Positions 1-41,708 of a stretch of 41,708 nucleotides of DNA are shown here, in pieces. The position numbers were made by a program, and so were the translations under genes. Origin of the DNA: a virus. The stretch spans positions 1 to 41,708 of IMG/VR virus record IMGVR_UViG_3300009702_000044. The stretch is one strand, 5' to 3'. The notes under the pieces are model-generated. The model was not told the origin of the DNA. It saw only the letters and a list, made by a program, of their open reading frames with translations, and did no database searches. The stretch's first letter is position 1, and every line of letters starts with the position of its first letter.

Positions 1-123
1 CTGGATGACGAAATGCGCGAGGCTGTTGAAAATGCGCTGCGCCCACTATTGGATCGCCGTCTTGATCCTGGCCGTCCGGTAAAGCCTCACCGTAGCGGTG
101 GCGGTCATTGGGTTGGCGGCTAA
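1..123 (+). CDS. C-terminal end of an unidentified protein (cut by window start)
   Basis: An open frame runs from the first base to a TAA at 121-123 and gives the last 40 residues of a protein. The tail is basic and glycine-rich, ending in RSGGGHWVGG. I do not recognise the family. No attC-like palindrome lies between this stop and the next start (169). It therefore either shares a cassette with the DUF551-like gene or marks the edge of the array. A short GC palindrome around 131-154 follows the stop but has no T-tract, so I do not call it a terminator. Confidence 0.5.
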   Translation: MDDEMREAVENALRPLLDRRLDPGRPVKPHRSGGGHWVGG

Positions 124-168
124 TGACAAGGGTAACCCGGCCGGCGGGAATTACACGAGGACTTTATT

Positions 169-480
169 ATGAGCGACGGAACACCAGGTGATGGCGCACC
201 TGAACAAAAGCGCGAAAATAGCCGGGTCGGAATTGACCCACTTGTTATGTGGCGGCCTATTGAAACGGCGCCGAAAGACGGTACGAAGATTTTGCTGGCA
301 AAGATCGCTGAGATTAAAGCGGCTCCCGATTTTGGGTTTGAGGGCGAACCGCCCCAAGTATGGTGGCGCTGCCAAGGATGGTGGTCTGACAAATGGAATA
401 AGTGGTTTGATGGTGTTGAGCCGAGTGGCCTTGCTGGGCCTAATTACTGGATGCCAGTACCACCTGTACCAGCCACATAA
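169..480 (+). CDS. DUF551-like small protein
   Basis: This 103-residue protein carries the block WRPIETAPKDGTKILLA (residues 28-44), the hallmark of DUF551-type proteins, which are common in phages and in mobile gene cassettes. A tryptophan-rich segment follows (VWWRCQGWW, then WNKWF). The function of the family is unknown. I keep the ATG at 169 because GAGG lies seven bases upstream; the internal ATG at 247 (MWRPIE) has no clear ribosome site. The stop codon TAA falls inside the TAAC box of an attC-like palindrome (476-535), as is typical of integron cassette genes. Family assignment is by motif only. Confidence 0.7.
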   Translation: MSDGTPGDGAPEQKRENSRVGIDPLVMWRPIETAPKDGTKILLAKIAEIKAAPDFGFEGEPPQVWWRCQGWWSDKWNKWFDGVEPSGLAGPNYWMPVPPVPAT

Positions 481-535
481 CGTCTGCTCATAAATTGCGA
501 GCGGAGCGAAGTCAATTTTGATGGCGTTGTTATGC
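476..535 (+). repeat. attC-like site 1
   Basis: A 60-bp imperfect palindrome starts with ATAAC at the stop of the preceding gene and ends with GTTATGC. The outer boxes are ACATAAC and GTTATGC. The inner arms (around TCATAAATTG and TCAATTTTGA) pair with small bulges, the layout of R''-L''-L'-R' in integron attC sites. The right box departs from the classical GTTRRRY consensus at one base. The next gene starts 12 bases further on. The call is by structure only; no integron integrase is present in the window. Confidence 0.6.
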
Positions 536-547
536 GAGGGAACTTAA

Positions 548-802
548 ATGAGTATACGAAAATTTAATTTAGCACGAGGCGGACAGGTAACTAAGTGCCC
601 TCAATGTGGAAATGACATTACTTTTATCGCTCACTCTGAGCAAGTAGCCGAAGATTCTTGTGATATATGGATTGAGTGCGAATGCGGGTACGACCCGACT
701 TATGGAAAATGCGGCCATCGTGTTGAGGATGTGTGGGGTGGTCTTGATTTAGCGACGATTTCATTAGCTCTTCAAGTATGGAGTGAAGAGATTGTCGCAT
801 AA
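548..802 (+). CDS. Small zinc-ribbon-type protein (cassette gene)
   Basis: This 84-residue protein has CPQCG near residues 17-21 and a second pair of cysteines in ECECGYD plus YGKCGH. The arrangement suggests one zinc ribbon, followed by an acidic/aliphatic tail (DLATISLALQVWSEEIVA). GAGGGAA sits just before the ATG at 548 and supports the start. The gene is flanked on both sides by attC-like palindromes and its stop overlaps the TAAC of the next one. No named family recognised; a nucleic-acid or protein-binding role is only inferred from the cysteines. Confidence 0.6.
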   Translation: MSIRKFNLARGGQVTKCPQCGNDITFIAHSEQVAEDSCDIWIECECGYDPTYGKCGHRVEDVWGGLDLATISLALQVWSEEIVA

Positions 803-859
803 CGAAAGAGTTAAGTGGCCGAGCGTAAGCGAGGTCGCACCTTAAACGCCTTGTTATAC
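797..859 (+). repeat. attC-like site 2
   Basis: This site runs from GCATAAC (797-803, overlapping the preceding stop) to GTTATAC (853-859). The inner arms GTTAAGTG and CACCTTAAAC pair with one extra base on one side, which resembles the extrahelical base typical of attC. The segment CGCCTTGTTATAC is close to the simple-site pattern seen in many environmental cassettes. This is one of the two best-formed members of the array. Confidence 0.65.
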
Positions 860-878
860 ACAAGGCTCAATCGGAGAT

Positions 879-1067
879 ATGAAAATGAAAGATGCCGTAT
901 TGCTTGAATTAGCAGAAAGATGGGAACGTGAAGCCGTAACTCCTGATAACCAAGATGGATCGCCAGAAGCAGAACGTGAGAATGCGATTGATCAAGGTAA
1001 CAGAGGAGCAAAGCGAGAATGTGCCGACACTTTGCGGACATTGGTGGATATGCTTGGTGGCGCATAA
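879..1067 (+). CDS. Small hypothetical protein (cassette gene)
   Basis: This 62-residue, strongly charged, probably helical protein contains LLELAERWEREA near the N-terminus and RECADTLRTLVDMLGG at the C-terminus. Similar short proteins are common in phages and environmental bacteria, but their function is unknown. GGAG lies just upstream of two possible starts (ATG 879 and ATG 885); 885 has the more usual spacing, 879 is the longer choice. The stop overlaps a GCATAAC box. I cannot assign a role. Confidence 0.55.
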   Translation: MKMKDAVLLELAERWEREAVTPDNQDGSPEAERENAIDQGNRGAKRECADTLRTLVDMLGGA

Positions 1068-1105
1068 CGATAAAGGTAAGCGGCAGCCAAAAGCCCCCGT
1101 TAATT
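1062..1105 (+). repeat. Degenerate attC-like site 3
   Basis: GCATAAC at the preceding stop is followed by a short imperfect stem (TAAGCGG against CCCGTTA) and a GTTAATT box. At 44 bp it is shorter than the other sites and its right box is atypical, so it may be a decayed or unrelated hairpin. It sits in the position expected for an attC between two cassette genes. Confidence 0.35.
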
Positions 1106-1127
1106 TAAACTAAAGAGGATAAATATT

Positions 1128-1346
1128 ATGAAAAACTTAAACAAAACTGCGTTGATTTTGGCTGTCAGCTTGACCGCCTTGTTAGTTTCTGGTTGTGATT
1201 ATGTGCCGAGAGAAAAGTTTAATGTGAAGACAGAAGACGGAAAAGTTTTAACATTTGCTTGCCCAGTTCTTGACCTTGAGCGCTCACCTTTTACATATTT
1301 TTATTACGGAGATTGCGTAGTCACAAAAGTTACCGAAGGAAACTAA
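1128..1346 (+). CDS. Small predicted lipoprotein (cassette gene)
   Basis: The 72-residue product begins MKNLNKTALILAVSLTALLVSGC, a lysine-containing start, a hydrophobic core and a lipobox (LVSGC, modified Cys at residue 23). It should therefore be exported and lipid-anchored. The mature part is about 50 residues with two more cysteines (FACPV and GDCVV) that could form a disulfide. AGAGGAT precedes the ATG at good spacing. Secreted and lipoprotein products are frequent in integron cassettes. No homologous family recognised. Confidence 0.65.
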   Translation: MKNLNKTALILAVSLTALLVSGCDYVPREKFNVKTEDGKVLTFACPVLDLERSPFTYFYYGDCVVTKVTEGN

Positions 1347-1401
1347 CGACTTAGCTAAATGGCGGCGCTTTTTGCCGTCCGATTTGAGCGCCTTGTTAGG
1401 C
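1341..1401 (+). repeat. attC-like site 4
   Basis: This is the clearest palindrome of the array. AACTAAC (1341-1347) at the preceding stop and GTTAGGC (1395-1401) form the outer boxes, and GTTAGGC matches the GTTRRRY consensus exactly. The inner arms pair as GCTAAAT-GG-CGGC against the complement of GCCGTCCGATTTGAGC, with extra bases on one side only, as in real attC hairpins. The loop is short (GCTTTTT). Confidence 0.7.
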
Positions 1402-1415
1402 GCGGGAGGTGAAAA

Positions 1416-1709
1416 ATGTACGAATGCGAATGCCCATATTGCGGTAAATCAATGGATGACCCGGATGATTGTTATGAGCCGGATGTAACTTACGAACATG
1501 AATGCCCTCACTGCGAGAAAAGTTTTGTGTTTACGGTGGACTATATTCGCACCTACAGCGAGAAAAAAGCAGCCTGCCTAAACGGGGCAGAGCATGAATA
1601 TAAACCGACTAGCACTTACCCAAAGCAATATACGAAAATGCGGTGCAAATATTGTGATGATGTAAGGCCGTGCAACGAGGAAGAAATGGCGCAGGTATTG
1701 AGCGCCTAA
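1416..1709 (+). CDS. Small protein with several CxxC pairs (cassette gene)
   Basis: The 97-residue product has CECPYCGK, ECPHCEK and MRCKYCDD, enough cysteines for one or two zinc ribbons. GGGAGGTG directly upstream supports the ATG at 1416. It begins 14 bases after the GTTAGGC box of attC-like site 4. It ends in GCCTAAC, which looks like the start of another attC, but no palindrome follows. Instead the sequence passes into an element shared with the right end of the window. Function unknown. Confidence 0.6.
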   Translation: MYECECPYCGKSMDDPDDCYEPDVTYEHECPHCEKSFVFTVDYIRTYSEKKAACLNGAEHEYKPTSTYPKQYTKMRCKYCDDVRPCNEEEMAQVLSA

Positions 1710-1738
1710 CAGTGGGGTATACACATCTCGCAAGGTAG
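1707..1738 (+). repeat. 32-bp intergenic element, copy L
   Basis: This 32-base segment begins at a stop codon (TAACAGTGG...) and ends in the ribosome-site-like AAGGTAG. It matches 29 of 32 bases with the minus strand of 41558-41589. In both places it lies between a stop codon and the start of the next gene. It joins the cassette array to ORF 1753-2055 and suggests that this side belongs to the same genome as the right end. Confidence 0.65.
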
Positions 1739-1752
1739 GGGGACTAAAAACA

Positions 1753-2055
1753 ATGACTTACAGGGCGACAGACAAGGCCACGAAAGTGTGGTCTGAACAG
1801 GCCAATGCCAAGCAAGCACGGAGCAGGTTGGAGGACGCCGAAGTGCGTGCGATGCCTGTGGAGGATTTCATCACTATTGCGATCAGCAGGAAACTGACAG
1901 GAGAAACCGCCCTGTTTGAGCTATACCCAGGCGATAGAAGTGACAACTACACCGTGTATTGCAACGGCGAGCGCCAGGGGGTTATGGGAATCACTCGGGT
2001 CTCTGTTGGTATTAGGAAAGCTCTGCCACGGTGTTTATCTGAAAATAGCTTATGA
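1753..2055 (+). CDS. Hypothetical protein next to the attachment site
   Basis: The 100-residue product has a charged helical N-terminal half (WSEQANAKQARSRLEDAEVRAM) and a C-terminal half with LFELYPGDRSDNYTVYCNGERQGVMG, likely beta-rich. No family recognised. A G-rich run (GGTAGGGGGA) lies about nine bases upstream of the ATG. It is the last gene before the tRNA-like attachment core, 60 bases away. Its upstream region is the 32-bp element also found before the DUF1064-like gene, which points to phage rather than host origin. Confidence 0.5.
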   Translation: MTYRATDKATKVWSEQANAKQARSRLEDAEVRAMPVEDFITIAISRKLTGETALFELYPGDRSDNYTVYCNGERQGVMGITRVSVGIRKALPRCLSENSL

Positions 2056-2115
2056 CATTCCTTGGACAGAGAAAAGACGGATGACAACGATAAGTTGCTG
2101 TTTAATAATGTGATG

Positions 2116-2137
2116 TCGATTCCGGCCCTCGGTACCA
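2116..2137 (+). other. Predicted attachment core: 3' end of a tRNA-Leu-like gene
   Basis: The 22 bases read as the T-loop, T-stem 3' strand, acceptor 3' strand, discriminator and CCA of a tRNA, ending CCCTCGGTACCA. Leu tRNAs that end CCTCGGCACCA are the closest I recall. No 5' half (expected near 2050, pairing with CCTCGGT) is present upstream. A tyrosine integrase starts 155 bases downstream. This is the classic layout of a phage att core. The missing tRNA 5' half on the left points to attP, or to the distal junction, rather than the tRNA-bearing junction. Confidence 0.65.
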
Positions 2138-2174
2138 CGACGATCTTGCAGATAGTAACCGAAAGCATACATAA

Positions 2175-2209
2175 AGCCTGTAATTCAATGAGTTACGGGC
2201 TATTTTTTT
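2175..2209 (+). terminator. Intrinsic terminator between att core and integrase
   Basis: A nine-base-pair stem with one G-T wobble (AGCCTGTAA with TTACGGGCT) and a nine-base loop is followed by seven T. It lies just after the tRNA-like core, so after integration it could end transcription of the reconstituted tRNA and shield the integrase gene. Confidence 0.75.
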
Positions 2210-2292
2210 GTCTGACGAAATGCAGGTTTGCGCACATAACGACAGTAAGATATCGTAGCGCGGACGGAAATAAGACGGATGTGAGGACGGAT

Positions 2293-3267
2293 ATGGCCAG
2301 CTATCGGAAGAACGGAGACCACTGGGAGGCGCAGATCAAGCGCAGGGGCGTGAGACGTTCCAGGAGCTTCGAGACAAAGGCGCAGGCCGTCAAGTGGGCA
2401 ACCATAACAGAAGCCGAGATCATGGCAGAGCGGCTGGGAGAGGTGCCGAATAAACCGTTTTCAGACCTTCTGGAGCGGTACTCGGAATCGGTGTCGGTAC
2501 ACAAGCGATCAAAGAAATGGGAACAGAACAGGATCGTGTATCTGTGCACCGACGATCTGGCCAAGGTACTGTTACCGAACATCCAGCCCGTCGATTTTGC
2601 CAACTGGCGAGACCGGCGTTTGCGGGAGGTGTCTGCTGCCACGATCCTGCGAGACTGGAACCTGATGAACGCGGCGATCAATACCGCCATCAAGGAATGG
2701 AAGTGGCTCACCCAGAATCCGTTACAATCCGTCTCCCGTCCGGCCAAGCCCAACCCCCGGACCAGACGGATCAGCGACGAAGAGGTGGATCGGCTATTAC
2801 TGGCCCTCGGGTACGATTATGACTCGCCACCGGAAACGGTCACGGCCAGGGTAGGTGCCGCCATGCTCTTTGCCATTGAGACTGCCATGCGTATCGGGGA
2901 AATCTGTGCATTGACACAGGAAAACGTTTTCGAGAAACACGTCCACCTACCGAAGACGAAAAACGGGTTTTCGCGTGATGTGCCATTATCCAAGGAAGCG
3001 CGACGTATCCTTGATCAGCTTCCACCGGCAGGCAATGTGTTCAATCTCACCACAAGCCAGGCCGATGCGCTCTTCAGGAAGGCAAAGAGTCGAGCCCTGC
3101 TTACAGACCTGCATCTCCACGACACCCGGCGAGAGGCGTTGACCAGGCTATCCAAGAAACTCGACGTGATGGCCCTCGCAAAAATATCCGGCCACCGGGA
3201 TCTGCGCATATTGCAGTCGGTTTACTACGCGCCAACGATCAGTGATCTTGCGGACCGATTGGATTAG
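2293..3267 (+). CDS. int: Tyrosine recombinase (phage integrase)
   Basis: A 324-residue site-specific recombinase that would integrate and excise the phage at the tRNA-Leu-like core. The N-terminal region (MASYRKNGDHWEAQIKRRG) resembles an arm-binding domain and residues about 60-160 a SAM-like core-binding domain. The catalytic residues are visible: R in AMRIGEICAL (about 199), HxxR in LHDTRRE (about 277), H in ISGHRDLR (about 302) and the Tyr nucleophile in QSVYYAP (about 311). I chose the ATG at 2293, preceded by GAGGACGG. A longer frame to 2062 would cross the att core and the terminator and is not credible. It is on the opposite strand from the late genes. Confidence 0.9.
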   Translation: MASYRKNGDHWEAQIKRRGVRRSRSFETKAQAVKWATITEAEIMAERLGEVPNKPFSDLLERYSESVSVHKRSKKWEQNRIVYLCTDDLAKVLLPNIQPVDFANWRDRRLREVSAATILRDWNLMNAAINTAIKEWKWLTQNPLQSVSRPAKPNPRTRRISDEEVDRLLLALGYDYDSPPETVTARVGAAMLFAIETAMRIGEICALTQENVFEKHVHLPKTKNGFSRDVPLSKEARRILDQLPPAGNVFNLTTSQADALFRKAKSRALLTDLHLHDTRREALTRLSKKLDVMALAKISGHRDLRILQSVYYAPTISDLADRLD

Positions 3268-3321
3268 TCAGATGTGGCGAATTATGCGCAGTATTTACGG
3301 CAATTCGACGGGCAAGACGAT

Positions 3322-3432
3322 ATGAGTCTGCGCTGTTTCTTTGGATTTCACCGCTATAAATTCAGCCGCATATCATTGGAAGGTGATTGGGTGTTCAAAT
3401 TCGACAGGTGCGGGAAGGTTGTTTGTCATTAG
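3322..3432 (+). CDS. Small CxxC protein, DUF1660-like
   Basis: A 36-residue ORF (MSLRCFFGFHRYKFSRI... FDRCGKVVCH) just after the integrase on the same strand. The pattern C-F-G-H-Y then DRCGKV resembles the short phage zinc-finger family around DUF1660, where a GH(K/D)-W/Y start is followed by a CxRCGK end. It overlaps the end of the minus-strand phosphoesterase by four bases, so the two transcription units converge here. No strong ribosome site is visible. It is short enough to be chance; the motif is the only support. Confidence 0.4.
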   Translation: MSLRCFFGFHRYKFSRISLEGDWVFKFDRCGKVVCH

Positions 3433-4598
3433 TCGTCACTATTCAACATCGAAATATCAACTCGGTGCCGTTCGACCTCACCATGATCCTTATCAATCAC
3501 GATACACACCATGTCCCTGCCAGCACGATAACCGTGAGCAGAATGATATGAGTCTTTGCCAGCTAATGTCCTGAATGATTCCACCAGGCACCCAGGCTGT
3601 TCCCATAATTGGCGATGATGGATATGCCCTGTCAACCAATATCTGTGTTGTGTCCTGCCCCACGCTTCTGGCTTATCAACGGACATCAACCCAGCCAGGT
3701 CTTGCATCTTTACTGTGTCACCGTGCGTAACGCCGAGCAGGTTCTTATGGAACTCAACATAGTGGAATTTACTGATAGTTTTTTCAATAGTGACTCTTGG
3801 CTCATTATGATAAAAAGCAGACAGACACATTGATAGCATCACAGATGAATGATCATCGTGATTACCGATGGCATTAATGACCTTCACCTCTTTATGCTTT
3901 CTCAGCGCCATATCGATACAATCTCGCATCGCCAGCACGCCAAGCTCCAGAACCCTTGGCCAACGAGTATCTACATCCAGGGGATTACCGGAGCGCATTG
4001 TTGAGTTGTTCAGATTGTCGGCATGGAAGAAATCGCCGACGTTAATTATCGTCCCAATATCGGTATTAGGTGCACATCCAACCAAACGTGCCATTGCTCC
4101 ACTTAAATTCGCCCGCGCGATATCACAATCAAAGTCTTCACCACATTCCTCAGACCATGCGTACATACCGATATGTGGGTCGCCCATAGGGTATAGCGTC
4201 ATAGCCTGATCTGTTGTGCGTTTCGGCGCCTTGATTGGCTTCGCCTGTCCGTGGACATCTTCAACCAGTGAGGCTATAGCTTCTTTCATCGCCTCATACA
4301 AGTCCTGCTCATTCCGTTGAGATTTAACCCACTGCACCTTTACCTGTCCGTCGTCACCGTACAGCGTCGATACGCCCTTAACCCCGAAACCATCGGGCAC
4401 AGTCTTTGTCATGTCATGTTCAGGTGAATAACCGGCCAGCGCCGCACGCCTCCCAGCTGCTCGAACAGACTTCCCAACAGTTGAATGGTCGACTTTCAGT
4501 ATCTTTGCGGCCTTTCTGATGGAGCCATATTGGTTCACGGCGTCGATATATTCGCCCTGGCGCGCTGTCGCCCACTCCTTAATCCTGGGATCGATCAT
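3429..4598 (-). CDS. Metallophosphoesterase with N-terminal helix-turn-helix
   Basis: A 389-residue protein of the calcineurin-like phosphoesterase superfamily. All metal-binding blocks are present in order: DPHIG (about 140), GDFFHAD (about 188), GNHDDH (about 247), THGD (about 292) and GHIHH (about 325). Residues 10-50 (EYIDAVNQYGSIRKAAKILKVDHSTVGKSVRAA) form a helix-turn-helix. The enzyme may thus act on DNA or be delivered to it, but the substrate is unknown. Its start overlaps the stop of the upstream small gene in ATGA. It lies at the far left of the minus-strand block, behind the terminator at 4867-4890, so it is probably transcribed from its own promoter. Confidence 0.85.
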   Translation of the reverse strand: MIDPRIKEWATARQGEYIDAVNQYGSIRKAAKILKVDHSTVGKSVRAAGRRAALAGYSPEHDMTKTVPDGFGVKGVSTLYGDDGQVKVQWVKSQRNEQDLYEAMKEAIASLVEDVHGQAKPIKAPKRTTDQAMTLYPMGDPHIGMYAWSEECGEDFDCDIARANLSGAMARLVGCAPNTDIGTIINVGDFFHADNLNNSTMRSGNPLDVDTRWPRVLELGVLAMRDCIDMALRKHKEVKVINAIGNHDDHSSVMLSMCLSAFYHNEPRVTIEKTISKFHYVEFHKNLLGVTHGDTVKMQDLAGLMSVDKPEAWGRTQHRYWLTGHIHHRQLWEQPGCLVESFRTLAGKDSYHSAHGYRAGRDMVCIVIDKDHGEVERHRVDISMLNSDD

Positions 4599-4843
4599 GG
4601 CCGATCACTCCTGGAGACAATACACTTTTTCATAATCACCATAGGATCTGACATACTGCCGTCCTCCCAGACGTTTGAGCACAGCACAATGACCTGTCGA
4701 TTCTCATGCACCAGCACGCCGACATATTCCCCGTAATACGGTTTTGCCAACTCCTTGATCTCATCGATGGAATGATCCCCCTGGGCGATATGATGATCGG
4801 CCCACTTCACAGAGATCGGTTTCAGCCTCTTCTTTACAGACAT
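4595..4843 (-). CDS. Small hypothetical phage protein
   Basis: The 82-residue product (MSVKKRLKPISVKWADHHIAQGDHS...) contains WADHHIAQGDHSIDEIKE and a beta-rich middle (GEYVGVLVHENRQVIVLCSNVW). Similar short proteins occur beside phosphoesterase genes in podoviruses, as far as I recall, but the function is unknown. I prefer the ATG at 4843 with GGGGGGTG upstream. The longer start at 4867 abuts the terminator T-tract. It is coupled to the phosphoesterase by an ATGA overlap. Confidence 0.65.
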   Translation of the reverse strand: MSVKKRLKPISVKWADHHIAQGDHSIDEIKELAKPYYGEYVGVLVHENRQVIVLCSNVWEDGSMSDPMVIMKKCIVSRSDRP

Positions 4844-4866
4844 GGCGCACCCCCCAAAATTGAGCA

Positions 4867-4890
4867 TAAAAAAACCGCCCGGAGGCGGCC
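4867..4890 (-). terminator. Terminator at the end of the giant-gene operon
   Basis: The stem CCGCC/GGCGG with a four-base loop is followed, on the minus strand, by seven T. It would stop leftward transcription coming from the giant gene (ending 5295). Confidence 0.75.
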
Positions 4891-4932
4891 AAAGAGCTAT
4901 ACTTAATACTTCCCTATCAAAAATGAGTAATT

Positions 4933-5058
4933 ATGAAAATACTACTGATACTTGCTGTTGTTCTGATACCAATGCTGGGGTTTACATACCTATTGAAGCT
5001 GGACCCAAAGCCGAAAGGCGATCAATCAAACGACACTGGTGCAGGCGGCAGCGGTTAG
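4933..5058 (+). CDS. Small predicted membrane peptide
   Basis: A 41-residue ORF beginning MKILLILAVVLIPMLGFTYLLKL, a single hydrophobic segment with a positive start, followed by a polar glycine-rich tail ending GAGGSG. It could be a signal-anchor peptide. The upstream ribosome site is weak (GAG five bases before ATG), and no clear promoter is seen beyond a TATACT at 4898-4903. It lies on the plus strand in the gap left of the giant gene. Real but minor gene, or chance ORF: roughly even odds. Confidence 0.45.
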   Translation: MKILLILAVVLIPMLGFTYLLKLDPKPKGDQSNDTGAGGSG

Positions 5059-5116
5059 ACGGACACACACGGACACTGGGCAGACATTCGGAGGCGATGG
5101 TGCTAACCTTCTACGC

Positions 5117-5311
5117 ATGAGCCATTACGCACCGATATTCACAGTTGCCGCTGTCTTTATTGCATGGTCACTACTTGGCAAGGATTTGCAGAGAGATATA
5201 AGACTCTATTTCTTTGCACTGCTCATCGTCGGCCTGGTGATCAGTACCACTTATTCACTCATCACCACCGGTCATATTCCAGACACAGCAACTTTTAGTG
5301 AATATCCATAA
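5117..5311 (+). CDS. Small two-helix membrane protein
   Basis: The 64-residue product has two hydrophobic stretches (FTVAAVFIAWSLLG and LYFFALLIVGLVISTTYSLI). Its ATG overlaps the TGA of a seven-codon ORF (5098-5121, starting after GGAGGCG) in an ATGA junction. Translation may therefore be coupled to that leader, since no ribosome site sits directly before 5117. It converges on the giant gene and overlaps its last 17 bases. With the preceding small peptide it may form a two-gene membrane unit. Function unknown. Confidence 0.5.
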   Translation: MSHYAPIFTVAAVFIAWSLLGKDLQRDIRLYFFALLIVGLVISTTYSLITTGHIPDTATFSEYP

Positions 5312-8300
5312 CTCGCTCGGCCAGCGCGTTCTTCTTCTCAGTCAGCACATCCAATTTTCTACGCTTCGCATCAGGATTCATCAAACGACTATTCTCTATC
5401 TGCCGAATCTTCGCATTGATTCTCGACAGACGCCGCTTGATAAACCCTGCGCGCTTGTGTTCTCTACGCAAACCAGGGTGAGCAGCCATGAGTTGTTTGG
5501 CACCCACCTTATCGCCATTTTTCAGCTTGTTTCTGTAACTGGCATACGCTTCTTCGATTTCCCTCGATTGCTCATAGAAGCGCGTGAGGTAGCGAGTATT
5601 CCTTGCTGGCAACGTCTCGGCGAAATTACCCACTAGAAAGGTATCCTTCAATTTTCGAGATGCTCGTGGCGCACGGTCTAGCATAGGTTTGGTAATCTCG
5701 TCCGCTGCGGTAACGGCGGCCATTCCCAGCCAGCCAAAATAGGAACGTACGAGGAAATCGATCTGCACAGGAGACAACCCAGTAAGGTCGCCGGCTTGAC
5801 CCAGGAGTTTGGCCGCTTCACTGGTGCGCGGCGTGAACCGGTCGGGCTTCATCAGCCGCTCCATGCCCATTGATTCGATAGGCCGCCCGGTGAAACTGTC
5901 CTGATTGGCATACACGTCGATCCAGGGCTTGATCGCCTGCGGTATGGGGTTCATGGCGAACGTCTGGGACACGGCAAATTGCAGCCGATCATAGAACCGT
6001 TTAGCCGTCATCTCATCAGAGGCAAATACCTCAGCGCCACGTTCTGCTAGGGTAGCGACCGCGCCGATCTCGAAGGGTTTCGGGATGCGATAGGCGACAC
6101 CGTTGATTTTGAACCACCAATAATTATCTCGGTCCCAGTCTTCCCGTGCTTTCCAATCATCATCGTCTTGATAAGCCAGCATCAATGCGATTGATGCTAA
6201 TGCGGTGGCACCAACCACAGCGCCCATGCGTTTTGGATTCTCTTTCGCAGACCGTCCGAGTTTGTAGATACCCTGTGCGCGGGCATTCATAAATGGCACC
6301 GTCTGGACCAGGAAACGCACAGCACCGAACGTCCCACCCATGCTGAAATCCATCATATCTCGCGCGGCATAGGCAGCTTTGGCATGCCCTTCTTGCTGCA
6401 ATAACTGATCATACAGCGCCGCCCGGTTCACGCCCTCAGAGATATCACCGAGATTGTTGTACCAGTCGAGTGTCTTCTGCATCATGTCCTTGATCTTCTC
6501 CGGCGTATCCACAATCGTATTCACATCCACGCCGGCATTAATCAACTTGTCGATGTGGCTTGAACGATTGCCATCCAACATGGTACCGAAACGGATCAGG
6601 CCGCCAGAGGCCAACAGACTGGCATACAGCTGGCCCTTCTTATTGCGCATGATCTTGGCACCATCCGCCACATTCTTCAGCGGGTTGTACGATATCTCTG
6701 TTTGGCCAACCGCGGTCAGTGTGTCCCTGATCAGGTTGCGGATCTTGAATGCGGGATTCGCGGTCACGCCAATGGTCAATGCGCGCTTGAAGGCGCCCAT
6801 CATTTTCATGGCCCGGCCACCGAAACCACTAAACTCCAGCGCAGTAATCGCGCTCAGTACCAACGGGTCTTCCACGGAGTAGAAAATCTTACCGTGCATT
6901 CTGACCTCGGCGGTACCGTCCGACACCTTCTCCACACCATCCTCAATATATTTTTGACCTTCAGGAATCATCTGGTTGTATTCGCCCAGGTACCACACAG
7001 CATTTTTCTGATCAGCTTCAAGACGTGTCGCAACGCCAGCGCGTTCGGCAGCCTTCAGTGAGGCCTCAGCTCCACGGTTCTTTGCGGAAGCAGTAATCAG
7101 ATGTGACCAGTTCATCAGCACATTAGCCAACAAGTCTTGGTGTAGCTTTTCTTTACCGCCTTTGAGCTGTTTGAAAGCATACTGACGGACAAGGCCACCA
7201 CCCTTGCCGATGTTCGGCCCGGAATAACCATCCTCCAGCGCCCGGTAGAACGGCACATAAAACTCCTTCTCCCAGGTCGCGCGTGACTCGCCATCGATAA
7301 TGCCAGATTGTTCAGCGAGATCGAGCACCTGCTTACTGGCGGCATTGTATTCTTTGAGCGCCGTCGCATAGACCGTTCCGCGGTTCTGGCCGTCAGGCAT
7401 CTTTCCGTCAGACAAACCCTTCAGCACCTTGATATCGGTATCACCGAACAGGTTTTCCCGGTTATCGGCCGAGAGCTGTTCAGCCCGGTTTGCAGCCAAC
7501 CACCACATAAAGCGATGCTGCTCGCCCTGGAGTTTCTGCAGCGTCTCGATAACACCGGTGCCATGTGCATCGGAATCAGTAACGCCATCGATCAGTCGCA
7601 GATTACCGAACGTCATCAGTGCCTCCAGCGCCCCCTCAGAGCCTTTCGATAGGCGGTCAAGAATGTAAGCATGTTCGTCCAGCGCCTTGATCGGTGCGAA
7701 TTGGTCAACAACGCCCTGCACCATCTTCATTGTGAAATTTTCACGGATGGCAGCAATATGCTCACGCATCGTCTTCTTATCGACAATGCCGCCCACGTTG
7801 CGTAGCGCCTGCTCCTGCTCTGCATTCAGGTTGCCGAACTCATGCTGGTGCTGTTGGGCCTTCTTGGCAGACTTCTTCTGCTTGACGGGTCTTGTCGGGC
7901 GGGTCTTGGCTTCGGTGTCCGGCGCATTCTCGGTCCAGGGATCTACCTGCTCATTGTCGCGGTCGGTGGAAAACCTCGGTGACTGATTCTTCCGCGCACG
8001 CACCTGGCTTTCCTTGGCCGTTTGCACATAACGTCCAGACTTTGCAATCAGGGCTTCCAGCTCAGACGTGGAAAACGACAATGAGAAACCCAGCTTGCGC
8101 AGGAATTTACGCACGGCGGCGATAACTCGTTTCATCAACGGGGTACGAATGCCCTGCTCTGCTATCACGGCAATAATTTCAGATGCTTCTTCATTGGCGT
8201 CCAATTTTCCACGGCGTTCATTAATAATGGACGCAGCATCATTTACAGCTTTGTCGCCAGCGTCCTTCAAAAACTGAACAGACTTCAGGATGCCATCGAA

Positions 8301-11300
8301 CTCTGCGCCAAGCATATCCTCCATGCCCATGTGGCCAGTGACCTCATGCGCCAGAATTCGGCGTGCATGTGCGGCTGATTTGATGTTCTCGGCCACCAGG
8401 TAAACGGCATCGTTCTGTGCATAATAGGCACCGGCGACATTGCCCACCTCTTCGGCGGCGCTACGGATATCATCAGGAAGATCGCTCACCTTCTGGACGA
8501 CGTTAACGCGCTTCTGGTAGGCGGTTGAAAGTTTCAGCACCTGGGTAGCGATTGCTTTGCGTACCTCAGAGACAGAAAACCCGCCAGCGGCGGGGTTGTC
8601 GTTCTGTGTGAAGGTGTTGTTATCGGGAGGCGTATGGTCGGCAGAGAATAGAACCTTCTTCGCCTTATCGGTGCCGACTTCAGATTTATCGATAACGACC
8701 ATGCGCGCATTTACGCTGGTGTTCACTGGCAGATTAGGATCCTGGAACGAGCCTTCGGGTAGTTTTTCTTCTGATCCGCCGACATCATCAAGCCAGTTAC
8801 GGAATGCTTTGGCCTTCTTGTCGTTGCCAAAAAACACACCTTCGCCGACAATAGCCACAAGCCGGCCGTCTGGCTTCAATAGATCATAAGCATGTAGCAG
8901 ATGTTTTGCGTCTCTTCGATCAGAGAACGGTGGGTTCATTATGATCCGGTCGTATTTCTTATCGTCATACTCCATGAAATCACTACCAACAACATTGTAC
9001 CCTTTGGCCTCAAGCAGCTCACGGCGTTCGCCAGACAACTCAATCACATCGGGTTCTACGCCGGTCTCGCGGATACGGTCGGCAATGTGACCCATGCCAG
9101 CAGACGGCTCCAGTACGTCCATACCTTCTTTGATGTCGGCAATGTCAATCGCTTCATCGGCAACGGGTTCTGCCGTTGGGAAGAAGTCGAGACCATCTTT
9201 CTTGCGGCCGATCATGGCGCGTTCCATCTGTTTGATCTTGTCGGCTTCTTTCGGTACCTCACGAAGACCCACAAACTCGCGCAACATGGCCCGGAACTCT
9301 GACGGCGTTTCGATACCCATCGATGACAACCGGGTGCGTTTTTCGTGTGCGCTCTCGAACTGCCAGGGCACGTCCAGTTTATGCGTGCGGCGGGCCTTCC
9401 CTATCAGGGAGTCAATCAGGTCTGGCGACAGGGTAATACGTTTGTCGTTGTCGCCATCCCACACGCCACGTTTCTGCGCCTCTGCCGGGCTGAGAATGAT
9501 CAGGTTCTCGCCACGCTTAAACGGCAGTACAATGGCTTCGCCGCGGAAACCGGAGACAGCAATAGCCTTTTCCGCCTGCGCTTTCGTCTTGAATGCGGCA
9601 ATCTCACCATCCTTCTTGCGGAAACTGTTGACTTCATTCAGGTGTTCTTTCGCAAACTTCAGATAGGCCTTAGAAACATCGTCCGCAACCTTCATAATGC
9701 GCTGCCCGATTTTCTTCATGCCATCAACTTCGAGCGCCTGTCGTCCGAGACGCGCTAAATCTGATCGATAGGCCGTGTAATTCGGGAATTGCGCATAGTC
9801 TGCCGTCTCGGTATCGATCGGCTCGCCTTTGTGCTTCTCGTAATCGCGGTAGTTCGGATACCTCTCTTTGAGCTGGTCATATTGAGCCGTATTCAGGAAA
9901 CCGGTAATCATTTCAACCTGCGCCTTTGTCCTTACCTGATCGAGATACTTGGTCTCACCGGCCTCGATCTTTTGGGCGATATTGCGCATGGTCACCGCAA
10001 TGGCGCGCTGACTCTCTGCCTGCGCTTCTGCACGCGCTGCCATACCAGCACGACGCGACGTATTGGTTTTACGGTCACGGTTGGCCAGTTCATCGGCCTT
10101 CGCTTCCAGTTTGTCGGCCATTTCTGTCAGGCGTTCAACGGCTGATTGGCTACGGTCATCCTCGTACTCATTACGACGGGCCTTGACGACTTCCTGGGCA
10201 TCACCCTTGTCGCCGGCCATCAGTTTCATAAAGGCCTCGGCTTTCTCCATATCCGGGAACTGATAACCCCAATCAGTTTTCCAGCGCCGGGCCTGCATCG
10301 TATTCACATAATTGCCGCCCATGCGTTTTGCGGCAGACAGCAGGGTTTTGTAGCTGTCGCTGTCGACACGCTCATCAGGCTGAACAATCCACAATGGCGT
10401 TTGGAATTTAGTGTGCATGCCTTCGATGATCTTGGCACCTGTCGTCTCGGCGGCGACACGAACCTCTGTACGCTGTGCTGTTTTTGATTCCTTGCGGGCG
10501 CTACGGTTCTGCTCTGCGACAAGAGCATCATAAGCGACGCGCTGTTCTGGTTTCAGCATCATAAATGCGTCACGGAATGTCGCACCATCACCAAGCTCTT
10601 TTGCTTTGGCGTTTATCAGTCCACGGTAATCATCGATGGTCTTCGGATCTTCAAGGCCTCTCTCGCGTTGCGCGCGTTCTTCTTTGCGCGATTTTTCGGA
10701 TTCAGCAATCCTGTCAGCATAAGCTCTCAGTTTTTCTTCTGTGACGCTTTCAACCTTTTCACGCATTGCATCGATCATGTTTTGGATATGATCACCGCCA
10801 ACTTTTGGCGAATACGACATCATGCCGCTACCATCAACACTCGGCCATGCGTAATCTCGTAGCATATCGGTGTAGAGTGACGCTACTACACTATCCTTTT
10901 TCTCGCCTTTGTAGCGGTGCGCGGTCATGGCATCCATGCGGCCAAGCAGTGTGGCTTTAGTTTCCTTAGCCAGCTCAGCGAGTACGGCTTCACGATTGGC
11001 AGCAAGCTCTTTGAATCCGTTACGGTACCGCTCCAGCGTGAGACTACCGTTGCGCATAGAATTAACGATAGATTCGTGTGACCCCCAGAGCGTCTTTTTC
11101 TTTTCGCTAACGTCTTTCGCGGTCGTTTCCGGTTTTTCTTCTTGCTTTTCAACACCTTCTTTTTTCGCCGCAACCGGAACATCAGCCTTTTTCGTTGCCG
11201 AATTCTTTTTCTTGGCAACTTTGGGTGGAACATATTGCTTTTGCTCGGGCTTGGCTGCACGATCTTCCGGTTTTTCTGCGACAAGCGGCTTGGTAATCTG

Positions 11301-14300
11301 CTTCGGAACAGGCTGAACGAAGTCAGGATCGAACAGGTAATATTCGGCGGAATCCTTATCAGCCTGGCTAGGCTTGTCTTTGTTCGCCTCAAACTGAGCC
11401 AGATTAAAGTCATCACCACGAGAGCGGGCTTCATCGATAGCATTCTGCATCAACCATTGATCGATACGTTTAACGCTATTTATAGACTTTCTGCTGGTTT
11501 TCAGGTCAAACTTTGGGAACGGCGTTGTTTCGCGGCCGGTAGAGGTAAGTACCACTTCGCCGGAGGCCATTTTTTCACCAACCTTACCCTGCTTTGGCCC
11601 CTTGGTAACATCCTCAATATCAGTCTGCTTAGACTTGTCGCTAAATAGATCGCCCGCACCTTCGTGCATGGGTGGCGCATTACGCTCTTTGGCCTTGCGG
11701 GCCTCTTTCTTATCGTGGATGGCCTGTTTGGTTTCGTCCTGGCCAAACATATCGGTTTGACCTTTGGCCTTTTTCTTTAATGCTTCCTGTTTTGGAAATT
11801 TAGGCTTGGCTTTCTTTTTTAGCGCTTCTTGCTTGGGGTATTTTTTGGCAGGCTTTCCTGTCTTACCTTCTTGGTACTTAGCCTCAGCCGCGCCAAGTTT
11901 ATCCATTAATGGGCCCGCCTCATCAACAGGCACAAACTCACTATTGATTGCAGATAATTCGCCGCGAATCTTGTCGATAGAATCAACGGTGGTGTCGCTT
12001 AATGCGCCGGCATCATTATAATTAGTGATCTGGTACGAGCCTGGCTTGCGTGTCGATGGATGAACAACTGAATAAATACTGCCATGTTTGATAACAGGCA
12101 GGTTCCCGGCGTCGATCCGGTCTTTGATTTCCTGAATAAAGGCTTTGCTGGCCTTGTCTGTAGCGGCAGACATAGCCTCTAAATCACGTTGTTTGTATGC
12201 CTCTTCGTGATCCTTTTTGGCGGCGGCTATTTCTGTCTCATTATTGGCATCGGCCTTTTGTGTCTCAGATTTTGCCTTTTGTGAGACGCTAGGTGGCCCC
12301 TGCTCGGTCCAGCCCTCGGCGCGCAGGCCGGCTATCATATCCTCATAACGGGCCTTGTTTTTAGCTTCGCTGGCCTTGTGGTTCGCGTTGAACTGCTCTA
12401 GCGCTGCGGTTATTTCTTCTTCGGTGGGTTTTTCGGCTTGTACGTCGGTTTCACTCCCGACTCCCGATCCTTCTTGCGCATCATCAGGGCGTACTCGCGC
12501 CCGCTCTGTGGTTTGTCCTGACTTTTCGGCTTGTCGTCCATCGTGAATTACCTCGTAGAGAAGTCGTGCGACTTCGATATCGGAAATCGGTCGTTCAAGT
12601 ATATACTCTGTGAGCGATTCGTCATATTTATCCGCTTCGTCGGCCAGCTCGCGGATGGCCCGCGCCTCGGCAGATGCTTCCGGCGTGTGGAATTCTTCAT
12701 TCATCCGGTCACCGTACCGCTCAGAGTCGGCCTGATAATCTTCTACCGGCGCAAACCCGCGTAGCGCGCGGCGCAGCATATCGTGAGCCGGCTTCAGGTC
12801 ATCCACACGGGCGGCACGGTCTCCGCTGACCTCATCCAACAGTGACCGTACCACGCGTGCCTCACGCACACCGAGGCGTTGACCATCGAGCGATTTACGC
12901 ACTGCCGCCTGCACCTGTTCTGGCGATAAACCCTCGCGGGCAAGGCCAGCGCCTGCCTCAAAGTCGGGGTTGTACTGGTTGCTGATCACAGGATGGCCGG
13001 ACAGGGATTCTCCCATCTTGTCCAGCAGGTCATTCGCAGAATAACCCTCGGCTGGCAGGTAACCATATTGCGACAGTTTCTCTGCCATGCCGTCGAAACT
13101 CTCACCGTTTGTGCGGAATGGATTGGCTTTACCTACCTTGTCGGTGAAGTGTTCGGGATCAATACCCTGTGCCTTGGCTTCTTCTTTGCTAATACCGCCC
13201 AGTTTGGTTACAGCAGTCATCAGGTCATCGACTTCTGGATCCACTTTGTCAGTACGCGGGCGAACAGGTACGGCCACCTTGGCCTGCAGCTCTTCCCGCA
13301 CAGGAACGCGCGCAATGCGTGGATCATCCAGACCTTCTGGCGTGACGATATCCTTTGTCTGTTGCTTCAATTCCTCCAGGCGCGTGTCCTGCGCGACACG
13401 CCGATCGGCCTCGCGGTCGGTCTCCACGGTCGCATCAAGGGCGGGAACTTCCTTTTTCTTGGCGCGTTCTACATAAGGAATGCCGCCAAAATCGACTCCA
13501 TTCTCATAACTCTGCACGTCCTCAACGGGAGCAACCGTCAAACCGTTAGCCTGTGGTCCATAGGCCTCGACCGCGGCGGTCAGTGGCCCTTTCTTGGTCA
13601 GACCAGCAGCGGCCGGGGAAGTGAAATCGACGTGATACGGCTTTTCGGCCTCGGCTTCTCCACGGGCACGATCAACGGTCTCAGATTGTAATTCAGGCCG
13701 GGCATTCCCGGCCGGATCAACCACAAAGGCATCCGGTGACGTTGCAGCAGGGGGGAGTGCTTCCGGGCCTGACAGGCCCTCGGTGAGCCCTTCTGTGTTA
13801 ATGGGTTCGCCAGAGGACGTGGTTTGTTGCGGCGCCTCTTCGCCACCGGTAAATGGATGTGCACCAGCAGCCAGCGCACCGCCAACGGCAACACCGACCG
13901 CGCCATCGTAGACAACCTGACCCCAATCAATACCGGCCATTGCGTCTTTCAGGCTCATATTTTCCAGATGGCGCTTGTCATAGGCCTGCTCGAGCACGGA
14001 AGTAATCATTTCCTGTGCGCCCTGGCCGATCGTCGAATCAAACAACCGCTTTGCCAATGGGGTGCCGCGCTTCAATATCGCGCCCATCGGGATTGTTTCT
14101 GGGATTATCTCGGCCAGCACCGTGAATCGGGTCGCCAGCATGGCCTCGCCGGGGCTCATACCTTTATTAAGGTAATCATTGTAGGCCTGCCCGCCAACCT
14201 GTGCACCCATGACCGCAAGGCCGGTGGCGGCGCTCTTAGTGGCAACGCCAGCAGCGATAGACGGCACCATATCGATAATTCCGCGGGCTGCATCAATGCC

Positions 14301-14762
14301 GAACTGTTGTATCGCGCCCTGAACGTGTGGCTGATTCTCGGCCAAGTCTTTTTGGGCCTCGTCTGACATCTTCTGACCTGCGGCAGATGCCGATTTCTTG
14401 AGTTTGCCGAGCGGTGAATCTGTCGGCGTCATTTTATCCAACAGATAACGCGGCATGCCCTGAACAATGTCGGCGCCAGCCTTCAGCGTGTCGAAGAATC
14501 CCGGCTCTTCGCCGCGCGCAGAATCACGGGCCATCTGACTGACTGCGCCCTCACCAGGGATGTGATCATCGGCAGCGGCCCGGGTGAGCCCTCCTGCCAT
14601 GACTTTGAACCGGTCAGGCGTATTCTCGACAGCCTTGCCCAGTCCTTCGACAAAGCTATCTGTCTCGGGAATATCGTCAAACGATACCGCAGGGATGTCG
14701 TCGAAACTCAGAGTCTCTTTTTTATTGCTGGCATCGGGGATGTCGTTGAAATTGAGATCCAT
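5295..14762 (-). CDS. Giant polyvalent virion protein with methyltransferase and zincin-like motifs
   Basis: A single open frame of 3155 residues. The N-terminus has three F(N/D)DIP motifs (residues 3-33), a feature I associate with large phage polyvalent proteins. Glycine/alanine-rich hydrophobic segments follow near 160-185 and 283-304. A Lys-rich low-complexity region near 970-1000 contains the repeat PKQEALKKKAK twice. A class I methyltransferase lies near 1875-1990: LEPSAGMGHIADRI, then NPPF at about 1943, the signature of N6-adenine or N4-cytosine DNA methylases. A HEVTGH motif at about 2141 resembles the HExxGH zincin-like motif of such proteins. The C-terminal 550 residues (NPAFKIRNLIRDTL, hydrophobic ALASIALMLAY) resemble LPD38. 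Inference: an ejected protein that protects or modifies incoming DNA. The start overlaps the upstream gene as TAATG. Confidence 0.85.
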   Translation of the reverse strand: MDLNFNDIPDASNKKETLSFDDIPAVSFDDIPETDSFVEGLGKAVENTPDRFKVMAGGLTRAAADDHIPGEGAVSQMARDSARGEEPGFFDTLKAGADIVQGMPRYLLDKMTPTDSPLGKLKKSASAAGQKMSDEAQKDLAENQPHVQGAIQQFGIDAARGIIDMVPSIAAGVATKSAATGLAVMGAQVGGQAYNDYLNKGMSPGEAMLATRFTVLAEIIPETIPMGAILKRGTPLAKRLFDSTIGQGAQEMITSVLEQAYDKRHLENMSLKDAMAGIDWGQVVYDGAVGVAVGGALAAGAHPFTGGEEAPQQTTSSGEPINTEGLTEGLSGPEALPPAATSPDAFVVDPAGNARPELQSETVDRARGEAEAEKPYHVDFTSPAAAGLTKKGPLTAAVEAYGPQANGLTVAPVEDVQSYENGVDFGGIPYVERAKKKEVPALDATVETDREADRRVAQDTRLEELKQQTKDIVTPEGLDDPRIARVPVREELQAKVAVPVRPRTDKVDPEVDDLMTAVTKLGGISKEEAKAQGIDPEHFTDKVGKANPFRTNGESFDGMAEKLSQYGYLPAEGYSANDLLDKMGESLSGHPVISNQYNPDFEAGAGLAREGLSPEQVQAAVRKSLDGQRLGVREARVVRSLLDEVSGDRAARVDDLKPAHDMLRRALRGFAPVEDYQADSERYGDRMNEEFHTPEASAEARAIRELADEADKYDESLTEYILERPISDIEVARLLYEVIHDGRQAEKSGQTTERARVRPDDAQEGSGVGSETDVQAEKPTEEEITAALEQFNANHKASEAKNKARYEDMIAGLRAEGWTEQGPPSVSQKAKSETQKADANNETEIAAAKKDHEEAYKQRDLEAMSAATDKASKAFIQEIKDRIDAGNLPVIKHGSIYSVVHPSTRKPGSYQITNYNDAGALSDTTVDSIDKIRGELSAINSEFVPVDEAGPLMDKLGAAEAKYQEGKTGKPAKKYPKQEALKKKAKPKFPKQEALKKKAKGQTDMFGQDETKQAIHDKKEARKAKERNAPPMHEGAGDLFSDKSKQTDIEDVTKGPKQGKVGEKMASGEVVLTSTGRETTPFPKFDLKTSRKSINSVKRIDQWLMQNAIDEARSRGDDFNLAQFEANKDKPSQADKDSAEYYLFDPDFVQPVPKQITKPLVAEKPEDRAAKPEQKQYVPPKVAKKKNSATKKADVPVAAKKEGVEKQEEKPETTAKDVSEKKKTLWGSHESIVNSMRNGSLTLERYRNGFKELAANREAVLAELAKETKATLLGRMDAMTAHRYKGEKKDSVVASLYTDMLRDYAWPSVDGSGMMSYSPKVGGDHIQNMIDAMREKVESVTEEKLRAYADRIAESEKSRKEERAQRERGLEDPKTIDDYRGLINAKAKELGDGATFRDAFMMLKPEQRVAYDALVAEQNRSARKESKTAQRTEVRVAAETTGAKIIEGMHTKFQTPLWIVQPDERVDSDSYKTLLSAAKRMGGNYVNTMQARRWKTDWGYQFPDMEKAEAFMKLMAGDKGDAQEVVKARRNEYEDDRSQSAVERLTEMADKLEAKADELANRDRKTNTSRRAGMAARAEAQAESQRAIAVTMRNIAQKIEAGETKYLDQVRTKAQVEMITGFLNTAQYDQLKERYPNYRDYEKHKGEPIDTETADYAQFPNYTAYRSDLARLGRQALEVDGMKKIGQRIMKVADDVSKAYLKFAKEHLNEVNSFRKKDGEIAAFKTKAQAEKAIAVSGFRGEAIVLPFKRGENLIILSPAEAQKRGVWDGDNDKRITLSPDLIDSLIGKARRTHKLDVPWQFESAHEKRTRLSSMGIETPSEFRAMLREFVGLREVPKEADKIKQMERAMIGRKKDGLDFFPTAEPVADEAIDIADIKEGMDVLEPSAGMGHIADRIRETGVEPDVIELSGERRELLEAKGYNVVGSDFMEYDDKKYDRIIMNPPFSDRRDAKHLLHAYDLLKPDGRLVAIVGEGVFFGNDKKAKAFRNWLDDVGGSEEKLPEGSFQDPNLPVNTSVNARMVVIDKSEVGTDKAKKVLFSADHTPPDNNTFTQNDNPAAGGFSVSEVRKAIATQVLKLSTAYQKRVNVVQKVSDLPDDIRSAAEEVGNVAGAYYAQNDAVYLVAENIKSAAHARRILAHEVTGHMGMEDMLGAEFDGILKSVQFLKDAGDKAVNDAASIINERRGKLDANEEASEIIAVIAEQGIRTPLMKRVIAAVRKFLRKLGFSLSFSTSELEALIAKSGRYVQTAKESQVRARKNQSPRFSTDRDNEQVDPWTENAPDTEAKTRPTRPVKQKKSAKKAQQHQHEFGNLNAEQEQALRNVGGIVDKKTMREHIAAIRENFTMKMVQGVVDQFAPIKALDEHAYILDRLSKGSEGALEALMTFGNLRLIDGVTDSDAHGTGVIETLQKLQGEQHRFMWWLAANRAEQLSADNRENLFGDTDIKVLKGLSDGKMPDGQNRGTVYATALKEYNAASKQVLDLAEQSGIIDGESRATWEKEFYVPFYRALEDGYSGPNIGKGGGLVRQYAFKQLKGGKEKLHQDLLANVLMNWSHLITASAKNRGAEASLKAAERAGVATRLEADQKNAVWYLGEYNQMIPEGQKYIEDGVEKVSDGTAEVRMHGKIFYSVEDPLVLSAITALEFSGFGGRAMKMMGAFKRALTIGVTANPAFKIRNLIRDTLTAVGQTEISYNPLKNVADGAKIMRNKKGQLYASLLASGGLIRFGTMLDGNRSSHIDKLINAGVDVNTIVDTPEKIKDMMQKTLDWYNNLGDISEGVNRAALYDQLLQQEGHAKAAYAARDMMDFSMGGTFGAVRFLVQTVPFMNARAQGIYKLGRSAKENPKRMGAVVGATALASIALMLAYQDDDDWKAREDWDRDNYWWFKINGVAYRIPKPFEIGAVATLAERGAEVFASDEMTAKRFYDRLQFAVSQTFAMNPIPQAIKPWIDVYANQDSFTGRPIESMGMERLMKPDRFTPRTSEAAKLLGQAGDLTGLSPVQIDFLVRSYFGWLGMAAVTAADEITKPMLDRAPRASRKLKDTFLVGNFAETLPARNTRYLTRFYEQSREIEEAYASYRNKLKNGDKVGAKQLMAAHPGLRREHKRAGFIKRRLSRINAKIRQIENSRLMNPDAKRRKLDVLTEKKNALAERVMDIH

Positions 14763-15808
14763 TACCGGATACCTGCAGCTGCGAGTTGTTCAGCGGTATA
14801 GCCGGCATCGATCAAGCGTTGTTTCACCATTGCCGGGTCTTTCCCGCTGTTGATCGCATCGGTGGCATTAATCAGGTTCTGATCCCTGATCACCTGGCCA
14901 TGCGCACTCGGCCCAGCAGGCTGTGTAACGCCACGGGCAGCAGGATTCTGAGTGGGTGCTGTGACCGACGGCTGCGATCCACCACCCATGATTTCCCGGG
15001 CACGATTGTTAATCCAGGCCTCACGGCCACCGTCGCCAAAATCAGTCTGATCAGTAGAGAGCCATCCGGCCTTATCGCTGGCCTCGCGCTGTGCCATATC
15101 CATTGCCTCAGATAGCGGGATAGCTCCATCCTGCGAGACCGGAATCAGCTGGTCGGTTACATCATCGTATCGACCATAGATTTTATTGCCATCCATATCT
15201 TCACCCATCGGATACAGGCGTGTTCTGGAGGCGTTCGTGTCCTTTTTGCCTTTATTCTTCACACCCTGCAACTCAATACGGTTGGCCTGTTTCGCATCCT
15301 CCAATGCGGTACGATTTGTCTGTCTCGCATCTTCCAAGCGCCCCGCATTGCGCGTGGCTGTGCTTGAATCCAGGGATGCCAGTATCTTCTCAGGATCAAT
15401 TACAAACTCGTTACCCTCCATATCTTCGGCCAACAACAGGCCTTGACCGTCAGGATGACGAACGATTTTCCGCACCTTACCCTCACCATACTTGTTGAAT
15501 TCCTTGACGGCTTTGCGGAACTGGCCGGCTTGGGCATATTGCAGCGCCTCACCGAAGCCCTCTTTCTGGAGGTGTTCACGTTGGCGCTGAACCTGCTCAT
15601 CCTCCAGGCCTTCTTTGATGGGGCGACGGTCGAGCTTATGTTGATATTCTGCGTCCGCCCGATCATTGAGCACACCAGCGCGTGCGTCGGCCTTGTCTTC
15701 CCGCTCCTGCCGGCGTTTGCGATCCTCCAGACCATTCATGTACTGATCAGTCCGAATGTAGCTCTTCAGGCCATTCTCAAGACCTTCAAACAGTTTGATG
15801 TTGTTCAT
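14762..15808 (-). CDS. Predicted internal virion (ejection) protein
   Basis: The 348-residue product is highly charged and helical: DRKRRQEREDKADARAGVLNDRADAEYQHKLDRR near residues 30-64 and a run of RLEDARQTNRTALEDAKQANR near 157-177. The C-terminus (IDAGYTAEQLAAAGIR) looks like a small helical repeat. GGAGCG precedes the ATG. It lies between another helical protein and the giant protein, with a TAATG overlap to the latter. That position matches the ejected core proteins of podoviruses. No motif gives an enzymatic role; the function is from context. Confidence 0.65.
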   Translation of the reverse strand: MNNIKLFEGLENGLKSYIRTDQYMNGLEDRKRRQEREDKADARAGVLNDRADAEYQHKLDRRPIKEGLEDEQVQRQREHLQKEGFGEALQYAQAGQFRKAVKEFNKYGEGKVRKIVRHPDGQGLLLAEDMEGNEFVIDPEKILASLDSSTATRNAGRLEDARQTNRTALEDAKQANRIELQGVKNKGKKDTNASRTRLYPMGEDMDGNKIYGRYDDVTDQLIPVSQDGAIPLSEAMDMAQREASDKAGWLSTDQTDFGDGGREAWINNRAREIMGGGSQPSVTAPTQNPAARGVTQPAGPSAHGQVIRDQNLINATDAINSGKDPAMVKQRLIDAGYTAEQLAAAGIR

Positions 15809-15820
15809 ATTACGCTCCGA

Positions 15821-16642
15821 TTATTTGCCCAGACGATAAATCATGGCACCAGATGACAACCCGGATGACAGGGTGCTCGCGGCATTCGCGCTGTCTTGAT
15901 TGGCCAGTGAGAAATACCGATTTGCGATATTCCCATAACCACGAGACAAGCCCCGCATCGCGGTGGCCGTGCCTGGATTGAGCGATAACTCGGTGGAGTG
16001 GACACCCGGCATATCCTGTTGCAGCTGGTTGTTGTTCAGGTTCAGAGAAGTATCATTCAGACCAAGCCCAGCTTTGCGCGCGTTAATCCTGGCAGCCTTT
16101 TCCTCGTTACGCACACCAGTTCTGACGCCATTGCGCGCCGCAACATCAGCCGCGACCATCGCGTTGCCTTTATCCTTCATCATTCCAGCGTATCGTCCAG
16201 AGGCAGGATTGATCCCGTAACTAGCCAGGTTGCGACGAGTAATTCCGTCCGATTTCGTGAATGCCCGTGTTACGTCGCTGGAAGCATCACCGACCCGGTT
16301 CCGTAGCTCGCCGTCAGAGACTTCGGCATCGCCGAGCATGTCATTAACCAGGCTCTTGCGGTAAGCGTCTTGCTCATCTGCCCGAGCAAGGTTGCGACTG
16401 TCCAGGTCTTTGGCATAATTGAACTGCTCCTGGCCAAAATCGTAATTCCGCTGATCTTGTTCAGTTGCAAGTGCGCGATCCGCTGCATCCTTTTCCTTGG
16501 CATAGGCGAGTTCTTCTTTACGCATTGACAACTCATCGTTCGCCGCACGTTCACCCGCCTTCCTGTTTTCTCTTGCCGATTTACTCTGTTTGTGTGCACT
16601 GTACACCGAACCAGCGGTCATAATAGTTGCGCTGACACCCAT
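15821..16642 (-). CDS. Predicted internal virion protein
   Basis: A 273-residue protein with a short hydrophobic N-terminus (MGVSATIMTAGSVYSAHKQSK), then a long charged helical stretch (ARENRKAGERAANDELSMRKEELAYAKEKDAADRALATEQDQRNYDFGQ). Its C-terminal half is rich in Asn, Ser and Gly (RYFSLANQDSANAASTLSSGLSSG). This composition is common in virion core proteins such as T7 gp14-like or P22 gp7-like ejection proteins, but there is no signature motif. AAGGAG lies at good distance from the ATG. It is first of three linked ejection-type genes. Confidence 0.65.
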   Translation of the reverse strand: MGVSATIMTAGSVYSAHKQSKSARENRKAGERAANDELSMRKEELAYAKEKDAADRALATEQDQRNYDFGQEQFNYAKDLDSRNLARADEQDAYRKSLVNDMLGDAEVSDGELRNRVGDASSDVTRAFTKSDGITRRNLASYGINPASGRYAGMMKDKGNAMVAADVAARNGVRTGVRNEEKAARINARKAGLGLNDTSLNLNNNQLQQDMPGVHSTELSLNPGTATAMRGLSRGYGNIANRYFSLANQDSANAASTLSSGLSSGAMIYRLGK

Positions 16643-16646
16643 AACC

Positions 16647-17105
16647 TTACTCCTTAATTAACTTCTTCTCGTGAACGCGCTCGATCTCGTAGTAACCGAA
16701 CTTTTCTAACAATGCGCCGAAGTCGTGTGCCAACTTCATGTGGATATACAGATTTACCACGCCCATATTTCTCAAGTCCTGTTCGACAAAACGCAATAGT
16801 CTGACGAACGTCCCATTCCCTCGGTGGTCAGGATGGATAAACAAAACGTCGTTATTCGCCATTAACCAATCTTTGTAATGCAGGTTTGGTGAAACGAAGC
16901 TGATCATATAACCGATCAAACAACCCTCATCCCGCGCGGTGGCGACATGCAAAATACCCAGCTCTTCGAGCCGCCTGTATCCGTCAACATCGACGTTCAA
17001 CTTAATGTTTTCCTTGTCCCTGGCAATCTCAGACCAATGCAATTCAAGCAACGGTAGGAATTCATCATACGCATCGACGAAACTTTCAAGTTGTAGTGTG
17101 ATCAT
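16647..17105 (-). CDS. GNAT-family acetyltransferase
   Basis: The 152-residue protein has the GNAT acetyl-CoA-binding block: LFIHPDHRGNGTFVRLLRFVEQDL (motif A, R/G-x-x-G/N-x-G region), then beta strand NLYIHMK and the C-terminal FGALLEKFGYYEIERVHEKKL. An upstream beta pair (HVATARDEGCLIGYMISFV) completes the fold. I use the ATG at 17105, with GGGA upstream; the longer start at 17120 has no ribosome site. It follows a terminator and precedes the ejection genes. It may modify a virion or host protein; the target is unknown. Confidence 0.85.
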   Translation of the reverse strand: MITLQLESFVDAYDEFLPLLELHWSEIARDKENIKLNVDVDGYRRLEELGILHVATARDEGCLIGYMISFVSPNLHYKDWLMANNDVLFIHPDHRGNGTFVRLLRFVEQDLRNMGVVNLYIHMKLAHDFGALLEKFGYYEIERVHEKKLIKE

Positions 17106-17124
17106 TGTTCCCATCCCCATAGGT

Positions 17125-17149
17125 AATAAAAAACCGGCCTAAGCCGGTT
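17125..17149 (-). terminator. Terminator before the acetyltransferase gene
   Basis: The seven-base stem AACCGGC/GCCGGTT with a four-base loop is followed by a T-tract on the minus strand. The hairpin overlaps the last codons and the TAG stop of the gene ending at 17139. Confidence 0.8.
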
Positions 17150-17393
17150 GGTTTTCGTCTGAATCCTGCATCGGTGGTGGCGGAGAAAATCTCTGCGCTG
17201 TCGCAATGATATTTGCGATAGCGGTCAGACGTTCTTCATCACGTTTGTCTTCCTGACTGCGCCGCATCATGTTGGCCAAGATCATAGTGCGTTCAGCTTC
17301 GTGGTAGTTGATGATCTGCGTGGCGTCAACCGATGGTGTTTCCGATTGTGCTTCTTGTTCATTGACGGTTGGTGTTTTCTTCTTTGTGGACAT
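17139..17393 (-). CDS. Small hypothetical protein
   Basis: The 84-residue, charged, probably helical product begins MSTKKKTPTVNEQEAQSETP and contains AERTMILANMMRRSQEDKRDEERLTAIANII, ending in a proline-rich tail (SPPPPMQDSDENQPA). A strong GGAGGGAG precedes the ATG. It ends in TAG inside a terminator hairpin. It sits at the end of the tail-tip operon. No family recognised; a small structural or chaperone role is possible but unproven. Confidence 0.6.
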   Translation of the reverse strand: MSTKKKTPTVNEQEAQSETPSVDATQIINYHEAERTMILANMMRRSQEDKRDEERLTAIANIIATAQRFSPPPPMQDSDENQPA

Positions 17394-17404
17394 ACTCCCT
17401 CCAA

Positions 17405-17650
17405 TCAGGCTGGTGGTTTAAGTTTGGGCAGAACTGCCGGCAGTGAATCCAATACTGTTTGGTGTTTATCCCATCCAGATTCTTTACGTTGCGCTGGCGT
17501 CATTTTGCGTATCCGGCTACACGTTTCTTGACTGGCAGTAAGATATGCAGTGACAACTCCGTGACGATTAATTTGAGTTCCTAGTAATACCTCACCATCC
17601 AATTCTGCTGGGATATCGTCCTGTGAGGCATCAGATTTATCGATAATCAT
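17405..17650 (-). CDS. Small protein, possible tail-fibre assembly accessory
   Basis: The 81-residue product (MIIDKSDASQDDIPAELDGEVLLGTQINRHGVVTAYLTASQETCSRIRKMTPAQRKESGWDKHQ...) is not a known family to me. Its ATG overlaps the TAA of the extended tail-tip frame as TAATG. Translation of this gene would thus depend on ribosomes that have read past the amber codon at 18520. Its place right after a fibre gene suggests a chaperone or accessory role. Confidence 0.55.
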   Translation of the reverse strand: MIIDKSDASQDDIPAELDGEVLLGTQINRHGVVTAYLTASQETCSRIRKMTPAQRKESGWDKHQTVLDSLPAVLPKLKPPA

Positions 17651-18519
17651 TACCCCGTCCTCTGATAATACAAAGTACCGGTATTAACAGAGTTGTTATA
17701 CAGCCTGACACGCTCTCCATTAGTTGAGAATGATCCAGAAGTATCGCCAAGACCACTAGCACCTCGCCAGTTCCCAACAGTCTCATTTGAGTTCATCACA
17801 TATATTTGGAGCACCATCGCAACATCACAAACCCAGTTAAAAATCCCATCTACCGATGGCGTGAAGTATGAAAAACCAGAAATACTGACACCAACCCCGT
17901 TGTTATCATCAATCATCTGTGTCGAGAGCTGCCTACCCCACTTTAGGGAAGTTGCAGTTTTAGCATTACAATTTGTATAAAGCCCATGCTCTCCGCCAAT
18001 GGAGTATATTGTCCCTATCCCAGCGTTGTGAGTTGGCGGCGTTGTCTGGGAAGAATCTACCGCTAGGTTCAGATTACCCCACGCACCATGCGCGAACGCA
18101 ATCACCGCCCCGTAATAACCGGTAGGCCCTACATCAGCCAGTAGTCCATAATAAGAGGTTGAGTATGCCCACAAAGCGGTATTTAGTTCTGAGGTAAACC
18201 GTCCGCCATATCTGCCATACGATCGTCCGCGTACTGCAACACGATCATTCCCTGTATTAGCTGAACCAAAGTCAGCGATGAAAATATCTGACCCATCTTG
18301 CTTGATCCCGATAGAGTAGGTTTCCTCTTTCGTACCGTCACCGCGATCACCAAATCCACGTATCTCATTTAGATCATTGCTAACCAATACAGTCTTCGCA
18401 TCACCAGGGACCACTATCGATCCGGCCGGATTAGCCAATACCCCAGAGCATCCAGTCAATGTAGTGGACGTTTTACCCGTCCAGCTGAACGTATCACGGT
18501 CATTGGTGGCTCCAACAAT
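17650..18519 (-). CDS. C-terminal continuation of the tail-tip/fibre protein beyond an amber codon
   Basis: This frame is in register with the 759-residue tail-tip protein and separated from it only by TAG at 18520-18522. It adds 289 residues. The join reads through a coherent motif: ...VETSDFATSGSG, amber, IVGATNDRDTFSWTGKT, then STTLTGCSGVLA. I recognise this pattern of beta repeats from phage fibre proteins. The only internal start in the first part is a TTG at 18459 with no ribosome site, placed in the middle of the motif, so an independent gene is unlikely. The remainder is rich in Gly, Asn and Tyr and ends in a TAATG overlap with the next gene. It probably forms the distal, receptor-facing end. 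Confidence 0.7.
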   Translation of the reverse strand: MVGATNDRDTFSWTGKTSTTLTGCSGVLANPAGSIVVPGDAKTVLVSNDLNEIRGFGDRGDGTKEETYSIGIKQDGSDIFIADFGSANTGNDRVAVRGRSYGRYGGRFTSELNTALWAYSTSYYGLLADVGPTGYYGAVIAFAHGAWGNLNLAVDSSQTTPPTHNAGIGTIYSIGGEHGLYTNCNAKTATSLKWGRQLSTQMIDDNNGVGVSISGFSYFTPSVDGIFNWVCDVAMVLQIYVMNSNETVGNWRGASGLGDTSGSFSTNGERVRLYNNSVNTGTLYYQRTG

Positions 18520-18522
18520 CTA
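18520..18522 (-). other. In-frame amber codon in the tail-tip gene
   Basis: TAG interrupts an otherwise open frame of 1049 codons (17650-20799). The codons around it are GGA TCC GGT, TAG, ATT GTT GGA. A single change to TGG, CAG, TAT or TAC would restore the frame. Confidence 0.8.
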
Positions 18523-20799
18523 ACCGGATCCAGATGTTGCAAAATCACTCGTCTCGACCAAATTAAGCGTTGTGTCGCTGCCAGCAGCAGCAGCAGTTAG
18601 AAAACTTCCGGTAGTGATATATGCGCTCGACTGCATGGTTCCCGAGATAACATTCCCCAGGTCGGCGAAGATGCCTGACAATTTTGTGCCAAAAATTTCA
18701 GTGCCGGTAATCGTATTCGCCGCAATCGCATTCGCCGTCACCGTGCCGGTATAAATATCTCCACCATCGATCTTTGTGGTGTCTGTGGCGTGAGCCCAGC
18801 CAGAGACAGACGATGATGCCAAGCCGTTGACTGCGCTCGTGTCGGCCGATGTATTGGCGCTTGTAACGTCGGCATTGTTAGCCGGTTTCCCCGTGCCTGA
18901 TACTTGCGTTGACCAATCGGCCGAGCTGGCAGTAGCAAGCGCCCCCTGGCCAGTAATGGCGGCAGCGGTATTCGCACTTGTGACATCAGCGCCATTAGCG
19001 ATACCGGACAGCTTGGTGCCTTCGGTGCTATTGATGCCACTCAGCGAAGTTGGCTTGTCGGTAATATTGGCGTATCCGGCAGATCCAGACGTGAAGTTAG
19101 CCACACCATTGAACTGCGCCGTACCATCATTTTTGACAAAAAATACGGCATTCGCATCATTTTTTGCGCCGTTGCCGGCCCATATCATGTATGAATCGAC
19201 CGCGCTCATTTCGGATCGATAACCAGACCCGGATGATGTACCAACCACGCCGCCATAAATTGCGCCGCCGTTGATCGTCAGCGTTGCAACTAGATCACCG
19301 GTCGTGATCTTATCCGCAGCCAGGTCACCGATCTTGGCACTACCGATACTGGCATCCGCGATAATTGCTGTATCAATCACCACAGCCGGACTGCCACCTA
19401 CGCTACCAACGACAAACGGGATCGTCTCGGTAATGGCGACCGTCTCCCAGGTCACTCCGCCATCGACAACCGTATTGGTGAGCACGGTTGGCCATGTCGG
19501 CTCACTGGCGGCCGTTGTACCCGCGACCGTGCACTTGTATATAAAACCAGTAGCGACGGTAGGCTTGACGTACTGACCGACTGTGTAAGCCTGTGCTGCA
19601 GGCCACGTTGAAGCAGGCAACCCGACAGAAAACCGGTCAGCCAGCATGATGATGTCGGACGTAATCGGGCCACTGGCACCACCCGAGACGGCCACGCCCA
19701 TGCCGGCGATATGACCATTCACATCGGCCTTGATCGTATATTCGGCGTTCAGCAGGCCGTCTGCCGTGGCCCTGGTTGATGCCTCTGTACTGATCGCCGA
19801 GGTGTTGCTGCCAACTGTAGATTGGAGCGTGGTAATGTCGGACGCATTGGCGGTGATGTTACCCTCCGCCGTTGTGACACGCGTATCCAGCGAAGAAACG
19901 GCCGACGCATTTGCGGCAACGCCTGTACTGCCGTCGTTTACAGTCGTCTCAAGCGCCGTAATATCGCTCGCATTTACTGTGATATTGCCTTCCGCGGTAG
20001 TGACGCGAGTATCAAGCGCGGATACTGCAGCAGCATTCGCCGCCACACCGGTTGAGCCATCATTAACGGTCGTTTGCAATGCGAGGATATCGGTATCATT
20101 CGCGGTAATACCGCTCTCAGCCGATGTCATTCTGTCAATCAGCCCGGTAGTTGGCGTATCGATCAGGTCAATGCGTGTGTTCAGTGCGCCGTACAGCTCT
20201 GATTCTGTGATCTGACTTGCCAGCACCGATAGCGTGAATGCCGGATCCTCACCAACGGTTGCCGATGTGCCTGCAACCGCATTTAATGGGCCCGTCTTAA
20301 CTGTCACGCCATCTGAATTAACAAAACGAATCCAGTAATAAAAGCTGGCGCTCGACCAAAGCTCGTCGCGGTACACATTAAAAATCGACTTGCCAACAAC
20401 TGTAGCCAGTCCAGCATCATCGACCGAGGCCCGCAGTATTTCCGTGTAGGCGTAATACGATTCGCTGGACGCATCCCATGACAGATTCACGCCGCCAAGG
20501 GCTCCAGATGCAGTCAGGCCAGTAGGTGCACCCGGCGTGGCCAACACCCCGACCGTTGAGCTACTGCTTGACGTTGGCAGCACGCCTGTTGCAACGCCAT
20601 CCAGCGTCGTCTTGCCATTCACGGTGCGCGTGGTCAACAGGCCGACGTTCGCCATGTCCTGTAACGTCAGCACCTTGTCCATACCATCGCCAAGGTTGCC
20701 CATCCATGATTGGATGATCTGTTTAACCGCAGGATTAAACTTCTTCAGATCCTGGGTATTCCCGAGGTTTGGGAATTGTGTATCGCGGCGCGTGGCCAT
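18520..20799 (-). CDS. Tail-tip / central fibre protein (J-like C-terminal architecture), amber-truncated
   Basis: A 759-residue protein with modular fibre architecture. The N-terminus (PAVKQIIQSWMGNLGDGMDKVLTLQDM) could attach to the tail. A fibronectin type III-like domain follows at about residues 90-175 (PGAPTGLTASGALGG, LSWDASSESYYAYTEI). Next come coiled-coil repeats of 42 residues (ALxTTVNDGSTGVAANA..LDTRVTTAEGNIT). Then comes a region like the central fibre part of lambda J (DUF1983: ADRFSVGLP, VVIDTAIIADASIGSAKIGDLAADKITTG). Serine/alanine-rich linker repeats lead to the amber codon. It starts directly after the TAA of the upstream gene. It probably contacts the host receptor. The match to J-type fibres is notable in a podovirus-like genome. 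Confidence 0.8.
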   Translation of the reverse strand: MATRRDTQFPNLGNTQDLKKFNPAVKQIIQSWMGNLGDGMDKVLTLQDMANVGLLTTRTVNGKTTLDGVATGVLPTSSSSSTVGVLATPGAPTGLTASGALGGVNLSWDASSESYYAYTEILRASVDDAGLATVVGKSIFNVYRDELWSSASFYYWIRFVNSDGVTVKTGPLNAVAGTSATVGEDPAFTLSVLASQITESELYGALNTRIDLIDTPTTGLIDRMTSAESGITANDTDILALQTTVNDGSTGVAANAAAVSALDTRVTTAEGNITVNASDITALETTVNDGSTGVAANASAVSSLDTRVTTAEGNITANASDITTLQSTVGSNTSAISTEASTRATADGLLNAEYTIKADVNGHIAGMGVAVSGGASGPITSDIIMLADRFSVGLPASTWPAAQAYTVGQYVKPTVATGFIYKCTVAGTTAASEPTWPTVLTNTVVDGGVTWETVAITETIPFVVGSVGGSPAVVIDTAIIADASIGSAKIGDLAADKITTGDLVATLTINGGAIYGGVVGTSSGSGYRSEMSAVDSYMIWAGNGAKNDANAVFFVKNDGTAQFNGVANFTSGSAGYANITDKPTSLSGINSTEGTKLSGIANGADVTSANTAAAITGQGALATASSADWSTQVSGTGKPANNADVTSANTSADTSAVNGLASSSVSGWAHATDTTKIDGGDIYTGTVTANAIAANTITGTEIFGTKLSGIFADLGNVISGTMQSSAYITTGSFLTAAAAGSDTTLNLVETSDFATSGSG
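19831..20082 (-). repeat. Two 126-bp tandem repeats inside the tail-tip gene
   Basis: Units at 20082-19957 and 19956-19831 encode 42-residue repeats that differ at few positions. A partial third unit (TLQSTVGSNTSAIS) follows. They form the coiled-coil shaft, and copy number could change by recombination. Confidence 0.8.
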
Positions 20800-22629
20800 T
20801 TATAGCTCCAACGCGCGCTTTAGCTCTTCCATTGAGGTTGCAATCGTCGCCGAGGTGATCTTCTGTGTCCCGCTCAGCTCGATTTCCCATTCATCCGCCG
20901 CATAATTGTCCGGCATTGGGAACGGTTCCTTGTCGGCCACGGTCTCGGTATGCTTCGTCACACCATCTGCAATGAGCTTTAGGGTCACCGGGTAGGCGTC
21001 AGCGTCCACCTTGCCGATGTTATGTGTCTGCGCCGTTTGCCGAACTATGGGGCCATGCCACGTCTGCGTGCGAGAGGTAGTCCCGCCATCGAACTGCACG
21101 ATATCGGCACCAATCTGCAGGAACAGTTCACCACCTTCTTTATTATGGTATCCGGCCGTCGCGTAATCATCGATCTTCACCAATGCCTCTTCACCCGGCC
21201 TGGGGTCGAAAATAAACCCGCCCTGCACGACACCCGTATCGTAGAATACCACATAGCGGCCGCGCCACTGATAGGCGTGAATACTGCTCGGTACGAGCAA
21301 TGCCCAGTCTTCCGGATCCATCACAGCCCGAGAAACAATCTGCTCTATGCCGGCGCCGACCGCGGCCAGACCTTCGGGCGTTGCCCACATCGCAAAGCTG
21401 CCCATGTCCACCATCGAGCGTTTTGATACACAAGGCGCTTCGAGCGCCAGTTTATCCTCGGACGCCATCGCGGGGTCGATGCAGGTCACGATAGACGGCG
21501 TACCTTTGGTAGCCGCAATAATGTCGGTGCCAATGGCGGCAATGGCCACAATGTCATAGGTCAATGGCTGGATGTAACGGATCGGATACGCATGCGGCTG
21601 GTATGGCTCGCTGAGGTACAAATCTTTGCCCGAGAACATCGCACCAATACCGTTAGGCGACATCACCATCCCAGCGCCGTCACTCGGCGGCCCGACCCAT
21701 TCGTCTGACGGCAGTATCTCTCCAAGATCAGCCTCGTCCACAGTGTCGCTGAACGTGGTCGTCGCCAACACAACTTCACCCGTCCATTGGTAATCACCAT
21801 CCTCGGCGCGGTAGATATATTTATCCTGGATGTCGTATGCGCCCGCAGGCCCGACCGCCATTCCAGAGAGGTTGACTTGCTGCCCTGGCCCGGCTGTCAC
21901 GATATTGGACACAGGGGATGGCGGCCCTTGTTCGCCAGAGGCCGAGACGTAGGTGTAGACATACGCACGATCACGCACATCGGCACTGTCGTATGTTTGC
22001 GTCCAGGTACCGCCACTGGTGTAGGCCGTGTGTCCGGTGCCGTCCTCACTATCCAGGGAGAAACTATTGGCATCAATGACCGTAAGATTGAACGTGCGTC
22101 CATTCAACTCAGTCATGCCGGCAATGCTGGCAATATCAATCTGCTCACCCGTCGTTCGTCCGTGTGACGCTGAGGTGATAACCACCGGATTAGCTTGTGT
22201 GGCACCGGTGATTGAGCCGGTATTTACCACCAGTGTCGCAGTTAATGCGGATGCCGGTGCAGGAATGCCCAGGGTAAAACTCACGGTCGGGTAATCTGTC
22301 CCACCGCCACTGGTTGCATCCGGGCTAAAGGTCATCTTCGGCACGCCGTCACCGGTGAAATACACGCGCTCTGTGGTATCTCCAACAACCGGCGACCGGG
22401 CGACATCGACATCAGTTGTCCAGTGAAACCAGAACGTCACCCACTTGAAAATGGACAGCTTGGTGCCTGTCTTTGTGGGCGTGGTAATCGTTAGATTGGT
22501 GTTGAGCGGGCGTAGTTCGCCAGACTGGAGATCGCAATTAATGGCCGACTGCGCATTGAACTGAGGCAAAAGGCGGGCGCCAAAACGCGGTAGCTCGCCA
22601 AGAAAGCGATCATACCGAATAAATGCCAT
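20800..22629 (-). CDS. P22 gp10-like tail hub / nozzle protein
   Basis: The 609-residue protein starts MAFIRYDRFLGELPRFGARLLPQFNAQSAINCDLQSGELRPL. I associate this opening with the packaged-DNA stabilisation or tail-nozzle proteins of podoviruses. The middle and C-terminal parts have beta-propeller-like segments (YIYRAEDGDYQWTGEVVLATTTF, GKDLYLSEPYQPHAYPI, ATKGTPSIVTCIDPAM). An inserted module at about residues 136-211 (ANPVVITSASHGRTTGEQID...SFSLDSEDGTGHTAYTSGGTW) matches one in the tail protein at 28205-29131. It would close the tail channel after packaging. The next gene's ATG follows its TAA directly. Confidence 0.8.
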   Translation of the reverse strand: MAFIRYDRFLGELPRFGARLLPQFNAQSAINCDLQSGELRPLNTNLTITTPTKTGTKLSIFKWVTFWFHWTTDVDVARSPVVGDTTERVYFTGDGVPKMTFSPDATSGGGTDYPTVSFTLGIPAPASALTATLVVNTGSITGATQANPVVITSASHGRTTGEQIDIASIAGMTELNGRTFNLTVIDANSFSLDSEDGTGHTAYTSGGTWTQTYDSADVRDRAYVYTYVSASGEQGPPSPVSNIVTAGPGQQVNLSGMAVGPAGAYDIQDKYIYRAEDGDYQWTGEVVLATTTFSDTVDEADLGEILPSDEWVGPPSDGAGMVMSPNGIGAMFSGKDLYLSEPYQPHAYPIRYIQPLTYDIVAIAAIGTDIIAATKGTPSIVTCIDPAMASEDKLALEAPCVSKRSMVDMGSFAMWATPEGLAAVGAGIEQIVSRAVMDPEDWALLVPSSIHAYQWRGRYVVFYDTGVVQGGFIFDPRPGEEALVKIDDYATAGYHNKEGGELFLQIGADIVQFDGGTTSRTQTWHGPIVRQTAQTHNIGKVDADAYPVTLKLIADGVTKHTETVADKEPFPMPDNYAADEWEIELSGTQKITSATIATSMEELKRALEL

Positions 22630-22632
22630 TGA

Positions 22633-22749
22633 TTAATTCTCTCGTAAACGGATATTAACACCGATGAAGATGCCAATAATCAGACCAACACCAAAACAGA
22701 CAGTCAGCAGGGTGAAGACTACTGACTTCAATGCGACCACGGCTTCCAT
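22633..22749 (-). CDS. Short single-span membrane protein
   Basis: A 38-residue ORF (MEAVVALKSVVFTLLTVCFGVGLIIGIFIGVNIRLREN) that is almost entirely one hydrophobic helix with a basic end (RLREN). Its ATG overlaps the TGA of the outer spanin gene as ATGA, which supports translation. It completes the lysis cassette just before the nozzle gene. It could be a holin-like or antiholin peptide. The role is inferred from position and topology. Confidence 0.6.
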   Translation of the reverse strand: MEAVVALKSVVFTLLTVCFGVGLIIGIFIGVNIRLREN

Positions 22750-23096
22750 CAGTGCGTACTCTTGATAACAGCTTCCAGTTTTAACTCGTACTGTTTGCGC
22801 ATTTTGTCTCGATAAAACAGGCTTTCGGCCGTAGCCGTAAAGATGCAGTACCCAATTATTTCACCGCCAGGCTTAATGAGTTCGCGCGCACGATCGGAAG
22901 ATACGCAATACCAAACCGTTTCCTTCCCCTCCACGATCGGCAAGAACTGTGCAGTAGAGATCGCCGGAAGAACTGGCCGTTCCGGTAATGGCAGTGGCGG
23001 GTATGGTGCCGTAACAATCTCTTTGGTTGCACACCCGCCGCTAAAAATTGTTATCCATGCCAGAAAGATCGCCGCGCTTAACTTTGTCTTCAACAT
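22749..23096 (-). CDS. Outer-membrane spanin lipoprotein (Rz1-like)
   Basis: The 115-residue protein has a signal peptide and lipobox (MLKTKLSAAIFLAWITIFSGGC). A proline-rich segment follows (YPPLPLPERPVLP), the typical o-spanin signature. It would sit in the outer membrane and pair across the periplasm with the inner spanin encoded just upstream, to fuse the membranes at lysis. I chose the ATG at 23096, with AGGAGG six bases upstream; the frame also opens further at 23180 without support. It overlaps the inner spanin gene by 56 bases, as Rz/Rz1 pairs often do. It is longer than most Rz1 proteins and has two further Cys (WYCVSS, GYCIFT). Confidence 0.8.
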   Translation of the reverse strand: MLKTKLSAAIFLAWITIFSGGCATKEIVTAPYPPLPLPERPVLPAISTAQFLPIVEGKETVWYCVSSDRARELIKPGGEIIGYCIFTATAESLFYRDKMRKQYELKLEAVIKSTH

Positions 23097-23313
23097 CATC
23101 CACCTCCTGCTGCGCTCCGGCGCCTGCATTGCGTGCCGCTTCCTGGGCGCGATTGAGTTGATCGAGTTGAGTCTTAGCACCGGCAGCCTTCACGCCTTCC
23201 AGGTCGGCCCTCGCGTCGGCTGCGTCGGCCTTACTGCGCTCCTCGGATATCTTCAGCCAGGCGAATACGACCGCTATGACACCAGCGCCCAGTAGTTTGA
23301 GTTTCGACAACAT
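23041..23313 (-). CDS. Inner-membrane spanin (Rz-like)
   Basis: A 90-residue protein with an N-terminal transmembrane helix (LKLLGAGVIAVVFAWLKI) and a long charged periplasmic coiled coil (SEERSKADAADARADLEGVKAAGAKTQLDQLNRAQEAARN). It is the i-spanin of a two-component pair, with the Rz1-like lipoprotein overlapping its 3' end. It starts in an ATGA overlap with the upstream small membrane gene. The stop is TAG. Its topology and neighbour make the assignment fairly sure, although the sequence itself is not conserved. Confidence 0.8.
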   Translation of the reverse strand: MLSKLKLLGAGVIAVVFAWLKISEERSKADAADARADLEGVKAAGAKTQLDQLNRAQEAARNAGAGAQQEVDDVEDKVKRGDLSGMDNNF

Positions 23314-23513
23314 CAGCCGATGGGCTCACTGGTGATGGATCGGTAATAAACACCAGCTGCCGCATGGGCTACACCGATTGCCATTGATACGGTCGCAAAT
23401 TGCGTGGGAGTCAGTACCGGAGCAAACAGGGCAATACCGCCGTTCGCGGCCTGCAGACAGGCGAATAAGGCCTGGGCCTTGACAGAACGTGATTCACTGA
23501 GTTTTTTAGCCAT
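23313..23513 (-). CDS. Small two-helix membrane protein (holin candidate)
   Basis: The 66-residue product has two hydrophobic segments (ALFACLQAANGGIALFAPVL and FATVSMAIGVAHAAAGVYY) and a basic N-terminus (MAKKLSESRSVK). Size and topology fit a class II holin or pinholin. It is coupled to the inner spanin by ATGA. Another holin candidate lies at 24558-24767, so which of the two forms the lysis pore is open; one could be an antiholin. Confidence 0.6.
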   Translation of the reverse strand: MAKKLSESRSVKAQALFACLQAANGGIALFAPVLTPTQFATVSMAIGVAHAAAGVYYRSITSEPIG

Positions 23514-23516
23514 GAT

Positions 23517-23915
23517 TCACCTAATTATTTTTAATACGGTTGCAGGGTTGTGTGGCCGGCCGCAATGCCCCTTATCAAATCGGTCAAGCAGGCGACAGAA
23601 AAACGCGGACAGACTGAAACGCCATCCATGATCGGTGCGCAGATATCTGGTCATCCTTTCGGAAATCGTCTTTTCTTCAGGTCGCTCCCAGAACAACACG
23701 GCGGCAACGGTATGGTTCAGGAACACATCGTAGATGTAGCCAAATGCGAACACCGGGATCAACATCAGCCTGACGGGCTTCTCCCAGCGCGTGCCAACAG
23801 ACTGGTAATACGCCGTATATCCGAACGCAAACAGCAGGATCATGCGTAAGATTGCTGTCGCGCCAAAGGCCACCAGCGCGGATAGGGTTAAATTCTCGGG
23901 TGTGAACCAGTTCAT
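23517..23915 (-). CDS. Inner-membrane protein of the lysis region
   Basis: The 132-residue protein (MNWFTPENLTLSALVAFGATAILRMILLFAFGYTAYYQSVG...) has a long N-terminal hydrophobic segment and a second one (LMLIPVFAFGYIYDVFL). A cytoplasmic basic tail follows (RTDHGWRFSLSAFFCRLLDRFDKGHCGRPHN). The ATG at 23915 overlaps the upstream TGA as ATGA, so I reject the longer start at 23927. The C-terminal segment is typical of phage genes beside endolysins, but no function is known to me. Confidence 0.65.
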   Translation of the reverse strand: MNWFTPENLTLSALVAFGATAILRMILLFAFGYTAYYQSVGTRWEKPVRLMLIPVFAFGYIYDVFLNHTVAAVLFWERPEEKTISERMTRYLRTDHGWRFSLSAFFCRLLDRFDKGHCGRPHNPATVLKIIR

Positions 23916-24115
23916 AATTCCCCGCAATGCCGGGATACCCGGCGGTTAAGTACATGGTAATAGGCTTCCATAAATCCGAGCTGATCTTGTAAATCTTGTT
24001 GATCGACTTCTGGAAGGGTTTTATATCTATTTGAGATCACAAAATCTCGCAGGCTTTCGATACGCCGATAGAGTCGCGCATGCTCTTCGAGCATTCTGTG
24101 CCTGAAATCGGCCAC
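23912..24115 (-). CDS. Small helical phage protein (crAss001/T7-accessory-like pattern)
   Basis: With a GTG start at 24115, which overlaps the lysozyme stop as TAGTG, the product is 67 residues: MADFRHRMLEEHARLYRRIESLRDFVIS... then QDLQDQLGFMEAYYHVLNRRVSR. The pattern (E-H-x-x-L-x-x-R-I-x-x-L then Q-x-x-x-M-x-x-Y-x-x-x-L-x-x-R) occurs in many short phage proteins of unknown role. The open frame extends to 24217, but that part lies within the lysozyme gene and lacks a ribosome site. Confidence 0.65.
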   Translation of the reverse strand: MADFRHRMLEEHARLYRRIESLRDFVISNRYKTLPEVDQQDLQDQLGFMEAYYHVLNRRVSRHCGEL

Positions 24116-24561
24116 TACCGCTGTCCGGTCTTCATCATGTTGGCGAACTTCATGTAGCGCGCGGGTAATTGGCGAGCTGCCTTCGAGTCCAGTATTTCGC
24201 GTGCGGCCAGATCCCATTGCTCACTCTCAATCGCCGCAATAGTGTTTTTGAATTTCCGGAAAGTCGGAACCCCCATGTTGTACGCCATACTCACTACAAC
24301 ATCAGCGCGCACCGAGTCGAGACCGGTAAACCAGGGGAATAGGTTAATCAGCGAGGTCAGCGTCTCTTGTAGATCACGATCGAGGAAGGCTTCTGCCTCA
24401 TCGTTGTTAATGCCACGGCCTTTCGTGAGCAGGCGACCATATCCTATCGTGGGATTGCCGATAACCAATGTACCTGCAACAATCTCTTTCCCAGTAGCGT
24501 CGTCGTAGACAAACTCGCGGTAACCTTCATCACCTTTTATAAGTTGTAAAAGTTCATTCAT
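24115..24561 (-). CDS. GH24 lysozyme (endolysin)
   Basis: A 148-residue T4-type muramidase that would cut peptidoglycan during lysis. The catalytic region is MNELLQLIKGDEGYREFVYDDATG with E12 and D21. The usual E-x8-D spacing is kept, but the Thr (NPTIGYGR, T38) sits further away than in T4 lysozyme, with an insertion GKEIVAGTLVIG. Conserved later blocks are AFLDRDLQETL and VVSMAYNMGVPTFRKFKNT. There is no signal sequence, so release depends on a holin. The ATG overlaps the holin candidate's TGA (ATGA). The stop is TAG. Confidence 0.9.
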   Translation of the reverse strand: MNELLQLIKGDEGYREFVYDDATGKEIVAGTLVIGNPTIGYGRLLTKGRGINNDEAEAFLDRDLQETLTSLINLFPWFTGLDSVRADVVVSMAYNMGVPTFRKFKNTIAAIESEQWDLAAREILDSKAARQLPARYMKFANMMKTGQR

Positions 24562-24767
24562 TTTCTGACACCATTCTTTCGGGCCTGTCGAGTTTCGTGC
24601 ATGTCGATAATTCTATAAATGCCCCATACCAACGATGTGACTAACACCAAGAATGTCATCACCCCATTAATCAAATTCATCCAGTGAGCCGTCGCGGCTA
24701 TGACCCCACTTGGTATCACTGCAGCATCTATCACATGCTTCACCGTATCTGACTGACCATTTATCAT
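24558..24767 (-). CDS. Holin-like membrane protein
   Basis: The 69-residue protein contains a clear transmembrane helix (GVMTFLVLVTSLVWGIYRII) and a weaker one (VIDAAVIPSGVIAATAHWM). Its basic C-terminus (HETRQARKNGVRK) is typical of holins. GGAG lies eight bases before the ATG. It is first in the lysis cassette, directly upstream of and coupled to the lysozyme, which makes it the best holin candidate. Confidence 0.75.
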   Translation of the reverse strand: MINGQSDTVKHVIDAAVIPSGVIAATAHWMNLINGVMTFLVLVTSLVWGIYRIIDMHETRQARKNGVRK

Positions 24768-24782
24768 TTTTGGGGCTCCAAT

Positions 24783-24803
24783 AAAAAACCCGCTGAGAGC
24801 GGG
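24783..24803 (-). terminator. Terminator between tail genes and lysis cassette
   Basis: The six-base stem CCCGCT/AGCGGG is followed by a run of T on the minus strand. It separates the tail protein ending at 24812 from the lysis genes. Confidence 0.8.
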
Positions 24804-24811
24804 CTGTTTGG

Positions 24812-25597
24812 CTATTTCGCGCGAAGCGTGATTCGGTGCACTTGTGTCCTAATATGCACCCTGGCAACAAACTCAAACATCGGTGCGGTGTATTTCGCAT
24901 TTGCAGCGATATGGGCTAAAGCGACGTTATCAAGATTGGCCACCATGTTGCGGCCGTAGGATATCGTGCCGCTAACACCGGTCAGGTCGATGCTATTCAT
25001 ATCGACCACGCCACCGAAACCTAGGCGTATCTGGTTTTGTATCTCGGCGATACTGATATGACTTAATTCCGCCACACCTGCAAAGGAACTGAAATCGAAA
25101 CTAACAACAACCACTGGAATATCGGCTATACCAATAGGATCCGTTGAGATGGACGCCTCGTAACCCGCGACAAGCTGTGGATTGATTGCTGATGGGCCAA
25201 TGTATCCAGTGAATGCAATACCAGTGTAAGGCCCATCAACATCGATGGTGACAACATAAGGCCCACTCGATTCACAGCCCGCCCATAACAGATATGAGAA
25301 GCGGTCTTTACCAATGAACCCAACGTTCGGTGTGTAAGTAAATGCGCCGCCGATATACGTCACCAGCGTGCCGTTATCAACATTATCCACAATCTCATAG
25401 GACAACGCATCGCCATCTGGATCAGAGTCGCCATCCAGGAAACCACCAGCATCGACGGCAGCACCGGCACACTTACCTAATATGGCAACATGCGCTGATC
25501 CGAGTGTCGCAGCAAAAGAATGTGTCGCTTCATAGTTCGGCGTATCGAGTATCTTCTGACCGCCAGAATATTCAGGGTTGTCGAATATTAAGGACAT
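24812..25597 (-). CDS. Tail protein with cadherin-like/VCBS domain
   Basis: The 261-residue protein has a central bacterial immunoglobulin-like domain (DGDSDPDGDALSYEIVDNVDNGTLV...FTYTPNVGFIGKDRFSYLLWAG), the pattern of cadherin-like/VCBS adhesion domains. The C-terminal half is beta- and loop-rich (LVAGYEASISTDPIGIADIPVVVV). Two TAATG-coupled genes precede it. It is probably a surface-exposed tail component. The stop is TAG, directly before a terminator. Confidence 0.65.
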   Translation of the reverse strand: MSLIFDNPEYSGGQKILDTPNYEATHSFAATLGSAHVAILGKCAGAAVDAGGFLDGDSDPDGDALSYEIVDNVDNGTLVTYIGGAFTYTPNVGFIGKDRFSYLLWAGCESSGPYVVTIDVDGPYTGIAFTGYIGPSAINPQLVAGYEASISTDPIGIADIPVVVVSFDFSSFAGVAELSHISIAEIQNQIRLGFGGVVDMNSIDLTGVSGTISYGRNMVANLDNVALAHIAANAKYTAPMFEFVARVHIRTQVHRITLRAK

Positions 25598-26565
25598 TAG
25601 TAATTGTTCTGTACGGTCATTTCAACGGCTTGCGACCATGTGCCATCAGCGGTAGCAAATATTAGCCAGCCAGTCTGACCAGGGAGCAGTGTTGAGTTTG
25701 GGATATTGACTCGCAGGTTACCACTGGCATCCGTTGATTCGGCTGTTCCGCTATCGGTTGGCGGAGTTATGGTGGTAGGGAATACATCAAACCATGCCCA
25801 TTTAAGATTGGACAATGAACCTCGAAGTACACCCCACTTATTCACCAGTATGTCAGTGACGTTAATTGGGCCTACGATCAGTGTAGGTTGTTTACCGATT
25901 ACAGGAATAGTGTCGGTTGTGGTTATGCCGGTGAAGGGGGTGGCGGACAATATCGCCATTGAAACAAAAACATGCAAATGGTCATACGCTGCTGTATTAG
26001 ACCAGCTCATCGTGGTCTCGCCAGTTGCATACGATGACATATAGTCACTAGTGCCTACTACTGATTCAAACAGTTCTGTCTGTCCTGCCCCAACCGTGTA
26101 TGAGGGCGAATTATTCTCTGTGCTGACAATTAAATCCATAACAGTAGCGGCAGCAGACGCTAATACGGTTGCAGACGGATTGGTTGTCGCATTGCTCTCT
26201 GCCGAATTATAGTCTTCCGGTATTGATTGGCTCACGCCATCAAGGGCGTAAACAGCAGAAGTTATTCCAGAGTCTGATAATGTCCATGTTACATCAACGT
26301 TGTACGTGCCGTTCGCCGGCAGGTCTGCGTCTAATAAATACCACGCATACACGTAGAAATCCTGTGTACTGTGCTTAATTTTCGTGACTAGCGCAGTCAT
26401 CGCTTTATTAACACCGGCAACATCAAATACAGCGGAATGATCTGCCGGGTTAGTATCTTTAATCGCGGTCAACACAACAACAGCTCTGTTAGTTCCAGAC
26501 AGAGTAATGCTCGTTTGCTGTGGTGATGTGGTTAATTGGCTATAATTGCTATTAACGATACCCAT
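25597..26565 (-). CDS. Predicted tail fibre / appendage protein
   Basis: The 322-residue, Thr/Ser-rich, beta-rich protein starts MGIVNSNYSQLTTSPQQTSITLSGTNRAVVVLTAIKD. It contains a jelly-roll-like part (FYVYAWYLLDADLPANGTYNVDVTWTLSDSGITSAVYALDGVSQ). Its C-terminus is a carbohydrate-binding-like fold (WGVLRGSLSNLKWAWFDVFP, GTAESTDASGNLRVNIP). Its ATG overlaps the TAA of the extended frame of the beta-helix gene as TAATG, so it is tied to translation past the amber at 26814. The function is inferred from position and composition. Confidence 0.6.
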   Translation of the reverse strand: MGIVNSNYSQLTTSPQQTSITLSGTNRAVVVLTAIKDTNPADHSAVFDVAGVNKAMTALVTKIKHSTQDFYVYAWYLLDADLPANGTYNVDVTWTLSDSGITSAVYALDGVSQSIPEDYNSAESNATTNPSATVLASAAATVMDLIVSTENNSPSYTVGAGQTELFESVVGTSDYMSSYATGETTMSWSNTAAYDHLHVFVSMAILSATPFTGITTTDTIPVIGKQPTLIVGPINVTDILVNKWGVLRGSLSNLKWAWFDVFPTTITPPTDSGTAESTDASGNLRVNIPNSTLLPGQTGWLIFATADGTWSQAVEMTVQNNY

Positions 26566-26813
26566 TACGCTTTCACCTCATAACCATGAGTGCCTAAATA
26601 ATTAGTCCTCGCAACTCCAGTGAGATTATTATTCGCATCAAAATCCGACGCTGCAAACTCTCTATCGGCAGCAGAATATGTAACACCTAATGTTCCATTA
26701 AATGCAAACTTCTCACCATAAACTGCATCACCTTCAACTTGCACCGTGTTAGATACTGAATTGTTGTAGAACCGACATGCCCCACCAATTGCCTGAATAA
26801 CTGTGTTTCTATA
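26565..26813 (-). CDS. C-terminal continuation of the beta-helix tail protein beyond an amber codon
   Basis: Past TAG at 26814-26816 the same frame stays open for 82 codons, to a TAA at 26565-26567. It begins YRNTVIQAIGGACRFYNNS, then VSNTVQVEGDAVYGEKFAF. The content continues the beta-helix style of the upstream protein (short strands with Asn/Gly turns, ending TNYLGTHGYEVKA). There is no good internal start codon. The terminal TAA overlaps the ATG of the next gene as TAATG, the coupling used throughout this operon. This strongly suggests it was the real end of the gene. Confidence 0.7.
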   Translation of the reverse strand, partial: YRNTVIQAIGGACRFYNNSVSNTVQVEGDAVYGEKFAFNGTLGVTYSAADREFAASDFDANNNLTGVARTNYLGTHGYEVKA

Positions 26814-26816
26814 CTA
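26814..26816 (-). other. In-frame amber codon in the beta-helix tail gene
   Basis: TAG interrupts an open frame of 546 codons (26565-28205). The neighbouring codons are AAT CAG TAT, TAG, TAT AGA AAC. Confidence 0.8.
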
Positions 26817-28205
26817 ATACTGATTAGCGGTTATCCCTAGGGTGGATTGGTTCCATGTTACAAATGAATTGACGCCGGACGAACTACCCTCAAACACATT
26901 CCAGCAAAACTCTACACCATTGGTTTCTATATTGTTGCCGAGGCAGAGAACCATCTGGTCTGCACTGAGAGCACCCTGAACTGAGTTTCTGCGGATGGTT
27001 GCGCTTATTATATCTGACTTCATATCGAGCCAACCTGCACCATTACTTCCAGCACCGGCAGGGAATACCCATGTGCATCCATCAGCTACGTTGTGTTCGA
27101 TGTTGATACTCTGCACATCATAGAAAATAGCTAACGATGCAGTTGATGTGGTGTCATGAGTGTTCCGTATCATTGAAACATATCGACGCTTGCCACTTGC
27201 TCCTGAACTACCAAAACAAAAGCAGGTGTTGTCAGTTCCCCCAAAATTATTAGTCGTTAAATTTTTAATTGTGTTTTTATAAAAAGTAACCCTCTGCTGG
27301 GTAAGTGCCCCAAGACTGAACATTCTCGGATCGGCTGCGGCAGGCTTGATACCGTCACAAATTATATTACCTATAAACAAATCGTCAGAATACGCCCAGA
27401 AGAATCCCGTAGTCATATCGAACGTGACGGAATCAAAAGATGTTCCGTTGTGCCATGCAACATGTGATCTAGGTTTATACGCATTCGACAGATTCGCATT
27501 TATACCTGATGTGCCATTATGAATCTGGTATGTTCCAGCTTTGTAATGGACAACTTTTCCGAGGAATGAGTTTGCGGTATCGCTAGATTCATACACACCT
27601 GCATGAAATGTTTTTAGCGGATCAGCAAGCGTCCCTGTTCCCTCGGATGCCGCTGAAGCATCGACAAATATATGGTTGGCTGTGCCAATAGTTAGAGTCC
27701 ATGTAACAGTAACTACTGTGCCATCTTGGTCAGTAACTTTTATTTCAATATTTTCTGAGGTGCCTGTTGGATTAGGCCATGACAGCACTCCATAATCACT
27801 ACCAACTACCTGCACGTCGCCTGAAACTGTCAATGTTTGGCCAATCGTCATTCCAACTGGGCCAGTGACTATCTCATACTTAAAGGGCCATGCTCCGCCT
27901 TGGACAGAGATTGGGATTTCCCAGTGTAATCCCGGATAGGCATTTTTGCAGTATGCATCCGGGTTAGTCTCAGCCTGTGGTCGAGGATGGATGATAACGG
28001 GAGGCATTTTTGCGGGGACATAGTTGCCAGCGGCTAATTGCCACGGTTGCGTTACCGCGACATTCAACGTCGGCACACCCATTGACAACGCGAGGATATC
28101 CGTTTGAGTAACACCCGAGAAACTCACACCGGAAGGCGCAACTACCAACGGATTCCCCTCGGTAGTCGCATACCCGCCTTTATCTGAGCCTAATGGTGCA
28201 GACAT
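26814..28205 (-). CDS. Beta-helix tail fibre/tailspike-like protein, amber-truncated
   Basis: The 463-residue product has an N-terminal attachment region, then an immunoglobulin-like domain at about residues 95-185 (WEIPISVQGGAWPFKYEIVTGP...VTWTLTIGTANHIFVD). A right-handed parallel beta-helix follows from about 190 (ASEGTGTLADPLKTFHAGVYE, NTIKNLTTNNFGG, SINIEHNVADGCTW, ATIRRNSVQG). Such helices are typical of tailspikes that bind or cut surface polysaccharide. No catalytic Asp/Glu set can be named from sequence alone. The start overlaps the upstream gene as TAATG. It ends at an amber codon with an open frame behind it. Confidence 0.75.
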   Translation of the reverse strand: MSAPLGSDKGGYATTEGNPLVVAPSGVSFSGVTQTDILALSMGVPTLNVAVTQPWQLAAGNYVPAKMPPVIIHPRPQAETNPDAYCKNAYPGLHWEIPISVQGGAWPFKYEIVTGPVGMTIGQTLTVSGDVQVVGSDYGVLSWPNPTGTSENIEIKVTDQDGTVVTVTWTLTIGTANHIFVDASAASEGTGTLADPLKTFHAGVYESSDTANSFLGKVVHYKAGTYQIHNGTSGINANLSNAYKPRSHVAWHNGTSFDSVTFDMTTGFFWAYSDDLFIGNIICDGIKPAAADPRMFSLGALTQQRVTFYKNTIKNLTTNNFGGTDNTCFCFGSSGASGKRRYVSMIRNTHDTTSTASLAIFYDVQSINIEHNVADGCTWVFPAGAGSNGAGWLDMKSDIISATIRRNSVQGALSADQMVLCLGNNIETNGVEFCWNVFEGSSSGVNSFVTWNQSTLGITANQY

Positions 28206-29131
28206 TAGCCCAGTGCCACCCAGCCAGTAGCGGCCGCATCGACCGTGAAGTTTGAGTTGTTACTCGCCGCTTCTGTTGTGTCATTGAGTTTAATCATGGT
28301 GCCGCCAGTACCTGTATAATCTGCGGCGGACAGATCAACGCCAATCGTCACGTTGTTACCGTCAACGGTGGTCACAGTGAAAATGCCACGGTTAACTTCC
28401 TGCATATCAGATCCGTAGATACACACGGTATCGCCGTTACTCAACCCATGAGTAGCACGCGTCACCTGAACAGGATTCGCTTTTGTGATCGCAGTCAATG
28501 CGCCGCCCGTGTAGTTCAGGTCGATCCAGCCAATGAACTGGTCGGTACTGACCGGGGATGCTGCAGTGCCCCTGAACAAACAACAATACTTTGCCGAAAC
28601 ACTGACATTAGAACCGAAGTTAATGATGGCTGAGTCGAATGCGCGCCCCTTGTTACTCGTGCCATAGTTGATTAAGGCAGCACTACCGATAACCTGGCGC
28701 GCATAATCGCCATAGGCCTTGATCTCATACTGCAGTGTCCATGTGCCGCCCGAGGTGTACGCGGTGAACGCAGAACCATCAATGTTATTGCCATTGCCAT
28801 CCTGTAATGAGAATGAATTGGCGTCAATGACGGTGATCTTATAGCTGTTGCCATTCAGCTGGGTCATTCCGCCGACACCAGAAATATCAACCAAGTCGCC
28901 AGTTGTACGACCGTGAGCCGTATCAGAGATCACTACAGGATTGGCCGCTGTTGCGCCGGTAATCGCGCCAGTGGTTGCGCTGGTTAAATCACTGTACTCG
29001 GTCAATGCGAGAGTAGGTGTAAAATTGCCAGACGCGAGGCAGGCGTACATCGCATCAGTATCAAGGTCAAGACCACCGCCCATCAAAGCAGCAAGGCCAT
29101 CAGGGGTTAAGATTAAGGCAGATTCAGGCAT
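28205..29131 (-). CDS. Tail protein with two E1_FCCH-like modules
   Basis: The 308-residue protein begins MPESALILTPDGLAALMGGG. It has a module at about residues 54-133 (ANPVVISDTAHGRTTGDLVD, then GGMTQLNGNSYKITVIDANSFSLQ, TAYTSGGTW). I associate this pattern with phage copies of the E1 FCCH-like fold. A second, diverged copy at about 209-280 has ANPVQVTRATHGLSNGDTV and GIFTVTTVDGNNVTI. The rest resembles a tail baseplate or fibre-base protein (YARQVIGSAALINYGTSNKGRAFDSA). GGAGAAA precedes the ATG. It is coupled by TAATG to the beta-helix gene. Confidence 0.65.
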   Translation of the reverse strand: MPESALILTPDGLAALMGGGLDLDTDAMYACLASGNFTPTLALTEYSDLTSATTGAITGATAANPVVISDTAHGRTTGDLVDISGVGGMTQLNGNSYKITVIDANSFSLQDGNGNNIDGSAFTAYTSGGTWTLQYEIKAYGDYARQVIGSAALINYGTSNKGRAFDSAIINFGSNVSVSAKYCCLFRGTAASPVSTDQFIGWIDLNYTGGALTAITKANPVQVTRATHGLSNGDTVCIYGSDMQEVNRGIFTVTTVDGNNVTIGVDLSAADYTGTGGTMIKLNDTTEAASNNSNFTVDAAATGWVALG

Positions 29132-29141
29132 AATGTTTCTC

Positions 29142-29528
29142 CTAAGTTATCTGAGTTGTTGCTGGGTATAGGCGAATTCGCCCGCGTGAAACTGCAAATG
29201 GTTTATCATCAGAAGAAATGACAAACAGATCGTATTTTTCAGAAGTGAAAGACCAACTGCCTACAGTGGCGCCAGGGATACCCAGATCAACCGCGTAGAT
29301 GGTGTCGCCGTTATCATCCGTTTTTGATGTCGGGGAGATAGACAAATCATCATCGGACGTACCGGTATAAATCAGCACGTCATCGACATCACGGATCTGC
29401 ATCTTGGCTGTGTAGTTCGAGAGGTCAATCGCAATATCATCAGCATCGACAACCTCAAGACGCGAATCGAGACGACTGTCCTTGTAGGCATACAAATTGA
29501 CTTTATCGACAGGATTATTATTACCCAT
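29142..29528 (-). CDS. Small tail/appendage protein
   Basis: The 128-residue beta-rich protein (MGNNNPVDKVNLYAYKDSRLDSRLEVVDADDIAIDLSNYTAKMQIRD...YDLFVISSDDKPFAVSRGRIRLYP) resembles the N-terminal domain of BppU-like baseplate or fibre-base proteins. These attach receptor-binding proteins to the tail. I chose the ATG at 29528, which has GGAGG five bases upstream; the frame also opens at 29540. It overlaps the upstream adaptor gene by eight bases and ends in TAG within the ribosome site of the next gene. Confidence 0.6.
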   Translation of the reverse strand: MGNNNPVDKVNLYAYKDSRLDSRLEVVDADDIAIDLSNYTAKMQIRDVDDVLIYTGTSDDDLSISPTSKTDDNGDTIYAVDLGIPGATVGSWSFTSEKYDLFVISSDDKPFAVSRGRIRLYPATTQIT

Positions 29529-30150
29529 TGCTTCCTCCATCGAATTCAGCCGCGAACATGAGCATGAAGCTGGTCACCAAACCGTTCTCGGCGCGTAGAT
29601 CGTGTTTGGCATGAGCGCGGGCCATCATGTAATAGAAAATGGCGTTATCGTATTCATCGGTGAGCGAGATAGAGTTAGCAATATCAGCCACAGCGATCAC
29701 CGGGGGGCGTGCCGCATATTCCTGCATCGCATAACCCATACCCGTCGCCGGTTGCGGTGGATACACATAAAATGTCTTCCGATCAGCTGGGCGACGTAGC
29801 ACCGCCTTGACGACCGACTTCGCGGTAGCCGTCGGCCAACTCGGTAACACTTGACTGTAGGTGTCGTAATCTTCTTCCAGAATCGCGGTACCGGGCGTGG
29901 AGCCATCGGTACCCATGTTGTAAGACAGGCCAACGAATGCAATGCCATCACTCGGAATCGACTGCTTAATACCTGCGGCCAACGGTAAGGATGCGATCTT
30001 CGTGTAGGCCGAATAATCCTTCTTCACGACGGCCAGCTGTGCCGCATTCAGCGCATCAATCAAGAATGCGTCAGTCCAGCTCACGCCAGACGTATCTTTT
30101 AACTCGGTCTGGCAGCGGGTCACCAGTTCCTGTGCAGTCGAAATACCCAT
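29521..30150 (-). CDS. Head-tail adaptor (DUF6682-like)
   Basis: The 209-residue protein begins MGISTAQELVTRCQTELKDTSGVSWTDAFLIDALNAAQLAVVKKDYSAYT, a helical opening common to podovirus head-tail adaptors. It then has LPLAAGIKQSIPSDGIAFVGLSYNMG, FYVYPPQPATGMGYAMQEYAARPP and a helical end (FYYMMARAHAKHDLRAENG). Such proteins form a ring under the portal. The TAATG overlap with the upstream adaptor gene supports the start. Assignment is by motif memory, not a search. Confidence 0.7.
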   Translation of the reverse strand: MGISTAQELVTRCQTELKDTSGVSWTDAFLIDALNAAQLAVVKKDYSAYTKIASLPLAAGIKQSIPSDGIAFVGLSYNMGTDGSTPGTAILEEDYDTYSQVLPSWPTATAKSVVKAVLRRPADRKTFYVYPPQPATGMGYAMQEYAARPPVIAVADIANSISLTDEYDNAIFYYMMARAHAKHDLRAENGLVTSFMLMFAAEFDGGSNG

Positions 30151-30800
30151 TAGAAGAAATGCGCCTTACTTTTGCTGTAACGCTCTTGCGCCCGGAAGCC
30201 AGATTTTGCTTTTGTGGCTGCCTTGTTCATTGCGTCATCGAACAGGCCCGCATGATGGGCAGACATGGTTGGATCGCCCCATGCCTTACCGGGAAGCGCA
30301 AATAGTTTGGCCAGCGCACCGTCGGCGATAGCCTGGAAGAACTCTGTAAAGAGGAAGTCTTCGACAGTGGTCGCATCCGGTAGTGGTTTTAGTGCCAGAT
30401 CGAGTTTTATTGCGTCGGAGATTGTTGTTTCTGGATACGGCACCGGGCGGAACACGCCCAGAGATTTATTGTAATAAGCGAATGGCGTATCACCCTGATT
30501 GTCTTGCCAATCGTCGCTTTCGTTTTTATCCAAAAGCTCTTTGGTGGTGCCATAGATTTTTGCACCATTAAACTTTATCGGATCGATGATCGAGACTAAC
30601 TGCGAACCAGACGGGATATCGACCTCATACTCATCAATACCCGCCTCCATTGGCATTGGGTCAGACTCATACCGCCAATATTGTGTGCGCTCGCAGAATT
30701 CAATACAGGCCGTCAGCACCCGTTGTTCTGCCAAAGGCCCAGGACAGCCCGGAACCTCCGGCAGAACGAACGGTAAGAATGATGACAGCGCAGTAGCCAT
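30150..30800 (-). CDS. Head completion / head-tail connector protein
   Basis: The 216-residue protein (MATALSSFLPFVLPEVPGCPGPLAEQRVLTACIEFCERTQYWRY...) has an N-terminal helical domain. A beta part follows (DEYEVDIPSGSQLVSIIDPIKFNGAKIYG) and then a helical end (FFQAIADGALAKLFALPGKAWGDPTMSAHHAGLFDDAMNKAATKAKSGFRAQ). The same layout recurs in connector genes of many podoviruses. It sits between two other head-neck genes with TAATG overlaps on both sides. Confidence 0.7.
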   Translation of the reverse strand: MATALSSFLPFVLPEVPGCPGPLAEQRVLTACIEFCERTQYWRYESDPMPMEAGIDEYEVDIPSGSQLVSIIDPIKFNGAKIYGTTKELLDKNESDDWQDNQGDTPFAYYNKSLGVFRPVPYPETTISDAIKLDLALKPLPDATTVEDFLFTEFFQAIADGALAKLFALPGKAWGDPTMSAHHAGLFDDAMNKAATKAKSGFRAQERYSKSKAHFF

Positions 30801-31420
30801 TATTCAGCAGCACTCGCTTGGTCTGCCTCAACCATCGCGCGAGACATATTGATTGCAGACATTGTTTTCGGCACCTTGATACCAAGGTTCTCGATTGCGT
30901 ATGCCTGCAGTGCATCCTTATCCGTTGGGTCACCGATACCGAACACATCCACGACGTAGGCCAATAGCTCCACATCGCTCATTTCAGTCTGTTCGTCATC
31001 ATCGGCGCCGGGCTCCGGCTGGTGATCTACGATGCGGCGTGCGATATCCATCACGGTGCCGTCACTGGTCGCGTTAGCAACATCAATGCCCAACACCTCA
31101 TCACCGTAGGCGATCAGCTCTTCCTCATCCTCCGGGTTCTCGATACCCAGCTCTTCAACCAGGAAGGTCTTCACAGCATCATCATCCAGCGCCGTACTCG
31201 GGCCTTCACTGGATTCGACAACCGACGTAACAAGAGGCTTTGAATCAGGGGCGCCGGGAATCTTGTACGCTTCGACAATGGACAAGAACCTTTGTGCATG
31301 GACCTCGTTCTCGACCTCACACACATGCTGCTCTTTTTGGTTCGGTCGGAATTCATACACCACGCCATCGATATCGATGTCGGATCCTCCCGGTCGTTTT
31401 AATCTGCATTCAATAATCAT
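30800..31420 (-). CDS. Head-associated protein with duplicated helical motif
   Basis: The 206-residue acidic protein starts with a beta module (MIIECRLKRPGGSDIDIDGVVYEFRPNQKEQHVCEVENEVHAQRFLS). It then carries two related blocks: VEELGIENPEDEEELIAYGDEVLGID and VDVFGIGDPTDKDALQAYAIENLGIK, each followed by a helix with DIARRIV or NMSRAMVE. These could be SAP-like or other small helical folds. A DNA- or capsid-binding role is possible. It follows a terminator, with GAGAGG before the ATG. Confidence 0.6.
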   Translation of the reverse strand: MIIECRLKRPGGSDIDIDGVVYEFRPNQKEQHVCEVENEVHAQRFLSIVEAYKIPGAPDSKPLVTSVVESSEGPSTALDDDAVKTFLVEELGIENPEDEEELIAYGDEVLGIDVANATSDGTVMDIARRIVDHQPEPGADDDEQTEMSDVELLAYVVDVFGIGDPTDKDALQAYAIENLGIKVPKTMSAINMSRAMVEADQASAAE

Positions 31421-31455
31421 GATCAGTGGCCTCTCGGTGGTTTAATAGGGGGTGG

Positions 31456-31484
31456 CAATAAAAATGGGGCTCCGAAGAGCCCCA
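31456..31484 (-). terminator. Strong terminator after the decoration-like gene
   Basis: The seven-base stem GGGGCTC/GAGCCCC with a tetraloop-like CGAA is followed by an A/T-rich tract read as ATTTTTATT on the minus strand. Confidence 0.85.
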
Positions 31485-31511
31485 CCATCCTGCTACCTTG
31501 TCGGGTAGTTA

Positions 31512-31961
31512 TTACTCAGCTTTGTACAACAGCGTCAGACCAATCTTGCCGGTCGTTGCACCAGTCGCCGGAGCGGTTGATACAGTAATACCGACATAAC
31601 GCTCAGTCTGCGTTGAGGCAATGCGCGCACCCGCGACATCATCCATGCGGGCAATACCACCAGCCTGAGCTATGGTACTGACCTTAATGAACGCATCAAC
31701 GTCACCGCCGATGATCCCGACGTTAAGAGCAATGGTCGGAGTTGCATTGCTATCCAGATCATCCGAATCGACAATGACATCAACAGGTACATGCCCTGCG
31801 GGTAACTTCACCATTTGCAGCACGTCGTTAAGGACCAACGCGCCGATACCATCAACGGCAAGATCAAACTCACCACGAACAGCAATTACCTCACCGTAAC
31901 CGTCACCGGTAACCGCGGGGTTTTGGTCGCTTGCTGCAGCGACTGTATATGTAGCAGACAT
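31512..31961 (-). CDS. Predicted capsid decoration / head structural protein
   Basis: The 149-residue, Ala/Val/Asp-rich, beta-type protein (MSATYTVAAASDQNPAVTGDGYGEVIAVRGEFDLAVDGIGALVLNDVLQMVKLPAGHVPVDVIVD...) ends GATTGKIGLTLLYKAE. Its place right after the coat gene, its size and lack of charge clusters fit a decoration or head-stabilising protein. GGAGGT lies upstream of the ATG. It is isolated by terminators on both sides, which allows its level to be set separately. Confidence 0.65.
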   Translation of the reverse strand: MSATYTVAAASDQNPAVTGDGYGEVIAVRGEFDLAVDGIGALVLNDVLQMVKLPAGHVPVDVIVDSDDLDSNATPTIALNVGIIGGDVDAFIKVSTIAQAGGIARMDDVAGARIASTQTERYVGITVSTAPATGATTGKIGLTLLYKAE

Positions 31962-31981
31962 AAGACTAACCTCCAGATTTT

Positions 31982-32014
31982 AAAAGTAAGAACGGGGCCA
32001 TTTCTGACCCCGTT
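31982..32014 (-). terminator. Terminator-like hairpin after the coat gene
   Basis: The seven-base stem AACGGGG/CCCCGTT is followed on the minus strand by TCTTACTTTT, an imperfect T-tract. It may attenuate rather than stop transcription. Confidence 0.65.
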
Positions 32015-32032
32015 ATTGGTTATTGCTACAGA

Positions 32033-33139
32033 TTAGCCAGGATCGGCAGCAGCAGCTTCCACGGCGATCACGCCGAAGTCCTTGCCGTTATAGGTACACT
32101 TCTTAATACCGAAGATCGACGAAGTGGTGATAACAGCCTGGTTGCCGTTGTCGCGGGTCTCTTCATGCCAGTCGAAGCGCAGACCAGTACCAGGAGAACC
32201 GAATGCACACACTGCGCCCTGTGCACCCATGAACAACGCGCGTGCAGCACCGACGTTACTGCCGGCACCATAATCACTGAAGCGGATCACGCTCTTGTGA
32301 CTATGAAGCACCACGTTGTTGTGCATGCCCAGACCGCCCTTGAAGATCGGAGACTTCCGACCTTCAGCCGTTGCGGTAGATTTTTGGATTTCCAGCCAGT
32401 TTTGCGCGCCGGTACCTGTACGCAGGTCATATTCCTGCCAGGGGTTCATCACCATGACGTAATGCTCTTCGCCATCGATCATCACCGGTTGGATCTGAGG
32501 GGTTTCCTCGGTACCACCACCCATCATCGTGGCGCGAGCGACACAACGATCAATCGTAGTGGTAGACATCTTGTCCGTCGCGGCGAGAGACGCCTTACTG
32601 GTTGCCGAACCTGCATACATAACGTGATCTGTGTCAGGCGCAGTGAACGAGTTGTTTGCACGACCCGCATACGAAGTACCGAAGATGAACCCGGTATTTA
32701 CACCGCGAGAGCCAGACAGGTACATGAAGAACAGCTCATCGAACATACGAGCCCACCAGTCAGACTGGCGACGACGTGCGATGGTACGCAGATCATGCAA
32801 GGTACGCTTGCGGGTCATCTTGCCACCGGTATTCACACCACCGCGGGCCTGATCAATATACACGTTGTCCGTGTAAGTCTTCAGATCCTCTTCCTTACCT
32901 TCGAGAGTTTGATCACCCTCAACCGGCTCCATTTTCAGCTGCACGGACAGGTCATAAGTGATCTGGTCGCCGGCCTCACTTTCCAAATGCGGCAGCATCT
33001 GGATCGGCATGGATGTTTCCGGGCCTGTGCCCATGAACTTCTTACCGAAATAGCCTTTCTTGGCGGTGTCGACGGCCAGGCCGACAGAGAACTTTTTAAC
33101 CGCCTTGGCATCATTTAAGCCAACAATGGTCTTAGCCAT
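32033..33139 (-). CDS. Major capsid protein, N4-gp56 / DUF4043 type
   Basis: The 368-residue coat protein has the recognisable block GDQTLEGKEEDLKTYTDNVYIDQARGGVNTGGKMTRKRTLHDLRTIARRRQSDWWARMFDE (about residues 75-140) of the N4-gp56 coat family. Other parts include EEHYVMVMNPWQEYDLRTGTGAQNW and the C-terminal GVIAVEAAAADPG. It should build the icosahedral shell. I use the ATG at 33139 (MAKTIVGLND) with AAAGGTG upstream; the frame opens at 33148. It follows the scaffold and CsrA-like genes and a 75-base gap with two hairpins. Confidence 0.9.
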   Translation of the reverse strand: MAKTIVGLNDAKAVKKFSVGLAVDTAKKGYFGKKFMGTGPETSMPIQMLPHLESEAGDQITYDLSVQLKMEPVEGDQTLEGKEEDLKTYTDNVYIDQARGGVNTGGKMTRKRTLHDLRTIARRRQSDWWARMFDELFFMYLSGSRGVNTGFIFGTSYAGRANNSFTAPDTDHVMYAGSATSKASLAATDKMSTTTIDRCVARATMMGGGTEETPQIQPVMIDGEEHYVMVMNPWQEYDLRTGTGAQNWLEIQKSTATAEGRKSPIFKGGLGMHNNVVLHSHKSVIRFSDYGAGSNVGAARALFMGAQGAVCAFGSPGTGLRFDWHEETRDNGNQAVITTSSIFGIKKCTYNGKDFGVIAVEAAAADPG

Positions 33140-33184
33140 GAGTATCACCTTTCATGTTGAAGGCACTCATGCGCCGATATTGAA

Positions 33185-33233
33185 GAAGGATGCTCTTGCG
33201 TCCTTCGGAGTGGTTAAGCTCTCGGGCTTAACC
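33185..33233 (-). promoter_or_regulatory. Two RNA hairpins between the CsrA-like and coat genes
   Basis: Hairpin A (33212-33233) has a perfect eight-base stem GGTTAAGC/GCTTAACC and a six-base loop, and spans the stop codon of the CsrA-like gene. Hairpin B (33185-33206) pairs GAAGGA with TCCTTC around a ten-base loop. Neither has a T-tract, so they look like RNA processing or translational control elements rather than terminators. Confidence 0.55.
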
Positions 33234-33411
33234 CATTCATTGAGGCAACATGCCTCGATGTTTTTTGTGAAACCTTTTTAACCGGGATCGACCGGTCAGC
33301 GTCCACTTTAACGCGCATAACAGAACCCGTTTTCTCTTCCAGGGTGATCATTACGCGAGAGTGGTCCACATCAAGGATGTCACCCGGTTTTAAGTCAAGA
33401 AAAAGAGCCAT
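33214..33411 (-). CDS. CsrA-like small protein in the capsid operon
   Basis: The 65-residue product (MALFLDLKPGDILDVDHSRV, then MITLEEKTGSVMRVKVDADR and SIPVKKVSQK) follows the CsrA/RsmA strand pattern: L-x-L-K-x-G-D, hydrophobic beta strands, G-x-x-x-R-V-x-V-x-A, then V-x-R/K. CsrA dimers bind GGA-containing hairpins to control translation. The Arg used for RNA contact in CsrA (VHREE) is replaced by Lys (VKKVS). It sits between scaffold and coat genes, with its ATG overlapping the scaffold stop as TAATG. It could tune the scaffold-to-coat ratio or host mRNAs. Homology is by eye only. Confidence 0.55.
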   Translation of the reverse strand: MALFLDLKPGDILDVDHSRVMITLEEKTGSVMRVKVDADRSIPVKKVSQKTSRHVASMNGLSPRA

Positions 33412-34460
33412 TATGATCTGTAGTAGCGTTCCTGTTGTTCGGGAGACAGACGATTAACCGCCGCCTCCAATTCCATGCCATTGAGTGAGTCCAGCCCAGC
33501 AAACTCGCCGCCACTGGTATCAGTACCGTCGGCCGCAGGCAAGCCGCCCAACGTGACAACTTTTTCCTTACCCTGTTTCGCGGCCCGGCGCGCTTCCAGT
33601 TCGTCCTTTGCCTTACTTTCCTTGTTCGGGGTTTCCTCGCTCGTCGTATCGGCGTTATCACTCGTGGTGTTTCCACCAATCATGTCAGTAACGCGCCGGT
33701 GCGCTTCTTGCAGAATGTCGGTACCGCTGGTATTAGCAAAACCATCATCACGGGCCACTTCCTTGACCGCCTCATTGAATGCGGCGAATAACACGCCATT
33801 GTCTTCGTAGACCTTCGCGGCATCACTGGCGAAGAACATATCCTGCTCGTTCTGCCACATTTGCTCGGCATTTTGCTGATTGATTTCCTGGTACATCTCA
33901 GCCTTGGCGACGGCGCTATTCAACGCCTCACGCTCTTGCATCAATGCAATATTGGCCGTTTGGAATTCCTTGGCCGTAATATCGCCCTGGTCCAGCTGAT
34001 CACCCAGCTCTTCCATGCGGGTGCCGATGTCGTCCATCTTGGCCTGATACTCTTCAGGTTCAGGAGCATCGGCTTTGAACTGCGGCAGGAACTGTTTGTT
34101 GTCTGCGTCAGCCTTCGCGGCCGTGTCTAGCTCGCCAGCATCGTCTCCAGCTTCAGCCTCGCCTTCCCCCGTTGTTTCTTCTTCCGTCGTTTCGTCAGTT
34201 GTTTCATCTGCCTCAGAAGTCGTGTCGCCTTCCTCCGCCGTGGTGTCATCTGTCTTGTCGTCCGTGGTGTCGTCGTCTTCCGCTTTGACTTCCAGCTCGT
34301 CGGTGTCGACCAGCTCATCAGTAATATCAGACTCGTCATCGATGACATCTTCACCGACACCATCACCCAGGGCGGCGATTTCGGTTTCGGTCAGGCCAGC
34401 CGTTTCCATTTCCTCGGCGGTAAATTCGGGCGTTGTTTCTTCTGTATTGTCGGTGGTCAT
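33411..34460 (-). CDS. Scaffolding protein (acidic)
   Basis: The 349-residue protein has an extremely acidic, Thr-rich N-terminal third (many DDE, TTEE and EADETTDE runs). A helical, coiled-coil-forming middle follows (DDIGTRMEELGDQLDQGDITAKEFQTANIALMQEREALNSAVAKAEMYQEI). A charged C-terminus with SKAKDELEARRAAKQGKEKVVTLGG ends the protein. It lies between portal and coat, as scaffolds do. It would template procapsid assembly and leave before or during packaging. ATGA couples it to the portal gene. Confidence 0.75.
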   Translation of the reverse strand: MTTDNTEETTPEFTAEEMETAGLTETEIAALGDGVGEDVIDDESDITDELVDTDELEVKAEDDDTTDDKTDDTTAEEGDTTSEADETTDETTEEETTGEGEAEAGDDAGELDTAAKADADNKQFLPQFKADAPEPEEYQAKMDDIGTRMEELGDQLDQGDITAKEFQTANIALMQEREALNSAVAKAEMYQEINQQNAEQMWQNEQDMFFASDAAKVYEDNGVLFAAFNEAVKEVARDDGFANTSGTDILQEAHRRVTDMIGGNTTSDNADTTSEETPNKESKAKDELEARRAAKQGKEKVVTLGGLPAADGTDTSGGEFAGLDSLNGMELEAAVNRLSPEQQERYYRS

Positions 34461-36658
34461 TGTGGTGTTTCCTCTTGGTCAAGGCCGTTGATTAATGCGT
34501 CGGCGGCCGGGGCCAGATTGGGGTCCAACTTCATCTCCTTAATCAGCTCCACCGCCTTCTCCATCGTGGCTACTCGCTTGCTCTGCGAATCGAACTGTTT
34601 GCTGTCAGCCTCTGCCTCCAGTTTCTTCACTTTGGCCAGCTGCTCTTTCAGAGCGACCATCATTTGTTGCCGGGCCATATCGGCCTGCTCTTGTTCGGCC
34701 TGTTGCTGTGCTGCAACGCGCTGTTGCTCTTCCGGATCGTCCTGATTCTCAGGGTCAGACTGTCCGTTGATCTTGCGGATGCGCGATACCATTTCGTCCT
34801 TGCCCTGGATGTCACTCATTTCAAACACCAGATCCAGCAGCTGTAGAGCAATCTGGCTATCCAGGCTGCTAATCATGTTCATCATCTGCTCGAACATGGC
34901 CACGCGGACAGACTCGCGCCAGTCCTGCTCACCGATAACAAAGTCAGCCTTACTGTTGGCGATGTCATTCTCCAGACCGCTACCATCAGCAACCGGGTAA
35001 TTGATCTTCGTGAATTCAGGAACGTTGCGGTCGTCCGTAATTCGGATCACCTTCGGATAATCGTAATACTGCTCGATCAGGCTTAGTTGCTTCTCGCCCT
35101 GTAACTGGATGGCATGACGGAGATTGTCGAACAGCTCCGCCGTAACCGTGCTGCCTTGTTCCTGCCGGGCGCGTATTGCCTTGCCGCTGGTGGCGTTTGT
35201 TTCTTGCCCAAGGTTCTCACCGGTAACGCCAGACACGCTGCGAATGTAATCGCCATCAGCGCGCTCCAGCATGATGTGCTCTTCGGCCAGCGTCGTGTCG
35301 TTGTGGATATCTAACGCCAGACCAATGTTCTTCTCGATAATCCCCGCAGGATCCGCCGCCTCTTCTCGCAACGCCTCCAAGTCGTCAACGGCACCCTTAT
35401 CCATAATGATGCGATTGGTGGACAGGATGTAAAGCGCCTTGGAGCGGCGTTTGTTCAAATCTTCCTGCGGGTCACGGCAGGAACGGATCACGCCGTATGC
35501 CGTGTTATCCCGACCGCGGCGATAACCCCATATTGGCGTGAATGGGAACCGGTCATGCTTATACGGGCTACGCAGGTTCTGTAACAGAGCGCCCTTCACA
35601 AACACAGCGCAGTGCATCATCATCCGCGTGGAATTGGTGACGTTGGCGAGGCCACTATCAACCGCATCCTGCATGGCGGGCACATTGGGATTGAACTCTT
35701 GGCCATGATGGCCCGCTAACGCACCTTCCTGCTCTTCGTCCAATACCGCATAACGGTCGATATGGAAGAACTCACAGGTACAGGGCTTGCGATACCAGGC
35801 CTCGATCAACTTAACCCGAGCCCTCCGGTTCTGTACCGTGCCGGATACATTGTCGATGGTTGTGCGCCGGCCAACATTCCGGCCTTGTGAGTCTGCATTG
35901 TAATAAAGCGCAGTCTCAAAGAATTCATCTTCGTCTGTTGGCATGAGGTAATGGTGTTCTGCCTTCGCCCGCAGCTCATACTCACGATCGGGGAAATTTG
36001 CAACTGCAATATCCATATCGACCCACTTTTCACGGAATATGAACCGGGAATCACTCATATCGCGTTGCGAGCCAAGCGGGTCGTACCACATATTCCGCCA
36101 GGACTCGTAGCGACTAAAGAGCGGCTCATCACCGAACTTCGGATCCTGTGCGCCATCTTCTAACCAGCCAACACCGACCTTGGCGGCATCGGCGAATGCT
36201 TGTGAACGTTGAAACGGTACCTTGTTCACATCAGAGACGAACTTCAGCACCTTCGTTTTGTTATTGGCGCTTTGCACATCGGCGTCATTGCGCGGAAATA
36301 CATTCCAATCAACGCGCGTGCGGCGCTCGGTGCCGAGGATCCAATCAATCGCGGGCTTCGTCTCATTGAAGACGAGCGCAGGCTGGCCACGGCTCTCTAA
36401 TTCGTATTTGTCCTCGTCAGCCCATTGCAGCCCATCGTAAAAGTCATCATCGATGGCCTGTTCATAGCGATTGACCGACTGGATAATACGGGTCTGCTCA
36501 TACCACTCATCCAGCTGCGAAAGAATTCGCTGATTTTCTTCACTGTCCAGGGCATGCGCCGGTGATTCTGTTGTCTCGCCGTCTTCTTCCAGGGACAGCT
36601 CCCAGTCCATCGGGTCATGCGGCGTCTGCGCCTTGACGTTCTCCATGCCTGTGGCCAT
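34457..36658 (-). CDS. Portal protein, P22 type
   Basis: The 733-residue protein is close to the length of P22 portal. It has the characteristic early block QTRIIQSVNRYEQAIDDDFYDGLQWADEDKYELESRGQPALVFNETKPAIDWILGTERRTRVDW. Later it has NGVI-type sequence (YGVIRSCRDPQEDLNKRRSKALYILSTNRIIMDKGAVDDLE) and ENLGQETNATSGKAIRARQEQG, all typical of P22-like portals. A Gln/Glu-rich C-terminal tail (EEQQRVAAQQQAEQEQADMARQQ) forms the barrel-like coiled coil. It makes the dodecameric DNA channel with TerL. The start overlaps the upstream gene as TAATG. Confidence 0.9.
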   Translation of the reverse strand: MATGMENVKAQTPHDPMDWELSLEEDGETTESPAHALDSEENQRILSQLDEWYEQTRIIQSVNRYEQAIDDDFYDGLQWADEDKYELESRGQPALVFNETKPAIDWILGTERRTRVDWNVFPRNDADVQSANNKTKVLKFVSDVNKVPFQRSQAFADAAKVGVGWLEDGAQDPKFGDEPLFSRYESWRNMWYDPLGSQRDMSDSRFIFREKWVDMDIAVANFPDREYELRAKAEHHYLMPTDEDEFFETALYYNADSQGRNVGRRTTIDNVSGTVQNRRARVKLIEAWYRKPCTCEFFHIDRYAVLDEEQEGALAGHHGQEFNPNVPAMQDAVDSGLANVTNSTRMMMHCAVFVKGALLQNLRSPYKHDRFPFTPIWGYRRGRDNTAYGVIRSCRDPQEDLNKRRSKALYILSTNRIIMDKGAVDDLEALREEAADPAGIIEKNIGLALDIHNDTTLAEEHIMLERADGDYIRSVSGVTGENLGQETNATSGKAIRARQEQGSTVTAELFDNLRHAIQLQGEKQLSLIEQYYDYPKVIRITDDRNVPEFTKINYPVADGSGLENDIANSKADFVIGEQDWRESVRVAMFEQMMNMISSLDSQIALQLLDLVFEMSDIQGKDEMVSRIRKINGQSDPENQDDPEEQQRVAAQQQAEQEQADMARQQMMVALKEQLAKVKKLEAEADSKQFDSQSKRVATMEKAVELIKEMKLDPNLAPAADALINGLDQEETPQ

Positions 36659-37008
36659 TACTGAATCAATCCACTGACATCGACAGACTCACCGTTAATG
36701 GTGACGTTGATATCTTCCGGGGTAGGTAGCTTTCCGGCAGCCAGATCCTCGGGTGGGAATGCCACTAAATCATCCAGTCCGTCCAGGATCGTGTCGCATA
36801 TCTTCACCAGCTCAGATTTGACATAGGGAACCAGCCCCAACGTATCGGCGCATTTCATCGCCATTTCCATCAGGTATGCGTCATCGGTGTACTTGTAGGC
36901 AGACGACAAGCCAACAACAAAGGCAGCGCCATTATTGAAACGCTTGCGCGCCAATATCATCGCCGGCTCTTCGTTAATGTGTTGATAAAATCGCTTTACG
37001 CTTGCCAT
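36658..37008 (-). CDS. Small hypothetical protein between terminase and portal
   Basis: The 116-residue mainly helical protein (MASVKRFYQHINEEPAMILARKRFNNGAAFVVGLSSAYKYTDDAYLMEMAMKCADTLGLVPYVKSELVKICD...) ends in a beta strand (DINVTINGESVDVSGLIQ). Proteins of this pattern recur between terminase and portal genes of related podoviruses, but I know no function. It is preceded by a terminator and coupled to the portal gene by TAATG. Confidence 0.65.
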   Translation of the reverse strand: MASVKRFYQHINEEPAMILARKRFNNGAAFVVGLSSAYKYTDDAYLMEMAMKCADTLGLVPYVKSELVKICDTILDGLDDLVAFPPEDLAAGKLPTPEDINVTINGESVDVSGLIQ

Positions 37009-37018
37009 ATTGACCTCA

Positions 37019-37051
37019 TAAAAAAAGCCCGGTTACCGAAGCAACCAGGCT
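37019..37051 (-). terminator. Terminator after the large terminase gene
   Basis: The stem AGCCCGGTT/AACCAGGCT (one mismatch) with loop ACCGAAGC is followed by seven T on the minus strand. Confidence 0.8.
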
Positions 37052-37084
37052 CTCTTGCTGTTGACCACGCTGAGGCCACCAACT

Positions 37085-38590
37085 TCAGCGCGTTCTCCAA
37101 CTCTTTTTTCGCTTCTTCTGCTTGGTCGCAGGAGGCGCGCCGTACCCGCGGGCAAATTGCTCAAACGCATCGTTCGGATGGCTTGCCCAGTTGTGTAACG
37201 GGGCGCTCTTGTAAGCGCCCAGCTTGTCGTCCCATTCGCGCTGGTAGTTATCCAGACCGTCAATGCCTTCACTGCAGTTTGTTTTATCAATCCAGCAGGT
37301 CGGCAATACATCACGCACCGCTTGGTGCGCCTCACCCTTCTCGTTTACCCTCGGTACCACCTCAACCTTAAAGCCCAGTCCTTGCAGTACCTGGGCGCGG
37401 GTCTTGTTGTCTGCGCGGGTGTAATCAACCACCTCCGCATCGTGTGGCAGGTAACAAGTGCCATAAACATAGCCCTTTTCCTGCAACCACTTGGCGTAGA
37501 ACTGGATGCTCTCGCCGCTGTTCGAGTAATACTCGATAAACCGGTTGGCCATGCCTGCACGCTGCATGAGCCATATTGAATTCTGATCGTTGCGGCCAAT
37601 ATCCCAAAACGTGTCAACAACCAGCTTCGGATCGTATGGCACGTCACAGATACGATGATTCTTGCGCAGCCATAACATCTGCCGGGCGTAATACGCGCCA
37701 TCGATAGCCTGCTCGAACGCCTCATCGGGTGTCGATGGGTGCTCCTGTTTCATGCTGTCCTGCTGTACGGCTTCCTTTTTGACGTACCAGGCGCGTTGGT
37801 AATCGTCCAGCTTGATGCCGTGCTCATCTTCCAGCGTCTGGAAGTAGTCGGCCATGTCCTTGGTGACTGTGATCCCTTTCGGGTCTGTGCGGTAACTGCC
37901 CTTCTTCCACCACGGGAAGAAGAAAAACTTGTAATCGAGTTTTGTGAGTTCAAGGCCTTCGGCCAATGCCTTGCGCGCTGCATCCACCAGCTTGTAGAAC
38001 GGCCCGCTTTTGCCCTCGGCCGTGCTCTCGATGAACACAAAGCAGCCCTCATGTACCGTGTTCAATGAACCGGTGACAATTTCCTTGGCCTTTTCAGGGA
38101 ACCGGCGACATATCTTGCCGAATTCGGAAATATGCAGGTACTGCAACGTACCAGACCGCATCGAGGTACCGACACGAATACTGCTATTGTTAGCCAGTAA
38201 CAACTCTCCGGCGTCATTTTTAGTGGCCGGGCGCTCCGCTTTCAACCACTCAGGGAGGTTGTCATACGCAAACTTTATCTTATCTCGAAAAAATACCGCT
38301 GCGTCTTCCCGGTTGTGAGCAATGACACCAGCGCGCACGTTACTGTTAAATAGACAGCGGTCCAGGATGAATATCTGGATGAACGTGGTAAACCCAAGCT
38401 GCCGGGCCTTCAAAACCAACGACAAATACCACATGTTGTTGTAAAACATGCGCTGTGCCCAGTTGGGCTTGAATTTTATCTTCTTGCCGCTCTCATCCAT
38501 GATCCAGTAGAGGTTATTCAGTCTCCACCACTCATCACTGAGCTTTTCCTTAATCCGGGCTGCCGTCTGGGAGTCCGGTTTGGTTTCCAT
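37085..38590 (-). CDS. terL: Terminase large subunit
   Basis: The 501-residue DNA-packaging motor and nuclease. The ATPase domain has a variant Walker A (LKARQLGFTT, residues about 60-69), typical of the P22/Sf6 group. Walker B plus catalytic Glu lies in CFVFIESTAEG (about 170-182). The RNase H-like nuclease domain begins with FWDIGRNDQNSIW (about 330) and continues to GIDGLDNYQREWDDKLGAYKSAPLHNWASHPNDAFEQFARG. It overlaps the small subunit gene by 41 bases. It should cut concatemeric DNA and drive it through the portal. Confidence 0.92.
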   Translation of the reverse strand: METKPDSQTAARIKEKLSDEWWRLNNLYWIMDESGKKIKFKPNWAQRMFYNNMWYLSLVLKARQLGFTTFIQIFILDRCLFNSNVRAGVIAHNREDAAVFFRDKIKFAYDNLPEWLKAERPATKNDAGELLLANNSSIRVGTSMRSGTLQYLHISEFGKICRRFPEKAKEIVTGSLNTVHEGCFVFIESTAEGKSGPFYKLVDAARKALAEGLELTKLDYKFFFFPWWKKGSYRTDPKGITVTKDMADYFQTLEDEHGIKLDDYQRAWYVKKEAVQQDSMKQEHPSTPDEAFEQAIDGAYYARQMLWLRKNHRICDVPYDPKLVVDTFWDIGRNDQNSIWLMQRAGMANRFIEYYSNSGESIQFYAKWLQEKGYVYGTCYLPHDAEVVDYTRADNKTRAQVLQGLGFKVEVVPRVNEKGEAHQAVRDVLPTCWIDKTNCSEGIDGLDNYQREWDDKLGAYKSAPLHNWASHPNDAFEQFARGYGAPPATKQKKRKKSWRTR

Positions 38591-39131
38591 CGATTTCGTC
38601 CAATATGTTGGTGAGGCCTATTGTTCCGCTGTGTTCGGTTTGGACTTTCTCGCCGTATTTCTTCGGATTTTCCTTGCTTGCTTGCCACTTAAACGCATCC
38701 AGCATCAATCTCCCAAACTGGACGGATTGTGCTGTCATGGTCTTAACAACCTCGCCGTCTAGCACCAGCGGTAATCCGTCGACCATCAACGGCGTCATAA
38801 CCTTATCTTCGAGTTCTTCTTCAAGCTGCTCAAACCGAAACTCGCGCCTTAATTCACATGCACGCGCGTATTGGTCACGAAAAATCTTGTATTCAGCGTC
38901 GGGATTATCAGAGTCCCCTTTAGCCAACCAATGGAATACTGCGGTTTTCGATGGCATATCGTCTGCTGCACACACTTTTCTCAGAGAATTGCCAGCCATC
39001 ATGCGACAACATATCTCCATTCCAAGCTCAGGCGTGAAGTCAGAAGGTCTGCCGAGCTTCTTTGTTACCTTTTTACGGCCAACACTCTTCTTAACCGCCT
39101 TCTTCTTTGCGGTTTTCTTCTTTACTGCCAT
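38550..39131 (-). CDS. terS: Terminase small subunit
   Basis: The 193-residue protein starts with a basic tail (MAVKKKTAKKKAVKKSVGRKKVTKKLGRPSDFTPELG). A helix-turn-helix follows (GNSLRKVCAADDMPSKTAVFHWLAKG, about residues 50-75), and then a coiled-coil oligomerisation part (CELRREFRFEQLEEELEDKV). The C-terminus (KASKENPKKYGEK-like KWQASKENPKKYGEKVQTEHSG) is a known feature of this terminase small-subunit family. It would recognise the packaging site. It lies directly upstream of and overlapping terL. Confidence 0.85.
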   Translation of the reverse strand: MAVKKKTAKKKAVKKSVGRKKVTKKLGRPSDFTPELGMEICCRMMAGNSLRKVCAADDMPSKTAVFHWLAKGDSDNPDAEYKIFRDQYARACELRREFRFEQLEEELEDKVMTPLMVDGLPLVLDGEVVKTMTAQSVQFGRLMLDAFKWQASKENPKKYGEKVQTEHSGTIGLTNILDEIDGNQTGLPDGSPD

Positions 39132-39163
39132 GATTAGTTACCATTGGTGGTGGTATGGATTAT

Positions 39164-39187
39164 AAAAAAACCGACCTGCCATCGGCC
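39164..39187 (-). terminator. Weak terminator upstream of terS
   Basis: A short stem CCGA/TCGG with possible extension is followed by seven T on the minus strand. It lies between the oxygenase gene and terS. Confidence 0.55.
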
Positions 39188-39236
39188 TGGGGAGGGAGAT
39201 ACCGATTACTACGACAGGCCGGCAAAACAGGAGCGA

Positions 39237-39803
39237 TTAGCTCAGTAGTTTGATGTCCACGATAATATGGGTACGGGGCTCAACGCCGCGATTAACAACA
39301 GAATGAACCTGTTTGTTGTCAATCCACCAGACTTGGCCAGGTTTCATGTATTCAACCTTGTCACCGCATTGAAACATTACATCTTCAGCATCCACGACAA
39401 TGTGGAACCGGTCATAATGGAGCGGCATATCTCCCTCGTCAGAGTGGGAATCGATAGCTCCACCTGGCGCCAGTCGGGCGATCACCACCCGGCCGAGCCG
39501 TTCCCCGGCCACGGCGCTCATCAGACGCATTACCTGGCTGCGGACGGTTTGGAATCTCGCATAAGCCTCTGTGTCTTCCGCTTCCAGCGAGTTATGGAAC
39601 ACATCCCGAATCTTCTCAGGATCCTCCATATCAAACACACCGGGCGGCATGCGCAGATAAATCGCTTGTGTGTCTTTGTGCGGACTGCCCGGATAATCTT
39701 CACGCAGAGACCATTGACCGAACAACTCGGCATTGCGCTCAATATCGAGCCGCGTAGACACAAGAGCGCCCGCATCCATATCGTACAGACCCACTAAACT
39801 CAT
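39237..39803 (-). CDS. Aspartyl/asparaginyl beta-hydroxylase-like 2OG-Fe(II) oxygenase
   Basis: The 188-residue protein has the double-stranded beta-helix core of AspH-type oxygenases. The first iron-ligand region is LAPGGAIDSHSDEGDMPLHYDRFHIVVD, where H-x-D-type ligands precede HYDRFHI. The distal part is VEYMKPGQVWWIDNKQVHSVVNRGVEPRTHIIVD, with the second His and the Arg for 2-oxoglutarate. It could hydroxylate a phage or host protein or peptide. I use the ATG at 39803 with GGGGAGG upstream; a longer frame to 39854 runs into a terminator hairpin. It stands alone between terminators. Confidence 0.8.
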   Translation of the reverse strand: MSLVGLYDMDAGALVSTRLDIERNAELFGQWSLREDYPGSPHKDTQAIYLRMPPGVFDMEDPEKIRDVFHNSLEAEDTEAYARFQTVRSQVMRLMSAVAGERLGRVVIARLAPGGAIDSHSDEGDMPLHYDRFHIVVDAEDVMFQCGDKVEYMKPGQVWWIDNKQVHSVVNRGVEPRTHIIVDIKLLS

Positions 39804-39827
39804 ATCATCCTCCCCAGGAAATAGGCA

Positions 39828-39863
39828 TAAAAAAGCCCCGGAACCTTTCGGCACCAGGGCTTT
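39828..39863 (-). terminator. Strong terminator upstream of the oxygenase gene
   Basis: The hairpin AAAGCCC..GG / CC..GGGCTTT with loop CTTTCGGCA is followed by T-rich sequence on the minus strand. It closes the transcript coming from the regulator-side genes. The 150 bases to its right (39864-40012) are A/T-rich and hold no gene; a leftward promoter could lie there but I cannot point to clear boxes. Confidence 0.8.
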
Positions 39864-40012
39864 GCAGTCAAAAATATCACTCTACTAAAAAGGTTAGCAT
39901 ATAGACCTAAAAATGTATAGTCAGAAATTGAAATTTCTTTCAGTGGTCTCTAAGGCCCGGTATAGAACACGTTATTCCAAACACCAGTACCCTCACTAAC
40001 CCCTGAATAGCA

Positions 40013-40186
40013 TTAGGAGCTTGCAGTATATAACTCAGCTGCGCCTATCCCGATTTTTCTGCCAAGCAGCTGCGGTGGCAGATCGTTTGAACTACGACCT
40101 TTGTTGTGCGCAACAATACAATCATTCGCGCGGTCTACCATTGATCGTGACAACAAAGGGACTTCGCTATATTTATAACGCGTCAT
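40013..40186 (-). CDS. Possible small hypothetical protein
   Basis: The 57-residue ORF (MTRYKYSEVPLLSRSMVDRANDCIVAHNKGRSSNDLPPQLLGRKIGIGAAELYTASS) overlaps the end of the preceding gene by 14 bases, in keeping with the local gene packing. No family recognised and the ribosome site is weak. It is the last ORF before an intergenic stretch and terminator. It could be spurious. Confidence 0.4.
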   Translation of the reverse strand: MTRYKYSEVPLLSRSMVDRANDCIVAHNKGRSSNDLPPQLLGRKIGIGAAELYTASS

Positions 40187-40427
40187 CTGGATACCCAATT
40201 ACAAGCCTAATAAAATACGCATCAGGATATTCAATCTCTTTGCCGTTTACTTTCCATGTGGATAAATGCCGCAGCGCTTGTGCTTCCCGTCCTTCCGCCA
40301 CAACCTCCTGAAAATACCGGCAATATATAATCCACAATCTACCGACAGTAGCGGATACCTCAGTCCCAATGGCACCAACCGAACCAAGCATGGGAGTATC
40401 GTTGATTGTTAAACTAATGCTCGGCAT
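40173..40427 (-). CDS. Small hypothetical protein
   Basis: The 84-residue product (MPSISLTINDTPMLGSVGAIGTEVSATVGRLWIIYCRYFQEVVAEGREAQALRHLSTWKVNGKEIEYPDAYFIRLVIGYPDDAL) mixes beta strands with one amphipathic helix. The ATG at 40427 overlaps the upstream TGA as ATGA, which supports the start over a GTG at 40430. No family recognised. Confidence 0.55.
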   Translation of the reverse strand: MPSISLTINDTPMLGSVGAIGTEVSATVGRLWIIYCRYFQEVVAEGREAQALRHLSTWKVNGKEIEYPDAYFIRLVIGYPDDAL

Positions 40428-41008
40428 CACAACACCCCAATCTCGTCCAACATCGTCCCCAGCTGCCGTTCAGCGACCTCAACCCATTCATGGGTCAGCT
40501 TGTACGCGACGAGTCGTGCATCGGCCCACGGTTGTTTCATCATTGCGTCCCGTGTCATCCCCATGCGTTTTGCCAGCTTTTCTACTGATGTGCGTTGATC
40601 GAACTGTTTCCGCCTGCGCTCTGCCTGCATGACCGATAACGCAAGCGCCTCCAGCTTGGTGATCGGTGTACGCGGTGCGCTGATCTGCGCCCGGATACTA
40701 ATTCCCATGTCCCTGGATACCTGATACGCCAGTTCCATATCCGACGCGCCACATAAGAACCGATAGAGCGTTCCGGCGATGTGCGGTTTAACGTGCGAGA
40801 CCTTGCACGATATCGTGTGTGCAATATCGCGCACCTCTTCTGCGGTCATCCTGATGGCTGGATCCTTACTATCACCGCGCCGCGGTATAAATTTCCCGAG
40901 CTGGCTGCCGGCACCGTCACGCAACAACTGTGCCTCTGCCCAAATGACGCAATCCGCAACACCGCTAAAATACCGCTGGCCTACACTGTTATCTGTTTGC
41001 GCGTCCAT
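40427..41008 (-). CDS. Putative regulatory protein upstream of the late genes
   Basis: The 193-residue protein contains a helical segment like a helix-turn-helix (SVEKLAKRMGMTRDAMMKQPWADARLVAYKL, about residues 140-170). A longer helical region precedes it (AIRMTAEEVRDIAHTISCKVSHVKPHIAGTLYRFLCGASDMELAYQVSRDMG). A late-gene regulator (Q-like antiterminator or activator) often occupies this place before terminase genes, but I see no defining motif. GGGGG lies before the ATG at 41008; a TTG at 41011 is less likely. Confidence 0.55.
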   Translation of the reverse strand: MDAQTDNSVGQRYFSGVADCVIWAEAQLLRDGAGSQLGKFIPRRGDSKDPAIRMTAEEVRDIAHTISCKVSHVKPHIAGTLYRFLCGASDMELAYQVSRDMGISIRAQISAPRTPITKLEALALSVMQAERRRKQFDQRTSVEKLAKRMGMTRDAMMKQPWADARLVAYKLTHEWVEVAERQLGTMLDEIGVL

Positions 41009-41018
41009 CAACTACCCC

Positions 41019-41207
41019 CTAACCCTGCGTTGTTGATCGGTTTGCGTGATCCATCGCCTGGTTATGAGCAATCAGCCGTTTTGCCTCATTTTGTCGTATG
41101 CCTTCCACGCAGATTTTGCAACATTCATAGCGTCTGCCAGGAAGTAACTGGAAACCGGATTCGTTTCGCCACTTCCCGCAGCTCCGGCATTTCTTTTCTT
41201 TGATCAT
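41019..41207 (-). CDS. Small zinc-ribbon protein
   Basis: The 62-residue protein has two CxxC pairs (KCRSCGKWRNESGF and YECCKICVEGIR) arranged like the short phage zinc ribbons that accompany HNH or recombination genes (CxxC...F...C..C). AAGGAA precedes the ATG. It lies between the DUF1064-like nuclease gene and the putative regulator, in the same direction. Confidence 0.65.
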   Translation of the reverse strand: MIKEKKCRSCGKWRNESGFQLLPGRRYECCKICVEGIRQNEAKRLIAHNQAMDHANRSTTQG

Positions 41208-41226
41208 GTGTTATTCCTTGTGTACA

Positions 41227-41547
41227 TCAAACCACCTCGATGGTAATCGGGTATAAAGACTCGACCATTTTCTTCTTCATGATGAATTCTTTGGTTTCCA
41301 TGCCTTTCACATCAATAAATTTCACTTCACCATTAGCATGAAACTCTTGGAAATCCACTCGATATGTGACGTTACCCGGCAAATGGAATGGCACCTGACG
41401 CAAGAACATCACCACCTCACCAGACATCACCCTCAGCTTCAGTGTGTCGTAGTAGTGACCCTCTTTCTTTGAGTCGAAACGGATCCCATCACGAACTATC
41501 GGAATAGCGTTGAATTTATGTTTCTGTCTCTTATGAAATCTGACCAT
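41227..41547 (-). CDS. DUF1064-like phage nuclease
   Basis: The 106-residue protein matches the DUF1064 pattern. KKHKFNAIPIVRDGIRFDSKKEGHYYDTLKLRVMSGEV has the typical G-I-x-F-D-S-K-K-E box, followed by QVPFHL, TYRVDFQEF and KFIDVKGMETKEFIMKKKMVE. The E, D and (D)xK residues fit a PD-(D/E)xK-type nuclease. Family members often stand in place of RusA-like Holliday junction resolvases. Its ribosome site (AAGGTAG) is part of the 32-bp element shared with the left arm. Confidence 0.75.
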   Translation of the reverse strand: MVRFHKRQKHKFNAIPIVRDGIRFDSKKEGHYYDTLKLRVMSGEVVMFLRQVPFHLPGNVTYRVDFQEFHANGEVKFIDVKGMETKEFIMKKKMVESLYPITIEVV

Positions 41548-41557
41548 TATTCTGTCT

Positions 41558-41589
41558 CTACCTTGCGAGGTGTGTATATACCACTGTTA
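41558..41589 (-). repeat. 32-bp intergenic element, copy R
   Basis: On the minus strand this segment reads TAACAGTGG, then TATACACAC and CTCGCAAGGTAG after two variable bases. It matches 29 of 32 bases of plus-strand 1707-1738. It spans the stop codon of the upstream gene and the ribosome site of the DUF1064-like gene. Confidence 0.7.
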
Positions 41590-41708
41590 GCTGCCCTTGC
41601 CAGCGGTCGCGGCAATCCCAAGCAGCATATCTCTAAATTCAGGCGGAGTAGCATTACGAATCCGCGTCTTATCCTTGCCGCCTATCATCGCCATCATGCC
41701 TATACGCC
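41587..41708 (-). CDS. C-terminal end of an unidentified protein (cut by window end)
   Basis: The last 40 codons of an open frame on the minus strand (RIGMMAMIGGKDKTRIRNATPPEFRDMLLGIAATAGKGS) end in TAA inside the 32-bp element. The tail is basic and glycine-containing; family not recognisable. Since it directly precedes the DUF1064-like gene it may belong to the replication/recombination region expected to the right. Confidence 0.5.
   Translation of the reverse strand, partial: RIGMMAMIGGKDKTRIRNATPPEFRDMLLGIAATAGKGS

Follow-up and report, generated by a model that had tools for sequence, protein, structure and literature searches.

The left arm of a temperate phage with a P22-type portal very probably carries a cluster of attC sites and gene cassettes of a phage-adapted integron. 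The window, that is, the whole stretch of DNA that was analysed, corresponds to a linear, 41,708-bp virus record (IMG/VR IMGVR_UViG_3300009702_000044) with a P22-type portal, a capsid and an Sf6-type terminase gene. Integrons are viewed as bacterial gene-capture devices that are only occasionally carried by phages. Carriage of attC sites by phages has already been published (Qi et al., 2023; PMC9892861); what appears to be new is the systematic inversion of the genes relative to attC and the association with integrases of viral clades. The explanation is supported by clustered minus-only model matches, stops at -5 at all four sites, core-exact sharing of a cassette with the phage G150, polarity counts and an attP. 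Against it stand the absence of an integron integrase from the window, the weakness of attC1 (17.8 bits), unremarkable folds, relatives of ORF2 and ORF5 outside arrays and the lack of recombination assay data.

The attC sites were identified with a covariance model made from 26 attC sites of Nitrosomonadaceae integrons and of Shewanella and Tetrasphaera phages; the model is home-made and was only briefly calibrated, and its E-values are rough. The five best matches in the whole window all fall inside 475-1401. They form a cluster of four sites in 927 bp, each of which scores best on the minus strand:

475-535, minus strand: attC1, 17.8 bits, E 0.05, the weakest of the four
797-859, minus strand: attC2, 29.6 bits, E 8e-5 (17.9 bits on the plus strand)
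1062-1187, minus strand: attC3, 30.0 bits, E 7e-5, long (126 nt) and covering the start of ORF4
1341-1401, minus strand: attC4, 34.0 bits, E 7e-6, the top match of the window

The genes of the array and its right-hand neighbours are as follows:

1-123, plus strand: ORF0, a gene present only as its 3' end, on the distal side of the array
169-480, plus strand: ORF1, 103 aa, with a WRPIETAPKDG motif and a TAA stop inside the attC1 core
548-802, plus strand: ORF2, cassette gene, 84 aa
879-1067, plus strand: ORF3, cassette gene of 62 aa whose stop lies at -5 in the R' box
1128-1346, plus strand: ORF4, cassette gene for a short lipoprotein with the lipobox LLVSGC
1416-1709, plus strand: ORF5, cassette gene for a zinc-ribbon-like protein, 97 aa
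1753-2055, plus strand: ORF6, 100 aa, no family match, in the position occupied by the integron integrase in other phages
2293-3267, plus strand: phage tyrosine integrase (phrog_1)

The sites carry R and L boxes and score as attC chiefly on one strand. Matches above about 25 bits in roughly 1 Mb of other loci lay in recognised integron or phage arrays, in a phage with two copies (L075) and, as single sites, in two relatives of the window phage (L008 and L043). An Rfam search of the window gave no family match, and to our knowledge Rfam holds no model for attC. Since the single-strand fold energy alone is unexceptional compared with shuffled controls (z from +0.8 to -2.0), it is the conserved boxes, the clustering and the evidence for exchange that carry the case for attC. 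On these grounds the array is a genuine cluster of attC sites in a cassette array; its recombination activity is inferred, with no assay data. Two of the usual requirements for a CALIN, an attC cluster without integrase, are met, namely at least two attC sites close together and no integron integrase alongside, and the requirement for a complete integron, an integrase gene by attI, is not. As a separate observation, attC3 overlaps the start codon and the lipoprotein signal peptide of ORF4, so that an arm of its hairpin is coding.

An earlier note, made without database searches, had proposed a cassette array with attC palindromes beside the attachment site of a temperate phage. This held, as did its description of small same-strand ORFs (ORF1 to ORF5) and its sites at 797-859 and 1341-1401, which the model coordinates match exactly. 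The palindrome lengths of 44-63 bp that it gave held only in part, the third site being an attC of 126 nt over the ORF4 start and not one of 44 bp. Its statement that each ORF is followed by a palindrome fails for ORF5, which is followed by a 33-bp element (1706-1738).

Movement of a whole cassette between phages could be demonstrated by BLAST among the collected loci:

1343-1710, plus strand: complete exchanged cassette, attC4 and ORF5 up to the TAA core

This segment is 82% identical to positions 5978-6344 of locus L417, a part of the IMG/VR record 3300042196_000135 (phage G150), which has tail genes. In the alignment the homology begins and ends at CTAAC, the predicted core TAA/C, and the flanks are unrelated on both sides. 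The segment is a cassette exchanged between phages with core-exact borders; among the cassettes of the window this is shown for ORF5 only. A second shared cassette (L317 and L332, 94% identical) also breaks at the cores in the alignment, a third (L332 and L417, 84% identical) has less sharp alignment edges, and further sharing was listed by BLAST for L107 and L318 and for L383 and L416. Because the breakpoints of shared cassettes sit at cores, the cassette unit is C-attC-gene-TAA: attC comes first, the gene second, and the stop codon coincides exactly with the recombination core TAA/C. At the protein level, ORF5 has a counterpart of 85% identity in G150, and ORF0 shares 62% identity over 29 aa with the distal-edge gene of the G150 array (L436:8136-8339, E 3e-10 in a two-sequence comparison); a full-length integron integrase lies at the proximal edge of that array. 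Next to this integrase lies what looks like an entire cassette, attC together with its gene, in inverted orientation (L436 10578-10910).

The palindromes could be ordinary intergenic hairpins or weak terminators that resemble attC. They do follow stop codons, and their fold energies are close to those of shuffled controls. Against this stand attC scores that are mainly one-stranded, the presence of R and L boxes and, above all, the fact that the palindromes mark exchange breakpoints between otherwise unrelated sequences; core-exact breakpoints already contradict the hairpin reading, which is all but excluded. The two outcomes that would have refuted the earlier note, a lack of attC model matches and a lack of cassette shuffling, were both avoided, with four sites found and the ORF5 cassette present in another phage contig with core-exact borders. 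It had also correctly seen no integron integrase, as the TIGR02249 search of the record confirmed, and it had missed that ORF5 is itself a cassette, that the 33-bp repeat stands in the position of attI and that the genes are inverted relative to attC, the rule in the sampled phage contigs.

This inversion is evident at each of the four sites, where the genes lie on the plus strand and the canonical attC strand is the minus strand, so that the window cassettes fail the usual requirement of bacterial integrons for gene and attC on one strand. True integrons have a gene on the attC strand that ends at +5 in R''. The window shows the mirror image: at 4/4 sites the stop of the opposite-strand gene falls at -5 in R'. 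Among contigs chosen as reversed, the exact -5 offset was found at 57/100 sites, compared with the canonical +5 at 5/100. As these contigs had been picked by majority polarity, the count shows the sharpness of the geometry and not its frequency.

Polarity was surveyed in attC-bearing IMG/VR contigs drawn by a DNA pattern and an integrase profile, and in a host set comprising Nitrosomonadaceae integrons together with those of Shewanella M16-3 and Vibrio p16. A codon score decided the coding strand, ORF length alone being too noisy in GC-rich contigs, and the lists of attC sites were moved into the polarity scripts by hand. The host set gave 37 canonical and 2 reversed calls (2/39 reversed), as against 34 canonical and 162 reversed calls in viral contigs (162/196 reversed). 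Viral contigs with at least two calls comprised 38 reversed, 6 canonical and 4 mixed contigs, or about 35, 5 and 3 after removal of evident duplicates of one record (L415/L481, L417/L447, L459/L460, L407/L480 and L286/L348). The rule is not absolute: at least one exception, the phage TJE1 among the canonical viral contigs, is real. Most of 20 proteins from reversed contigs matched phage families, including portal, terminase, head protease, tape measure and RecE. The viral sample is not random, since attC patterns and a single integrase profile were used to draw it, and host flanks may be present in some contigs; within it, the reversed layout is the rule in phage contigs and not in host integrons.

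No integron integrase was found by the TIGR02249 search of the window record. Because the record is a linear fragment, the presence of such an integrase elsewhere in the phage genome cannot be checked. The same profile scored above its cut-off in five records with reversed arrays (G131, G144, G150, G156 and G157), two of which (G156 and G157) are related to the window phage by their portal, and also in a single canonical record; among relatives by the P22-type portal, L043 and L025 have both attC sites and integron integrases. A full-length integron integrase downstream of the array is encoded by many of the phages with reversed arrays. When the integrase was set on the plus strand in 80 loci found with the integrase profile, nearly all attC sites lay on the minus strand, most of them upstream of the integrase. 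The classical relation of attC to integrase is therefore kept, and it is the genes that are turned round. The viral integrases fall into clades of 45 (support 0.995), 26 (0.868) and 6 (0.595) members and a few singletons. The largest clade includes an integrase from a Sulfuricella genome (L107), where the order is tRNA-Leu, phage integrase, a small gene, integron integrase on minus, attC on plus and genes on minus; an element that contains a complete reversed integron has integrated here. The element occupies 5980-12219 of NSJJ01000017, a Sulfuricella denitrificans MAG. Separately, a xerD-annotated gene in Virus Rctr41k (L446, KX853513, 4680-5678) is 42% identical to a phage integron integrase, in a locus where the model gave no attC match.

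Alternatively, the array could have been captured from a bacterial integron with genes reversed by chance, without any phage-specific system. This would fit the absence of an integron integrase from the window, and the capture of bacterial integrons by phages is known (Vibrio p16 and Shewanella M16-3; PMC9892861). The difference in reversed calls between host integrons (2/39) and viral contigs (162/196) and the virus-dominated integrase clades that accompany reversed arrays speak against capture, which we regard as unlikely. A bolder reading is likely in our judgement: tailed phages would own an integron system with integrases of phage lineage, a phage attI and a pool of inverted-gene cassettes, in which the stop often lies exactly at the crossover point and the genes, as part of a phage operon, point toward the integrase.

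Whether the array is phage DNA at all could be addressed through the phage integrase. Profile search found relatives in bacterial genomes, the nearest being 59% identical and from Nitrosomonas, and an intact tRNA-Leu or tRNA-Arg is mostly present 165-230 bp upstream of their int genes; the integrase protein as a lone query in IMG/VR gave no match. ARAGORN detected no tRNA in the window, which has at the corresponding place only a tRNA end:

2116-2137, plus strand: attP core, the 22-nt 3' end of a tRNA-Leu, with the spacing to int of the intact tRNA in integrated relatives

As only the 3' end and no intact tRNA is present, this is an attP, and the DNA to its left is phage DNA. Four further integrase relatives (L103, L108, L113 and L128) have only tRNA-3'-end-like sequence upstream of int and are possibly attP forms like the window.

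The competing view, in which the array would belong to a bacterial chromosomal integron beside an integrated prophage, can draw on the Nitrosomonadaceae, home of the closest integrase relatives, which have chromosomal integrons in 24/125 genomes. It is very unlikely given an attP with the tRNA 3' end only, as against the intact tRNA in most integrated relatives checked, the relatives of ORF0 and of the ORF5 cassette in a phage array, and a gene polarity that matches phage arrays and not bacterial integrons. The remaining requirement for a phage CALIN, an array in phage DNA, is satisfied by this attP together with the relatives that ORF0 and the ORF5 cassette have in phages. Insertion of a prophage into an attC site, with the 33-bp copies near both ends forming a long inverted repeat, was considered and rejected: both copies follow stop codons of phage genes, and it is the tRNA-Leu end at 2116-2137 that forms the real attP.

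The 33-bp repeat and the gene that ends at its second copy are located as follows:

1706-1738, plus strand: 33-bp element CTAACAGTGGGGTATACACATCTCGCAAGGTAG, candidate attI-like site, directly behind the TAA core of the terminal cassette ORF5
41558-41590, minus strand: second copy of the element, directly behind the TAA core of a stop codon
41587-41708, minus strand: gR, a truncated gene that ends at the second copy (sequence inspection)

Two copies were found where shuffling predicts none by chance. The sequence was not found elsewhere in the collected loci, and a near-exact pattern had no match in IMG/VR. The position is that of the attI-like leaders of integrase-bearing phages, which the element resembles in sequence without being identical. 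About 26 integrase loci have a leader like TAACTTAAATTCnnCGACA within 260 bp upstream of the integrase; this pattern allows two mismatches and has a background of about one per 42 kb, both strands counted, in other loci. An attI-like role is inferred from the position of the element. A substantial alternative is that it serves as a phage operator or promoter of the ordinary kind, or is some other repeat, and abuts a cassette by coincidence: it includes a short palindrome (ACCT..AGGT) together with the stretch TATACA, both copies stand upstream of a start codon, and no relative is present in the collected loci nor, near-exact, in IMG/VR. Against the operator reading, it begins exactly at the TAA core in the position of attI-like leaders, some of which, in other integrase loci, also begin with TAACAG. 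From sequence alone, gR may be the terminal cassette of a second array, a possibility only.

In the proposed explanation, the attC polarity is the one expected with an integron integrase that stands, or once stood, to the right, by the attI-like site, and the genes, inverted relative to attC, would all read toward attI. An integron integrase from the missing part of the genome, from a co-resident phage or from the host would recombine the folded attC sites, an inferred activity that is untested, and the newest cassette would be added next to the 33-bp element. Because the genes read toward this element, they would probably be expressed as part of a phage operon from an upstream phage promoter and not from the integron Pc, which is likewise inferred. 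Recombination would then use the strand that is non-template for the genes and is displaced by transcription; that such displacement is the reason for the inversion is possible and remains speculation. The cassettes are inferred to be accessory phage genes, and several cassettes in this analysis encode DNA methyltransferases.

Like the published phage CALINs (TJE1, P12002L, PH101 and MW202573; PMC9892861), the window combines an attC array and small genes with the lack of an integron integrase. Unlike the window, TJE1 is canonical by the polarity test, and core-exact exchange between phages is shown in the present work. The attC sites of virulent phages were active with IntI1 in that published study. 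In MW202573 (L419, 2069-3738), which has a P22-like portal, our own model places attC opposite to the genes. Phages that have captured complete integrons (Vibrio phage p16, P1 L-II and Shewanella M16-3; PMC9892861) likewise have integron parts in their genomes, but the arrays of M16-3 and p16 are canonical by the polarity test and their integrases host-type, whereas reversed arrays accompany virus-dominated integrase clades. Bacterial integrons (Nitrosomonadaceae chromosomal integrons, the Vibrio superintegron and class 1) share with the reversed arrays the attC architecture, the polarity of attC to integrase, an attI at the integrase end and the gene cassettes, and differ in that the phage genes are inverted and read toward the integrase, for which reason a classical Pc promoter could not drive them. 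A term search of the text of PMC9892861 found no statement of a polarity rule for gene and attC, nor was one found elsewhere in the literature searched; preprints and most subscription papers lay outside that search, and a prior description is not excluded.

Should both the inverted layout and the virus-dominated clades of integrases be borne out, integrons would be the phages' own engine for swapping accessory genes, and polarity would separate a phage cassette pool from the Pc-driven bacterial pool. Under the bolder reading, cassettes would circulate between phages and fall silent once captured by a Pc-driven bacterial integron. Annotation pipelines could flag the reversed layout by comparing attC strand and gene strand.

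The genes of the left arm have few known relatives. No Pfam or NCBIfam family was found for ORF1 to ORF6, PHROG gave a weak match for ORF5 only, and BLASTN of the left arm against phages and plasmids gave no match. Relatives of ORF2 (38-47% identical) occur on plasmids of Aeromonas, Shewanella, Alteromonas and Comamonas and in one viral contig, and ORF5 has a 46% identical relative in a Nitrosomonadaceae genome contig without attC sites. These two genes are not exclusive to cassettes, since relatives exist outside arrays without attC sites. The portal relatives have genomes of about 60 kb, of which the window record has about two thirds the length; about a third of the phage genome is missing, either right of 41708 or left of 1. 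Elsewhere in the window, an ORF of 3155 aa (5295-14762, minus strand) is very large for a podovirus-type phage, and a gene resembling aspartyl/asparaginyl beta-hydroxylases (39237-39854) adjoins the terminase genes.
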